Assembly (NCBI RefSeq): GCF_964355755.1
Contig: NC_092680.1
Span: 1,775,001 to 1,839,000, forward strand
Reading direction: 5' to 3'
DNA length: 64,000 nt
Source: Antedon mediterranea
Lineage: Eukaryota > Echinodermata > Crinoidea > Comatulida > Antedonidae
The notes beneath the pieces are model-generated. The model worked only from the letters and a program-made list of their open reading frames with translations. It did no database searches and was not told the DNA's origin. This document shows positions 1-64,000 of the stretch, piece by piece (within the stretch, counting starts at the first letter, position 1; each line of letters opens with the position of its first letter). Position numbers and translations under genes: made by a program.

Positions 1-1761
1 ATATATCACAGGCAAAATAATTCATGTCTAGAGTGCACATGGGTACAAAGCATTATATCACTAACATGCTGGGTTGATTAACAAGCCTGACACTCCATTG
101 TGTTTAGGGTGTAAACCAATGTTTGTTAAAAAAATTCACAAACCACCAAACTTCACACTCCTCCCTAAACTAAGTGGTTTTAATTGCAAACAGTTTCTGT
201 AAATGATATAAAAACCAAACAATGTTTTAAGTGTGTACCAGTAAGGTCACTCACCGCAGTATAGATAAAAACCACTCATTATTTTCAACCAAGGAAAAAA
301 AAGAGAAAAAAAGAACCACAACATTTCTACTATGTTTTAAGTCATACAGATTTTAATCTGTGTGCCCTAGTTTTAATAATATTCACAATTGGTGTTTTGT
401 TTTATTTATTTCTTTGAACTTGATTATCATTGTGTATATTGCCTTCACCTTTAACAGTATTTGTACAACATGCTCAGGCTATTTAAACATGTATAATCTA
501 TGCCTGTTGGCTATAGTAACCTGTTTGTTATTGTCTCAACTACAGGCCAACCTCAGAAGCATTACAACTACCACTATTGTTACAATGATTATATCCACAT
601 TTCTAATTTGTTTTAAAGGTTTGAATGAGATATAAAAATAGTTCAAGTAATTTTAACAGTCTGGCATTTAAAGAGGTGTAGTCACTCCATGAAGCCAAAT
701 CATTCTAAAATTACTAAACAACCAATAAAGATAAAGAACAGATTAATAAAAAAAAATACTTTAAGCATATAACAGTTATGTATTCACAAATCATTACAAA
801 AAAACTAGTTTGTCAACATTTTTTCTTCTTCAACAATTTGGATTCAACAATTACATTTTTTTGGTCAATTTTCCTTAATTTATACTATCTGAAGAATGGA
901 ACTGTCTTCAAAAATTAAAAATTTTTTAAAATAACTAACTAATAGGTTAGGCATTAATATGCAATTTTAATTTGTTTTATGTAAAAAATAAAACAAAAAT
1001 TAACCAGTAATGATGAGAAATTTTAGTGAAATGAAAGTAAACAAAAGATAATTTTCTCACCTTTATTTTCTTAAAAGTTTTTGTATAAAAAGTTGCTACT
1101 GTATATTGAACAAAAAGACAGTTGTTTTGCGAGTTCCTTGTTTAATTTCAAAATGTATTGTGTTGGCTATACAATTAAAACACGCTACCAACCAATCGTA
1201 TGTACTGTACAGTATATCCTCCACAGAGACCTATCACATTGTGATTGTGTAAATCATAGCAGACGATGCTAAGCATGCTGGGAGATTGTCCGTACTATGT
1301 TCAAAGTACAGCTTTATGTGTCAATATTTAACTTTATAACAATGGCTTCCGTCCGCAGATTTGGTTGGTATGATCATATCATATAGAAAGAACAAAGAAA
1401 TTTATTCCGGGTAAACATTGCACAATATAACAGGAAGCTAATATGCGATGGCCAGTCAATACAAATTGTTGGAATTTTAATGATTTACCGGAACTGTATA
1501 TATACTTAAATTGAAGATTATACAATATTTAGAAACAATGTTTGATTTATAGTTGTACAGATAGATTACTTTACACAGATTATATAACTATTGGTGTAAT
1601 TTCTGACTTTTATCAAACTAGCCATCTCTCACAAGTAGTTGTAAAGGGTTCAAGTACCATTCATACTAATTGTGGACATCATGTAATACATGCTAAAAAT
1701 CTTAAATTGACAATAATATAGCTGTCATCAGCTTATCAGCTTAGTTTTGGACAGATCAGTT

Positions 1762-1830
1762 AAGTTTGGTTCCCACTTGGACGCAACGCAACGACATAGG
1801 CGCAACGAAAGCGAGTTGACAATGACAGTT
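1762..1830. mobile_element. MITE-3 fragment (TTGGTTCCCACT family)
   Basis: Left arm only, containing GACGCAACGCAACGACATAG and the GAGTTGACAATGACA motif. Confidence 0.65.
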
Positions 1831-2535
1831 TGTGTGATCATCCCCAGAGGGTTTTTGTAGTTTTGTTTAAACAGGAAACTCCAAAAACAGAGGCACACAC
1901 ATACAGTAATTATATTGTTTTATCAGGGAAGATTAAAATGACAATTTCACTCTTCCCTGGTTTTATGAAGCAACTGCTTTTTGTCCACATAAAAACTGGC
2001 ACTTTCATCTAGTGTTAGAAGATACAACATTTTTAACACTAATTTGAGACATAAAGCACCTCACGCTTCATGATAAAGAGTGACCTTTTTTTAAATATAT
2101 CTACTTTATGAATCTTATTTGAAAAATACTCAAAAAAGCAGAACACTCAAGATAAAGATACAGAACATACACGTTGCATAACGATAGTTTTTAACAATAG
2201 TACAAGTATTCTCCCCCTTAAAGGTTAAAATTAGTATTGGTGTAAAGTCCCTATTATGACCAAACCAGGTGTCTAATGGGCTATAAACACTTAAATTGGT
2301 TTTCATTAACACATTTTTTCTTGTCCTAATATTTATTTAACAGGCAATTTATGGATTACATTTATTAAAAGTAAACACACAACAATATTTTGAATTTTTT
2401 GATTTAGTATGGTACAAAGATCCAGCAATAAATCATTGATGTTTTGACAGTGTTTTTGTTTACTCAATATGGTTTATGTCTAATCATGCAGGAATCGGCA
2501 TGTCAGCCATTCTCGAATGTTCTATCTGTTTTGTA

Positions 2536-2637
2536 GGTCTGTCTATAGTATTATCAAACTTTGTGTCATATCACTACCATATTTGGGCACATACACTTTT
2601 TTTGTCAAACTAGTTTGATAGTGTGGACAGAGCTTTA
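2536..2637. mobile_element. MITE-1 copy, internally deleted
   Basis: Both ends of the MITE-1 family are recognisable but the centre is shortened. Confidence 0.7.
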
Positions 2638-2870
2638 GGCAGAAATAAGGTTTGTTCGCTGTTGCTCTGGTGGATAACAGCTCTGTTCAATCCAGCCTAC
2701 GTGCATCTGACCATGTAACTGCATGTTTCATTGGATTTTTCAATTACAGGCACTTTTAATCAACAATTCCAAGCAACTCGTTTAAAATTGGGTCAAAAGG
2801 CTGACATAAGTCTGGCTGTAGTACAGTGTTTAATTATCCTACTGTATCAAAATAGTCGATACGCTTCAGA

Positions 2871-3030
2871 AAGCTCTGTCTACACTATCAAACTTTATGT
2901 GACAAAAAAATGTGATGTGTCCATATAATATGGACATGATGATGATGATGTCATATCACTACCATATTTAAGCACATTGCAACCATATTTGAGCACATCA
3001 AACTAGATTGATAAGTGTAGACAGAGCTTA
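2871..3030. mobile_element. MITE-1 copy (AGCTCTGTCTACACTATC family), description of family
   Basis: Representative of the commonest repeat in the window. Terminal inverted repeats read AAGCTCTGTCTACACTATC and its reverse complement. The interior is itself near-palindromic: a block with GATGTGCCCATATATGG facing one with CCATATTTGGGCACATC. Length is about 110-190 bp with no coding capacity, so it is a non-autonomous hairpin-forming element. Roughly 20 copies or fragments lie here, nearly all in introns or spacers. Flanks are often TTAA-like, but the target duplication is not settled. Confidence 0.85.
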
Positions 3031-3107
3031 AGGCAGAAATAGGTTTGTTTGCTGTGGATAACAGTAATTTTCTAAGTTAAACAACAATAGTTAATGATCA
3101 ATTACAG

Positions 3108-3190
3108 ATGATATGATGTCATCGTGTCCATATATGGACACATCACATTTTTTTGTCCCATAAAGTTTGAAAATGTAGACAGAGCTTAAG
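3108..3190. mobile_element. MITE-1 fragment (one arm)
   Basis: Only the right arm, from the CCATATATGG block to GACAGAGCTTAAG. Confidence 0.65.
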
Positions 3191-3465
3191 GCATTATGCA
3201 ATGCCGGATGAATATTGACATTTATATTATATGGTGTACGTGCAGTACAAAACTGTGTTTGTTTTTCTTTAATTATTGCAATGGAGGTAATATAAAACTC
3301 CAAATACATTTTTTAATGACGCACTGTGTCTATATATATAATATAAATATGTAGTAAACAGATCGTACTTTAGTTAAACTGGATAAATTAGCTTGTATTA
3401 ATAAATATATGACCATATGCACCTCTGCCTAATAATAAATATTATTTTATTATTATTTCTTCCAG

Positions 3466-6400
3466 ATAACGAAGGTGATAATGATCATCAAGATAAAAAT
3501 GGCGTACCAACAGCGAGAGTCGTCGGACTCGTTCAGAGAAACTTACGAGACTATGTTGCTACCCTACAAAAAAAGGAGGTCATTATTTTAGATATTGCAA
3601 AGATAGAAACCACCATAGAGGCTGGATTTAGTATAAGCTTTGATTTATTCACTCTGGATGGATAACAATAAATTGTCCCTTTAATAAGGTATCTTCTAAG
3701 TACTTGCCACAGTGTGTAATATAAATATACATGATTGAGACACAATCGGGAAATTACCTCACGATAATAAGGTGTGTCCCAAAGGACTAAACATACATGT
3801 AAAATTTATAGCCAGGTTTTTATATATCTTACTTGAATCTTACTTGAATGTTCGGGCTCATGATTAAGGCAAATGCCTTTTAAACGCCCTCCATTTCTTC
3901 TGTATTTATCTAGAATTGGTAGCAAAATTTATCTCCCATTGCTCTGTCTTTGTTTAGTTGATCCTTGAATGCATTTATGTTTTCTGCTTGTACTGTAGTG
4001 TGGTATGGATTGTTCCATGTGTTGACGATTCTACTTGAAAAGGAGTGGCTTCTGATTTTCAGTCGGGCTCTTGGGCTTTATATATATTTTTTTTCCTTCT
4101 GTCCTGGTAAACTTCTGTCCCAAATTTAAAGATCACTAAACTTTTAACTTTGATATTGAATTTGTAGGGAAGCAGTGTTCAAAGTGGCAAATCAGAAGCA
4201 GTGTTGGTCATACCGTATGACTACAGAATACCAAAGATAAGAATAACAACATCACAAGTAGCGAGTCTACAAGATCAACGGTAAGTTTTATTTTACACTC
4301 TTTAGCTCCCACTTACACATTATTCAGTAAAATGCAACATTGACATGATGATATTTTCATATAGTATACATTCATAAACACTAAATTAAATCCTTCCCCC
4401 CCCCCCCCCCCCCAAAAAAAAAAAACCATATTGGTAACTGTTTTCACTGGTGTGTTAGTTATTTGAGCACATATTTTACTGTGTTTGAATAAATGAATAA
4501 ATAAATGAGTGAATAAATGAATGAAATGAAAATGAATAACCCAAATTTATTTTTCATCATTATATAATTATAAGTTTAATTTTCTTCCTGTTCACTACAC
4601 TAACAATCTTTTTTTAAATTTACTTTATCAATCTATCTCTTATTTATAGTCTTTTGATCATTTCACACATTATTAGAACATGTATTAAATTACTGATTAA
4701 TTTTCTAGGATTGTAGTTCGTATAGACTCATGGGAGGGCAATTCTCAGTACCCCAATGGTCATCTAGTTCGTAAATTGGGACCAATTGGTGATTTGGAGA
4801 CGGAGATAGCTACCATTATGGCTGAGTATCAATTATCAATGGCAGAATTCTCAGAACGCCAGGTAAGATTTTGTTTATCTATATATGACTCTAGTATAAT
4901 CCCACTATAAAATACAGTTAGTACGCTACTATTTACAGTATAATGCACCATTATATTCACAGTAACTTGATGGGTTATTTTTTAGCAACTTGAATTACCA
5001 ACTAACAATAAAGATGATCCATGGGCAGCAACGCAAGAAGAGATTAGCAAGAGATTAGATTTAAGAGATCTACTAATCTTTAGTATTGATCCTATTGGCT
5101 GTGAAGATGTTGATGATACACTATCTATTAGGTAGGTGCAATTTTAATTCCTGGATTTTCGCGCTGCTCCTTTAGGCAGTTATATTCAAGAGAACGGAAT
5201 CATAAAACAGTTACCATGCGATAGCTTATAATTTACTACAGCTGAATAAATGGGTATTTGGAAACTTTAACTGGGCATGCACACACCCAAAAGCATGTCT
5301 GGGAAAAGAAAGTCTATAAAAATATTTGCTGAGAATATTAAGATGCATGTACACAGTAGTTATCGTAAGATGAGCTGCTTTTTTTTGTAAGAAATATTTC
5401 TTGTAATTCAACAGTAATACATATCCCTCTTACAAAATTAACAATTAATAAATAATAATACACTGGTCCTAAAGAATGCTCCGTATTTTGAATACAATTC
5501 TGATTTTTTTTTTATCTTTAGAGAGCTTGAAAGTGGTGATCTGGAGCTTGGCGTTCACATAGCTGACGTGTCTCATTTTGTTCATCCAGACTCTCTAACA
5601 GACGTGGAAGCTAGACAAAGGTATCATGAAACATTTTAATTACTAGTACGATAAAAAACATAAATAGAAAATATAAACAAAAATGAATATACAGAATATA
5701 CATACACATTATTGCACAAAAGTTAAGTTTTAAAATATGGTTACTATTTCTTTGTACTATTGATGTTATACTACAATAAATACATTAATGGATGAGCTAT
5801 TATATTAACCATGTGACTATGTGGCGTCAGTTTATTTATATATAAATCCAAAGGCAAATTACTGAAAAAATCAGTGGGTGGATCTCAATGGAGATACAAA
5901 ATAAAAGCGAAAAACTAAATCAAAACGAGAAGTAAAACAGCCAGAAAAGTAGGCAGAGCTTTCGGGCAACACTAGCCCTTCATCAGTTTATTTACATATA
6001 TATATATATTTTTCCTTTATATTATAATAATGTTGACACTAATTTGTTCTTGAGCTATGGAAAACTTTTCTACTCTGTATTATTTTTTCTGAAATAAAAG
6101 ATGAAATCAAAATTAAATTGTTTCAGATCTACTACCGTGTATTTGGCTGACCGGCGGTTTGACATGCTACCAAGCATTCTAAGTGCAGACTTATGTTCAT
6201 TGGTCAGTGGAGTTGACCGTTATGCGGTCAGTGTAATCTGGCACCTGAACCCGGTCACCTATCAAGTAAAGGAAGTGTGGTATGGCCGGACCATTATTCG
6301 ATCTGCTCATAAAATGTTCTATGAGGTATGTTGTAAGCACATACTTTGGTTGTTAGCACACTTGTATACAATAGAATGCATTTGAATAAACACTAGTGAA

Positions 6401-9400
6401 GTTTGATTATTTGTACACCATGTTTTTTCACTATTTATTTTATATTCAAAGTCAAAGAAAAAGACAAAATGATATATAAAAGACAAATAAGACCAAACAG
6501 GTGCTAAACACCTATGCTAGTTGGTCAACCTAGAACAGTGCACAGAAATTAACAAAATAAAGCAGTAGCCAAATGAGCAATCATCAATCAAGAGTTATTT
6601 AGATTTGATAAAATAAACTTATTAATAGGTACCGAGTTGGACTAAATTTTGATAGTCTTATTTGTTAAATGGGTAAATCTGGTTCCTAATTTAGTTTTAA
6701 GTATAGTAAAAATAACTTTTTTTGTTATTGTATCAGGCAGCTCAAGCAATGCATGATGGGAAGGATGTGAGAGCAGATATTCCAGAACTAAACGACATGG
6801 ATGCAATGTCAGTAGAAATAAGGTAAACATGAACATTTTGTTTTTCAGTGTCTGCAATATATGTATATTGTTAATAACTACCTTTGATCCTTTCGTATAA
6901 ATTAAATTTGCAGAATGCAACGATTGAAATGGTGTGTTGACAAGCTAATGGATGTTGCAAGACACCTTAAAGCTAACCGGGTGAAAGGGGGCGCTGTTCA
7001 ACTTGAAGGTCTTGAGGTTAAAGTGGAGCTGAATGAAGAACAAGAAATTGAGAACTTAATACCAAAACAGGTGAGGTTGTCTTAATACATATGTGTTCTA
7101 GTATTCATTATACTTCCTTATAGCTGGAATATATCAATTTACAACCCTGGTATAAGCCCACCCTATAAGTCCATTTGTATAAGCCCACCTTTAGCACTGT
7201 GTAACTACCATATACCTGTAATCAAAGCATATGCTAATTATAACAATATTAAAGCGCATTCCACAAAAATAAAAATAACTTTATATATATATATACTTCT
7301 ATATAATTTTACGCAGACACTGAAATCATATCTCATGTATGTGGTACAATCTGAGTATTGTATGTATTGTGTGAAGATGTTTAATGAATAAAATCAATTT
7401 TCATTGCAACATTCCAAGCTGTATATAATCCAAATTTGTCTTATTAAACATGTAAATCACAATACCAATAATCAAAAGTGTATTAATGTATTTTGTATTG
7501 TACACATGTATTTTATTACATATTTTTGTTTAATTTTTAGACAATGGAAATTCATGAGACAATAGCTGAATGTATGATATTTGCAAATCATTGGGTCGCT
7601 AAGAAGATTGTTGAAACCTATCCTCTATGTTCTTTGGTATACTAAAAGATTTTTATGTGTTTTCAAAATTGTTCTATTTATCTATATTTATTTCACCTTA
7701 TTTATAGAGGGTGACCCTAAAGCACTTGTCAATTGTATGACCCACTATACGACCCCCGGGAGAGGTGCGTCATGGGTGCGTCATTTACATATAATTACTG
7801 ACGCAAGGGTGCGTCAAAAAACCTAGATGGTACGTCACATCAATGAACAAGGTGTGTCAATGTACGTCACTTTACCACCCACCATATCATAAACAACATG
7901 GTCACAGTGCGTCAAAATAAGTGCGTCATGGTCACCTAAAGGCAAGTCACATTTTTTACGCACGGGTGCGTCATGGTATGTATTCAAAGGTATGACGCAC
8001 ATCGGACAAATGACGCACCTCTCCCGGGGGTCATATAGTGGGTCATACAATTGACAAGTGCATAAAGCTTGGTTCCCACTAGAACGTAACGCAAGGACGT
8101 AAACGCAACGCAAGCGTTTTAACCAATGACAAGCGAAGTTATATACAGTTAGCAATCACAAGCGAATAAGCCATCGCTTGTGATTGGTCAATTCACTTGC
8201 GTTGCATCGCTAGTGGGAACCACGCTTAAACAGCGTATGCTGACAATCAAGGTGCCCTCTATGAAAGATTTTACCTAAAGCTCTGTCTACACTATCAAAC
8301 TTTATGTGACAACAAATTGTGATTAATAATGTAGACAGATTAATAATGTAGACAGATTAATAATGTAGACAGATTAATAATGTAGACAGAGCTTAATACA
8401 GTGTAAGAATCAAGAATTAATCAAGTCAATATTATGAATAGACCTTAATTCCTTCATTTAAGAATAAAAACAATTTTGTATTTATTTTTTATTTAGCTTA
8501 GATATCATCCACTGCCAAGACAGGACCACTTTCAGCAGCTGGTTGAAAGCGCAAAAGCTAAGGGTTTTGAAATTGACACAAGGTATTCTGTAATATTTGA
8601 ATGTTTATATTGTATATTTCTTTTGTTCTGTCTACACTATCAAACTAGTTTGACAAAAAAAGGTGCCCAAATATAGTAGTGATATGCCCAAATATGGTAG
8701 TGATATGACATCGTCATATCCATATATGGGCACATCTTATTTTTTTCACATAGAGTTTGATAGTGTAGACAGAGCTTTAAATACAACTCCATCTTATTAT
8801 CTATAAACAGTGTTGTATATTATTATTAAAAACATCCGTTAAGTCATGGTAGCACATCACAAGTTTAACATGACGAAAGTATTTCCTGCTTTTATTCAAA
8901 ATGTATTTTTTTTTAGTACAAGCAAATCGTTAGCAGACTCATTAGACATATGCGTTGATGATGTAGACGTGAATGTAAACCGTATGTTACGCTCTCTCGC
9001 AACAAAAGCTATGTCAAATGCTTTGTACTTCTCTACCGGTAGTCTACCAAGGGATCAGTTCTTTCACTATGGTAAAAACCCCCCAAAAAAAATTTTTTTT
9101 ATTGTAATAATTAAAATACAAATTTACTTAACGTTAAAAAAACTTACCATATTTATTCAATTTAAGTGTTAGGTAAAAACAAGTATAGGGAGTATAAATT
9201 AATAAATTTGACTTGTTATATATAGAACTTATAGTGAAAGTGATATTACTGGTTAAAATTATAAACAGTAAGTCACAAATCTGGGAGCAACAATGTAACC
9301 ATAACAAAGGCAAGACTTTGATAATATAACGCATGAATGGAGGACCATTAAGTTATTAAAATAAAATGTGCTTTATTTAACATTGTTTAAAAGTGAAAGT

Positions 9401-12400
9401 GATATTGCTATTATAAATAAAAGATGAAATGATGAATATCGGTTAAATATTTAAACATTTCATATCCTGTATTTTGCTCTGTTTACACTATCAAACTAGT
9501 TTGACAAAAAAGTGTGACAAATACGGTAGTGATATGCCCAAATATCGTAGTGATATGACATCATCATGTCCATATATGGGCACATCACATTTTTATGTCA
9601 CATCAAGTTTGATAGACAATGCTTTATAATACATTTTTTTGTTTTGTTTTGTTCAGGATTGGCTTTAGACTGCTATACACATTTTACATCTCCTATCCGA
9701 CGATATGCTGATGTAATTGTAAGTGTATTACATTATATACTATAGAATCAGAAATATAGTTTGTGTTTATAAGTACTGTGGCCAATTTAAATTTCATTAG
9801 CTGAGGGAAATATATTCCACTTATTCCATCTAATATACTAGGTAATAACTAGCTAGGTATCTTTAACCTCTCAACCTGAATTCTTGATATTAATAGACAA
9901 ATAACACACATAAGTGGTTAAAAAATGTTTACCTTTTTGCACAATACCATGTTATTTTTTATCTTTTAGGTTCATCGTTTATTAATGGCAGCTGTGGAAG
10001 GCGATAACAACAACTTAATTGTCAATAAAGAACTCCAAGAAATATGTGAGCACATAAACAACAAACATCGGGTAAGCTAGTGTCCTCCTAAAGTTACACC
10101 TCATCCGTTGAATTTGAACACATTCAACATGCACAGAGCAGTCTATAAAGCTCTGTCTACACTATCAAACTTTATGTGAAAACAAAATGTGATGTGCCCA
10201 TATATGGACATGATGATGTCATATCACTACCATATTTGGGCACATCACACTTTTTTTGTCAAATGAGTTTGATAGTATAGACAGAGCAGAGCTTAAATAT
10301 GTTTAGTGTTTTTTTCTGTATTTTTCTTCTTTATTATGTACATTTACAGGCTTCACAGCACGCACAGAAGGACTCGCAAGAATTATTCCAAACAGTTTTC
10401 TTTAAAGACAAAGATGCAGAAGTTGATGAGTGTTGTACAGTAGACGCCATCATAGAAAGTATTAGATCCAATGGATTCCTAGTATTCATTCCAAGGTAAG
10501 TGTGCACTCATTTTTCAAGTTGATTTATAGGCACTTCCTATTGAACTAAATGATGGATTCAAATGACACTTTACGAGCTACGTACACCACAAAAATTAGC
10601 CTAAACATTTGCTGTGAAATAGATATTGTGTTTCTGTTTAGCCATGATATACCAGAGAAAAATTAAACTATACATTTTAACTGCTCAATTTTCTAGGTAT
10701 AGAAATTAAAATTAAAATACATCGTTGAGATAGTTAATAACTTATTTTAAATACAAACTGTATGAATTGAACCTATTTCCCTTAAACTCTGTCTACACTA
10801 TCAAGCTAATTTGACAAAGAAAGTGTGATGTGCCCAAATATGGAAGTTATATGACATCATTGATTCCATATATGTGAACATCTTATTTTTTTCACATAAA
10901 GTTTGATAGTGTAGACAGAGCTTTACATACAACTCCATCTTATTATCTATAAACAGAATTTGACAAAGAAAGTGTGATGTGCCCAAATATGGTAGTTGTA
11001 TGACATCATCGTGTCCATATATGGGCACATTTTTTGTCACATAAAGTTTGATAATGTAGACAGATCTTTAGATAGAAAATGTCAATTCAATTAATTTGAC
11101 CATTGATTGAAGCTTAATGGGAAATTAATGGTGTTTCACTTTAAATGTAATTACAATCTACAAAAACTCACCTATAAATGTCCATTTATTGTCAATGTTG
11201 TATTTTCCAAAAGTAATCAGATAAAACTCATCCTTGTTTCCTTTCTATGCACAAAACCAATTCTACACCTAAATTTCTTTCATTTGATTGGACGATTTTG
11301 GGTCACATGGCATGCAATAGTACACAAAACAATTATTAAATGGATACACCAAGCTGAAATCTGTATGAATCCATTGGAGAGTTGGAATAGAAAGCAGTAC
11401 ATGTGTTTGACAGGATTTGAGTCCAAAGCTATGGGATCCAATGGGAAGTATCCCATTAAAGGAGCTCTGTTATGGATTTTATGTTTCAAATAGTTTGATT
11501 GTGTCAATTATTAACAATGGCTTCTGTGATTCATCCATAAAATCTTACTAAATCTAAAACATATTCTCAGTGGAAAACGTTTTTAGGTGACTTTGTTTCG
11601 TGGGTTTCATTTGCAGTTTTTGTATATTTTTATTTCAAATAATATATTTTTATTAAGTTCATTTAATGGATAATGCCACAAAAGAGAAAAAAAAAAGTTT
11701 GTTTTTGTGTTTTTTAAGTATATTCTTAAAATAAGTTAATTTAATATTGCAGGTATGGTATGAAAGGAGCGGTGTTTTTACAAAATAAGAATGGACTTGT
11801 ACTCGATGTAAGTGAGAAAAACAATCCAACATGGACGTCAGGTAAAGATTCATTACATTTTTGTAATATACAGGTAGATTGTGCTGTTTACATTTTGTTA
11901 TTAATTGTGTTGTGTATACACACCTACAGGTTTACCATATGGTCTATTCAGAAGGATAGCTATATTATGGTAATATTGTTGTAATCTCTTTTAAATGTAA
12001 CATAAGACTCTGTCTACACCATCAACTTTTATGTGACAAAAAGTGTGATGTGCCCAAATGTGATAGTGATATGGCCAAATATAGTAGTGATATGACATTA
12101 TCATGTCCATATATGGGCACATCACATTTTTTGTCACATAAAGTTTGATAGTGTAGACAAGGCTTAAGATTGAACATTGAAGTAGGAGCCTGTCAAAAAT
12201 GTGCATAGCCCCCATCCCCTTAACAGGTGGAATTACAAGGACAAAGATTAAGAACTTCATTTTACAATTTCTAGACCCAAAAGTCTCAATCTTTCCTATT
12301 ACGGTACAGTATATCACAATTCAATCCCAACTTTGTGGTTTTCACTTTACCATTTCTTGTTTGTTTTTTATACTCAACTAGGTTCAATATCAAGGTCAGA

Positions 12401-13520
12401 GTTCACTATTACTGTGGCAACCATGACTTCTTCTACATGCTATGCATTATTTGATCATGTGACTGTAAGTACACAACGTTCACATAATATGTGAACTACA
12501 TATTATGTAGTAAGATTATCCAAGTAAATATCAATATGCATATTTTGATACTCAAAGGCGTTCACTACAGCTCTGAATAGACTATCAAACCTTATGCGAC
12601 AACAAAATGTGATGTGCCCAAATACATTTTTGGTGAACTAGTTTGACAAAAAATGGTAGTGGTATGCCCAAATATGGTAGTGATATGACATCATTTCCAT
12701 ATTTTGGCACTTCACACTTTTTGTTGTCAAACAAGTTTGATATTGTAGACAGAACTTTACACCACTCAAAATCAAGAGTATATTTCACCAAATATTGTAG
12801 GAATACTTTATAAATGTTTTTTTTTTCTAGGTACGTATTTCAGTGCAGTTATCCCATAGTCATTCACATAACATTAAATATGAACTTGTAAGCAATAAAC
12901 AACATGAAGAAATACAAACGAGCCAAGCACACAAAGGCTGTAGTAATGTACAGGTAAATAAATATTAATTTATTCGCATTACATTAATCAACCTTCTGCT
13001 TGATGCATCACACCGTATGGTACAGTACTGTATGTTCATGAATAATTCAAAGATTAACCGACAAGTATATTTTTTTATTTCTCATATTAATTTGTACTTT
13101 TATGTTGAATGAATAAATGCTAAACAGTAAAGTAGTATTTTATAATTATTCGCAACTTATTGCCAAGGATAGTATGCACTTCCCTTCTTAAAGGTGGCAA
13201 TCCTGTTCTCAAGACAAACATATACACAAGATGCTCTACATAAACAAAGTCTTATATTATTTGGGAGAAGAGTTGTTTTTTTTTGTCATGGTAAAAAAAA
13301 TCCTTACACTTATACAGACTGTTTCTATAATATAACTAACATTTGTGTTTTGTGTTCTTAGGATGTTGTGAGCGCTGTAAAAGAGATGCATACTGATAAT
13401 GAAGATGGTAAAGATAAAAGCACGACAAAACAAACTTGCAATGAGTTCAGCCAGAGCAACTCCAACATGTATCAATTATTGAGCAATTTTAGATTAATGG
13501 CTCTTCAAGAATGTTCGTGA
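3466..13520 (+). CDS. DIS3L: DIS3-like exonuclease 1, C-terminal 18 exons (partial gene)
   Basis: 3'-5' exoribonuclease subunit of the cytoplasmic RNA exosome. Exons: 3466-3578, 4168-4280, 4709-4862, 4986-5131, 5522-5620, 6127-6325, 6737-6822, 6914-7070, 7541-7636, 8497-8582, 8917-9071, 9657-9718, 9970-10071, 10350-10495, 11753-11841, 12382-12464, 12831-12953, 13362-13520 (stop TGA). All junctions keep frame and use GT-AG ends; about 722 codons are present. The first visible exon carries a cold-shock-region motif (RVVGLVQRN). The RNB domain keeps the metal-binding aspartate cluster, read as [13 protein letters not shown], plus the stretches [22 protein letters not shown] and [11 protein letters not shown]. 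The last exons match the S1 region. This composition fits DIS3L rather than DIS3 or DIS3L2. The N-terminal PIN-like part is missing from the window. The cluster looks catalytically intact. Introns hold many MITEs. Confidence 0.93.
4389..4425. repeat. Poly(C)/poly(A) tract
   Basis: A run of about 17 C followed by a run of A within a DIS3L intron. Confidence 0.85.
5840..5992 (-). mobile_element. Retroelement fragment carrying a hammerhead-like core
   Basis: On the - strand, CTGATGA (complement of 5980-5986) is followed by GGGC, a loop, GCCC and GAAA (complement of 5960-5963), the order of a hammerhead catalytic core with stem II. Such cores are known in Penelope-like elements and retrozymes. 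No reverse transcriptase is visible and stems I and III were not established. Confidence 0.5.
7705..8277. mobile_element. Foldback DNA element with clustered TGCGTCA repeats, interrupted by a MITE-3
   Basis: Ends read AGAGGGTGACC and GGTGCCCTCT, and long inverted arms share CACTTGTCAATTGTATGACC and GACCCCCGGGAGAGGTGCGTCA. The interior carries about ten copies of (T)GCGTCA in both orientations, like subterminal transposase-binding repeats. A complete MITE-3 (8065-8227) sits in the right arm, so this element is the older insertion. It lies in the DIS3L intron 7637-8496. No transposase gene is visible. Confidence 0.65.
8065..8227. mobile_element. MITE-3 copy (AAGCTTGGTTCCCACTAG family), description of family
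   Basis: Representative of the second abundant family. Inverted ends read AAGCTTGGTTCCCACTAG. Arms are rich in GACGCAACGCAAGGACG-type repeats, and the centre carries CCAATCACAAGCG facing CGCTTGTGATTGG. It is non-coding and palindromic, 120-250 bp. A sister subfamily has a centre with AATACGTCGCTGCGTTGCGT. This copy is nested in the foldback element around it. Confidence 0.8.
8278..8394. mobile_element. MITE-1 copy with tandemly repeated terminus
   Basis: The left end is normal. The right end is replaced by four tandem copies of a unit containing TTAATAATGTAGACAGA, so the terminal repeat itself has been amplified. Confidence 0.7.
8625..8779. mobile_element. MITE-1 copy
   Basis: Full-length copy in a DIS3L intron with both termini and the CCATATATGG core. 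Confidence 0.8.
9476..9626. mobile_element. MITE-1 copy
   Basis: Nearly full-length copy in a DIS3L intron; the right terminus has a small deletion. Confidence 0.75.
10147..10296. mobile_element. MITE-1 copy
   Basis: Full-length copy ending with a short doubled terminus (ACAGAGCAGAGCTTAA), 53 bp before the DIS3L exon at 10350. Confidence 0.8.
10784..10924. mobile_element. MITE-1 copy
   Basis: Full-length copy. The sequence after it (AACTCCATCTTATTATC) also follows the copy at 8625-8779, suggesting a larger unit moved or was copied. Confidence 0.75.
10957..11070. mobile_element. MITE-1 fragment
   Basis: Second, left-truncated copy right behind the previous one. Confidence 0.7.
12006..12166. 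mobile_element. MITE-1 copy
   Basis: Full-length copy in a DIS3L intron. Confidence 0.8.
12569..12759. mobile_element. MITE-1 copy with internal duplication
   Basis: Longer than usual; the arm containing TTTGACAAAAAA is partly doubled. Confidence 0.7.
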
Positions 13521-14315
13521 TTCAGGCTCTTTTTAAATGTAGTTTGATACGAGGTATAGGATTGTAGGATCATTTGAGTCATCATTTTCATGACAACCTT
13601 TGACCTTTAACATAACAGGCATACCTTGTTAATAATTCCACCAAAGAGTTATAATTTTATAAGAGTGTTAATATAGGATATTTACCATTGCTACCATCCT
13701 TTACTCAAATATAATCCCACCTGATAACTTAGCATAAATTCAGGAAAATCTATTTATATGCCATCGTAATCCTGGCCCTAAATTTCATCATGCGTATGGT
13801 ATGAACACATTTTACTGTGTACGTCTGCTGGCATGTGTTCCTTAGCAAGTGCATGTTCCTATTTAAAACTTCGGTTGACTTTGAGATGTACTGGTATTTG
13901 ATCTTCATCAATCGACTCATTTATTTTTATAGATGTATCTGTATGTATATAATTCTAAGTTTTTACCAAAGTACTTAAGTATTTTAAACAATGTAATGCA
14001 TAATTATTTATATTTTACCCTTTTTATTATGGTTTTGTAAATTTTAAATACGAAAATGAATTCTTTTATGGTTTTTTTTACAGTATAATGAAATTCATAT
14101 TTTAATAAACAGGTTAATTTATCACTGGAATCTAAAACTGCTGTAATAAAATTGGTGATTTTGTAAAATAAAAATGAAATGTGAGAAAGAAGATTATTTT
14201 GTATTTGTCGAAATCATATTACTGTGTTTGAAACAATTAACATCCCGTAAGTGTAAGGTTCTCGTTACTGTACCTATATTTTGTGTACAGTGTCATACCG
14301 TAGACACTGACCTTA

Positions 14316-14571
14316 AAAATGTATTGTCCCCCATGAACATTTTTTTTGGTTGAATATGCCAATTTAATGTCACATAATAGTTATCCACTTTGAAAAAAAA
14401 TTGAATTGAAAAAAAAAAATTATTTACCTGAAAAAAACTCTAATTCATAGCAAAAATAGCCAATTTTTTTTTTACGGAAGGGATTAACTTTATTGAAACT
14501 ACACAATAACCTATTTAAAGTCTGATTTAATTAATCTTAATTTTTCATGTTTTTGGGGGACAATACATCTC
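14316..14571. mobile_element. MITE-5 copy (GATGTATTGTCCC ends)
   Basis: Inverted ends ATGTATTGTCCCCCATGAA and TTTTGGGGGACAATACATC enclose an AT-rich centre. A second member with the same ends lies at 41102-41647 in GGT-C. Confidence 0.65.
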
Positions 14572-15056
14572 TAACATAATACATGTTATACTGTATTACA
14601 CCATTTGCCTGATTCTAGACCTAATAATTGCATATTATGTGGTATACACAGAACTGGAAAAAGTTTCTGGTTACGAAAAACGTTGACTTTAAGAGAAATT
14701 TGGCCAGTTGGACGAATAAACCTTGTAGTACACTTTGAGAAAGCCAACTGATAGCTGGTGAAACGTCAGGTAAATAAAATAATCATTATTTACTATTACT
14801 ATTACAGTTGAGATATAATTAACTATTATATTTTACTTGTAGTACAAGGTGACTTAATTTTCTAGATATTGTAATTTATCTAGCTTACAATGATTAAATT
14901 GTTTAAAATATGTTTGTTCAGTACATACTCTATTCCATGGACACCAGGATTTCAAAAGAGGGCTTGAAATTACAAAATATTCCCTCCAAGCCTCTACACC
15001 CCCTCCAAACAAACAAAAAAGTATCACAGAAAGTTTTAGCTATGAAAGAACATATG

Positions 15057-15062
15057 TTTATT
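15057..15062 (-). terminator. Likely TIPIN polyadenylation signal
   Basis: AATAAA on the - strand, about 37 nt past the TIPIN stop codon. Its position would give a very short 3' UTR and leave DIS3L and TIPIN transcripts non-overlapping. Confidence 0.5.
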
Positions 15063-15098
15063 TGAAAAAAAAAGAAATAGAGATATAGAGAAATAATG

Positions 15099-17364
15099 CT
15101 AGTCTATATTTATGACCTCATCAGTACAGCTTGATTTTAAATTAATGTAATTTTCTACAATACAATCATCATCATCTGCAATGTTGAACTTTGTCTGTTT
15201 TTCTGCTTCATCCATTATCTCAATAAGATCCTCATCTAGCTCTTTACTGCTTGTCTCCTTATTTGTTTTACCTTCTTGGCTTAGCTGGTTTTGTTCATCT
15301 ATTATTTCTATAATGTCCTCATCCACTTTTTGACTGCCATTCTCCCTCTCTTTTGTTTTACCTTCTTGGGTTAGCTGATTTTGTTCATCTATTATTTCTA
15401 TAATGTCCTCATCCACTTTTTGACTGCCATTCTCCCTCTCTTTTGTTTTAGGTTCCTGGCTTAGCTGATTTTGTTCATCTATTATTTCTATAATGTCCTC
15501 ATCTATCTGTTGACTCCCATTCTCCCTCTCTGTTGTTTTACCTTCTTGGCTTAGTTGGTTCTGTTCAGCTCTTTCCTGTGCCATTCTTGCAGCTTTTCGT
15601 CTAACTGCAAGATTTCTTTTCTCCTCAATTCGTTTCAATTGTTCGGCAGTCAAAGTATTCTAAATTCAAGAGAGACATTAATTAATAATATTAAAGAAGT
15701 ATATACAGTAGTACCAACTGGTTAGTTGGTACTAAAAATAAAAACGAACCACAAGGGCGTCGGTTCAGGAGAACCAACAACGACCATCCACCAAAACCCT
15801 GCTAGCCTGGAGAGGAGATAGGCACCACTGGGAGATGGCTTATGACTGTGTATTGTATCATGATGAGTACTACTACTGTATCTCATCTGACACGCCCCTA
15901 CGATCCTCTAGATCATGGGACAACTAGAACTAGATATACAGTACAACAGGGTTCACAACAGTTTTTTAGTATGTGCCTGATTGTATTTTACGCATTTTCA
16001 ACTTACACTAGTAGATTGAGGTGTAGAAGGCGTCTGAGGAATATTCATAGGTTGGTGATTAGTCTGGGAGTCAGCAAATAATTCATCAAATTCATCCTGA
16101 GCTGGTATAACAGGTGTACTTATAGGTTTAGCCACCAGCTTATCTGCAAACAAGTCATCAAAATTCCACTCATCCTTCTCTGGCGTCTTTTCTCCTGATG
16201 GAGCGTTGCTGTCTTCAACAGTTTCCATGTTCTGAACAGGTTCATCGTCATCAAGAAGCGGTATATCCAATCGGATTTTCTTTACGCAAACCTGTACTGG
16301 TTTCTTGGATCCTAGTTTTTCGATTCTTGCTATGACCTCATCAAAGGTCATCCGAGGGCACAGTCGGTGAGTCCAATGCTCCATTCGATGCATTAATAGG
16401 TTCAAATCATCTTTTTCGTAACCTTTCCCCTTAAATTTGACATGTTCCATGTGTTTTACCAATGTTGGTAATCCGCGTTCACCAGACAATCTACAAGAAC
16501 AAATTGTAGTACACACAAAATTGAATTAATTAACTGCAGAAGCAGATGCAAAAGATAGGACATTAAATTAAGCTTAGCCCTTCATTTCACCATTTTTAGG
16601 CCCTGGGCCCTCTTATTTCAAAATCCTAGATCCACCACTGAACTGGGTTTAGCAAACAATACTTGACTTGAATTGTGGTGGTACCAATATTGGTGAGGTA
16701 GTATTACCTTGCTGGGTCAAGTTTTGGTTGAGGATTTCGAACAACTCTCTTGGCACGGACTTGTGTTTGTTTTGCTCCAGTGTTAGCAGCATGAGCATCA
16801 AGAATAGCTCCAATATCACCCTCTGGAAAAAAATACCAATAAAGAACAACAAATACTAAAACAATCACATTGTCAATATCATAAAATGCACACCATTATT
16901 GTATTGCACTGTACATTTTAACAAAAAGAACAACAAAATGGGAGAAATACTCATTTACTGCCTGGAATTTAAGTTCTTGTACAGGTTTAACATACTTTTT
17001 TGCACTGAGTGACAGTGGGCATATGGACTAAATCTCTGTCTAAACACTATCAAACTTTATGTGACAAAAAAATGTAATGTCCCATATATGGACATGATGA
17101 TGTCATATCACTACTATGTGTGTATATCACTAACATATTTGGGTACATGACACTTTTTTGTCACACTAGTTTGTAGACAGAGCTTATGAGTTGGTGAATA
17201 TTCAATTTTAAAACCTTCTGTAGGGTCCTGTGTTCCTGATCCAATATCTATATCCAATGTTGGCAACTCTTGTGGTTCAGGTGGAATGTCATCATCTGTT
17301 CCGGCATACTCATCATCATTGTTTGCTGAATGGTCAGACAAATGTTCCATAATTAATGAAATCA
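15099..17364 (-). CDS. TIPIN: TIMELESS-interacting protein, four coding exons
   Basis: Partner of Timeless in the replication-fork protection complex; acts in the nucleus in fork stability and S-phase checkpoint signalling. Exons in transcript order: 17364-17215 (ATG at 17350-17348), 16822-16708, 16490-16007, 15659-15099 (stop included). Phases agree and the product is about 431 residues, longer than the roughly 300 of human TIPIN. The conserved core spans the second and third exons, with RLSGERGLPTL, FKGKGYEKDDL, MEHWTHRLCPR and KKIRLDIPLL. Acidic repeats with EWNFDDLFAD and DEFDELFAD follow; these could bind RPA, by inference. The last exon opens with a basic helix (LTAEQLKRIEEKRNLAVRR), as in vertebrate TIPIN, then carries a tandem-repeat tail. 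A non-coding first exon is likely: a good acceptor lies just above 17364, and a donor at 17430 is a candidate. Confidence 0.93.
15204..15566 (-). repeat. Coding 90-bp minisatellite: four 30-residue repeats in the TIPIN tail
   Basis: Four in-frame repeats with a period of exactly 90 bp. Each has a Q/K/E-rich part (EQNQLSQEGKTKERENGSQ) then an acidic hydrophobic segment (VDEDIIEIIDE). The two middle units are almost identical in DNA, so expansion or homogenisation is recent. DIIEIID flanked by acids fits the SUMO-interaction consensus. A similar DEVINID closes the protein. Confidence 0.85.
17031..17186. mobile_element. MITE-1 copy beside TIPIN exon 1
   Basis: Located in the first coding intron, ending about 30 bp from the donor at 17214. 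Reading through the donor would extend the frame into the MITE. Confidence 0.75.
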
Positions 17365-17566
17365 CTGCAATAAAAAAAAAAAGAAATAGTAACTCAGTAG
17401 ATGAACACATTATTAATTCCAGGTCCTTACTTATTAGGCTACTACATACATGCCAGTCCATACATGTGATTATGGAAATTGTTTGTAAAATTAAAAATCA
17501 TTCTTGCTTATTTTGTCGTCAAAATAACTGTAATAAATGTGTTTTAACTAGGCTAGACTAGGAATC

Positions 17567-17860
17567 AACATGTCCAACCTGTACAATTAGAAGATTTATG
17601 GTATGCCTACTACTAGGTATTCGTTGAGCCTAGCTAGTCACAGTGTAGTCATGATGGAGACTCCATGGTGTAGTAGGCCTCGCTAGGGCCAGACCAGGCC
17701 CTCTACTATATAGCTATCTATCCAGCTTGTGTAGTAGTAGGCCTAGCCTAGTCTACTCTAGGGCCAGGCTGAATACCCTCTAGCTAGTAGGCTAGCCTAG
17801 CTAGTCTGTACTGTGTCTGTGAGAGGCCTCTAGCTAGGTAGCTAGCCTAGCCTTTATTGC
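17567..17860. repeat. CTAG-rich low-complexity tract
   Basis: Dense degenerate repetition of TAGCTAG, CTAGCCTAG and TAGGCCTA words upstream of TIPIN. No gene seen; it may be transcribed as TIPIN 5' UTR or intron. Confidence 0.6.
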
Positions 17861-18043
17861 TGCTTGATGAGAGTCGGTGGGCCATTTATATAATGTCATT
17901 AATCATTGTGAGTTACAGTTATACTTCCTGACCTACCAGACCTACCAGACCTACCAAAATGCTATACTTTACAAGATATATCTTAACAAGATATATCTTC
18001 TTGGTTTCTTGTCACTTTTGTTTACTAAACGATCAAAACAAAA

Positions 18044-18055
18044 TTTCGCGCGAAA
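18044..18055. promoter_or_regulatory. Perfect palindromic E2F-type site
   Basis: TTTCGCGCGAAA matches the optimal E2F/DP consensus on both strands. It lies about 0.7 kb upstream of the TIPIN start codon. S-phase genes such as TIPIN are classic E2F targets, so this probably marks the TIPIN promoter; that link is inference. Confidence 0.65.
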
Positions 18056-18469
18056 TCAAAATCCAACCAAGCGGAACAGAAAAATGTGTATGCAACGCCA
18101 AGAGTGCATTTATATTATTCCTGTTTACAATCAGATTCATAACTTCCATGTGGCAACAGTTCCATAATTCTTACCATTTTCAAAAGCGGTTCTTGTTAAT
18201 ATCATTATAAATATTGCTTAAAAAAAGATTGAACAAGAATGAATGCAATATTACAAAATGGTCACGTGCTCATATTTCTTGAAACGTGATGAATATTCGA
18301 AGGCAGTGAATTAATTACATAATATTGTTAAAATAAGTACAAACAAACACAGACAAGTTTCAACATTTTATTATAAACCAACCAATATTAACATTTCAGA
18401 ATTGAGTTAAAATATCACATAAAGGGCAACAATCTGTGACACGTATACAGTATAGGCTAGGCCTACTAA

Positions 18470-18624
18470 GGTTTATCGCAGATAGCATGCGCGGTGTATT
18501 GGGGGAATTGAAAACATCACGACGCGTACGACGTACGTAGTTTGTTGTTTGTACGTACGCGCCGTGACGTTTGCTCCCAAACCATTCCCATCATGCATTG
18601 TATTGTACAATGACGTTCCTCGCG
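18470..18624. mobile_element. MITE-6 copy (GCAAACGTCACG palindrome)
   Basis: Inverted arms contain CATGATGGGAA, a GGG/CCC block and GCAAACGTCACG around a GTACGTAC-rich centre. A second copy with the same starting word (AGGTTTATCGC) lies at 33996-34152. Confidence 0.7.
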
Positions 18625-18972
18625 TATACAAATCTCTAGCAAAAGTAGTCAAAATATGTGTAGACCTATTATATGAATAATTTACATTAATAATCAAAAG
18701 TTATACTATTACACGGCAAACACTGGCGTTGAGTTTCACGAACGTATTTATTAAACTATAACAAAACACCTGAATGTCTGTATTTAGTTTTGATTTCAAA
18801 AGCACGTGACCGGTTTAAATGTAGGCCTATAATCTAGAACCCTTCCTCTTATTAGGGGCACCCATATTGGACACATTGTAATGAAACGAACGAAGTACAA
18901 TTATGTTGTAACACTACAACCAACCCTTATTCGGAAGATTTATAGGGTTTCCAAGATGTCCTCTTATTTTTA

Positions 18973-19040
18973 AAGGGGATAAGGAGGGGGAGGGAGGGGG
19001 AGGGAGAGGGAGGGAGAAGGGAGAGGGAGGGAGAAGGTTC
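18973..19040 (+). repeat. G/A-rich tract with runs of G
   Basis: Repeated GGGAGGGGGAGGGAG units on the + strand, able in principle to form G-quadruplexes. Confidence 0.75.
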
Positions 19041-19216
19041 TACTGTACTGCGATCCGTATAATTATTTTAAACATATGATGTTTTACGCCACCACCGAAC
19101 TATATGCTTAAATCAAGGAGCAATCTAAACTACCAAGTATCTATTTAAATATAATGCCACTATAGCCTAGCGTTGCTGCGTTGTATCTGTGTATGCTATC
19201 ATTTTAAGCACTCTTC

Positions 19217-22200
19217 TTAATACCCGGCCGGCTTTCCTCCTTTCCTTGAGTCAGAATACGCCTCAATACCATTTTCGTCTTGTAGAATAGCCTGAACAAC
19301 CGCAAATGACCCACTTTCTGCCAATATTTGATCCATATTTTCCAATCCTTCCACAATCGTCTGTTAATTATATAATGTATATTATAATAATGTACCATAA
19401 TTATTAATAAACACGGTTTATAGTATTTTGTTTATTATAATTAAGGCTTGGTTCTCACTATGACGCAACGCAGATACGTAAACGCAATGTAAGCAATTTA
19501 ACCAATCACAAGCGATGGGTTATCCGAACTATCGCTTTGTGATTGTTCAACTCGCTTGAGTTGCGCTTACGTCATTTTACCAATCACGGCGCGATTTCCA
19601 CCCGAAATGTCGCTTGTGATTGGTCAACTCACTCGCGTTGCGCCTACAATGTTCAAATCGGAACCAAGCTTTTATTAAGAAATGTATATTCAAACTTCGA
19701 ATACCTCTGAAAGACCTGCATCGTATTTCCCTATATTTGGGAAAAGTTGGTTGTGAATTCGTCGATATTCAATCAGGTCTTTTAAAGAAGAGTCTGTGGC
19801 AACAGCACCAAGCGTGATCTACAGAAAACCATTATACATTATTATTCGTTAATTATGTCAAAAATGTATTTATATATTATTTAACCAGGGTTGACTTTGG
19901 TAAAGCAGTAGTACGGTGGACGTACCAACATTACTTCGAATGCGCACGGTGTTTTGTACGACGAGACACGTCGATGACAGGACAGGAAAACAGTATCGAT
20001 ACCTACCCAAGCATTTGCTGTTATAATTTGTTTTCCTCCAGATGATCCGACAACTAGCCTAACATCACCATTTTTATCCAACACTATGCTCCCGCTCATG
20101 GACGATAACGGATATTTATTTGGCCCAGGATAGTTGGCTTCATTCGATGGTTGAAACTCGGCCTCAGAATTAGGAATTGAAAAATCCGCCATTAAGTTAT
20201 TGTATATAATGCCTGTACTTTCCGACATGATCTTAGACCCAAAACTACAGGAAGAAAGACAAGCAAAATGGTTTAATCTGAAGCGAAATATCGACTATTC
20301 CTTATGCAAAAAATAAAACAAATTTCTTTTTAGTGGCTGCATGCTTTTGGCATGCTTAATGCGTGGTTCCCACTAGAGACACAACACAATGACATAACGC
20401 AACGTAAGTGAGTTTACCAATCACAAGCGATGGATTATTCGAACTGTCGCTTGCGTTGCGTTTACGGCCTTGCGTTTATGTCCTTGCGTTGTATCCTAGT
20501 GGGAACCAAGCTTAAATGCCTGCCACATTATACTTTCCCGACTGCTGCTTCCCGGCTAGTCCTGTTTGATATTAATTAACTAAGATTCAGTTATAAACTT
20601 ACTAATAGTTTACGGAGGTTGTCACCGAAACAGCGTCTCCATTTTCAGCGAGAACGTTCAAATGACTTGTTCCTCCTATGTCGTCTGTTGCGTCAACTTC
20701 TCCATTACTATAGTAACTTGAGTTAGTGTAAGTTACCGTATTGTCTTTTATTGTATCCCGGATCTCACGCGCAAATTCCTCAGACGTCAGATTATTTAAC
20801 GCCTTGAGGAAGAAGAAAGATGTCAGGAAGAAAAAAGAAATGGATAAATTATTATACAATCAATACCTAAGCTCGATTGGACAATACGACAGAGAGGTTA
20901 ATTAGACGTTCGATTCGAGACGACTTATGAATGTTTGTCGTTGGCAGCCCGCCTAGTTCTCGAATCCGCCTAGTTCTCGAATCCGCCCAATTTGTGTCGA
21001 AGAATCGAGTAAAGAAGCAATTTCCCGCATATCAATCATGCGCATAAAGTTTGGTTCCCACACTTGCGACGCAACGTAACACAACCTACGCAACATAAGC
21101 AAATGCCCGTCTAATAATTGTGTTCCTTCCCCCGCCTGTCGTGAAATCAAACCTGCCTACTGCAGTACCTAGCCTATATTAATGCTGTATAACAAAAGGT
21201 AATGTTGATATTACAAACGTATAGTAAACGTACCTGGCGAACTTGGGGCGTGTCAACATCTCCAAGATATGATCTTAAACCGAATGCAAATTTACAAGTT
21301 TCAATAAAATGGTGAAACGTCTTCACTTTTCCCTCGTCACTTGATACATCAATATCGTAACCTAAAAAGTTAATTTAGTGTTTTGAAATGTTTGTAATGA
21401 CCCTAGCCTAGCATGTGATAGGGTATAACAAACACAAAGTGCGCCAGTGTTGTGTGCAAACTTTTAGGAATTGTACAATCATACTAGATCCTATAAAATG
21501 CGTTGGAAAAAAAATAATACACTTACAGATTTTATAATATGAATGAGAGTGACCATGAGTCATATTTAAAGTTGAACGATGTATCCAATAGTTTAACGTT
21601 TCGCAAAGTCACACAAGTGCTTCAATAACACAAAACCCATGCCAGAACTTTGGCCTACAACCCTTGATAATACTTTTTCGTCAGTGAGTTTGCTTAAAGC
21701 TCTGTCTACACTATTAAACTTCATGTGACAAAAAAATGTGATGTACCCATATATTGGCACGATGATGTCATATCACCACTATATTTGGGCATATCACTAC
21801 TATATTTGGGAACATCACATTTTTGTTGTTACATAAAGTTTGATAGTGTAGACAGAGCTTGAGCTATGTATCAGAAAACATGCCTACCTTTCATTACATT
21901 GATAATAAACTGATATACCGGTCCCCCAGACGGTAGGCTAGGTGAAGCGACCATGTTCCCCATGAAAAGTGTAGTAATGACGTCAGACCACTGGACCGTG
22001 TAGTTTAGCAAGTCATCCTTCGTCAAAGTCCCATCTGTTGTGCAGATTAATAATATAATAATGAACGAGGCATATTAGCATAATAATGATAATTAATATT
22101 ATTATCATTATTATGTGAATAAATGTGTGGTATTATCTATATGGTAGGATTGCTTTAAAATTCAACATAAGGCCACGTTTCTGATTAGGGCCTACATCAG

Positions 22201-24890
22201 ATCTACAATCAAAATTATATGAGAATATGACGAGGCGAAAAAAGTAATATTATTAATAAATATCATAATATTTTATTCTCTATCCGACAGTTCACTTTTG
22301 AGAGCATTATCACTGTTTATTATGGGCATGACCAAATTTATCGTAAATTATTAACTGATGTAAAATCTGTCGTCTTATTAAAACAATTACTCACTAAAAT
22401 TGGTTATATCTTCAATCATCATATCAGCTGTAGTTCCATTATAGAACTCAGTCCAGCCGTTGTCAGCAATACGTTGTAGCGTGTCGGCAAACTTGCTACG
22501 GATTACGATGTCGCCTTCTACTTTTGGTATGGTTCCATTGTCTTTGAAATACACATTCCTCCAAGCCCTGTTATCAGAGATAGTATTTATATAAGATAAA
22601 CTGGGAATATATACATAGCAGATAAAGCAAATGGACGGTAAAGCTTGGTTCCCACTAGGACGTAACGCAAGGACCGTCCAAATAATCCATCGCTTGTGAT
22701 TGGTCAACTCACTTACGTTGCGTTACATCCTTGTGTTGTGTCTCAAGTTGGAACCAAACATTATCATCACAAATAGTATGTAAAGTAAATGCGAGACCCG
22801 TGTTCATTCTAAACGTAGGAATGAGTTGTTTATGAGTACATTGTACTAACCCTCGGCATTAAGTGGTAAGGTGGTCTGTTCCTTTCCACGCCGCCTTATC
22901 CGTCCTAATATTTTCAACCACGTACTCTCATTTACAACTGAGTGTGGACTGGGAGTTGTCGGGAATTGAACACGGGTCTCTATGTATAACAGTCAAGTGT
23001 TCTAACATTACAAATTACAATTCCCAAAAAAACTCAAAATCTGTTGAAGTCGTTATTAAGAATAACTTACTTCATGTTGGGTCCGTCTCCGCTTCTAACT
23101 AGTACCTTTAATGCGTTTTCGCTGTGCTTTGACAGACGAAATCCTTTGCGTGCCAACTCGATAACCGGTTCAAACAGTCTCTTCCAGGAAAGTTTGCCAT
23201 ACTTCTGGTGAGCTTCCCACATCCCTTTTAATTCTCCAGGCGTCGCAATGGCTAACCCACCTACGGAATATAAGTTAAACCAAGTTCACAATGTGTGTCG
23301 AGAAAGGTTGAATTACATGCTTTACTTTCATGAAGCGTGGATTCCACTTGTGATTATTCGATACAGCACTTTTATTTGCGTCAATACGTACGTCGCTGCG
23401 TTGCGTTCTAGTGGGAACCACACTTAAAGCTTGGTTTCCACTATGACGCAACGCAAGGACGTAAACGCAACGCAAACGTGTTGACAATGACAAGCGACAG
23501 TCGAATAATCCATCGCTTGAGATTGGTCAAATCCCTTACGTTGCGTTACGTCCTTGCGATGCGTTTCTAGTGGGAACCAAGCTTTAACCAACCAAGAGAT
23601 GACTGACCACGTCCTCTGTCCCGAGACACAACTTGACGGATCATACAAATGGTTCTATGGCGTGGCGAGAACTTGTCAGACTGTACTGATAATGTAATGA
23701 GGAAGGGCACGTCATACTGTACACTAGGCCTACCTATATATTACGTACGGTAGGCCTACTCTTAGTAGGCCTACAAGGCACCTCCAACAAAGAGCATATC
23801 GTTTCTACGGTCTAGTACGAGTTAATAAGCCTATACTTCTTAAGGGTTTTTCACACCTGTTCCGGCACGGCGAAACGTACATCAATGTTTCGTTTTCACG
23901 ACGCTCCACGCCGCTATGCACTAATCGATATGCGTGTAGCCGCGTGAAGCCGCGTGAAAACGAAACATTAACGTTCAATTTGATTTTCCGGCGCCGGATT
24001 GGAACCGTGCCGGAACACAGGTGTGAAAAACCCTTTATACGAATAATGTTATCGCCATAATTATGATCTTACCAATCTTGATCGTATCAGGATGTGCATT
24101 GAACATGTCTTGTGTAGTAGCTGCAGGTGAAGTTTCTCTCGCATTTATGAACTCAACTTTCTTTGCACTCCTATCATAAATCAGTAAAAACGCGCCGCCT
24201 CCAATTCCAGATGATTGGCCGTGGACTAATCCTATGCACAGCAATGACGTTATTGCAGAATCCACTGCAGAACCACCTTCCTCTAGTATAGAGCTATGTT
24301 GTGAAAAAAGGGTAAAAAAAGAGAAAGAGTGAATGAATTTCACTCAATATAGGAGTGAGAAAAGAGTGAAATCAACTCTTTTTCTAGATTGACTACCAAT
24401 CCGCAATTAAAAGAGTTATCATTCAATCTCTAAAAGCGTGAATTTTTCAGTATAGAGATTATAGGATGTTGTATCAGTGTCTGAAAGCACATTTCGCAGA
24501 AGTTGGCATCATTGTGAACGTCCCAACAAACTCTGTAAGAAGTTTGGTAGCCACCAAGATCCCATAGGGTACTCTAAAGTGGCGAAATTAGTTACGATGT
24601 TGATAGTGTTGACAGAGCTTTACGCAATAAAAAAACGCCAGCGGCGCTTAGCAAAATAAATAAAGTTACAATAGTGGATAACATTCGTTTTTGTAGATTA
24701 CCTTCCCATTTGTGAACACTCAGCAATATCGGTAGCAACTGCAGCCTTGCTGAACTGACGACGGGGTTGTGGATCGTCGTCGTCGTCATGTCGGTCGATC
24801 AGCGTGACGCACAACACGACGGCAAAGATGATCAGGCATAGTAAAATAATACAAATGATAGCAGTAATCTTTCGTGACTTGTCACGCTCT
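19217..24890 (-). CDS. GGT-A: gamma-glutamyltransferase, 10 exons (first exon not found)
   Basis: GGT1/5-type enzyme anchored in the plasma membrane; hydrolyses or transfers the gamma-glutamyl group of glutathione and its conjugates outside the cell. Exons in order: 24890-24702, 24293-24073, 23260-23071, 22567-22395, 22034-21888, 21361-21234, 20802-20603, 20244-20007, 19818-19705, 19360-19217 (stop). All junctions are GT-AG and in frame, about 580 residues. The first listed exon holds a signal anchor (IICIILLCLIIFAVVLCV) and starts inside a codon, so the ATG is in an unseen upstream exon. Key residues kept: NAR arginine, the autoprocessing/nucleophile threonine in GGTSHL, SS in PLSSM, SSGG, and the C-terminal SDSRKGGKPAGY signature. 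This is the most canonical of the three paralogues and probably active. Confidence 0.9.
19443..19672. mobile_element. MITE-3 copy
   Basis: In the last intron of GGT-A; has an extra CGATTTCCACCCGAAATCG-like hairpin in the centre. Confidence 0.7.
20359..20514. mobile_element. MITE-3 copy
   Basis: Complete copy in a GGT-A intron, both ends present. Confidence 0.75.
21046..21157. mobile_element. MITE-3 half-copy (sister subfamily)
   Basis: Left arm and part of the centre (CGTGAAATCAAACCTGCC) only. Confidence 0.6.
21696..21860. mobile_element. MITE-1 copy
   Basis: Complete copy in GGT-A, ending 28 bp from the exon at 21888. Confidence 0.8.
22640..22761. mobile_element. MITE-3 copy, internally shortened
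   Basis: Both ends present with a deletion in the left arm; in a GGT-A intron. Confidence 0.7.
23334..23585. mobile_element. Two abutting MITE-3 copies
   Basis: A right half of the sister subfamily (23334-23427) is followed directly by a full copy (23428-23585), sharing AAGCTTGG/CCAAGCTT ends. Confidence 0.7.
23841..24037. mobile_element. MITE-2 copy (AAGGGTCTTTCACACCTGTT family), description of family
   Basis: Third palindromic family: ends TTAAGGGTYTTTCACACC and its complement. GTTCCGGCACGG arms follow, with a centre rich in CGTTTTCACG facing CGTGAAAACG. About 170-200 bp, non-coding. One copy has an empty-site counterpart showing TTAA flanks (see 27763-27959). This copy is in a GGT-A intron. 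Confidence 0.8.
24601..24622. mobile_element. MITE-1 terminal fragment
   Basis: Only the right terminus (TGATAGTGTTGACAGAGCTT) remains. Confidence 0.5.
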
Positions 24891-24936
24891 CTGAAAAATA
24901 AATGAAACCACAGGATGAGATCTACTGTATTATTAG

Positions 24937-25082
24937 CAGGGGCGTAACGCAGATGCCTGATGCCCCTGGTTTAGGAAGTGGCCCTCCAACGCTGGAGGCT
25001 TCGGGCCTGTTTTTTCCCTCTGCTCAGGAGCACTGGGGCCATGGGTTTAGCCAGTGAGCGCTCATAGACATTACGTCACTGA
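24937..25082. mobile_element. Probable DNA-element remnant (AGGGGCGTAACG end)
   Basis: Starts with CAGGGGCGTAACGCAG and ends ACATTACGTCACTG; the ends are weak inverted repeats and the centre is GC-rich and non-coding. Tentative. Confidence 0.35.
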
Positions 25083-25351
25083 TTATTAGACGATATTGTC
25101 ACGATTTCAGTTTAATATTTTCGACGATATATTTCGTTCGAAGAATCTTATCGGGGCATCAGTCCATGCGACAATTTCATCTTCAAGATCAAAACTGAAT
25201 CATCACATATCGCTCTCTGAAAAACAAACGAGATAACACCTCTGATAAGACCTCTGTATTATTGGACGATGCATTTTAATCGAATCGCGCTTTTACAGTA
25301 GTATAATTTTTAGACGATGGATTTCAATCGACGAATTCTTATTCGGGGCAT

Positions 25352-25456
25352 TGTAAGATCAAAGGTAGGCCTACTGTAAGATCAAAGGTAGGCCTACTGT
25401 AAGATCAAAGGTAGGCCTACTGTAAGATCAAAGGTAGGCCTACTATAAGATCAAAA
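25352..25456. repeat. 23-bp satellite, four and a half units
   Basis: Unit TGTAAGATCAAAGG followed by TAGGCCTAC, nearly perfect. Each unit carries the TAGGCCTA octamer. Confidence 0.9.
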
Positions 25457-25924
25457 CCGAAATGAAATCGTTAAATAAAGCCCTCGGAAAAAAAGTAAAG
25501 AGTTCTTTGGTTGATGGATAAATTATGTACATATTTTATTGATGATTGGTAATATTAGGAGAAACAGCAGATTTATTGAAGATGCAGTGGCCTTGACGTA
25601 TGGTAATATATCATGATGCATTTGGTCAATAAGCCGGGTAGGTCGGTACGCTACTGGTAGGTACCGTACGCTACTGGTAGGTACAGTAGGTACTATAGGC
25701 TTCTGTTGGGCATTCAATGCAATTTCATTAGTCAATGAATAAACTTGTTTTCTTTTTAGAGTGTTATAAAAAACAGAATTTTTAGTAGAAAGATGAAGGC
25801 ATTCCAACTTACTGTAAGTATATAATGTAATCAAATCTTATTATTCAATACAATTCTTATATAATTTTTCCAACTACGGCACTGATTAAGGATGGAAAGT
25901 AATAAAATCAGAATTATAATGTGT

Positions 25925-26103
25925 AAAGGGTCTTTCACACCTGTTCCTACACCAGCAAATCCAATCGAACGTCAATGTTTCGTTTGTACGCGGCTACGCA
26001 CATATTTATTGGCGCATAGCTGCGTGAAGCGTCGTAAAAACGAAACATTGGCGTTCGGTTCGCCGGACCGGAACCGTGCCGGAACAGGTGTGAAAGGCCC
26101 TTA
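25925..26103. mobile_element. MITE-2 copy
   Basis: Present at the same site in both duplication units (27995-28162), so it predates the duplication. Confidence 0.8.
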
Positions 26104-26250
26104 AGCCAAAATTATTTTATTTCATTTTTACATGATTTAGACCTGCTGGTAAAATTAGACTTAAAAGATCGAAAGTACAAAGCTATAAGGCCTACACCAA
26201 AAAAACAACGTATTGAGCCAAACGGCTGTCCAGTAAGTTTTTTCTGGATA

Positions 26251-26440
26251 AAAGGGTCTTTCACACCTGTTCCGGCACGGTTCCGACGATTCGAACATCA
26301 ATGTTTCGTTTTCACGACGCTTCACGCGGCTATCTATATGCGCTAATCGATATGCGCGTAGCCGCGTGAAAACAGAACGTTCGATTGGATTTGCCGGTGC
26401 CGGACCGGAAACGTGCCGGAACAGGTGTGAACAACCCTTA
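26251..26440. mobile_element. MITE-2 copy
   Basis: Shared with the right unit (28311-28504). Confidence 0.8.
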
Positions 26441-27762
26441 ATACAGTATATACTGTATACTACTCTTTTGTTTAAACACGTCCGGCCTTATGAGTAATGA
26501 ATATAAGCAATATTTACAAAAATAGGTTTCTTATTGACATAAATAAAACCATCAGATAACCCTGTTGCAAAACAAAATTATAATTATGTTTATTTTTAAT
26601 TTTAGTTGCAAGTCATAAAAAAGAACTGTCATCTATGTAAACAGGTAATTTACATTCTTATTATAAGGTGACCGATGATACAATAACATATTTATTTACA
26701 TATACAATGTGGAGCGATGTTACAATACGCTACACTAATGTCTACAAACGATTTAATGTACATATTAATTAATTGAGCAATTTTTTGCTTTGTTTTTAAT
26801 TTGTTTATTTTTAATTTTGTTATTTATTTATTTTTTATTTAGGCCTAATGATGTGTAATGATTGTATTTGCTCTTTGTGTACCGCCAAACCAAACCAGGC
26901 GTTTGTTGTCGGCAGGATTAATGACTTATGATTTCAATTGGACACTAGGCCTATAATAGGTTTATTCTTGGATCGATTAGGCCTAATTACATCAGTGAAT
27001 AATAATAACTTAATACCTGCACATTGTAGCTACTATTATTAGAACAAATTATGAAATTCACGTTTTTTGTGATTTAAAAATCAATTACTTAGCTATTAGG
27101 CCTACTTGTGATTTCAATTCTGAACACTATATAGGGATTAATTAATTTATGTTTTGTGTGATTTAAAAATCAATTATGTAGCTATTAAAGTATTTAGTTT
27201 CTCATATTTCCCAGCTGACTTTGACTAGATAGGTTTCCAGGGTACACGTCATGTTTGTCCCTAATGTGTGGCATGACAAATGCAAAACAACTAAATAACG
27301 GGAAAAAAAATTAATGTAAATATTCTATTTGTAAAAACTATCAATTGAATTGAATGAAAAATTGCATACACAAATAATCAATACAAGGCCTAATTGAATT
27401 AACTATTAAAGCACATCACCTGTTGTTTTCCACGGGGAACCCTTTCACGGAACTACATCATAATATATCATGATACATTTGGTCAATAAGCCGGGTAGGT
27501 ACCGTACGCTACTGGTAGGTACCGTACGCTACTGGTAGGTACCGTACGCTACTGGTAGGTACAGTAGGTACTAAGCTTCTGTTGGGCATTCAATGCGATT
27601 TCATTAGTCAATGAATAAACTTGTTTTCTTTTTAGAGTGTTATAAAAAACAGAATTTTTAGTAGAAAGATGAAGGCATTCCAACTTACTGTAAGTATATA
27701 ATGTAATCAAATCTTATTATTCAATACAATTCTTATATAATTTTTCCAACTACGGCACTGAT

Positions 27763-27959
27763 TTAAGGGTCTTTCACACCTGTTCCGGCACGGTTCCGAT
27801 CCGGCGCCGAAAAATTCAATCGAACGTCAATGTTTCGTTTTCACGCGGCTACGCGCAAATCGATTGGTGCATAGCCGCGTGGGGCGTCGTGAAAACGAAA
27901 CATTGATGTTCGATTCGCCGGACCGGAATCGTGCCGGAACAGGTGTGAAAGACCCTTAA
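27763..27959. mobile_element. MITE-2 insertion with empty-site control
   Basis: Absent from the left unit, which reads CTGATTAAGGATGG; here TTAA stands on both sides of the element. This shows a TTAA target duplication, the hallmark of the piggyBac superfamily. Confidence 0.85.
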
Positions 27960-27994
27960 GGATGGAAAGTAATAAAATCAGAATTATAATCTGT

Positions 27995-28162
27995 AAAGGG
28001 TCTTTCCCACCTGTTCCGACACCAGCAAATCCAATCGAACGTCAATGTTTCGTTTGTACGCGGCTACGCACATATTTATTGGCGCATAGCTGCGTGAAGC
28101 GTCGTAAAAACGAAACATTGGCGTTCGGTTCGCCGGACCGGAACAGGTGTGAAAGGCCCTTA
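27995..28162. mobile_element. MITE-2 copy
   Basis: Orthologous to 25925-26103, with a small deletion near the right end. Confidence 0.8.
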
Positions 28163-28310
28163 AGCCAAGGTTATTTATTTCATTTTTACATGATTTAGAC
28201 CTGCTGGTAAAATTAGACTTAAAAGATCGAAAGTACAAGGCTATAAGGCCTACACAAAAAAAAAAACAACGTATTGAGCCAAACGGCTGTCCAGTAAGTT
28301 TTTTCTGGAT

Positions 28311-28504
28311 AAAAGGGTCTTTCACACCACCTGTTCCGGCGCGGTTCCGACGATTCGAACATCAATGTTTCGTTTTCACGACGCTTCATGCGGCTATCTA
28401 TATGCGCTAATCGATATGCGCGTAGCCGCGTGAAAACAAAACGTTCGATTGGATTTGCCGGTGCCGGACCGGAACCGTGCCGGAACAGGTGTGAACAACC
28501 CTTA
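28311..28504. mobile_element. MITE-2 copy
   Basis: Orthologous to 26251-26440. Confidence 0.8.
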
Positions 28505-30139
28505 ATACAGTATATACTGTATACTACTCTTTTGTTTAAACACGTCCGGCCTTATGAGTAATGAATATAAGCAATATTTACAAAAATAGGTTTCTTATTG
28601 ACATAAATAAAACCATCAGATAACCCTGTTGCAAAACAAAATTATAATTATGTTTATTTTTAATTTTAGTTGCAAGTCATAAAAAAGAACTGTCATCTAT
28701 GTAAACAGGTAATTTACATTCTTATTATAAGGTGACCGATGATACAATAACATATTTATTTACATATACATTGTGGAGCGATGTTACAATACGCTACACT
28801 ACGTCTACAAACGAATTAATGCAAATATTAATTAATTGAGCAGTATTTTGCTTTGTTTTTAATTTGTTTATTTTTAATTTTGTTATTTATTTATTTTTTA
28901 TTTAATGCTGTGTAATGATTGTATTTGCTCTTTGTGTACCGCCAAACCAAACCAGGCGTTTGTTGTCGGCAGGATTAATGACTTATAATTTCAATTGGAC
29001 ACTAGGCCTATAGGTTTATTCTTGGATCGATTAGGCCTAATTACATCAGTGAATGATAATAACCTAATACCTGCACATTGTAGCTACTATTATTAGAACA
29101 AATTCATGTTTTTTTGTGATTTAAAAATCAATTACTTAGCTATTACTTGTGATTTCAATTTTGAACACTATATAGGGATTGATTAATGTTTTGTGTGGTT
29201 TAAAAATCAATTAGGTAGCTATTAAAGTATTTAGTTTCTCATATTTCCCAGCTGACTTTGACTAGATAGGTTTCCAGGGTACACATGTTTGTCCCTAATG
29301 TGTTGAATGACGAATACAAAACAACTAAATAATGGGAAAAAAAAATTAATGTAAATATTCTATTTGTAAAAACTATCAATTGAATTGAATGAAAAATTGC
29401 ATACACAAATAATCAATACACGGCCTAATTGAATTAACTAAAAGCACATCACCTGTTGTTTTCCACGGGGAACTCATTCAAGGAACTTACACTGTAGACA
29501 CCTCTAAATGTATCATACTTCACCATATTTTAGTCCAACATGTAGGGCTATACCTACACGCTACACTAAAAACATGCATGTCGACTATACGGGATAGTAT
29601 GGGACTCTTCCTTCTTCTTTCTCCTGTCTACCACCTTCCCACAAGAGCACCGAAACCGCCGGATGATATCGAATAGATCACCATTATTATCATTTTGGTC
29701 AAAAGATGCGGAAAACAATATTAATAATATCACCAAATATCGGAGGGATGCGTTTTAATGTCAAATCAAAAGGTGGCGCTACCACCAAACCAAACCAAAT
29801 AAGCAACAACAATATATTATACAATAATAATAATACCTATAGATATGTTTACAAAATAAACATTTAACAACTACTAAACAAAACAAAACAAAAGATGGAC
29901 ATATTTGCCCTATATTCGTTATACATTTACTGTAAACCTTTATTTATATAGCAGTTGATTGCTTTTAAAATTGTTAAAATGCAACCTAGATTTTTTTTAT
30001 ATAAAATAATGCCATATTTTGGTTGTTTATAAGAAATTTTGTTTGACATCATTGTAAAGCGGCAATTTATGGTACACATCAATCCATTATGCCAGAATGT
30101 GATGAAAGAATGTGATAATAGCGCGGTTCGCGGATTCGA

Positions 30140-30216
30140 ATAGAAATGTATAGGCATAATAGAAATGTATAGGCATAATAGAAATGTATAGGCATAATAG
30201 AAATGTATAGGCATAA
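30140..30216. repeat. 19-bp satellite, four units
   Basis: Perfect head-to-tail copies of ATAGAAATGTATAGGCATA. Confidence 0.9.
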
Positions 30217-31204
30217 TATTATTAATTGTAATAATGTAGGCAATATGTGAAGAAGGGAATAAATGCGCCTGTTTTTCCTATTTCCGACTGTGTCTCGTGA
30301 ACCAAAACAGGATACGATTGTTACCGTAATATTGTACTAGGTCACACATCGCACAGACACGAACTCTCGTCATGATTTCTTAGTTACTTGAATTGGGCCT
30401 AGTATATTTTGTATGATCTAAGCTTATGCCTACCTTATATCTCTTGGTGGTTCGTAATCAATTTCCAAATCATTGTTGGGCATTTTTATTCGATATGCGC
30501 CGCACGCCTGTTACACGACACCCCTAGTCAAACCCGTGTCTATAGTGAGGTAGTACCCTGGCTGTTACACACGTCAATGCACTTTGTGAATGTTCCTATA
30601 TGTCCCTAGTTATGCCACTATAAATCAGTAACTATTGTATTGCATCATTGGCAAATTACAAAGCTTTTTACACTGAATTAACAGTCAACCTGCATGTTAA
30701 TACAATCAATTTACTCAAAGGATTTGATTCCACGTTCCGCGAAAACACGTTTTCTAGACCAATGTCCAATAATCAATAGAATCTCATTAAGCCCCGCCCA
30801 GTTCCTGTCTAACAAAAGAAAGCATACATTTTATTGTTTGAAAATGACTCAGTTTTGTAGGTCAAGTTAAGGTCTAGTGTTTGTGTTTCCTTCATTTCAG
30901 AATCGACCCAACGACACGCACCCCTCCCTCCTTCCCACCTTAACGTCTGACTAAAATGGGATTCGGCCACCATAGTTCCTAAATACAAATAATATTAATA
31001 ACTGGTTGCTAGGTCTAGGGCAGCGGACGCTGTCGTGACGTATGCAAATCCAGTATTATGATTGTAGTATTGTAAAAATAATTCAGAAAAGCAATATTTT
31101 ATCTTAATAGTTCTATTTTTTTTTTTTTTACAAAGTTTTTTTAAACCTAGTTTTGATCAGGAGGGAAAAGTAGTACTGGAATCTGTTCATTTAACGACTA
31201 ACTA

Positions 31205-31340
31205 AAGCTCACACAAGTTTGACAAAAAAAAGTGTGATGTGCCCAAATGTGGTAGTGATATGCCCAAATATGGTAGTGATATGACATCATCATGTCCATA
31301 TATGGGCATGATTTTTTTACATAATAGTGTAGACAGAGGT
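31205..31340. mobile_element. MITE-1 copy, ends worn
   Basis: About 240 bp upstream of the GGT-B start codon; retains CCATATATGG. Confidence 0.7.
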
Positions 31341-31576
31341 CTCAAGCCAAAGCATTCCACACACTCACCTGCAATGCAAATACCAAGGCTATTGCCTATA
31401 CATGTTATAATTAGCCATAAGAACACTATTTAAGACTTGGGTACATTGTTCTGCATGCATTTTCTACATGCGTTAGATGTATTTATAATAAAAAACACGT
31501 AACAGGCTCATATAAACAGAACATTGTTAGGGAAAGATACATTGTAACTTAATACAGGAAACTTTAAAAAAAAATA

Positions 31577-34500
31577 ATGATCATGATATTTTTACTGTGT
31601 ATCATGATGTTTGTTTTTATGATAACATTGAACAAGGTACACAGTAGGCCAGCTAAAGGTGTTGAAAAGCGACAATTTGGCAAGGCTGCAGTTGCTACCG
31701 ACATTCCGGAATGTTCTGAACTAGCTACGTAAGTTTTTCACAGTTAATATTTTATTCGTCGAAAAGTTAAGGCTACATATATCTAATATAAAGATGTCAT
31801 TTTAGCATATTCTCACTCCTTGTTATTATTTATTGGTAACCAAATAAATATTACACTGTATTAACGGAAAGAGTAGAATTCTGTATATCTATTTACTTTC
31901 GAATATGATTTGTCTTAAGTTACAGAGAAGGGCGTCCTCTATATCGTCACACAATTTGTACACTTCCACACAGCTCCATACAAAATTTCTCATGAAACCA
32001 ACTTTATCCGAGTAAATAAGTCAATGAAAACTATGACAAAATAAGTCTGATATATATTTTTGTATTATGACGTCACAGGTCGATACTAAAAGAAGGAGGT
32101 TCTGCTGTTGACGCGGCAATAACGTCAATTCTGTACATCGGTTTAGTAAACGGTCAGACGTCCGGTATCGGCGGGGGTTCCTTTATGCTCCTTTATGACA
32201 GAAAATCCAAAAATGCGGAATACATCGATGCTCGAGTCAGCGCACCAGCAGCTACCACCCGAGATATGTATAACCACAATCATATTTCTAATAAGTACGG
32301 TAAGAAAAAATGTCATTTCTTATTTAATCATAAAACATAAATATTTCTTCACTTTGGTGGAGCTGTAGCTCAATCATGCCAACAAATGGACACCAATTTC
32401 TATTAACTATTCTTTCTCTATAGGTGCGTTAGCCATAGCGACACCTGGAGAGGTTAAGGGAATGTGGGAAGCTCACCAGAAGTATGGCAAACTTTCTTGG
32501 AAGAGACTGTTTGAACCTGTTATCGAGTTGGCACGCAGAGGATTCAAAGTTACAAATCACGGGGCAATGAGCCTTAAACTTCTTGTTGAAATGGCAGGAG
32601 AAGGACCGCATATGAAATAAGTTTATATTTTGTGTTCCTTCACTTTAGATTTAATTTACTTTATTAATATATGTATTACTTTAATGCATTTAAATACTGT
32701 TGCGTATTGTCGTGTTTCCGTATAATATAATTTTTAACTTTTATACAATCGGAATGTTCAGATAGCAAGTATATTTTTAGAACACTTTTATTAACATTTT
32801 ATTATAGCATAATTTTTTTCTATTTATTTTTCTAAATTTGTTAAATCTCGGTTTTATTGTATCGTCCTAGTTGACAGGGGCTGGTCAAGCACATCACAAG
32901 ATGACAGTGTTATATACTTTTGCTTTTCCGCTACTCCCCTGTTATACTTATATATAGTATTATACTTGCGTCGTCGGTTCCCACTTGTGATTACACAATA
33001 CAGCACTCTTTGCGTCAATACGTCGCTGCGTTGCGTTCTAGTAGGAACCATGTTTTAGGTATTATGTTACTTTCATTTGTATTTAAGGCTTGGAAAGATT
33101 TATACTTCAAAAACAACGGAGCCCGTCCTAAAGAAGAAGGAGACATTGTAATACGTAGCAACTATGCCGACACGCTGCAACGAATTGCTGACAATGGCTG
33201 GACTGAATTCTATAATGGAACAACAGCTGATATGATTATTGAAGATATGAAACTATACAGTGAGTAAAAATATAAATCTTTATTTTCACAATGGAACATC
33301 ACGATTTCGTAGGCCATCACATGACGTCATGGTCTTAACAGCTAATAAAGCGTGGTTCCCACTAGCGACGCAACCCACGCAACCTACGCAACGTAGGAAA
33401 ATGCCCTTCTAATAATTGTGTTTGCCCCGCCTCTCCTGCGTGAAATCAAACCTGCGATGTTTGCAGCACTGTTGGATCGTCGGTTCCCACTTGTGATTAC
33501 GCAATACAACACTTTGCGTCGATACGTCGTAGCGTTGCGTTACGTTGCGTCGCTAGTGAGAACCACGCTTTGCTGCGTTGCGTTCCAGTAGGAACCATGC
33601 TTTATGAAGGAGAGAAACTACAGGTCTAATAATTATGCTAAAATACAAATTATCATTAATTGCAACAATTCTATATCACCTCTTTATACATATACATATG
33701 TTTTAAATATGTAGGCTATGGGGTATTATGGGGTAATGTTTATTGCAACCTTATTTCATTCACAACAGATGGTATCTTAACGAAAGCTGACTTACAGAAC
33801 TACAACGTACGATGGTCTGACGTAATAACGACACCATTCTTGGGTAATACTATATATTCACCCAGTCTACCGTCTGGCGGACCAATCTACCAATTTATTA
33901 TAAATGTAATGAAAGGTATGTTTTTGTGTAGTGACGTCACTAGAAATGAAACGCAACATCTTTACTGTCTTAGCTCTATTATTACGCACATAATAAGGTT
34001 TATCGCCAATCATTTCCGCGAGGAACGTCATTGCACAATGCATGATGGGAAGGGTTTGAGAGCAAACGTCACGCAGCGTACGTACAAACAACACGCGTCG
34101 TGACGTTTGCTCCCAACCCTTCCCATCATTCGTTGCGCACGCTATTTGCGATAATATTTATATTAGATCATTTTAACATAACTGCCATAATATTTTTATT
34201 AATACATTTACTTTAGGATTTGATTTTGATTTATCAACTGACGAAGCCAAAGTTAGGACTTTCCATCGTTTTATTGAAACTTGCAAACTTGCATTTGGTT
34301 TGAAATTGCGTCTTGGAGACGTGGACACAGCGGATGTACGTCAGGTAGGTGAGATAGTACATGACTGAAACATCATGACATGAGCTAATACCTAAATCTT
34401 AAATAATGAAATATAAAGAGACAACCATTATTGTTATTATCAACCCAGTATTTTTCTAATCTTATTTTCCATTTAAGGTATTGAATCAGTTAGCGTCTAA

Positions 34501-37500
34501 GGATTTTGCCAAAGAAATTCAAGATAAAATTAACAGTGAACTGGAATACCCTAAAATTGAATTTGCCACTAAGAACCAAAATACTAACGATGTAGGCAAT
34601 GCTGGAAGTACGAGTCACGTGAGCATTTTAGCTGAAAATGGAGATGCAGTTTCTGTAACGACTTCTGTTAACTTTTAGTAAGTTAAAACAAACTGATTAT
34701 GAAACGCTACTTCTTTATCTTAAGTTTAATTAAGGTACACCATACGTAAGTACGGAAGCTTCTAAGTGCCATCCACTTGGCGACTTGTCAAGATATTATC
34801 TTGTGTCAAGTCGTTATGACTATTATGTCGACATAGTGACCGTCGTCGAGGCAAGATATCGTACATTATCTTGCCAAGTAGCCAAGTGGATGGCACTTAG
34901 AAGCTTCCGTAGCTTCCCTATGTAAGTCTGTGTAAATATGTTTTTGTATATTTTTACTTTTAGTTATGGCTGCAAAATTATGTCCGCTACGTCAGGCATC
35001 ATATATAACAGTATGATGAGTAATTTTACTATTCCTAACATGCCAACCAATGGGGGCAAAGCAATCGCCGAAGCCAACTATCCAGCGCCAAACAAACGCC
35101 CGCTATCGACAATGTGTGGAAGCTTCATTCTTGACAAAAATGATGACGTCAGATTTGTTATTGGGTCGTCTGGTGGAAATCAAATAATTACAGCAAATGC
35201 ATGGGTTTGTATATTGTTGTCTGCAATTCGATCTGCAATGCGATCACTTGTTCTTTATTGAGGCCGTGCTCTAATTTTAAAAGGAGTTCGTAGGGGCAAA
35301 CTCGTTTTATAATGCTTCATGGCCAACATAATGCATTTCCTAAACAGTACGTCTTGTTGACTGGGTCTACTTAAACCATCAACAAGACTGTTTATTGCTA
35401 TATTGTAGGCCTATTGTTTGCTGAGTAAAGTCTACTGCGCAAAAGTCCTTTACAATTACACTATTATAGTCATAGAATATAATGTAGTTGTGTTTGCTTG
35501 GCAAATATTTTGTAGGCGTATGGGTTAAATTACAAATAACACCTACCCCAAAACCCACTCCGAGACTGGCCTAAGGGAAGACACTGATCTGAAACTTATG
35601 TTTTACTTTAGTTGCATAAAATAGTTGTAACAAAATAAGCTCTTCGTACAATCGTACGTAGACCACCAATCACAAGTTCGGATGATCCATCGCGTCGTGA
35701 TTGGTCAAATCTTTTACGCTTGGTTCCCATTAGCGACGCAACAAAACGCAACGCAGCGACTAACGTCCTTGCATTGCGACAAAGTGGGAACATTTTCTTT
35801 TTAAATACTAACTAACCATGGATTTGTATCACAATGTTTTTAGGTAACACTCGTTACATTAGCAACCGATACCTCTTTAATGCAAGCTATCGAATGGCAT
35901 AGAATTCACACTGACTATGAAGAAGAAGGGGTTAGCTACGAGGACGGAGTGCCACAGGTAAAAAAAAAGAAATTTTGTTTCCCCGGCCGCGATATTTCTT
36001 TTCGTACATATATGTTAGTGACCCCATATGTGAAAGATAGCCAAACTACTTATAACTAATCCTAACACTCTAAATAATCTCTATCTTACTATAAAGTAAA
36101 AAAAAGTTGCTCGTGGGATTCGAACCCCATACTCCGACATGTAAAGTCCATAGTCTAATCCACTCAACTACACAGCCGGACGGCTCGACGGAAAGAGTTT
36201 CCATTAGCTCAATTTTTTCATCACACCTTCTGGATATGACTGAACATTCATGTTTATTTTGTGATGTTTCATGAGGAGTCCCCAACTTATGTACGAAAAG
36301 AAATATCGCTGCCCGGCCTGTGCCACACTTGACTTGAATGTTCTTTCTATAATTGAGCTTTTATTACTCTATTACTTTATAACTTTCGGAAACGAAATTA
36401 TACTCGTCACCTGGCAATATAAAAAGGTGCTTAGATCAACAACAACAAACAAAACGTATAATGTCATTAAACAGCATGACATTTTTAAGCTCTTACGGTA
36501 AAACATTTGTTTTGGAAAAGAAAAGAGAGAAAACAACAATTAAGAATTTATATCAGAATACCTTCCTGTTAAAAGAATGCTTCACAAAACTAAATCTAAT
36601 GCATATAATGTCACTAAGCCAATAATGTCGATCCAATAGGACATAAACTCTTTAAATAATCATGGTATTCTGTGTCTAGCTTAATTTTCAACTTTATGCC
36701 TACGAAATATTGTTTATCGCTGTCGAATCAGGGAATCAGGGAACTCTTCCCTGGTCGAATATAGTTCCACAACAATTACCTGTTAATAACATTCCTTTCG
36801 CCCGCCGTTTCTATCTTTACATCAGTGGTGTCCATTCTTGCCTCCTGTACATGGATTCCAACTGTTAAATGTCTGAGACCTGGATGATGTGCAGTGTACA
36901 GAATGTCAAATCAAGGCAAACAGAATTGACCTATGTGTATTTTGTTTAACAATAGGTGAATTCAATCACTTTCACTGTTGATCATAAAGGCATTATACTT
37001 ATCCGTGAAAAAAGGCATACTTAAAGGATAAATATAGGCCTACACAACAAAATCATTGAAGCAAAAACTTTTTCAAATCAGTAATGCCTTAATAAAATAA
37101 TTTATATTATTATTTTGATCTAGACTGTAATAACAGGACTATTGGAACTTGGTCATAATATTAAACCGATTGACAAGAGATCTTTTGCTGTAGTACAGGC
37201 AATATTAAAAGATAAGTCGGGTATAGATGCGTATTCCGGACATAAACTCTTTAAATAATCATGGTATTCTGTGTCTAGCTTAATTTTCAACTTTATGCCT
37301 ACGAAATATTGTTTATCGCTGTCGAATCAGGGAATCAGGGAACTCTTCCCTGGTCGAATATAGTTCCACAACAATTACCTGTTAATAACATTCCTTTCGC
37401 CCGCCGTTTCTATCTTTACATCAGTGGTGTCCAAAACATTGAAGCAAAAACTTTTTCAAATCAGTAATGCCTTAATAAAATAATTTATATTATTATTTTG

Positions 37501-37656
37501 ATCTAGACTGTAATAACAGGACTATTGGAACTTGGTCATAATATTAAACCGATTGACAAGAGATCTTTTGCTGTAGTACAGGCAATATTAAAAGATAAGT
37601 CGGGTATAGATGCGTATTCCGATTCAAGAAAACTTGGAAAACCGGCTGGATACTGA
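31577..37656 (+). CDS. GGT-B: gamma-glutamyltransferase, 10 exons
   Basis: Second GGT paralogue. Exons: 31577-31728, 32079-32299, 32424-32616, 33087-33259, 33769-33915, 34217-34344, 34478-34677, 34964-35204, 35844-35957, 37507-37656 (TGA); 572 residues if the third intron is removed as drawn. An ATG opens a signal anchor (MFLLCIMMFVFMITL-like), so this is a type II membrane protein. The threonine nucleophile is in GSTSHVS, SSGG is kept, the PLSS pair is PLST, and the acidic residue matching human Asp423 (numbering from memory) reads Asn. C-terminus SDSRKLGKPAGY. Oddities: the third intron starts AT and ends AA; without its removal translation stops right after exon 3 (about 188 codons). The last exon is duplicated, with a first, altered copy at 37124-37255. 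Exon lengths otherwise match GGT-A and GGT-C closely. Confidence 0.85.
32617..33086 (+). other. GGT-B intron 3 with AT...AA ends
   Basis: The exon ends ATGAA, the intron opens ATAAGT and closes TTTAA, and the next exon starts GGCTTGG. GGT-A has GTAAGT and ACAG at the same place. Only this cut keeps the frame. The one-base-shifted alternative gives TA...AG. Confidence 0.6.
32969..33058. mobile_element. MITE-3 half-copy (sister subfamily)
   Basis: Right half only, inside the AT...AA intron, ending 28 bp before the exon. Confidence 0.65.
33348..33604. mobile_element. MITE-3 copy (sister subfamily) with doubled right end
   Basis: Complete element whose right terminus (GGAACCATGCTTT) is repeated once more. 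Confidence 0.7.
33996..34152. mobile_element. MITE-6 copy
   Basis: Partner of 18470-18624; in a GGT-B intron. Confidence 0.7.
34752..34911. mobile_element. MITE-7: palindrome with 28-bp perfect ends
   Basis: ACGGAAGCTTCTAAGTGCC and the next bases are repeated inverted at the other end, with a TCAAGATATTATCTTG-like inner hairpin. It sits just before the GGT-B exon at 34964. Confidence 0.75.
35668..35796. mobile_element. MITE-3 copy, rearranged
   Basis: The CCAATCACAAG centre precedes a shortened TTGGTTCCCATTAG arm; in the GGT-B intron before exon 9. Confidence 0.55.
36103..36182 (-). repeat. tRNA-like sequence (SINE head or tRNA relic)
   Basis: The - strand shows an A-box-like TAGTTGAGTGGATTAG and a B box GGGGTTCGAATCCCA about 45 nt later. 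The acceptor stem does not close well and the T stem is imperfect, so a functional tRNA is unlikely. Confidence 0.5.
36640..37656 (+). repeat. Tandem duplication covering the last GGT-B exon
   Basis: A block at about 36641-36832 reappears at 37239-37432, and the block with the last exon (about 37054-37238) reappears at 37435-37620. The middle piece 36833-37053 is missing from the second copy. The first exon copy (37124 on) is open, then runs into the repeat and stops after GHKLFK. Confidence 0.85.
37124..37255 (+). CDS. Alternative or dead first copy of the last GGT-B exon
   Basis: Has the same acceptor (GATCTAG) and sequence as 37507-37619, but diverges after GIDAYS and ends GHKLFK-stop. 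It would replace the conserved DSRKxGxPAGY C-terminus, which packs in the GGT core. If used, the product is probably defective; if skipped, the downstream copy restores the normal end. Confidence 0.5.
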
Positions 37657-40220
37657 ACTTTAAACACACGTGAAACCAACGCGCACGTCCAACCAACGCG
37701 CGTGCACGTCAAGCCAACGCGCGCACACGGTTGCGTACTTCAACGTGCTTGCCATGCATTATATCTAAAAAAAATTATTTAAAAAAAGTAGTAGTAGTTT
37801 CGTAGTTTTTTTACGCAATTTGAATTTGGTCATTTCAATAGGCCTACTGGTTTTCATAATTTTATGAGTTTTAAAACATTCCTTATTTATAAAAGTTGTT
37901 TTAATTTAATTTATTGCAATTTTCTTTTGTGCGTAGTAACAAAAGTGAGTGAGTAAAGTATTAAGTTATTAAATAGTATTTTATTATTGTTATAGTATAT
38001 TTATATTATATTTTTCGTCAATTACAATAACGTAAAATAATTACCTTGAGAAATCGTAGAAGTAACCAAATATATGAATATAAAGTATAAAGAATAGATA
38101 GAATTTATTATATAATTATGATAATGTGATCAACCAATGTATATAATATTCAATTATTGCAATATCTATTTAGAAATACATTTGAATTATGATGCCATAC
38201 GTTATAGTATAATATTATAAATGATTAAGGATAAAAGTTGCTGCATAAAGATTATTTCTAATTTATAATAAATTATTTGTAATTGTAATATTGAAACTAA
38301 ATTATTTACCTTGCTTATTACGATCAAGTCATCGACTTATAGATTAACCTAAATTACCTTAAATGTGTCGTAACGATCTTTAAATATTAAAAAAATATAA
38401 TAAAAAGGATGTGAAAAAATAAGCACATGTTGTTTTAATGTTCTCATGTGTCCATCTATGCAACAATAATTTTTTTTTTCAATAAATTTTAATATCTAAA
38501 AAATAAGATAGAAACTAGTAGTGGTTCAACCATAATTTACATTCGGACAAGATTTGTAATTAAGAAAACAAATCATTTTGTATAGGCTTATAGAGAAAAC
38601 AATTTATATTATAAAAAAAAACAAGATATATATTCCATGAACCATAAATTAACTTTTATAGAGAAAATGGAAATCAAGGTTTAATTTCATTTTCACTAAA
38701 AACAAAACAACATTAAAAACAAAGCTTAGATTTGTATTATAAGAAAGACTTTTTTTCGGAAAGGATAGTGTTTTGAAACAGCATAGGCCATATAAGTTAC
38801 TACAGGACATCTTTTAAAAATGTTTTTAATTTTTTTTTATAAAAATAAATCAACATCAGCATCAAGAATTTGTATTCACAGAATAGGTAGCCGTGTATTA
38901 TAGATTGATTATCCTGTACATGTCAATAGACCTGTATAATGGAACAGGCGTAAAAATTGTGCCCTCTTTAGTTTGTTATTTCGGCCAACCCCCTGTATAT
39001 TATAAACAGCTTGCTTAGCATGATTTGATTAACCTCGACACCTGCGCAACTACAGTATAGACTAAGTCTCGACTAGGTTACCACTCAATCTAATGTTAAG
39101 TATAATCGAATTACAATAGAGTAAAACAAGTGTATATATTGATTTGTTTTATTGTTTTGCAATTTTGCCGTATTTTAAAGTTCCAAATAAGTGATTATTT
39201 TGTTGCCATCAGCTGTAAATTAGTCCAAATCAAGGATGTACAAGGACCAGCGAAAGCGTACGAAAAACGTGAGGGAAACCGCCAGGTGGGACAGAACAAT
39301 TACTAATCTGTACTGTTGTATCTTATGGTATATAATCACACTGTAAAAACTATTACATCTATTCGTTGAGAGTGTTGATAGGCTTACCTAAGCACTGTAC
39401 CGTAGTGCTATGTTTGCCACGAGGAGAATTTCCTCTTTCTACGAGCATGTACGCAAGTGCGTCTATGGTTTTAGATTAAGAGTTGTGAATAGTGAAAATG
39501 ATCTGGTTAGGTGTACTATGAACTATTTGTTACGATATTCAATCTCTACACTAAGTGGGAAAAAATCCTATATTAAGTTTAATTTTCCGGTTTAGTATTA
39601 TTTGTTGTTGTACAGTATATGTGGAATATTTATTCTGAAATAAAGTGATCACATCAAATCAAATAACTATATACCGAAAAGAGTCCTAACTACCAGTACT
39701 ATTGTTAAAAAAGCATTATTACAAAATAATGTATTATTTATTTATTTATATAATTTATAAATATTTATTCTATTTTACGGATCCTTAGTGTCCCAAGTTT
39801 ATATGTATATAATTCTATATAGTCATAGATATTCGTCCGACGCAACAACAATTAGTTTCTGACAGCTTCAGTAGTTCTCACAATATACAATATTGTGTTT
39901 AAAAAACTGATACACAAATCACAGGGATAAACACAGCACTATTTTATGTGTATTTTTCCTGATGTCGCGTGGACATGTTGATCTATTTATACATCCATGT
40001 GTTGACAATGAATTTGACCAAATACATGAATTTAATGAATATATTGGTAGCAGCATTTTAAATCTGGATCCCGTTAAATCAGGATTCTTAGAGACAATCA
40101 ATACCGCCGAGGTGGGTATAGTAGTGAAGTGCTCAGAGTTTCGGCTGTTTTTTTCGTTTTCTCCAATCGTTATTTCATTTTTTGTTAAGAGGAGAAGAGA
40201 AGAAAGATAACGGGCGGATC
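37657..40220. other. Spacer between GGT-B and GGT-C
   Basis: AT-rich, with no convincing gene. It has a small CCAACGCGC triple repeat near 37680-37735. A likely 5'-UTR exon of GGT-C ends at 40111 with a GT donor; a 78-nt intron with a strong pyrimidine tract leads to an acceptor at 40189. Confidence 0.5.
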
Positions 40221-43200
40221 ATGGCGGTTGTGAAGATAGTTCTGCTGAGTATTGCAGTGTTTGTGTTGGTGGTTACGTTCTCTATAGCAAATCGTGAGAA
40301 TGCGACTGTAACCCGCCGCCGTCAGTTTAGCAAAGCTGCTGTGGCCACTGATGTGCCTGAATGTTCTGAAATGGGAAAGTATGGTGTATTTTCATTTGTT
40401 TAAAATTCTCGTATTAACCATCGTTATAAGAAGTTGTGCAGCCTTTATTCAAAGAAAACATAAATATAAGGGTTTTTTTTTATCCGCGGCAGATCCATTT
40501 TACTTGAAGGCGGTACCGCTGTTGATGCCGCAATCACATCGATGTTATGTATTGGACTGGTGAACGGCGAGTCGTCTGGAATTAGTGGCGGCTTTTTTAT
40601 GATGATGTACGATACAAAAGCTAAAAAGGCAGAGTTTCTCGACGCTAGGAACACTGCACCTGCAGCTACAAATGTGAATATGTTTAACTCTAAACCACAC
40701 ACCATGATATACGGTAAGACTCTTTCAAACAGACCTAACATCGGCTGCTGTTTTATGAAAGATGTATGTAAATATATTGTTGCTTTACTGTAATATCGTT
40801 ACTTATAACAGAATAGCCGATGTAATAACAGATAATATAACAGATAATTCGTGTGTATTCTTTAGGTGCGTTGGCTATAGCGACACCTGGAGAGGTTAAG
40901 GGAATGTGGGTAGCTCACCAGAAGTATGGCAAACTTCCTTGGAAGAGACTGTTTGCACCTGTTATCGAGTTGGCACGCAGAGGAGTCGAACTGACCATTC
41001 ACGGAGCAACAAGCATTGGTGATATTCTACAGAATTATGGCAAAGGACCTCATATGAAATAAGTTACATTGACTGTGTTACCTAAATACGCACTTAACAT
41101 CAGATGTATTGTCCCTTTGTCAAATTCCAAAAAAATAAAAATTAAAAGATTTCGAAAAAAGTGGGTAATTTTGAACTATCATAATAGTTATTAACTTTCA
41201 CCAAAAATTAGTCAAAAAAAAAATCATTTAACTGAAATACAGACGTTTTTTGGTTCAAAAAATAACTTTGACTTCCTGTCAAAGTTTTCGATCAAAACAT
41301 ATCTCATAATGCAATGCGCTTGTTTGGCTACTCTGTATGCATAATCATAAATCTTCCTCGCGATCTGTGTGAAAACACTTTCTCAACCGTGACAAGTTGT
41401 AAACAATCCTAATTAGCATCATGCATAATGCATATTCATGGTTTGAAATCTTTGTTTACTTTCGCTCGCGACTATTTTCCAGACGAAATGTAATACAATT
41501 AATTTAGCTGTTAATTACGTAAAATTGTTGTTTTTGGCTTGAATTTTCGACTTAAAGTGAATAACTTTAATATTACTTTGATATGGCCAATTAAAATTTA
41601 GTATATTTTGACCTTAATTTGTGTGTGTTTCAAGGGACAATACATCTTTAAGTAAACACATCATAAGTGGTATTTATATTCGTAGGTTAATGTGTTTAAG
41701 TATATACCTTTTGGAAGCTGTTCTCCTATCAGGTAGTATAGTTATGTTGATTTAATTTACACTAAATCAATTTATTTATTTATTAAGGCTTGGAGGGAGT
41801 TATACTTTAAAGATAACGGAACCCGTCCTAAAGAAGCGGGTGACATCATATTACGTAGCGAATACGCCGACACGCTGCAACGAATTGCTAACAACGGCTG
41901 GACTGAATTCTATATTGGAACTACAGCTGATATGATTATTGAAGATATGAAAACATATAGTGAGTTTATAGGTCATTTTGAAAACGAGTTCGAGTAAAAT
42001 ACTTTAAGATATATTAAATCGTGCCTCTCAAGTAAGGAGTAATAAATTGTTTTTTGTCTTTGGTTCAATGAAGACGCGAAATTTGCACGCGCGATTTACA
42101 CGCGCGTTCAAACTTTGATGACAAGATACAGTATTTGCAAAGGCGTGTCAAGAGTACTCAACTACTGGAAAAAGTTTTAAAAGTGTTTAATTATTATTAA
42201 TTAAATTGTATTATGGAAGTTAAGATTTATGATTTATTTTATGAGTTTGTTTTCTTCAGACGGAATTTTAACAAAAGCGGACTTAAGTAACTATGACGTA
42301 AGATGGTCTGATGGAGTAAAGTCCTCATTTATGAACTACACGGTATGTTCTCCAGGTTCACCGAGTGGAGGGCTGGCCTACCAGTTTTTTCTAAATGTAT
42401 GGAAAGGTACAGTTGGTAGATAATTATACACTCAATTAATACTACTACAAATACTACTTTTGTAAAGCTCTGTCTACACTATCAAACGAGTTTGACAAAT
42501 AAAAGTGTGATGTGCCCAAATATGGTAGTAATGACATATGACATAATGTCTATATATATATGAGCACATCACATTTTTTGTCGCATAAAGTTTGATAGTG
42601 TAACGCATCTATTGCTCGCGGATGGTGTCTGCATAAAATTACGTCGATCATGACTTGTTTTTATGATTAGGCTATGAAATTGATCTGAAAACTACTGCAG
42701 ACAAAGTGCGAACGTTCCACCGTTTTCTAGAGACGTGTAAGTTTGCGAGTGGTCAGTTTTCCATCATGGGTGACGTCGATAATCCTGAGGTCCGTCAGGT
42801 AAGAATATCCTGGGGTTTCAGTTGGTGAATACGGTAAGATTCTAATTTTGTAAAAATATCACGGCCGTGTTTTATTACTTTACTTAGTTTATTTGCCAGA
42901 TAGTCTGATGATTTTCCCGCCTCGGCTGCTTTGCTTATCTCGGATTGCTTTTCTCTAGTCCTGTCTGTTTTCTGCTATTCTCCGAACCGTTTCTGTATCT
43001 GTTATGCTATTAATCCTAGGCGGTAGTGCAGTTGATGATTGTTTATGAAGAGTGATCAGGTCGTTCGGATAGAGTTACCGGTAGCGTGGACCGTGGCCGT
43101 GTTTTATTGATAATATTAAAAGCGAACTGTGTATCCGCCCGATTTAAACACCAGCTTTTGTTCGGGGTTTATATTATGATCTTCTGTGACACAACGTGTA

Positions 43201-46200
43201 ACATGTTTATACTTTTAATGTTGTCTTTACTATCGTCCTATCAACATTTTGTACATTAAGGTGATGGAAAACTTGGCATCTGAAGACTTTGCGTCAAATG
43301 TACGCTATACGATAAAAGACGATCGGCTCACTTACACCAATTTAAGCTATTATAGTTCTGGAATTTTTGACGAAACTGAAAAAAAAGGAAGCACTAGTCA
43401 CGTGAGCGTCTTAGATGAGAATGGAAACGCTGTATCTGTGACGACGACTATAAACTATTAGTAAGTTACAAACACAAAATGGTTGTAGATTAAATTAAAA
43501 CGTGGTTCCCAGTAGAGACGCGCAACGCAAGCGAGTTGACCAATGACAAGCCACTGTTCGAATAATCAATCGCTTGTGATTGGTCAAATCACTTACGTTG
43601 CGTTACTAGTGGGAACCAAGCTTTACTTTATCGTTTATTTAGTTTCGGCTGCAAAATAATGTCAACAAAATCCGGAATAATATACAACAACCTGATGACA
43701 AGTTTTACTAGGCCTAATTCAGAAAAATCGTACCAGAAGAAAGGATTTAACTACCCTGGCCCAAATAAGCGGCCTAAGTCGGGGATAAGCGGTAGTATCT
43801 TCCTCGATAAACACGGTGACGTCAGATTTGTGGTGGGAAGTTCTGGAGGAAATACAATTGTACCTGCAAATGCATGGGTAGGTTTAGGTAAAAACAAAAG
43901 TACGACGAGGGTTGGTGCGAGAACCTCGCAACATAATTTACATAACAATGCCATAATAAAGCTTGGTTCTCACTAGCGACGCAACGTAAAAAAATACCCT
44001 TCCAATCATTGTGTTTGCACCCGCCTGAGTAAATTCAAACCTACGTTCGCAACAATGTTGCGTCGTCGGTTCCCACTTGTGATTACGTAATACAACACTT
44101 TGCGTCGATACGTCGCTGAGTTGCGTTCTAGTGGGAACCGCGCTTAAGCGAGAATTTATTTATTTTATGTCTTTAGGCAATGTGGCCAAGGATTACCCAT
44201 AGTGAATTAATCACTGTCCTATCAGATAGGTGGTAATCCTCCTGATACAGGGGCTATTGTGTGAACCAGTTCACCGGGGTAACCCCCCCCCCCCCCACAA
44301 GGTAATTAAATGGAACAAAATAAATCCTTCTATCGCAATGGATTAATGAAAAATAAACGTTATAGTGGCAGTGGTATGAACATACCGTAATGTGAGCAGT
44401 TGCTGTTTTGAAATTCAAATTGACAAGAGAAAAAGAGAAACCTTTTCATGGTCTGACATACACGGCATTGAGCCCATGATATCCAGTGCAACAAATAAGC
44501 TTGGTTCCCACTAGCGACGCCCCCGCCTTCGTGAAATCAAACCTGCGATGTTTGCAGCACTGTTGCCTCGTCGGTTCCCACTTGTGATTACGCAATACAT
44601 CACTTTGCGTCAATACGTCGCTGCGTTGCGTTCTAGTTGGAACCAACATGTGCTGTTTAGGCCACCGAGTTCAAATGACGATTGGCTCACTAATCAATTC
44701 CACGATGTCGTTGATTTTATCCTATCTATTTTACATAAGTACTGTGGTATAATTTTAACTGGTGATTTTAATTATGATTACGGTGTCAATAGTCCCTTAG
44801 TTTATAAGAAATTTAAAGAAATTATTGCTCCACTTGATACTATATAATTTGTTGATTTTTATACTCGTGTTTCTAACACCAAAAGTAGCATTATTGATCT
44901 GGTCTTGTGCAATAACCCTGACATTGTATGTAATTTCAGAAGTCATCCCGGTCTCAGTACAAGTGACCACCTTGGGGTTTATTTTAATATTAACGCTAGA
45001 CGCAGTAAAGTTAAACCTGTAGATAGATATTATTGTCAATATAGTAAATGTGACCATGACGATCTTTTTACAACGTTGGGGGCGGTTCCTTGGGGTCTGT
45101 GCCTGGAACAATCAGACTGTGAGGAAATGTGGGAAAATTTTAAAGACCTCTTTCTCGCCATTATCAACGATTGTATCCCTAAAGTCAAAAGTAAAAAGAG
45201 AAACAGGCCAGCTTGGATAACTCAAGAAATGGTTACCATGGCTCGTAAAAAGAAACGAATGCTAAAAGAGGCTCATCGTCATCCTCATAACCCAAGTAAG
45301 ATGGACAATTATAGAAAGTTTAGTAATAAATTAAGAAACCTAACAAAAAAAGCTCATTTACAATATATTAGGAAATTAAGTGTCGCCTGTGTAAATGTTA
45401 TGTTAAGACACGGCAGTAAGACTGGACAAGTCAAAAACTTTGTTTTTAACGGTATACCCTTGGTTTCTGATATCGATGCGGTAAATGCATTTTCCACATT
45501 CTAATTGCGTCAAACTTTAACGAACCTAATCGTAATTTCAATGTTAACCATGAGATCTGTAATTGTGTTCACCCAGATATTGTTCCCCTTAATAACATTA
45601 ATATTAGTGAAAAAACTATTTTCGAGGCTCTATTGTCCTTGAAACCCAACAAATCCTCTGGACCTGACGGGATTACACCTAAAATGTTATCCATGTCAGC
45701 TCCAATTATTGCCCCAGTGTTGTGCAAAATGTTTAACAAGTTCTTAACGGATGGCTTTGTACCAAAAGATTGGAAACTCGCGAATGTCACTCCTATTTTT
45801 AAGTCGGGTAATCGTAACGAAGTTAATAATTATCGACCCATATTGCTATGTTCTATTATAGGTAAGGTTTTTGAACGTATTATAGCAGATAACATTCTTT
45901 TTTATCTTCAATTTTTTGGATTTATAAGTCCCACGCAACACGGGTTTTATCCAGGTAGATCGTGTATTACACAGGCCTCAGCGTTATATCATGATTGGTC
46001 ACAAACAATGGATGTCAGACAACCTCCTGTAATTGATGCAATATTCCTTGATTGGGAGAAGGCCTTTGACCGTGTTCCCCATGATTTAGTAATCAAGAAA
46101 CTGCACAACATGGGAGTATGTGGATCTCTCCTAAAGTGTCTTCACTCCTTTCTCAGTGACAGATTCCAACGTGTTGTTCTTAATAAGGAGCATTCTGATT

Positions 46201-47922
46201 GGGATAGAGTGGGCTCGGGTGTTCCTCAGGGATCAGTGTTAGGCCCGCTTCTATTCAATCTCTTTGTTTATGACCTACCTCTAAATACCTCTTCTGTTAT
46301 GAAGCAGTATGCAGATGATACAGTAATTTATAAACCTGTATTCAGTCGTCATGATGCACTTACCTTACAACAGGATCTTTGTAAAATTTCCAAATGGTGT
46401 GAGGATAATAAAATGAAATTAAATGCAAAGAAGTGTAAAGTCATGCACATAACTAGGAAACGTAATTATATCACTCATTTTATTTATACAATCGAATCCA
46501 ATCCCCTTGAAGCTGTTAATTCACATAAATATCTTGGTATTAACTTCTCACGTGATTTAACATGGTCTGCTCACGTTAATGATGTACGTATCGATGAAAT
46601 CTATGAGAATGCTTGGGTTTATCAAACGGTTTGTAGGTTTCAATGACACCGAAATTTTACTACGACTTTTTAATGCACTATGTCGACCTGTTATTGAATA
46701 TGGTGCTCCTGTGTGGGATCCACATCAAAAACAACATAATATAGCTATTAACAAGTCATTAAGACGGGTTACTAAATTGTGTGTTGAAGGCGATTTCACT
46801 GACAGGCTTAAGATACTAAATTTACCAGATATGGTTCAAAGAATGAAATTTCATAGTATAATTTTTGTAGTTAAGTGTTTGCATAAGTTAATTGATTTTG
46901 ATATATTTGAATACCTTACAATTAATTCTCGGTATCCAGAGTCCCTCACCTTTAAACACATGTATGCTAGAACTAATGCATTTAAATACTCCCTGTTTGT
47001 TAATTTCCCTCGAATATGGGAATGTATCCCGCATGAAGTTCGTAACAAAGTCCTGTTTAACTTTGGTGGGTTTAGAAGGGACTTGAAAAAATGTATTACT
47101 GATATCGAATTCATCTAGACTTTCTCTGTGTTTTTATGTCTATTGCGTTTTTCGTACTATTAGTTGGGAAAGCCACTCGACAGTGCGGTTCTTTTGAACT
47201 GATCTACTTTTGGTTACCCGCAGGTGCTGATAGTGTACTTTTGTTCTGTTTTATTGAATGATGCCGTACCTTGTTTTTGATTTTTGTATGTTACCTGGAA
47301 ATTGAATAAAAAAAAAATAAAAAAAAATAGAACACTCTTTATTGACATTTTAAATGTAATGTTTGTTTCAAATATTGTTTGTAGCTAGATATAGTCTGGG
47401 ACAGATACGGCACTTTCTTTACAGATGTTGTTTTGTTTTTAGCGATTCTACCGTGCTACACCTTTCATTATGTTTTCAAACCCGTCTTTCACAGGCAACG
47501 CTGTTAGTTCTTTCTTCAAATTATACGTTAAAAAAAGCCGTGGAATGGCGTAGGATATTCAATCCACTGTTTCCAAATGAAGGCATATATGAAGAAGGTT
47601 TTCCAAAAGTAAGTGGATGTTGATTGCTAGCATACCACCCACCGTTACCACCCACCGTAAATTACGAATAATACGAGGTCAATTTGTAATTGAAGCTAAT
47701 ATTTTGAGTTTAATATTTTTATTTTGTAAATTAGTTTTTGAACATGATAACTTACTATTTTGTTATTTATAGGAAGTTTTATCAGGCTTGGAGAAACTCG
47801 GTCACGTTGTAACACAACTGCCATCGTATAAGTTCGCGGTTACCCAAGCTATATTAAAGGATGACAATGGTATAGATGCGTACTCGGACTCGAGAAAACA
47901 GGGGCAAGCCGCAGGATATTGA
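40221..47922 (+). CDS. GGT-C: gamma-glutamyltransferase paralogue, 10 exons
   Basis: Third GGT. Exons: 40221-40378, 40493-40713, 40866-41058, 41787-41959, 42260-42406, 42671-42798, 43261-43460, 43643-43877, 47495-47608, 47773-47922 (TGA); 572 residues. The exon frame extends upstream to an acceptor at 40189, but no earlier in-frame ATG was found, so the ATG at 40221 is chosen. A signal anchor follows ([14 protein letters not shown]). The threonine nucleophile in GSTSHVS, the arginine in DARNTAP and SSGG are kept. Departures from the family: GISGG for GIGGG, KSG for the SS pair of PLSSM, and Ser at the human Asp423 position (numbering from memory). Catalysis may be weakened. The third intron (41059-41786) again starts AT and ends AA, as in GGT-B. 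Intron 8 is swollen by a LINE. Confidence 0.85.
41059..41786 (+). other. GGT-C intron 3 with AT...AA ends
   Basis: ATGAA then ATAAGT at the start, ATTAA then GGCTTGG at the end; same position and pattern as GGT-B. It contains the MITE-5 at 41102-41647, which GGT-B lacks. Confidence 0.6.
41102..41647. mobile_element. MITE-5 copy (GATGTATTGTCCC ends)
   Basis: Longer relative of 14316-14571, with AGATGTATTGTCCCTT and AAGGGACAATACATCT ends. Confidence 0.7.
42464..42602. mobile_element. MITE-1 copy
   Basis: In a GGT-C intron; the right terminus is truncated after TTTGATAGTGTA. Confidence 0.75.
43498..43624. mobile_element. MITE-3 copy
   Basis: Compact copy ending 19 bp before the GGT-C exon at 43643. 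Confidence 0.75.
43959..44146. mobile_element. MITE-3 copy (sister subfamily)
   Basis: Complete copy in GGT-C intron 8. Confidence 0.75.
44160..44297. repeat. Possible SINE fragment with poly(C) end
   Basis: CACCGGGGTAACCCC is shared (inverted) with the SINE at 52131-52455; a run of about 15 C follows. Weak evidence. Confidence 0.3.
44497..44644. mobile_element. MITE-3 copy abutting the LINE
   Basis: Sister-subfamily copy with a deletion in its left arm. Its right end touches the truncated 5' end of the LINE, suggesting insertion at its edge. Confidence 0.65.
44645..47320 (+). mobile_element. 5'-truncated, frameshifted non-LTR retrotransposon (LINE)
   Basis: Begins inside an apurinic endonuclease domain (GDFNYD, then SDHLGVYFN after a stop). 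It continues through a linker (44905-45504) into a reverse transcriptase (45633-46646) with [41 protein letters not shown] and the catalytic QYADDT. A frameshift near 46600 passes to 46579-47118. It ends with A-rich sequence after GAATAAAA. Broken frames make it inactive. It looks Jockey/CR1-like, clade not assigned. It lies in sense orientation in GGT-C intron 8. Confidence 0.9.
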
Positions 47923-48518
47923 TGATCAATAGGCCTACCTATTATTTATAAATATTGATTGATGATTGGTTGTTACCCTACCAAATCTAATTAGATAATC
48001 ATAGCACTTCTTTATCAATTTCAAAAAATTAATAATATGTAATGCAAATATCGACCCTCTTCTATTTTGATAAAGCGCGCATAATAAATCTTAGTATTAA
48101 AAGATATATTAACAAACAAGAATATAGGCCTAATCTGTGCTTATTTACATTTTTTTACATTTTACAGGTTGCAAACCATAGTCATAATTTGAACCGGGAA
48201 ACCGTTTAATAATATTAAAAATGAATTTTGATGGTGACAAAACAGTATTGATGAGAGACCATCAATCCTTTGAAATCGTTAATAAAGAAAATCGTATTAA
48301 AAACAGTCTATTTTTATTCGCATTGTGACTTCTTTAAAAGTATTGTTGAATATCAGACCCCTGGAATAAATGAAAAGATGAGACATTCATGATCACTTGA
48401 ATTGTCATTATGTACTATACTTTTACTTTAGTTAAAAAATTCAAAAAGAGAGCCCTCTATTTTAGATCAGACAAAAACAAAACAAAATCTTGTTTTTTGA
48501 GTGTTGGCTCGTAAAAGT
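47923..48518. other. GGT-C 3' UTR and promoter region of the AidB-like gene
   Basis: An AATAAAG word near 48280 could end GGT-C. No gene seen. The spacer between stop and next ATG is under 600 bp. Confidence 0.5.
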
Positions 48519-51500
48519 ATGTTTTGCAGATCAACCATACTGTATTTATGTAGGCGATGCAGTAAGTTTTTGAGAAATGATGTAGCTTTGTATTCAAGTA
48601 TTTCTAAAACCAACAAATATGACAACACGGCGGTTGTTGAATCATCACCGGCTAGGCCTAGGCCTAAGCCTAATCCTAGTCAGGAAAGGCAAGCATCCGA
48701 CAATCATCGACAGGCATCGATGCCCTTTAGTGGGGCGAAGCTTGGTGTGTTTACGCAAGTGAAGCCCAAGTTGACTAATGTTTTTACTGAAGATAAACTA
48801 CTTACAGATTTCCTCAAACGGACGATGCCAAAAGATGTAGGTTTCATTTTTTTTTTATCATGAATGACCTTTTGGTGGTCTATGATGAGTAAGAATAGAT
48901 ATAGGATAATCCTTTTTATTTGTGGCCGGACATGACCTTTTAATACGTACCTGGATATGCAAATTAGGTGACCTGAATAAGTGAATGATATTACTAGGTA
49001 GGTAGGTAGGTAGGTGTACATACACATACACATACTTCTTGAAAGTGTAAAATTGGTATGGTATCAATTAATAATGATGATGTTTTTTTTTCAAACATTT
49101 TTACATTTTTCAGGTGCTGCAAGAAATTTATTCGGATTTGGAAAGGTTTGGTAAAAGAGTTGCAACAGAAATCGATGATCTTGGAAAAGAATGCGAGAAA
49201 AATGTACCAAAAATTATAACATTTGATGCATGGGGTAACAGAATTGACGAATTGATCACATGTGATGCCTGGAAGAAACAGCACGATATATCAGCTGAGG
49301 AAGGACTCGTAGCAATACCTTATGAAAAGCAGTATGGCCCATGGAGGTAATTTCAATTTCTTTTATTTCAACTTTGTTTTGCCTGTCAAAAACAGGTGAT
49401 ATAGATTATAGTAGAAAAATTATCATTCAAGATATGTTTTGCTGCCTCAACTGTATTACGGTATATAAACTTTATATTTATAATTGTCTAGCCTGATTTT
49501 TATCTATGCATATCATACATATCTATATGACCTGGTTATTGTATTTGCTTTTATATTTATCTTTCACTTCAGCCATCTATATCAATTTGTTAGTTGTATC
49601 TACCACGATCTGACAATTTTATTTCTGTTTTATTTTCATCTTTCAGTCGAGTATACCAACTTGTTAAGCTCTATCTATATGCGCCATCATCAGGGCTGTA
49701 TTCGTGTCCTTTGGCTATGACTGATGGAGCTGCTAAATTTTTTCAGGTGACTTTCTTTTTATAGAAAAACATTTTTTTGGAAAATCAGTGAAAATAGGTG
49801 CCTAAAAATGGCAAATTTTAGGTGCCAAACTGAAATTATATTTTTATTATAGTTTTGCACAATTTAGGGGGGCCTAGGCCCTTGAATTCGCCTTTGTAGA
49901 GAGGTAGCAGTTGACAGCCAGCAAACAGGTTTTTTAAAATGCCAATTAATTTTTCATTTATATTTTGTTAGATCCACCCAGATTTACCTATGAATGAGCG
50001 GGCATTTTCAAGACTTATTTCTCGTGACCCAAAGCACTTCTGGACGTCTGGTCAGTGGATGACTGAGAAGAAAGGCGGTTCTGATGTCGGTATGTGTCAA
50101 CAGAAGTAGGCAGTATTTCTACAAATTTTTGTGACATTGCACAAACATGTGATGTGCCCAAATGTGGTAGTGATATTCCTTAATATGGTAGTGATATGAC
50201 ATCATCATGTCCATATATGGGCACATCACATTTATTTGTCACATAAAGTTTGATAGTGTAGATAGAGCTTTACAAAATGTATTTTATTACCATACGAATT
50301 TAAGTTACTAGATTATAAAGATTCTTTTTATTTAGGTCTGGGGACAGAAACGTTGGCTGTTCCTCAGCATGATGGCTCGTACAAACTGCATGGGTTTAAG
50401 TGGTTCTCATCCGCTACTGATGCTGACATGACACTGACACTTGCTAGAATAGTAGATGAATCTGGACAAGCAACACCAGTAAGTTCATACTTAAAACACC
50501 ATAAATTGAAGAATAACATAACATTCTTTCATATTTTTAATTTCTTTTTTTTTTAATGAGACTTTAGAAACAAAAAATTGACACAAACCTGGTTCTGTAA
50601 TGAAAACAATGCAAATTTTGTGCATTTTGCTTGGACCCCTTTCACACAGAAAAATTAAAGAAATTATTATCTTGTGTGTGAAAGGTGTAGACAGACAACA
50701 ACATTGGCTTTCTAACCCAAATAAAGCTGCCATTTTTTAGAAGGCAGCATATTTTTAAATAATGCAACATCATAATAATAAAGAATTGATTAGTGTTTTT
50801 ATTCCTTTTTTGTTTTTTTCCTGTGAAGCGCATTATGCGCTTAAGAGTCCAAATGTATTATTATTATTCTAGTCAATCAAGTGTGAATGAAGCCTAATTC
50901 TGTAATTTCAGTGTGAAAGATGCTTTAATTTCAGTGTGAATGAGGCTTTAATTTCAGTTTGAAAGAGGCTTTAATTTTACCTGTCAACTCTATAGGGATC
51001 AAGAGGACTGTCAATGTTCTATGTAGAAACAAAGACTATTGATGGTACATTAAATGGTATTGAGATACAAAAGTTAAAAGACAAGCTAGGCACAAGGCAG
51101 CTACCAACAGCTGAACTGCTTCTAGATGGTACCATTGCCCAACTGGTAAGAGCTCTTCACTGTAATGTATGTAAGGTTAAGTCAATTCAATCTTTTAATT
51201 TTGACGTCGCTTGAGTAGACACCCTTAAATCATGACATTAAACTACATACACCTTTTGAATCTACGACTGTCCTTTACCTAAGTTCCCTATTGTTATTAA
51301 CTTCTGTTAGGTATCACAGAAAGGGAAGGGAGTGTCTAGCATTACCACTATGTTGACTATCTCAAGAATACATACAATTATGATGGCTGTCAGCAGTATG
51401 AGAAGGTCAGTTCTAATATTAAACTTCTTTTCTCTTTTTTTTGGTATGGTTTTAGGTGTCAGATGAAGGAAGAGGGGTGGTTGGTATAACTCCAATGTTA

Positions 51501-54224
51501 ACCATTACCAGGTTACATAACACATTATCAGCTGCGTCATCTATGAGAAGGTAACAAGATTCTCATACAAGTTGTGGCTTTGGCAATGTTCTTGTGAACA
51601 GACTATACTTTGACGACATCCATTGTACAATTTGTACAGAATTGTTCATTTTCTTTATCTTTTGTTCTGATTATTAAAAAAAGTTGTGCAATTTCTACAG
51701 AATAGTGCATTTAGCCAGAGATTTTTGCCTAAAGAGGGCGGCATTTGGTAAAGTTATTGTAGAACATCCTCTCCACATGCAGACACTTTCAAGACTTGAG
51801 GTACCGTTTTGTTGTAGTTTTACAAAGAGATTTAGAATAAAGAAAATATATGGTTTCATTTATATATGTGGCTAATTATATACATTGAATGATGCTTAAA
51901 AAGTGGTGTTACATATCTGTAATATCAAAATCTTTGAAAAGTACTACTTTAAAGTAGTGGAGTAGAGTAGTGAGAGAGGCAAATGCAAGTATTTTGTATC
52001 CGTAGGCAAAATACTTTACTTACGTTTGCCTCTCTTTACCCTGGTTACTAGTTGCATTATGGGATTATGTTTCCATACATGTTTGATAAATTTATCAATG
52101 GGGTAATAATGTTCAGCACTTTGAGGTTTCACAAAGTGAGTGGCCGAGCGGTTAAGACAGTGGAACCGTAATCACGTAGCCATAACATCGGCAGGGGTTC
52201 GAGGCTCACTCACTCCATGGTTCTGGTGGTAGAACGAGTCTTCTCGGATAAGGACTATAAACCGTAGGTCCAGTGTACACAACTTGCTCGTGTGCACTTT
52301 AAAGAACCTAGTACATCTTTCGAGACGAGTAGGGGGTTACCCCGGTGTATTAGTACATCACAGCCACTGATCACCAACTGGGCCCTCTGAGAGATCAGTC
52401 TTTGACTGAAGAGGTCACCCAGTATAAATATATAAAGATAAAACAAACAAACAAATCCAGGATATTATTATTTTGTTTGCATTCATTGTGTTTTGTTATC
52501 AGGTAGAATCAAGAGCAGCCTTCTTAATGGTAATGGAAATTGGTCGTCTGCTTGGCTTAGAAGATTGTGGTGAAGCCAGTGATGATGAGTTGGATATGCT
52601 GAGGCTGTTGACACCTTTGGCTAAGCTATATACTGGTAAACAGGTAAGATATATAGCTCAGTATTCAGCTTGAAATATGTTAAATTATTGAAATCTAATA
52701 TAATATAAATATTGTTATTGTTTTGTGTTATTGATAAAAAATTAATATTAATCTGTCAATAAATAGAATACCAAATATTATGATTGTTTATATATGTACA
52801 GGCTGTTTCAGTAGCATCAGAAGCCTTAGAATGCTTTGGAGGACAGGGCTACATTGAGGACACAGGTTTGCCTGTATTTTTAAGAGACGCTCAGGTAATT
52901 TAATGAATACGCCCAGTCATTTTTATTCATAGATGATCTATGAGCATTTTCTAAATTTAAGTACAATATACGACAACAGGCACACATTTTAAATTTGTAT
53001 AACCATGTGTTATAGGTCCTCAGTATTTGGGAAGGAACAACGAATATTTTATCTCTGGACGTGTTACGTGCCATCACAAAGAGCAATGGAAAAGTATTAT
53101 TGTCGTTCTTTAAAGACGTTGAACAAAAACTTACAAAAGTGGCCATGTCAGAGGTCAATGACCTTCAAAATAGTACACTTAATGTCTCGCAAGCTCTTAA
53201 GGTAAATCTTTTGACAATTTTTGTTGTCTTATGTATTTTATTTTATAGGTTTCTTGTTAGTACCCAGATTGTATCCACGATGTCATTGTAAGCTCATAAA
53301 TTGAATATCTACACTATCAAACTTTATTTGACAAGAAAATATGATCTGCCCATATATGGACATAATGTCATATCACTACCATATTTAAGCATACCACTAC
53401 CATATTTGGGCACATCACACTTTTTTTTGTCAAACTCATTTAAAGTGTAGACAGAGCTTAAACTTAAAAACATGGTTTTTTGACTAATCATATGCTGTAG
53501 GAATTTCTCAGAACCTCCATTAAATCTTTATTCTTTTATAAAGGTTTCCTCTTGGTTATTTGCCAAATTTCTAATAAATAAATCTTTCTCTAACATACAC
53601 CTGAAGGAATATTTTATTATTATAATAAGTAATTATATAAGTAATAATTTTACTTTACTGGTTTAAGAACCTATCTATCCACCAACTTTAATATTTTATG
53701 TAGATTTCTATACAATTTGAATGTCAATTTTATTTTAAAAATATATATCCTTTGTAGGATGTAAAGGAATTTGTAGAAATGTCATCTCAACAGTCATTAT
53801 CATTTATGGAAGCTGCAGCGCGAGATTTTGCGTTTAGTTTATCAAGAATCTACATGGCAGCTGTTATGTTGGATCACGCCGCCTGGCAAGGAGCAGACGC
53901 GTCTGATGTCATGGCTGCCAAACGGTAAGAATACTAGTTTTTGCAGGACCACATACACGTTAACTTTAATGCTTTTTTCCAACAAGCAATGTGATACACA
54001 TTGTATATGCCAGTTGATATTCAGAGCCCCCAATTGAATTAGGGGATGAATTCAAGAAAGTTTACCCACTCAATCCTTTCTTGAAATTTCTTGTATACTG
54101 TAGGTGGTGTGAAATGGATCTTGTACCAGTGATAAAAAATGCCGCTAATGGACACTATAGTTGTGAAGCATATGGACTGGATTATGCAATGGTATTAAAT
54201 GGTCATCCAGAAGCCAGTAGGTAG
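48519..54224 (+). CDS. AidB / ACDH-11-type acyl-CoA dehydrogenase, 13 exons plus an alternative exon
   Basis: Flavoprotein of the acyl-CoA dehydrogenase superfamily, closest in motif to bacterial AidB and nematode ACDH-11. Exons: 48519-48836, 49114-49346, 49647-49746, 49972-50089, 50336-50478, 50996-51145, then either 51311-51405 or 51456-51550, 51701-51800, 52503-52643, 52802-52894, 53016-53201, 53758-53924, 54104-54224 (TAG); 654 residues. The N-terminus ([19 protein letters not shown]) is basic, without acids, like a mitochondrial presequence. FAD-binding motif [11 protein letters not shown], then [18 protein letters not shown] and [29 protein letters not shown] holds a Glu where MCAD has its catalytic IYEGT glutamate. 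Substrate unknown; ACDH-11 is reported to bind C11/C12 acyl-CoA. Exon 1 codes a low-complexity RPRPKPNP stretch built from TAGGCCTA words. Confidence 0.9.
48996..49016. repeat. (GGTA)n microsatellite
   Basis: About five TAGG units in the first intron of the AidB-like gene. Confidence 0.8.
50118..50273. mobile_element. MITE-1 copy
   Basis: Left terminus worn, right terminus good; 62 bp before the exon at 50336. Confidence 0.7.
51311..51405 (+). CDS. Alternative exon 7a of the AidB-like gene
   Basis: 95 nt, phase 0 in and phase 2 out, acceptor GTTAG and donor GTCAGT. It codes [15 protein letters not shown] and [16 protein letters not shown]. Similar to exon 7b but clearly diverged, mainly at positions facing the acyl/FAD helix by analogy with AidB. 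Confidence 0.8.
51456..51550 (+). CDS. Alternative exon 7b of the AidB-like gene
   Basis: 95 nt with the same phases as 7a, acceptor TTTTAG and donor GTAACA. It codes [15 protein letters not shown] and [16 protein letters not shown], closer to AidB (EGEGI...TR). Only 50 nt separate it from 7a. Confidence 0.85.
52131..52455 (+). mobile_element. tRNA-derived SINE
   Basis: The head (52131-52216) has A box GTGGCCGAGCGGTTAAG and B box GGGGTTCGAGGC, like Leu/Ser tRNA. The body includes TTCTCGGATAAGGACTATAA, GTAGGTCC, TTTAAAGAACC and ACATCTTTCGAGACGAG, a central domain I recognise as shared by SINEs of several animal groups. The tail is AAACAAACAAACAAA. It lies just before the exon at 52503. Confidence 0.8.
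53306..53460. mobile_element. MITE-1 copy
   Basis: Complete but with diverged ends; in the AidB-like gene. Confidence 0.75.
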
Positions 54225-54808
54225 ACTTTAAAAAACCAAGAGGTGTGTGGGCAGTACCAGAGGCATGTGTTTGGTAGGAAAAGAATTTACTACTGGTATA
54301 AACCTATTGTACATACACACTTTTTGTGCAGGATAAGTCAGAAGCCGAAAGGAGGAGATCTGTAGGCAGTAAGGCGACTTACTGGATATGGTGAAGTGAA
54401 CAAGACTGTTGGTGTAAACTTACAATCATACACATACATTTATGTGCACAAGACCAAAAACAGTCATGCAGGAGCCAGTAGGCAGACATCGAAAGGCAGA
54501 GAGCTGTTCAGACAACATTCTTGGTAGACATGTGACATAAATAAAACAGAAGTTTACAAGACTACTGGCGCAAAAGGCGTGTACATTACATTTGTACACA
54601 AACATGACATGGTTCTCCAATATTATACTGTTAAGTCTAAATAATGTACATTATATCAACTACTTTATTAAAAGATTAAATATTAAGTACATATTAAAGG
54701 TACTAACATTTCATTAATAAAGAAAATGTGGTTAAATATTGTGAATTTACTGATAAAAAAAGCTCATGGAATATTTATATAAGATAACATTTATATTACT
54801 TGGAGTGG

Positions 54809-54911
54809 TAATGAATATACTGTATATATAATAAACAATTATGGTCATTGGTAGTTTGTTAATGAATATACTGTATATATAATAAACAATTATCGTCATT
54901 GGTAGTTTGTT
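54809..54911. repeat. 51-bp tandem duplication carrying AATAAA
   Basis: Two nearly identical units (TAATGAATATACTGTATATA onward), each with one AATAAA, so a polyadenylation signal may be doubled. Confidence 0.8.
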
Positions 54912-55439
54912 ACTTCTGAAGAATATAAAAATTAGTTGGGAATAGAATTTTCAACAAAATCTCTGTACTATTACTATAGTACAGGGATTTTTTCAAAAAA
55001 ATAGCAATATATCCCCCTTTTATTTTTCGACGTTACTATGGCTCTACACGATGATGATAACACAATAATACACATAAATGGCAATATTATTGCATAATTA
55101 TTGAATTTTAATCGATATATAGCTATTTAAAAAATAATCCCTGGAAAAATTGTACGTATTAGCTAACACATACACTTTTTGAGACTGTTTAATAATTATA
55201 AAAATCAACATTTTATTCAAAATACAGAAATTATATAGATTTTTCTTTTAGAAAACAATAATTGCAAAATACAATTTATAATATAAAAACATTGAGAAAA
55301 GCATTAGCCTGATGCAAGTACATATAATGAAAACATATTAATACGGTAGACTATTGTTTGCAAGGTATAAAAAGGCACTTGGAGGTAATTGGCACATCAT
55401 ACTACATATACAATATACAGCAAACTAAAGTATTATGTT

Positions 55440-55570
55440 AGTTTCTACTTGCAACGACTTAGGCACAATGCAAGTAAGTTTACCAATCACAAGCTACAGT
55501 TTGATGATCAATAGCATTGTGATTAGTCAAATCAAACGTTCTTCTGTTGTGTCCAATTGGAAACACATCT
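55440..55570. mobile_element. MITE-3 copy, old
   Basis: Diverged copy retaining CAATCACAAGC and GTCCAATTGGAAAC. Confidence 0.5.
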
Positions 55571-57850
55571 TTAGTGGCCTTCACAAATAGAGACAACAAA
55601 AACCATGAACAAAATCTATGGTAAAACCAATGTAAAGTTTGAGCTTTTTATGCATTATCAGCTTGTGGTAGTTAACAAACCGTGGTAGCCCAGAAAATTT
55701 AATAAAAGCGGTAAGAATTAACTTTCTAAATATTAAAAATCTTGTAAATCGTACATAATTTAGAATTGCTATAAATACAAAACTTGTAATCTTGTATACC
55801 AGATGAACCTAGTTTTAATGCTTATAATACACCATATGTCTAACAATGTGCCCATGCTATGCTTACATAATAACAATCCAGGCAGTACAGTATCAATTCT
55901 TACTTATAAATCCCAAACCCCTTTATTGCCGCCAGATCATTACTGAGAAAGGTCTACTGTTCGATTTATTTTAATTAAAAAAAAGCATTAAATTTACATT
56001 TTATAGTATAACAAACTGAAAATATCTAAAAAATATCTACGTTCTGTTCAATCAAGTACAAAATGTAACACTACACGTTTTTGTTAAGTACATACAAAAA
56101 TGGTATATTCAAATCTCCCAAACTCTCTTAACATCACAAATGTTGTCCTATGATATCAATAAATATGTCAGGAGTTTTTGGGGTCAGCCCAAGAGTGTAG
56201 TGCCTGATTTGGACTATAGGCTCTATCTATATTAAGGCTCGTTGTACACATTTATTATTGCTTTATTTTTCAACCTAAACTAAAAAAACATTTTTACAAA
56301 CAAGGTACTCTTATTAAAAAATTATACATTTAAAAAATTAACAATCACTTTTTCTTGAAAAAAAAAAAACCTCACAAAGATTTAAATTAAATGATGATAG
56401 GCATTTTTATAAATATCTGGAATTATTAATATTAAATTATTTAAATTGAGTATCAAGGTTCATTTTATTTAAGGTATGTATAAAAATAATGACCAACCCA
56501 AATTTAGTCATTATGATAAAGTATTACCCTTATTTAGACATGTCACATGACTTATTCTAAATACCATACTATGGGCACTAGGTAATATATATATATATAC
56601 ATTACTGTCTGTATTTTACCATATTAAAATAAACAATTCTTTTCTAGATATACCATCCCATTTTTGCTATTATATTTGTTTGTTTATATATAGAAAAAAA
56701 CAGTGAAAAATATATTTAAACTTCAGAAAAGAAAGGCATTAATTTAATTTCATTTTTTTCATTTTTCTTGCATTCAAAATGTGTGCGCACTTTTTAAATC
56801 AAGTTTTGCTATACAAATTTTATTTCATGTATATTCAGTACTAGGAATGTAATAATAAGTGGTAGAAATAAAGCTAGCTTGGTTAAAATTGAATTTAGAT
56901 ATTGTTACATACTTTGACGCATTCCCATCAAATTTAGAAATGCGGACGGATTGGACAATTCTATTCTTTAACAGTATATACTTATTTGCTACTTTTTTTT
57001 TCTTTGGCACTATAGGCTTAAACCTATAGCTTCACTGTGAATGTGATATTATATTGTTGCATAATAATTATCAAGGTAATAAATATGATTATGATGTTGA
57101 ACTTGATGGATACTTTGGAAGACTCTTAACTGTATAAACGTAAGCTAATCTCTTACCTACTAAATACACAAAATATCTGGTACAAAATAACAGGATTTCA
57201 ATATAAGGTACAAAATGTATCATTATTATTGTATTATTGCTTAATAAAATGATTATTATCCAAGTATAAAATCTCTCTTAATCTATAGCAATACGCCACC
57301 AGTTAAACACAATACCTTGTTTATGCCAAAATCATGTACATAATCTATAAAGATAAAACCATTCTGTGTAATGAAAACATCTAAAGTTAATATGTTCTAA
57401 TTTCTAAGCTGATGCAATTTCTGCTATTAACTGAGTAAATACCAAAATATAAAATTTAAAAATTAAAATTAGTAATCTTCTTCAAGGTTGGGAGTTTACG
57501 GTTCTTACAGCATCTATGACATACACAACACAATGGATGTGACAATTTTAAATAAATTCTCAAATAAATTATATACCTAGCAATTAACTTTGCTGAAAAT
57601 TAGAGGGTGGGACTACACATGGATTTTATAAACAATGGACTGGAAATTCTTGTATCTGAATTTAGCTTGAATAAGGGGGTGGGATTATACTTGAGAATAA
57701 GCTTATACTCTGTCCATAGAAATAGTATAATATCTCTATGCTCTGTCATATACAGTATGCGCATATTTCTTCATATTTTTGTTTTGTGAATATAAAGGTA
57801 CAAATTTCTGTTTTTTTAAAATGATTTTTTAAATGCAAAAATATTCAATA

Positions 57851-60800
57851 TCAGTATATTTCTTCATTTTCATCATCATCACTTGGGTATTCGTCCGTGT
57901 CCTCTTCTTCAGGCGACATGTACTCGTGTCTGTTTGGCATTCCTGGCTCTTTTGATAGCACAACATGAACGTTAGAACCGTTATAATACGTAGGTATACG
58001 ATCGTAAGTAGAGAAACAAAGCGTGCGGTTACTACGTGCTTGTAAGACGCCGAAAATGGCGAAGAAAACTACGATGACACATAAACAGGATAGGATGATA
58101 ACAGTCACATGACCACTGGTAGTTGATTTTCTATTGTTATTATTATTGTCTGGTTCATTTTTGGATAAATCCTCGGATGGTGGACCTGGTCTGCAGTGAT
58201 CTGAAAGCAGGTAACATTGTTATTTAATGTGTATCACAAAAATCATCATCATCACAGTTAACATGCAAGATAATTTCAAATTGAAAACTTCAAAGCCACC
58301 AGAATATTAAGTGAGAAATAAAGAGAAATAAACCGGTCCGGTTTTTTCTGCAAGGAAAGGGAACTATCTCTGTTCAAGCCACAGGGTTATCAAAGGCTTT
58401 TTACCATACTGGTGGCTACGGCCCTGATATTTACATTGGGAAGTTGTAAGGTCGAGGGTTCAATCCTCACCTAGTGCCAGGGTTGTAACTCATGACTCTT
58501 TCCACTCCCTAATTGGCAAGTCTGTGCTAGCAGTTGGATTTGTATGAAATTAAAAAAAAAATATATAAAAAAAAAAAAAGAATTTGGTATATTTTCTAAT
58601 ATAAAGTTGATCAATCAATTATCAAATAATAATCAATACCTTTTTTATTGCATTCACAGCATTTTCCTATTTCGGTTGGTTTGCCTTCTTCACAGCAAGG
58701 TACACAGTAGTGGTGATCCTGGTCTATGTGGTGTATGTTCTTTCCCTTTGCACATGTTATACATTGATTTGGTTCAGATCCGTAACACTCAGCACAAGGC
58801 TCTTTACAATCGTTACAAGAACTATTTGTTGGATTGATTGCCTGAACAAGTAAAAGATATAAAATATTAAAAACTATTCATTGACCAACTACAAAAGTAA
58901 CACAGTAAATTCAGTTAAAATTCCATGTTATTAAGCTCTGTCTACACTATCAAACTTTATGTGACCAAAAAATGATATGTCCATGTATGGATATGATGTT
59001 GTCATATCACTAGTACCATATTTGGGCACATCGCATTTTGTTGTCAAACTAGTTTGATAGTGTAAAAACAATTTTGTTGTAAAGCTCTGTCTACACTATC
59101 AAACTACTTTGACAAAAAAAAGTGTGATGTGCCTAAATATGGAGGTGATATGCCCAAATATGGTAGTGATATGACATCATTGTGTCCATAAATAATAAAT
59201 TAAATATTACTAATTACATTAAAGTATGTCATTGATATGCATTTTGGATAGCAAACACCATTATCAAGTATGTGTCCTGGATGGCACCCATCACAATCAA
59301 AAACACCTCCACCTGAAAGAAGAAAATCAACAGTTAACATATGATTAATGGAAAAATACCAAATCTTTGGAAAAAATCCAAAAATTATCCCTAAACCAAA
59401 ATTGTCTTACGATTCACAAACTCACAATCTTTCATATTATAAATATTAATAATCTTTATTGAAATAAAAACTATAAAATTATTCTACTGCAATTTTTTAA
59501 CTGAATTAACAATATTTTGTTTGCTATGTTTATGCAACTATTTAGTAAGCTTTCTTTGTGGCAATCAAAGGGCATGTTTATACAAAACACTATTACATGC
59601 ATATTCAAAAGTATACAAACATTAAGTGTGTTGTATAACATAAAAAAGATATTTTGGGTAATGAGATTTCAATTACGAAAAGGGCTACTTTGCTGAATTC
59701 TAAAATTATGTGGATTCCTGGTAGATGGAAGTGTCCCCGGTGTATTGTTTAGATCTCTTTGCGTTTCCATTTTTAAGTGTACACCATATTTTCTGATAGT
59801 GACAGTGAACACAACAATCAATAGGCAAAAAACGTACAGTAGTTGCTGCAGTAACTGAGGTAGAATAATCTTTAAATGATGCGTTACCTTCAGTACAATT
59901 CAAGCATGAAGAATGGCAATGCCAGCATTCATTTCCGTATGGTGTTCTCAGACAGTAGTGATGTTCAGGCTTATCTTCTAAGCATCGTCCTTCAACTAAG
60001 TATTTATTATCCTTACACGTCACACAGTTGTCGGCAGATGGTCCGTTACAGCTCTCACACCCTGCATTGCAAGGTTTGCACATCTTTGATTGGATATCTT
60101 CATAAAAACTGAACAAAATAATTATATATATTATAAATATTAAATTACATATTATTAGATTACACATACGACTCTCCCAAAGAGGATCTTGAAGAATGGC
60201 TTAACAGAAATGTAAAAAGATCAAGAGGAAGAGCAAAATCAACATGGATCATGAAAGTTTAAAAGGAAATAAAAAATTATAGACAAAATGCAAAACTATC
60301 CTGTCCATGATAGATAAAAATGTCAAAAAAAGTCATTAAAAGTTGACTATAACTCGTTATTTATTGACAGTAGCAACATAATTATAAATAACAGGTAGGC
60401 TTACTAAGTTCCACAGTTGACGACACATTTATTGCCTTTGAGAAACAAGTTATTTTTACATGTGGTGCAATCATTATTTTCAGGACCAAAGCAGGTTAAA
60501 CAGCTGACACTGCATGTACGACACTCATTAGTACTGCTTACATACTGGCTATCATCTTCAGTGGCAAGGTAGTGGAAGTATCCTCTTTCAACTGGACATG
60601 TTGTCACGCAGGTGTCAACTATATATAAAAATTGGGTATGAATGATAATGGCTTGCCTCACCCTTTGTCTGAGTTAGTTTTATATTACCATATATCAAAC
60701 TTATTTACTGTTTTAGTGCACACTCTGGTTAACTGGGTATATTTATTTAAAGCTGTCTACACTAACTACTATGATGGATCCATATATGGACATGATGATG

Positions 60801-61708
60801 TCATATCACTACAATATTTAAGCACATCACTACCATATTTGGGCACATCACACTTTATTTGTCAAACTAGTTTGATAGTGTAGACAGAGCTTTAGAATAG
60901 TTGGTTTAACTATGCACACAAATTTGTACATTTGAAAACCACCCAGAGTGGGGTAGGGGAATTACCCACTCTGGGGTAGGGGAATTACCCACTCTGGGAT
61001 AGGGGCATTACCAACTCTGGGGTAGGGGAATTACCCACTCTTGGGTATGGGCATTACCCACTCTGGGGTAAGAAAATTACCCATTCTGGGGGAATTCAAT
61101 ATGAAAATGTTTTTTGTTTAACTTACCAAGAAGATACGTTTCTCTTGGGCATCCTAAACAGTTGTTTTCGCCATCTCCATAGCATGTTTTACAGTTTTCG
61201 TGACAGTCAACACAGTCCTTGTCTTTGTTGAAGTAGAATCCTGGTGGACACTCATTTTCACATGAATCATAAAAGCCCAAGTACATGCCGCTGGCGCAAC
61301 TATCGCAGCTATTTTGAGATGGTCCTTTGCAGGTTTTACAAGTAGAGTGACATTCTGAAAAGATTGTTGAGATTGTTGTTTTAAATAAAATAAATACAAG
61401 TATTATTTTCAAAAAGACTGTTATCTTTAATAACAAATGTAGAAAGAGAAAGTTGAATACTATCTATTGCAAAAATTAAAATCAAACAAGTTAAAACTGC
61501 TTCAAATTTATTAACACGACTTGTTTCAGACATAGCCTATCATCAGGTGCAGAGAATTGTAACAAAGGATATACATATATCAGTCACAGAATTACATAAT
61601 AAAACAAATCAGCCATAAAAATTAGTTGTATCTAACTCTTAAAACGTAACCTAGGCCTCCTAATAATCTCTTATTATGCTACAATATCTCACATGAGATG
61701 AAGATGGC

Positions 61709-61744
<36 letters not shown>

Positions 61745-63479
61745 TATAATAAAATGTCTATTAATATTTGTACTTTTTAATCTTTCTCGTTGTTTCTATT
61801 GTTGTAATTTTGTATTTCTTTCTGTTGGATGATTATGATTATGATTATGATTATGATTATGATTATGTTTTACTTTGGAGACCAACTTGATAGTTTGATT
61901 TAGTTGCTTTTGGGAATCCTGTCTCTCTCTATTGTTTTTTTTATTTTTTTTATCCGAGACAAAATAAATGAAATGAAAAAAAAAAAATAAAGATGATGTT
62001 TAACATTACTAGAAATAAAACTGTACGTTTGCCTTACCTCCGCATTTATCATTATCTTTATATGTTCCATCTGAACATTCTGACACACACTTTCCATTTT
62101 CAAGTAGAAACTCATTTTGGCACAAGAGACAATCAAAATCTCTGGCACCTAAACAGGTTCTACATGACGCATCGCAATCTTGACAAGCAACGCCATCAAA
62201 AAACTGGTTTTCTCTACAATCAACTGTGAAATTCATGCAGCCTCCAAAGTATATTGTATATCCCTCATTACATTCTAAAAAAACAAAAGTAAAATCATCA
62301 ATTAGTGGTTATAATGATTGTCTACTAATCTCAGGATTTGGGGTTCAAATCCAAATTTATTCTTTATGCAGAATACATTATATGGATGTCTTTTCTGGAT
62401 TACCATTTATTACAACAGTGCGTACTTATAACAAATGGTTAAAATAAATGCTTTAAACTTGGTTCCCACTAGCGACAAAACGTAATGTACCCCACGTAGC
62501 GTAACAAAATGCCCTTCCAATAATTGTGTTTGTCTCGCCTGCATGAAATTAAACCTGCTTGTTGCGCATCAACATTAATATGCCGTGGACTTGTTGTTGG
62601 TTTCCCACTTGTGATTACGCAATACTGCACGTTGCATCGATACATCGCTGCGTTGCGTTTTAGTGGGAACCACACTACATAACGTTACAACTTACTTGTG
62701 CAATAACCACCAGTACACTCATCACAAAATGGAGGACAGATGTACTTATCTTGCTGCGCTTGGCTTACAACACAGTGTCCTGATTTACCATCATAACCAC
62801 TTTACAGTTTAAAATAAATAAAGAAATATTTTAAGATAATAATATTTGATATACAGTTGACTCTCTCAATATCGGGCTTCCTGAAAATTGGAAAATCTCT
62901 TAAAACCAGACTTTTCGTGAGATCTAAAAGTTCTTAAATTACCATTAAAAACACAATGAGAATTCTAGAAATTCTGGAAAACCAGACACATATTAGGCCA
63001 GCTTAAGGGTATCAGGTATTGTGACTGTATACTTACAATATATTAACATAATTTATAAAATATTATAGTTGTAATAACTTCATTATTTTTTTAATAAGTT
63101 TAGTGTGCAACATTACTTAGAATGTCAGTGTTATTTTAAAAAAAAGCCTGTCAAATTTAATTTGGCTTTAGCTTTGTTTAAATAATCGTTTAATCTATTA
63201 TAACTGATCATTAATTTTGGCCTTACAGGTAAAATAAAGATTATTTCCGAATGGGTTTTATATAAACACATGTTTACACTTACATAGGGCAGTCTCCAAG
63301 GCAGCGACCTTTGTGTAGAAATTTCCCAGAATCACACCTCGTACAGTTGAGGTATTCCCCCATGCAATCAAGGCATTCTATTGAGCACTGTCTACAGTTA
63401 AGTTCCTCACTATTGTCATATTCATAGTATCCCACAGGGCACTGTGAATAGCAGTACCGTCCCATGTGCAAGTAAAAAC
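57851..63479 (-). CDS. PC5/PACE4-type proprotein convertase, C-terminal part (gene runs off right edge)
   Basis: Cysteine-rich tail of a secretory-pathway endoprotease. Exons in order: 63479-63284, 62799-62696, 62274-62038, 61354-61127, 60618-60405, 60108-59888, 59312-59218, 58841-58640, 58200-57851 (TGA). All are in frame with GT-AG ends, about 615 codons. At least eight furin-like repeats show the C-x2-C-x3-C-x2-C-x-GP pattern, e.g. CKPCNAGCESCNGPSADNC. A CC-containing module (YCVPCCEEG and GKCCECN) resembles the end of PC5/Fur2 proteins. Then come an Asn-rich linker, one membrane span (VTVIILSCLCVIVVFFAIF) and a tail of about 60 residues ending in acidic clusters (SPEEEDTDEYPSDDDENEE), which in PC5B sort the enzyme to the trans-Golgi. 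The subtilisin catalytic domain would lie beyond 64 kb. Another furin-repeat membrane protein cannot be excluded. Confidence 0.75.
58420..58560 (+). repeat. Possible tRNA-derived SINE fragment
   Basis: B-box-like GAGGGTTCAATCCTC followed by a body and an A-rich tail near 58551-58579; no clear A box. Confidence 0.4.
58931..59064. mobile_element. MITE-1 copy
   Basis: TTAAGCTCTG start; right end truncated at TAGTGTA. Confidence 0.75.
59081..59190. mobile_element. MITE-1 copy, truncated
   Basis: Second copy 16 bp after the previous one, cut off in the core, 28 bp before the convertase exon at 59218. Confidence 0.7.
60749..60894. mobile_element. MITE-1 copy
   Basis: Full-length copy in a convertase intron with a small deletion in the left terminus. 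Confidence 0.75.
60944..61091. repeat. Minisatellite, about six units of 23-26 bp
   Basis: Unit ACCCACTCTGGGGTAGGGG plus AATT/CATT, variable; abuts the donor of the convertase exon at 61127. Confidence 0.85.
61490..61560 (-). mobile_element. Retroelement fragment with a second hammerhead-like core
   Basis: On the - strand CTGATGA (complement of 61540-61546) is followed by AGGC, a 3-nt loop, GTCT and GAAAC (complement of 61523-61527). The layout is the same as at 5960-5986. Confidence 0.5.
61708..61868. repeat. (AAT)n and (GATTAT)n microsatellites
   Basis: About twelve AAT/ATA units at 61708-61745, then about seven GATTAT units at 61828-61868. Confidence 0.9.
62455..62676. mobile_element. 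MITE-3 copy (sister subfamily)
   Basis: Complete copy, 20 bp from the convertase exon at 62696. Confidence 0.75.
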
Positions 63480-63490
63480 CTAGAAAAAAT

Positions 63491-63717
63491 AAAACACATC
63501 CAAGACTAAGTATTTGTTTACTGCATGTCATGGGTGATTTGTAAAACACATCCAAGACTAAGTATTTGTTTACTGCATGTCATGGGTGATTTGTAAAACA
63601 CATCCAAGACTAAGTATTTGTTTACTGCATGTCATGGGTGATTTGTACAACACATCCAAGACTAAGTATTTGTTTACTGCATGTCATGGGTGATTTGTAA
63701 AACACATCCAAGACTAA
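63491..63717. repeat. 52-bp satellite, about 4.3 units
   Basis: Near-perfect units beginning AAAACACATCCAAGACTAAG. The first unit overlaps the acceptor region of the convertase exon at 63479. Confidence 0.9.
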
Positions 63718-64000
63718 CGCCCGTATTCTTAAACCGGACTTTAGTCGTAGTTCGAGCTAAAACTAAAAAAATGACGTCATTTTAATTCATAAACCGAACT
63801 TCAACTAAATCACCGACTAAATCAGGCCAACCTCGACTAAATCGAGACGGATTTTGATCGATTTTTTTAGTCCTGGAGGGGGCAGACTAAATGGTCGACT
63901 AAATGGTTTTTAAACGATGTTTATAAAAAACGTAACAGTCATTGAGTTGTTATATTGGCCAGATATTGAAGAATGAAATATCTATATTTATATTAGCTTA
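63718..64000. mobile_element. Partial DNA-element at right edge
   Basis: Starts GCCCGTATTCTTAAACCGG and is full of short CGACTAAAT/ATTTAGTCG inverted words, typical of a foldback element; right end not in window. Confidence 0.5.

Follow-up and report, generated by a model that had tools for sequence, protein, structure and literature searches.

A putative mutually exclusive exon pair at the acyl pocket of an ACDH-11-type gene in the crinoid Antedon mediterranea

Why does a metabolic gene of a crinoid carry two versions of one exon side by side, and what would be exchanged in the enzyme if only one of them were used at a time? The question arises from a window of 64,000 nucleotides of the Antedon mediterranea genome. 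The gene is of the ACDH-11 type, and we consider it probable, from the DNA, that it possesses a mutually exclusive exon 7 pair that swaps the acyl pocket of the protein.

The gene was rebuilt from the sequence on the + strand, where its 13 coding positions span 48519 to 54224 and all introns have GT-AG boundaries; its position 7 is filled twice, by exons referred to here as A and B (Table 1). The start codon in exon 1 was picked by eye, and the basic N-terminus that follows it resembles a putative mitochondrial targeting signal. The gene is present as a single copy in the genome, so that no paralogue able to donate a second exon by exchange was found. A loose look at other acyl-CoA dehydrogenase matches in the genome revealed no tandem pair in the equivalent stretch of the model. 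As to the surroundings of the gene, exons resembling a gamma-glutamyltransferase gene were read from open frames upstream (40128-43976, + strand), and LINE-type reverse transcriptase open frames lie between this upstream gene and the ACDH-11-type gene (44515-47118). The intron between exons 8 and 9 holds what appears by eye to be a tRNA-like SINE (52130-52460), in which ARAGORN calls no tRNA.

Table 1. Coding exons of the ACDH-11-type gene and the intron within the exon 7 pair (positions in the window)
Feature	Position	Strand	Remarks
Exon 1	48519..48836	+	start codon; in frame with rest; donor GTAGGT
Exon 2	49114..49346	+	gene rebuild
Exon 3	49647..49746	+	gene rebuild
Exon 4, with 10-residue motif	49972..50089	+	gene rebuild
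Exon 5	50336..50478	+	gene rebuild
Exon 6, constitutive, upstream of pair	50996..51145	+	gene rebuild
Exon 7A	51311..51405	+	95 nt; divergent helix-G version
Intron between exons A and B	51406..51455	+	50 nt; sole YTNAY candidate CTAAT, A at 51416
Exon 7B	51456..51550	+	95 nt; family-typical helix-G version
Exon 8, constitutive, downstream of pair; rest of helix G, FGK motif	51701..51800	+	
Exon 9	52503..52643	+	gene rebuild
Exon 10	52802..52894	+	gene rebuild
Exon 11	53016..53201	+	WEGTTN with conserved catalytic-position Glu (alignment)
Exon 12	53758..53924	+	ACDH-11_C domain
Exon 13	54104..54224	+	stop codon

The pair is flanked by the end of exon 6 at 51145 and the start of exon 8 at 51701. 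Exons A and B both enter in phase 0 and leave two bases over, and each has its own AG acceptor and GT donor. The donors, AG/GTCAGT in A and AG/GTAACA in B, are imperfect, with a C at +3 in A and a C at +5 in B. An earlier note on this DNA had described two adjacent 95-nt blocks with the same phases and their own splice sites, and every coordinate and junction of this description holds in the rebuilt gene. Its further statement that the use of both exons or of neither breaks the frame was reproduced by in-silico splicing, where an early stop was found in each case: the transcript containing A and B ends 10 codons into B and the transcript lacking both ends about 17 codons into exon 8, whereas the A-only and the B-only transcripts each give an open frame of 654 amino acids. 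The DNA evidence for the exon pair itself is strong. Its two members are identical at 56 of 95 nucleotides (59%) and 18 of 31 amino acids, the 354-Mb genome contains this pair only once, and no third copy of the exon is present between 47 and 56 kb. Two other origins were ruled out: a chance resemblance, since the best of 3000 dinucleotide-model (Markov) shuffles of the intron, scored in AG-95nt-GT windows, reached 5/31 amino acids as compared to the 18/31 seen, and an assembly duplication or allele, since A and B are 41% different in DNA. Downstream of the pair, the 29 nt around the exon 8 acceptor (51684-51712) are repeated 61 nt upstream (51623-51651) with 86% identity, and this repeat is a decoy acceptor for exon 8 whose use would shift the frame.

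Its matches identify the protein as an orthologue of ACDH-11. Among solved structures the best match is C. elegans ACDH-11 (4y9j), with 353.6 bits for the B form and 343.6 for the A form and an identity of 60% over a 270-residue core, and the second-best structure is Bdellovibrio Bd2924 (6sd8), with 54% identity. The Pfam matches comprise ACDH-11_C (PF22217, 118.7 bits), AidB_N (PF18158, 53.4 bits), PF00441 and PF02770, a set in which the middle and C-terminal dehydrogenase domains accompany AidB_N and ACDH-11_C. The Glu at the catalytic position is present in the alignment, within WEGTTN, and is encoded by an exon common to both forms. The gene had initially been described as an AidB-like acyl-CoA dehydrogenase, which is loosely correct, but the family is that of ACDH-11, as indicated by its score (353 versus 135 bits) and by the ACDH-11_C domain; AidB was ruled out as the closest relative, as it ranks fourth (135 bits with B, 132 with A).

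To place exon 7 in the fold, its invariant Arg was numbered position 0 and mapped to MCAD and SCAD by gapless alignment of this Arg plus the downstream R..FGK motif. It corresponds to Arg256 of MCAD (position checked in 1ege) and to Arg272 of human SCAD (8sgs), so that position -1 is Thr255 of MCAD. On this alignment exon 7 encodes the beginning of helix G together with the loop that precedes it; in LCAD, helix G comprises residues 279-317 (PMC11153573). Residues at these positions have known roles in related enzymes. Position -1 is occupied by the catalytic Glu291 of LCAD, which is on helix G (PMC11153573), and by the displaced catalytic Glu at the helix-G site of IVD (PMC5798300). Position +3 is Ile275 of SCAD, which acts with Ser117 and Tyr391 to keep out longer chains (PMC13027082); the helix-G isoleucine of SCAD has also been described independently as a restricting site (PMC5798300). 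Furthermore, SCAD Arg272, at position 0, contacts CoA, and the Arg at +25 contacts FAD (PMC13027082). In P. aeruginosa FadE2, Glu296 and Gln303 were identified as selectivity-filter residues (PMC11890623). These two residues map to -1 and +6 in the PDB sequences of the wild type (8png, NYERLGVGIQGL) and the triple mutant (8r1e, NYARLGVGIAGL), which in this segment differ exactly at -1 and +6. It was shown that FadE2 E296A/Q303A (with M130G) lets in C16 and that A295E in FadE1 moves the preference from C16 to C8 (PMC11890623). The initial proposal that the exon encodes part of a helix at the substrate site is hence borne out, and can be sharpened to helix G and its positions -1, +3 and +6.

Exons A and B were then compared with 80 bacterial orthologues aligned over the exon segment. 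Four residues, G(-12), T(-1), R(0) and N(+3), are invariant in 80/80 of these sequences and are also found in C. elegans ACDH-11 and in Bd2924. Exon B retains all four and hence the T-R-x-x-N signature. Exon A retains G(-12) and R(0), but T(-1) is replaced by Ser and N(+3) by Thr; the resulting S-R-x-x-T is absent from the 80 bacterial orthologues, ACDH-11 and Bd2924. The alignment places a Cys at +3 in AidB. At +6, where 72 of the 80 orthologues have a small residue (Cys, Ala, Ser or Gly), B has Ser and A has Met; A also has Ile at +4, which is Ala or Ser in the orthologues, and Met at +5. Given that 76/80 bacterial orthologues are closer to B than to A, B is the ancestral-like form.

Each of the three helix-G positions (-1, +3 and +6) with a published link to acyl-chain length thus differs between A and B. 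With 13/31 residues differing, the probability that all three would do so by chance is about 0.06 (about 1 in 16), and the stronger argument is therefore that A alters invariant residues while keeping the rest of the helix. The bulky side chains of A suggest that the tunnel of this form is narrower or has another shape, and it is predicted to accept acyl chains that are shorter or shaped differently. Providing one enzyme with two acyl pockets would be the most likely role of the pair.

An exclusive pair could also be real and serve a different purpose, with the swap tuning tetramer contacts, FAD affinity or stability instead of the acyl pocket. Helix G also helps to bind FAD, as seen for the Arg at +25 in SCAD (PMC13027082), and about half of the differing positions are located in the loop before the helix. 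In addition, the generic Pfam model scores A 9.5 bits above B, and single swaps showed that this excess is due mainly to the changes LS-to-MM, P-to-T and VG-to-SS and not to -1 or +3. However, the FAD-contacting Arg (+25) is encoded by exon 8, which both forms share, and the residues that do differ include two otherwise invariant active-site positions and the gate at +6. We consider this alternative unlikely. A description of exon A as "classical-dehydrogenase-like" was dropped, as the single swaps place its gain in the Pfam score outside -1 and +3.

The two copies appear to be old and both held as protein-coding sequence. In a dN/dS comparison of A with B, the silent sites proved to be saturated (pS 0.80) and the amino-acid sites to be under constraint (pN 0.30; 31 codons, one comparison, one genome). 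The differences are distributed over the three codon positions as 11, 8 and 20 of 31, and positions 1 and 2 are better conserved than position 3 (Fisher p = 0.0034; 31 codons, one pair). Neither A nor B contains a stop codon. When neutral change was simulated to the divergence seen at third positions, stop codons were absent from only about 25% of runs, and so few changes at positions 1 and 2 as those seen were never obtained. It is the combination of saturated silent sites, constrained amino-acid sites and the absence of stops that suggests two old and maintained copies. A and B have seven positions in common against worm ACDH-11; a duplication after the split from nematodes would be consistent with this thin indication.

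These data also bear on the idea that exon A is a relic, with B in constitutive use and A seldom if ever spliced in, or the reverse. In favor of this, B agrees with the family at all invariant positions and is the copy closer to nearly all bacterial orthologues, and A is without two residues that are otherwise invariant. A relic would, however, hardly be expected to be stop-free, to have retained its AG and GT as well as the length and phase of its neighbor, or to conserve G -12, R 0, M 11, R 12 and R 13. Codon positions 1 and 2 of A are strongly constrained while its silent sites are saturated, and the neutral runs never showed so few changes at amino-acid sites. A relic is accordingly judged quite improbable.

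If both exons are in use, the question is what would keep them apart. The earlier note had regarded the intron between them as often too short to splice; its length was confirmed, and the gene's other introns, including those from exon 6 to A and from B to exon 8, measure 121-702 nt (a small sample) as compared to 50 nt. Animals with short introns are nevertheless able to splice introns of 50 nt. The only motif match to a branch point in this intron has its adenine 11 nt from the donor and is followed by a T-rich tract. With this as the only candidate, splicing of A to B would presumably be blocked. For human exon pairs, the published criterion of steric exclusion is a donor-to-branch-point distance of <50 nt (PMC5740500), and the exclusion of OGDH exons 4a/4b involves branch points near the donor and a long pyrimidine tract (PMC7969005). 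Competing RNA structures are without support, as the 555-nt region folds no better than shuffled sequences (z 0.30), giving no sign of a long RNA duplex or docking site, and its inverted repeats are weak. It is very unlikely that the pair serves for regulated unproductive splicing, in which frameshifted and degraded mRNA would adjust the enzyme level and little would depend on what protein A encodes: the exon length, not a multiple of three, does lead to early stops when both or neither exon is used, but A would need no protein constraint, yet constraint is seen, and the 50-nt intron with its candidate branch point 11 nt from the donor speaks against double inclusion.

Elsewhere in this genome, a muscle-type myosin heavy chain gene (L013:2547-2822; G000:C1:19159546-19159821) has tandem exons, GNAKTCRNDNSSRF and GNAKTIRNDNSSRF, about 84 nt apart, which look like a further mutually exclusive pair; mutually exclusive splicing is therefore probably a normal tool of this animal. 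A different phenomenon was noted at G000:C3:19.6-25.1 Mb (L098-L102), where a single myosin-head exon (model positions 342-408) is present in >20 copies over about 5.5 Mb of one chromosome. Five copies were checked; they are 92-98% identical over about 650-800 bp and have an open frame. A myosin gene has been amplified here on a large scale and recently.

The favored explanation, an exclusive pair that swaps the acyl pocket, would operate as follows. An ancient tandem duplication of exon 7 would have given rise to two mutually exclusive exons, either of which may be joined between exons 6 and 8. Joining of A to B would be barred mainly by the closeness of the donor of A to the branch point of B (11 nt), which would hinder spliceosome assembly, and RNA with both or neither exon would be out of frame and probably degraded. 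Differences between the two proteins would be confined to the loop before helix G and its first turns. Exon B would provide the usual acyl-CoA site of the family, with Thr at -1, Arg at 0, Asn at +3 and a small residue at +6, and exon A an altered tunnel, with Ser at -1, Arg at 0, Thr at +3, Ile at +4, Met at +5 and Met at +6. The pair, its reading frames, the constraint, the orthology and the place in the helix can be read from the sequence; we infer from the DNA the exclusive use in RNA, the steric exclusion, the decay of mis-spliced RNA and the change of ligand.

Divergent acyl-CoA dehydrogenases are poorly understood. In C. elegans, membrane-lipid desaturation and heat tolerance are both under the control of ACDH-11, on whose natural substrate opinions differ (PMC4741542, PMC10876521). 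Two apparent versions of the pocket that differ in one 31-residue segment represent a clean natural experiment on ligand choice. If the proposal is true, substrate preference would be under splicing control at two places in the dehydrogenase/oxidase superfamily, here and in ACOX1. A far-reaching and quite improbable extension is that splicing toggles the ACDH-11 orthologue between ligand classes, by which tissue, diet or temperature could set desaturation signaling; such classes could be straight-chain versus branched or cyclopropyl medium-chain acyl-CoAs, or the toggle could be between a binding and a catalytic form.

Several known systems can be compared with this locus. Worm ACDH-11 (4y9j, 4y9l) belongs to the same family, shares 60% core identity and has TR..N as in exon B, whereas exon A has SR..T. 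It lowers the expression of the desaturase FAT-7 in heat adaptation (PMC4741542, PMC10876521), by sequestering C11/C12 chains according to an older model (PMC4741542), and by degrading a beta-cyclopropyl C11 fatty acid supplied by food bacteria according to a newer one (PMC10876521). Medium-chain acyl-CoA binding combined with regulation of a desaturase is known for the worm protein only (PMC4741542, PMC10876521). Bd2924 (6sd8, 6sda), the second-best structure, binds C10-CoA in a long tunnel under the FAD; no dehydrogenase activity was detected for it, and none of significance was reported for other divergent relatives (PMC6851490). Being bacterial, it differs in having no introns and one helix-G sequence.

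A helix-G exon pair is not described in those parts of the literature on ACDH-11, or on mutually exclusive exons and acyl-CoA dehydrogenases, that were accessible. The initial statement that no such pair is known in this family thus stands for ACDH-11, within the same portion of the literature, but the wider superfamily does have one in ACOX1, whose mutually exclusive exons 3a/3b give isoforms that differ in palmitoyl-CoA activity (PMC12318918). ACOX1 resembles the crinoid gene in superfamily and in having an exon pair, but it belongs to the acyl-CoA oxidase subfamily and a different exon is concerned. ACOX1 exon 3 lies elsewhere in the fold than the helix-G exon. Another lipid enzyme with an exon pair is ACSL6/ACSL1, an acyl-CoA synthetase of unrelated fold, in which the choice between mutually exclusive exons exchanges a short motif of the fatty-acid gate (PMC1543647). 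OGDH 4a/4b is likewise a pair in a metabolic enzyme, with exclusion enforced by branch points that lie near the donor of the intron between its two exons (PMC7969005). It differs in that another enzyme is concerned, in that Ca2+ sensitivity is changed, and in that its branch points were mapped experimentally, as compared to a motif only in the crinoid gene. PKM is another known mutually exclusive pair. As ACOX1, ACSL6/ACSL1, PKM and OGDH illustrate, this kind of pair is already known, and it is its place in the enzyme that is informative.
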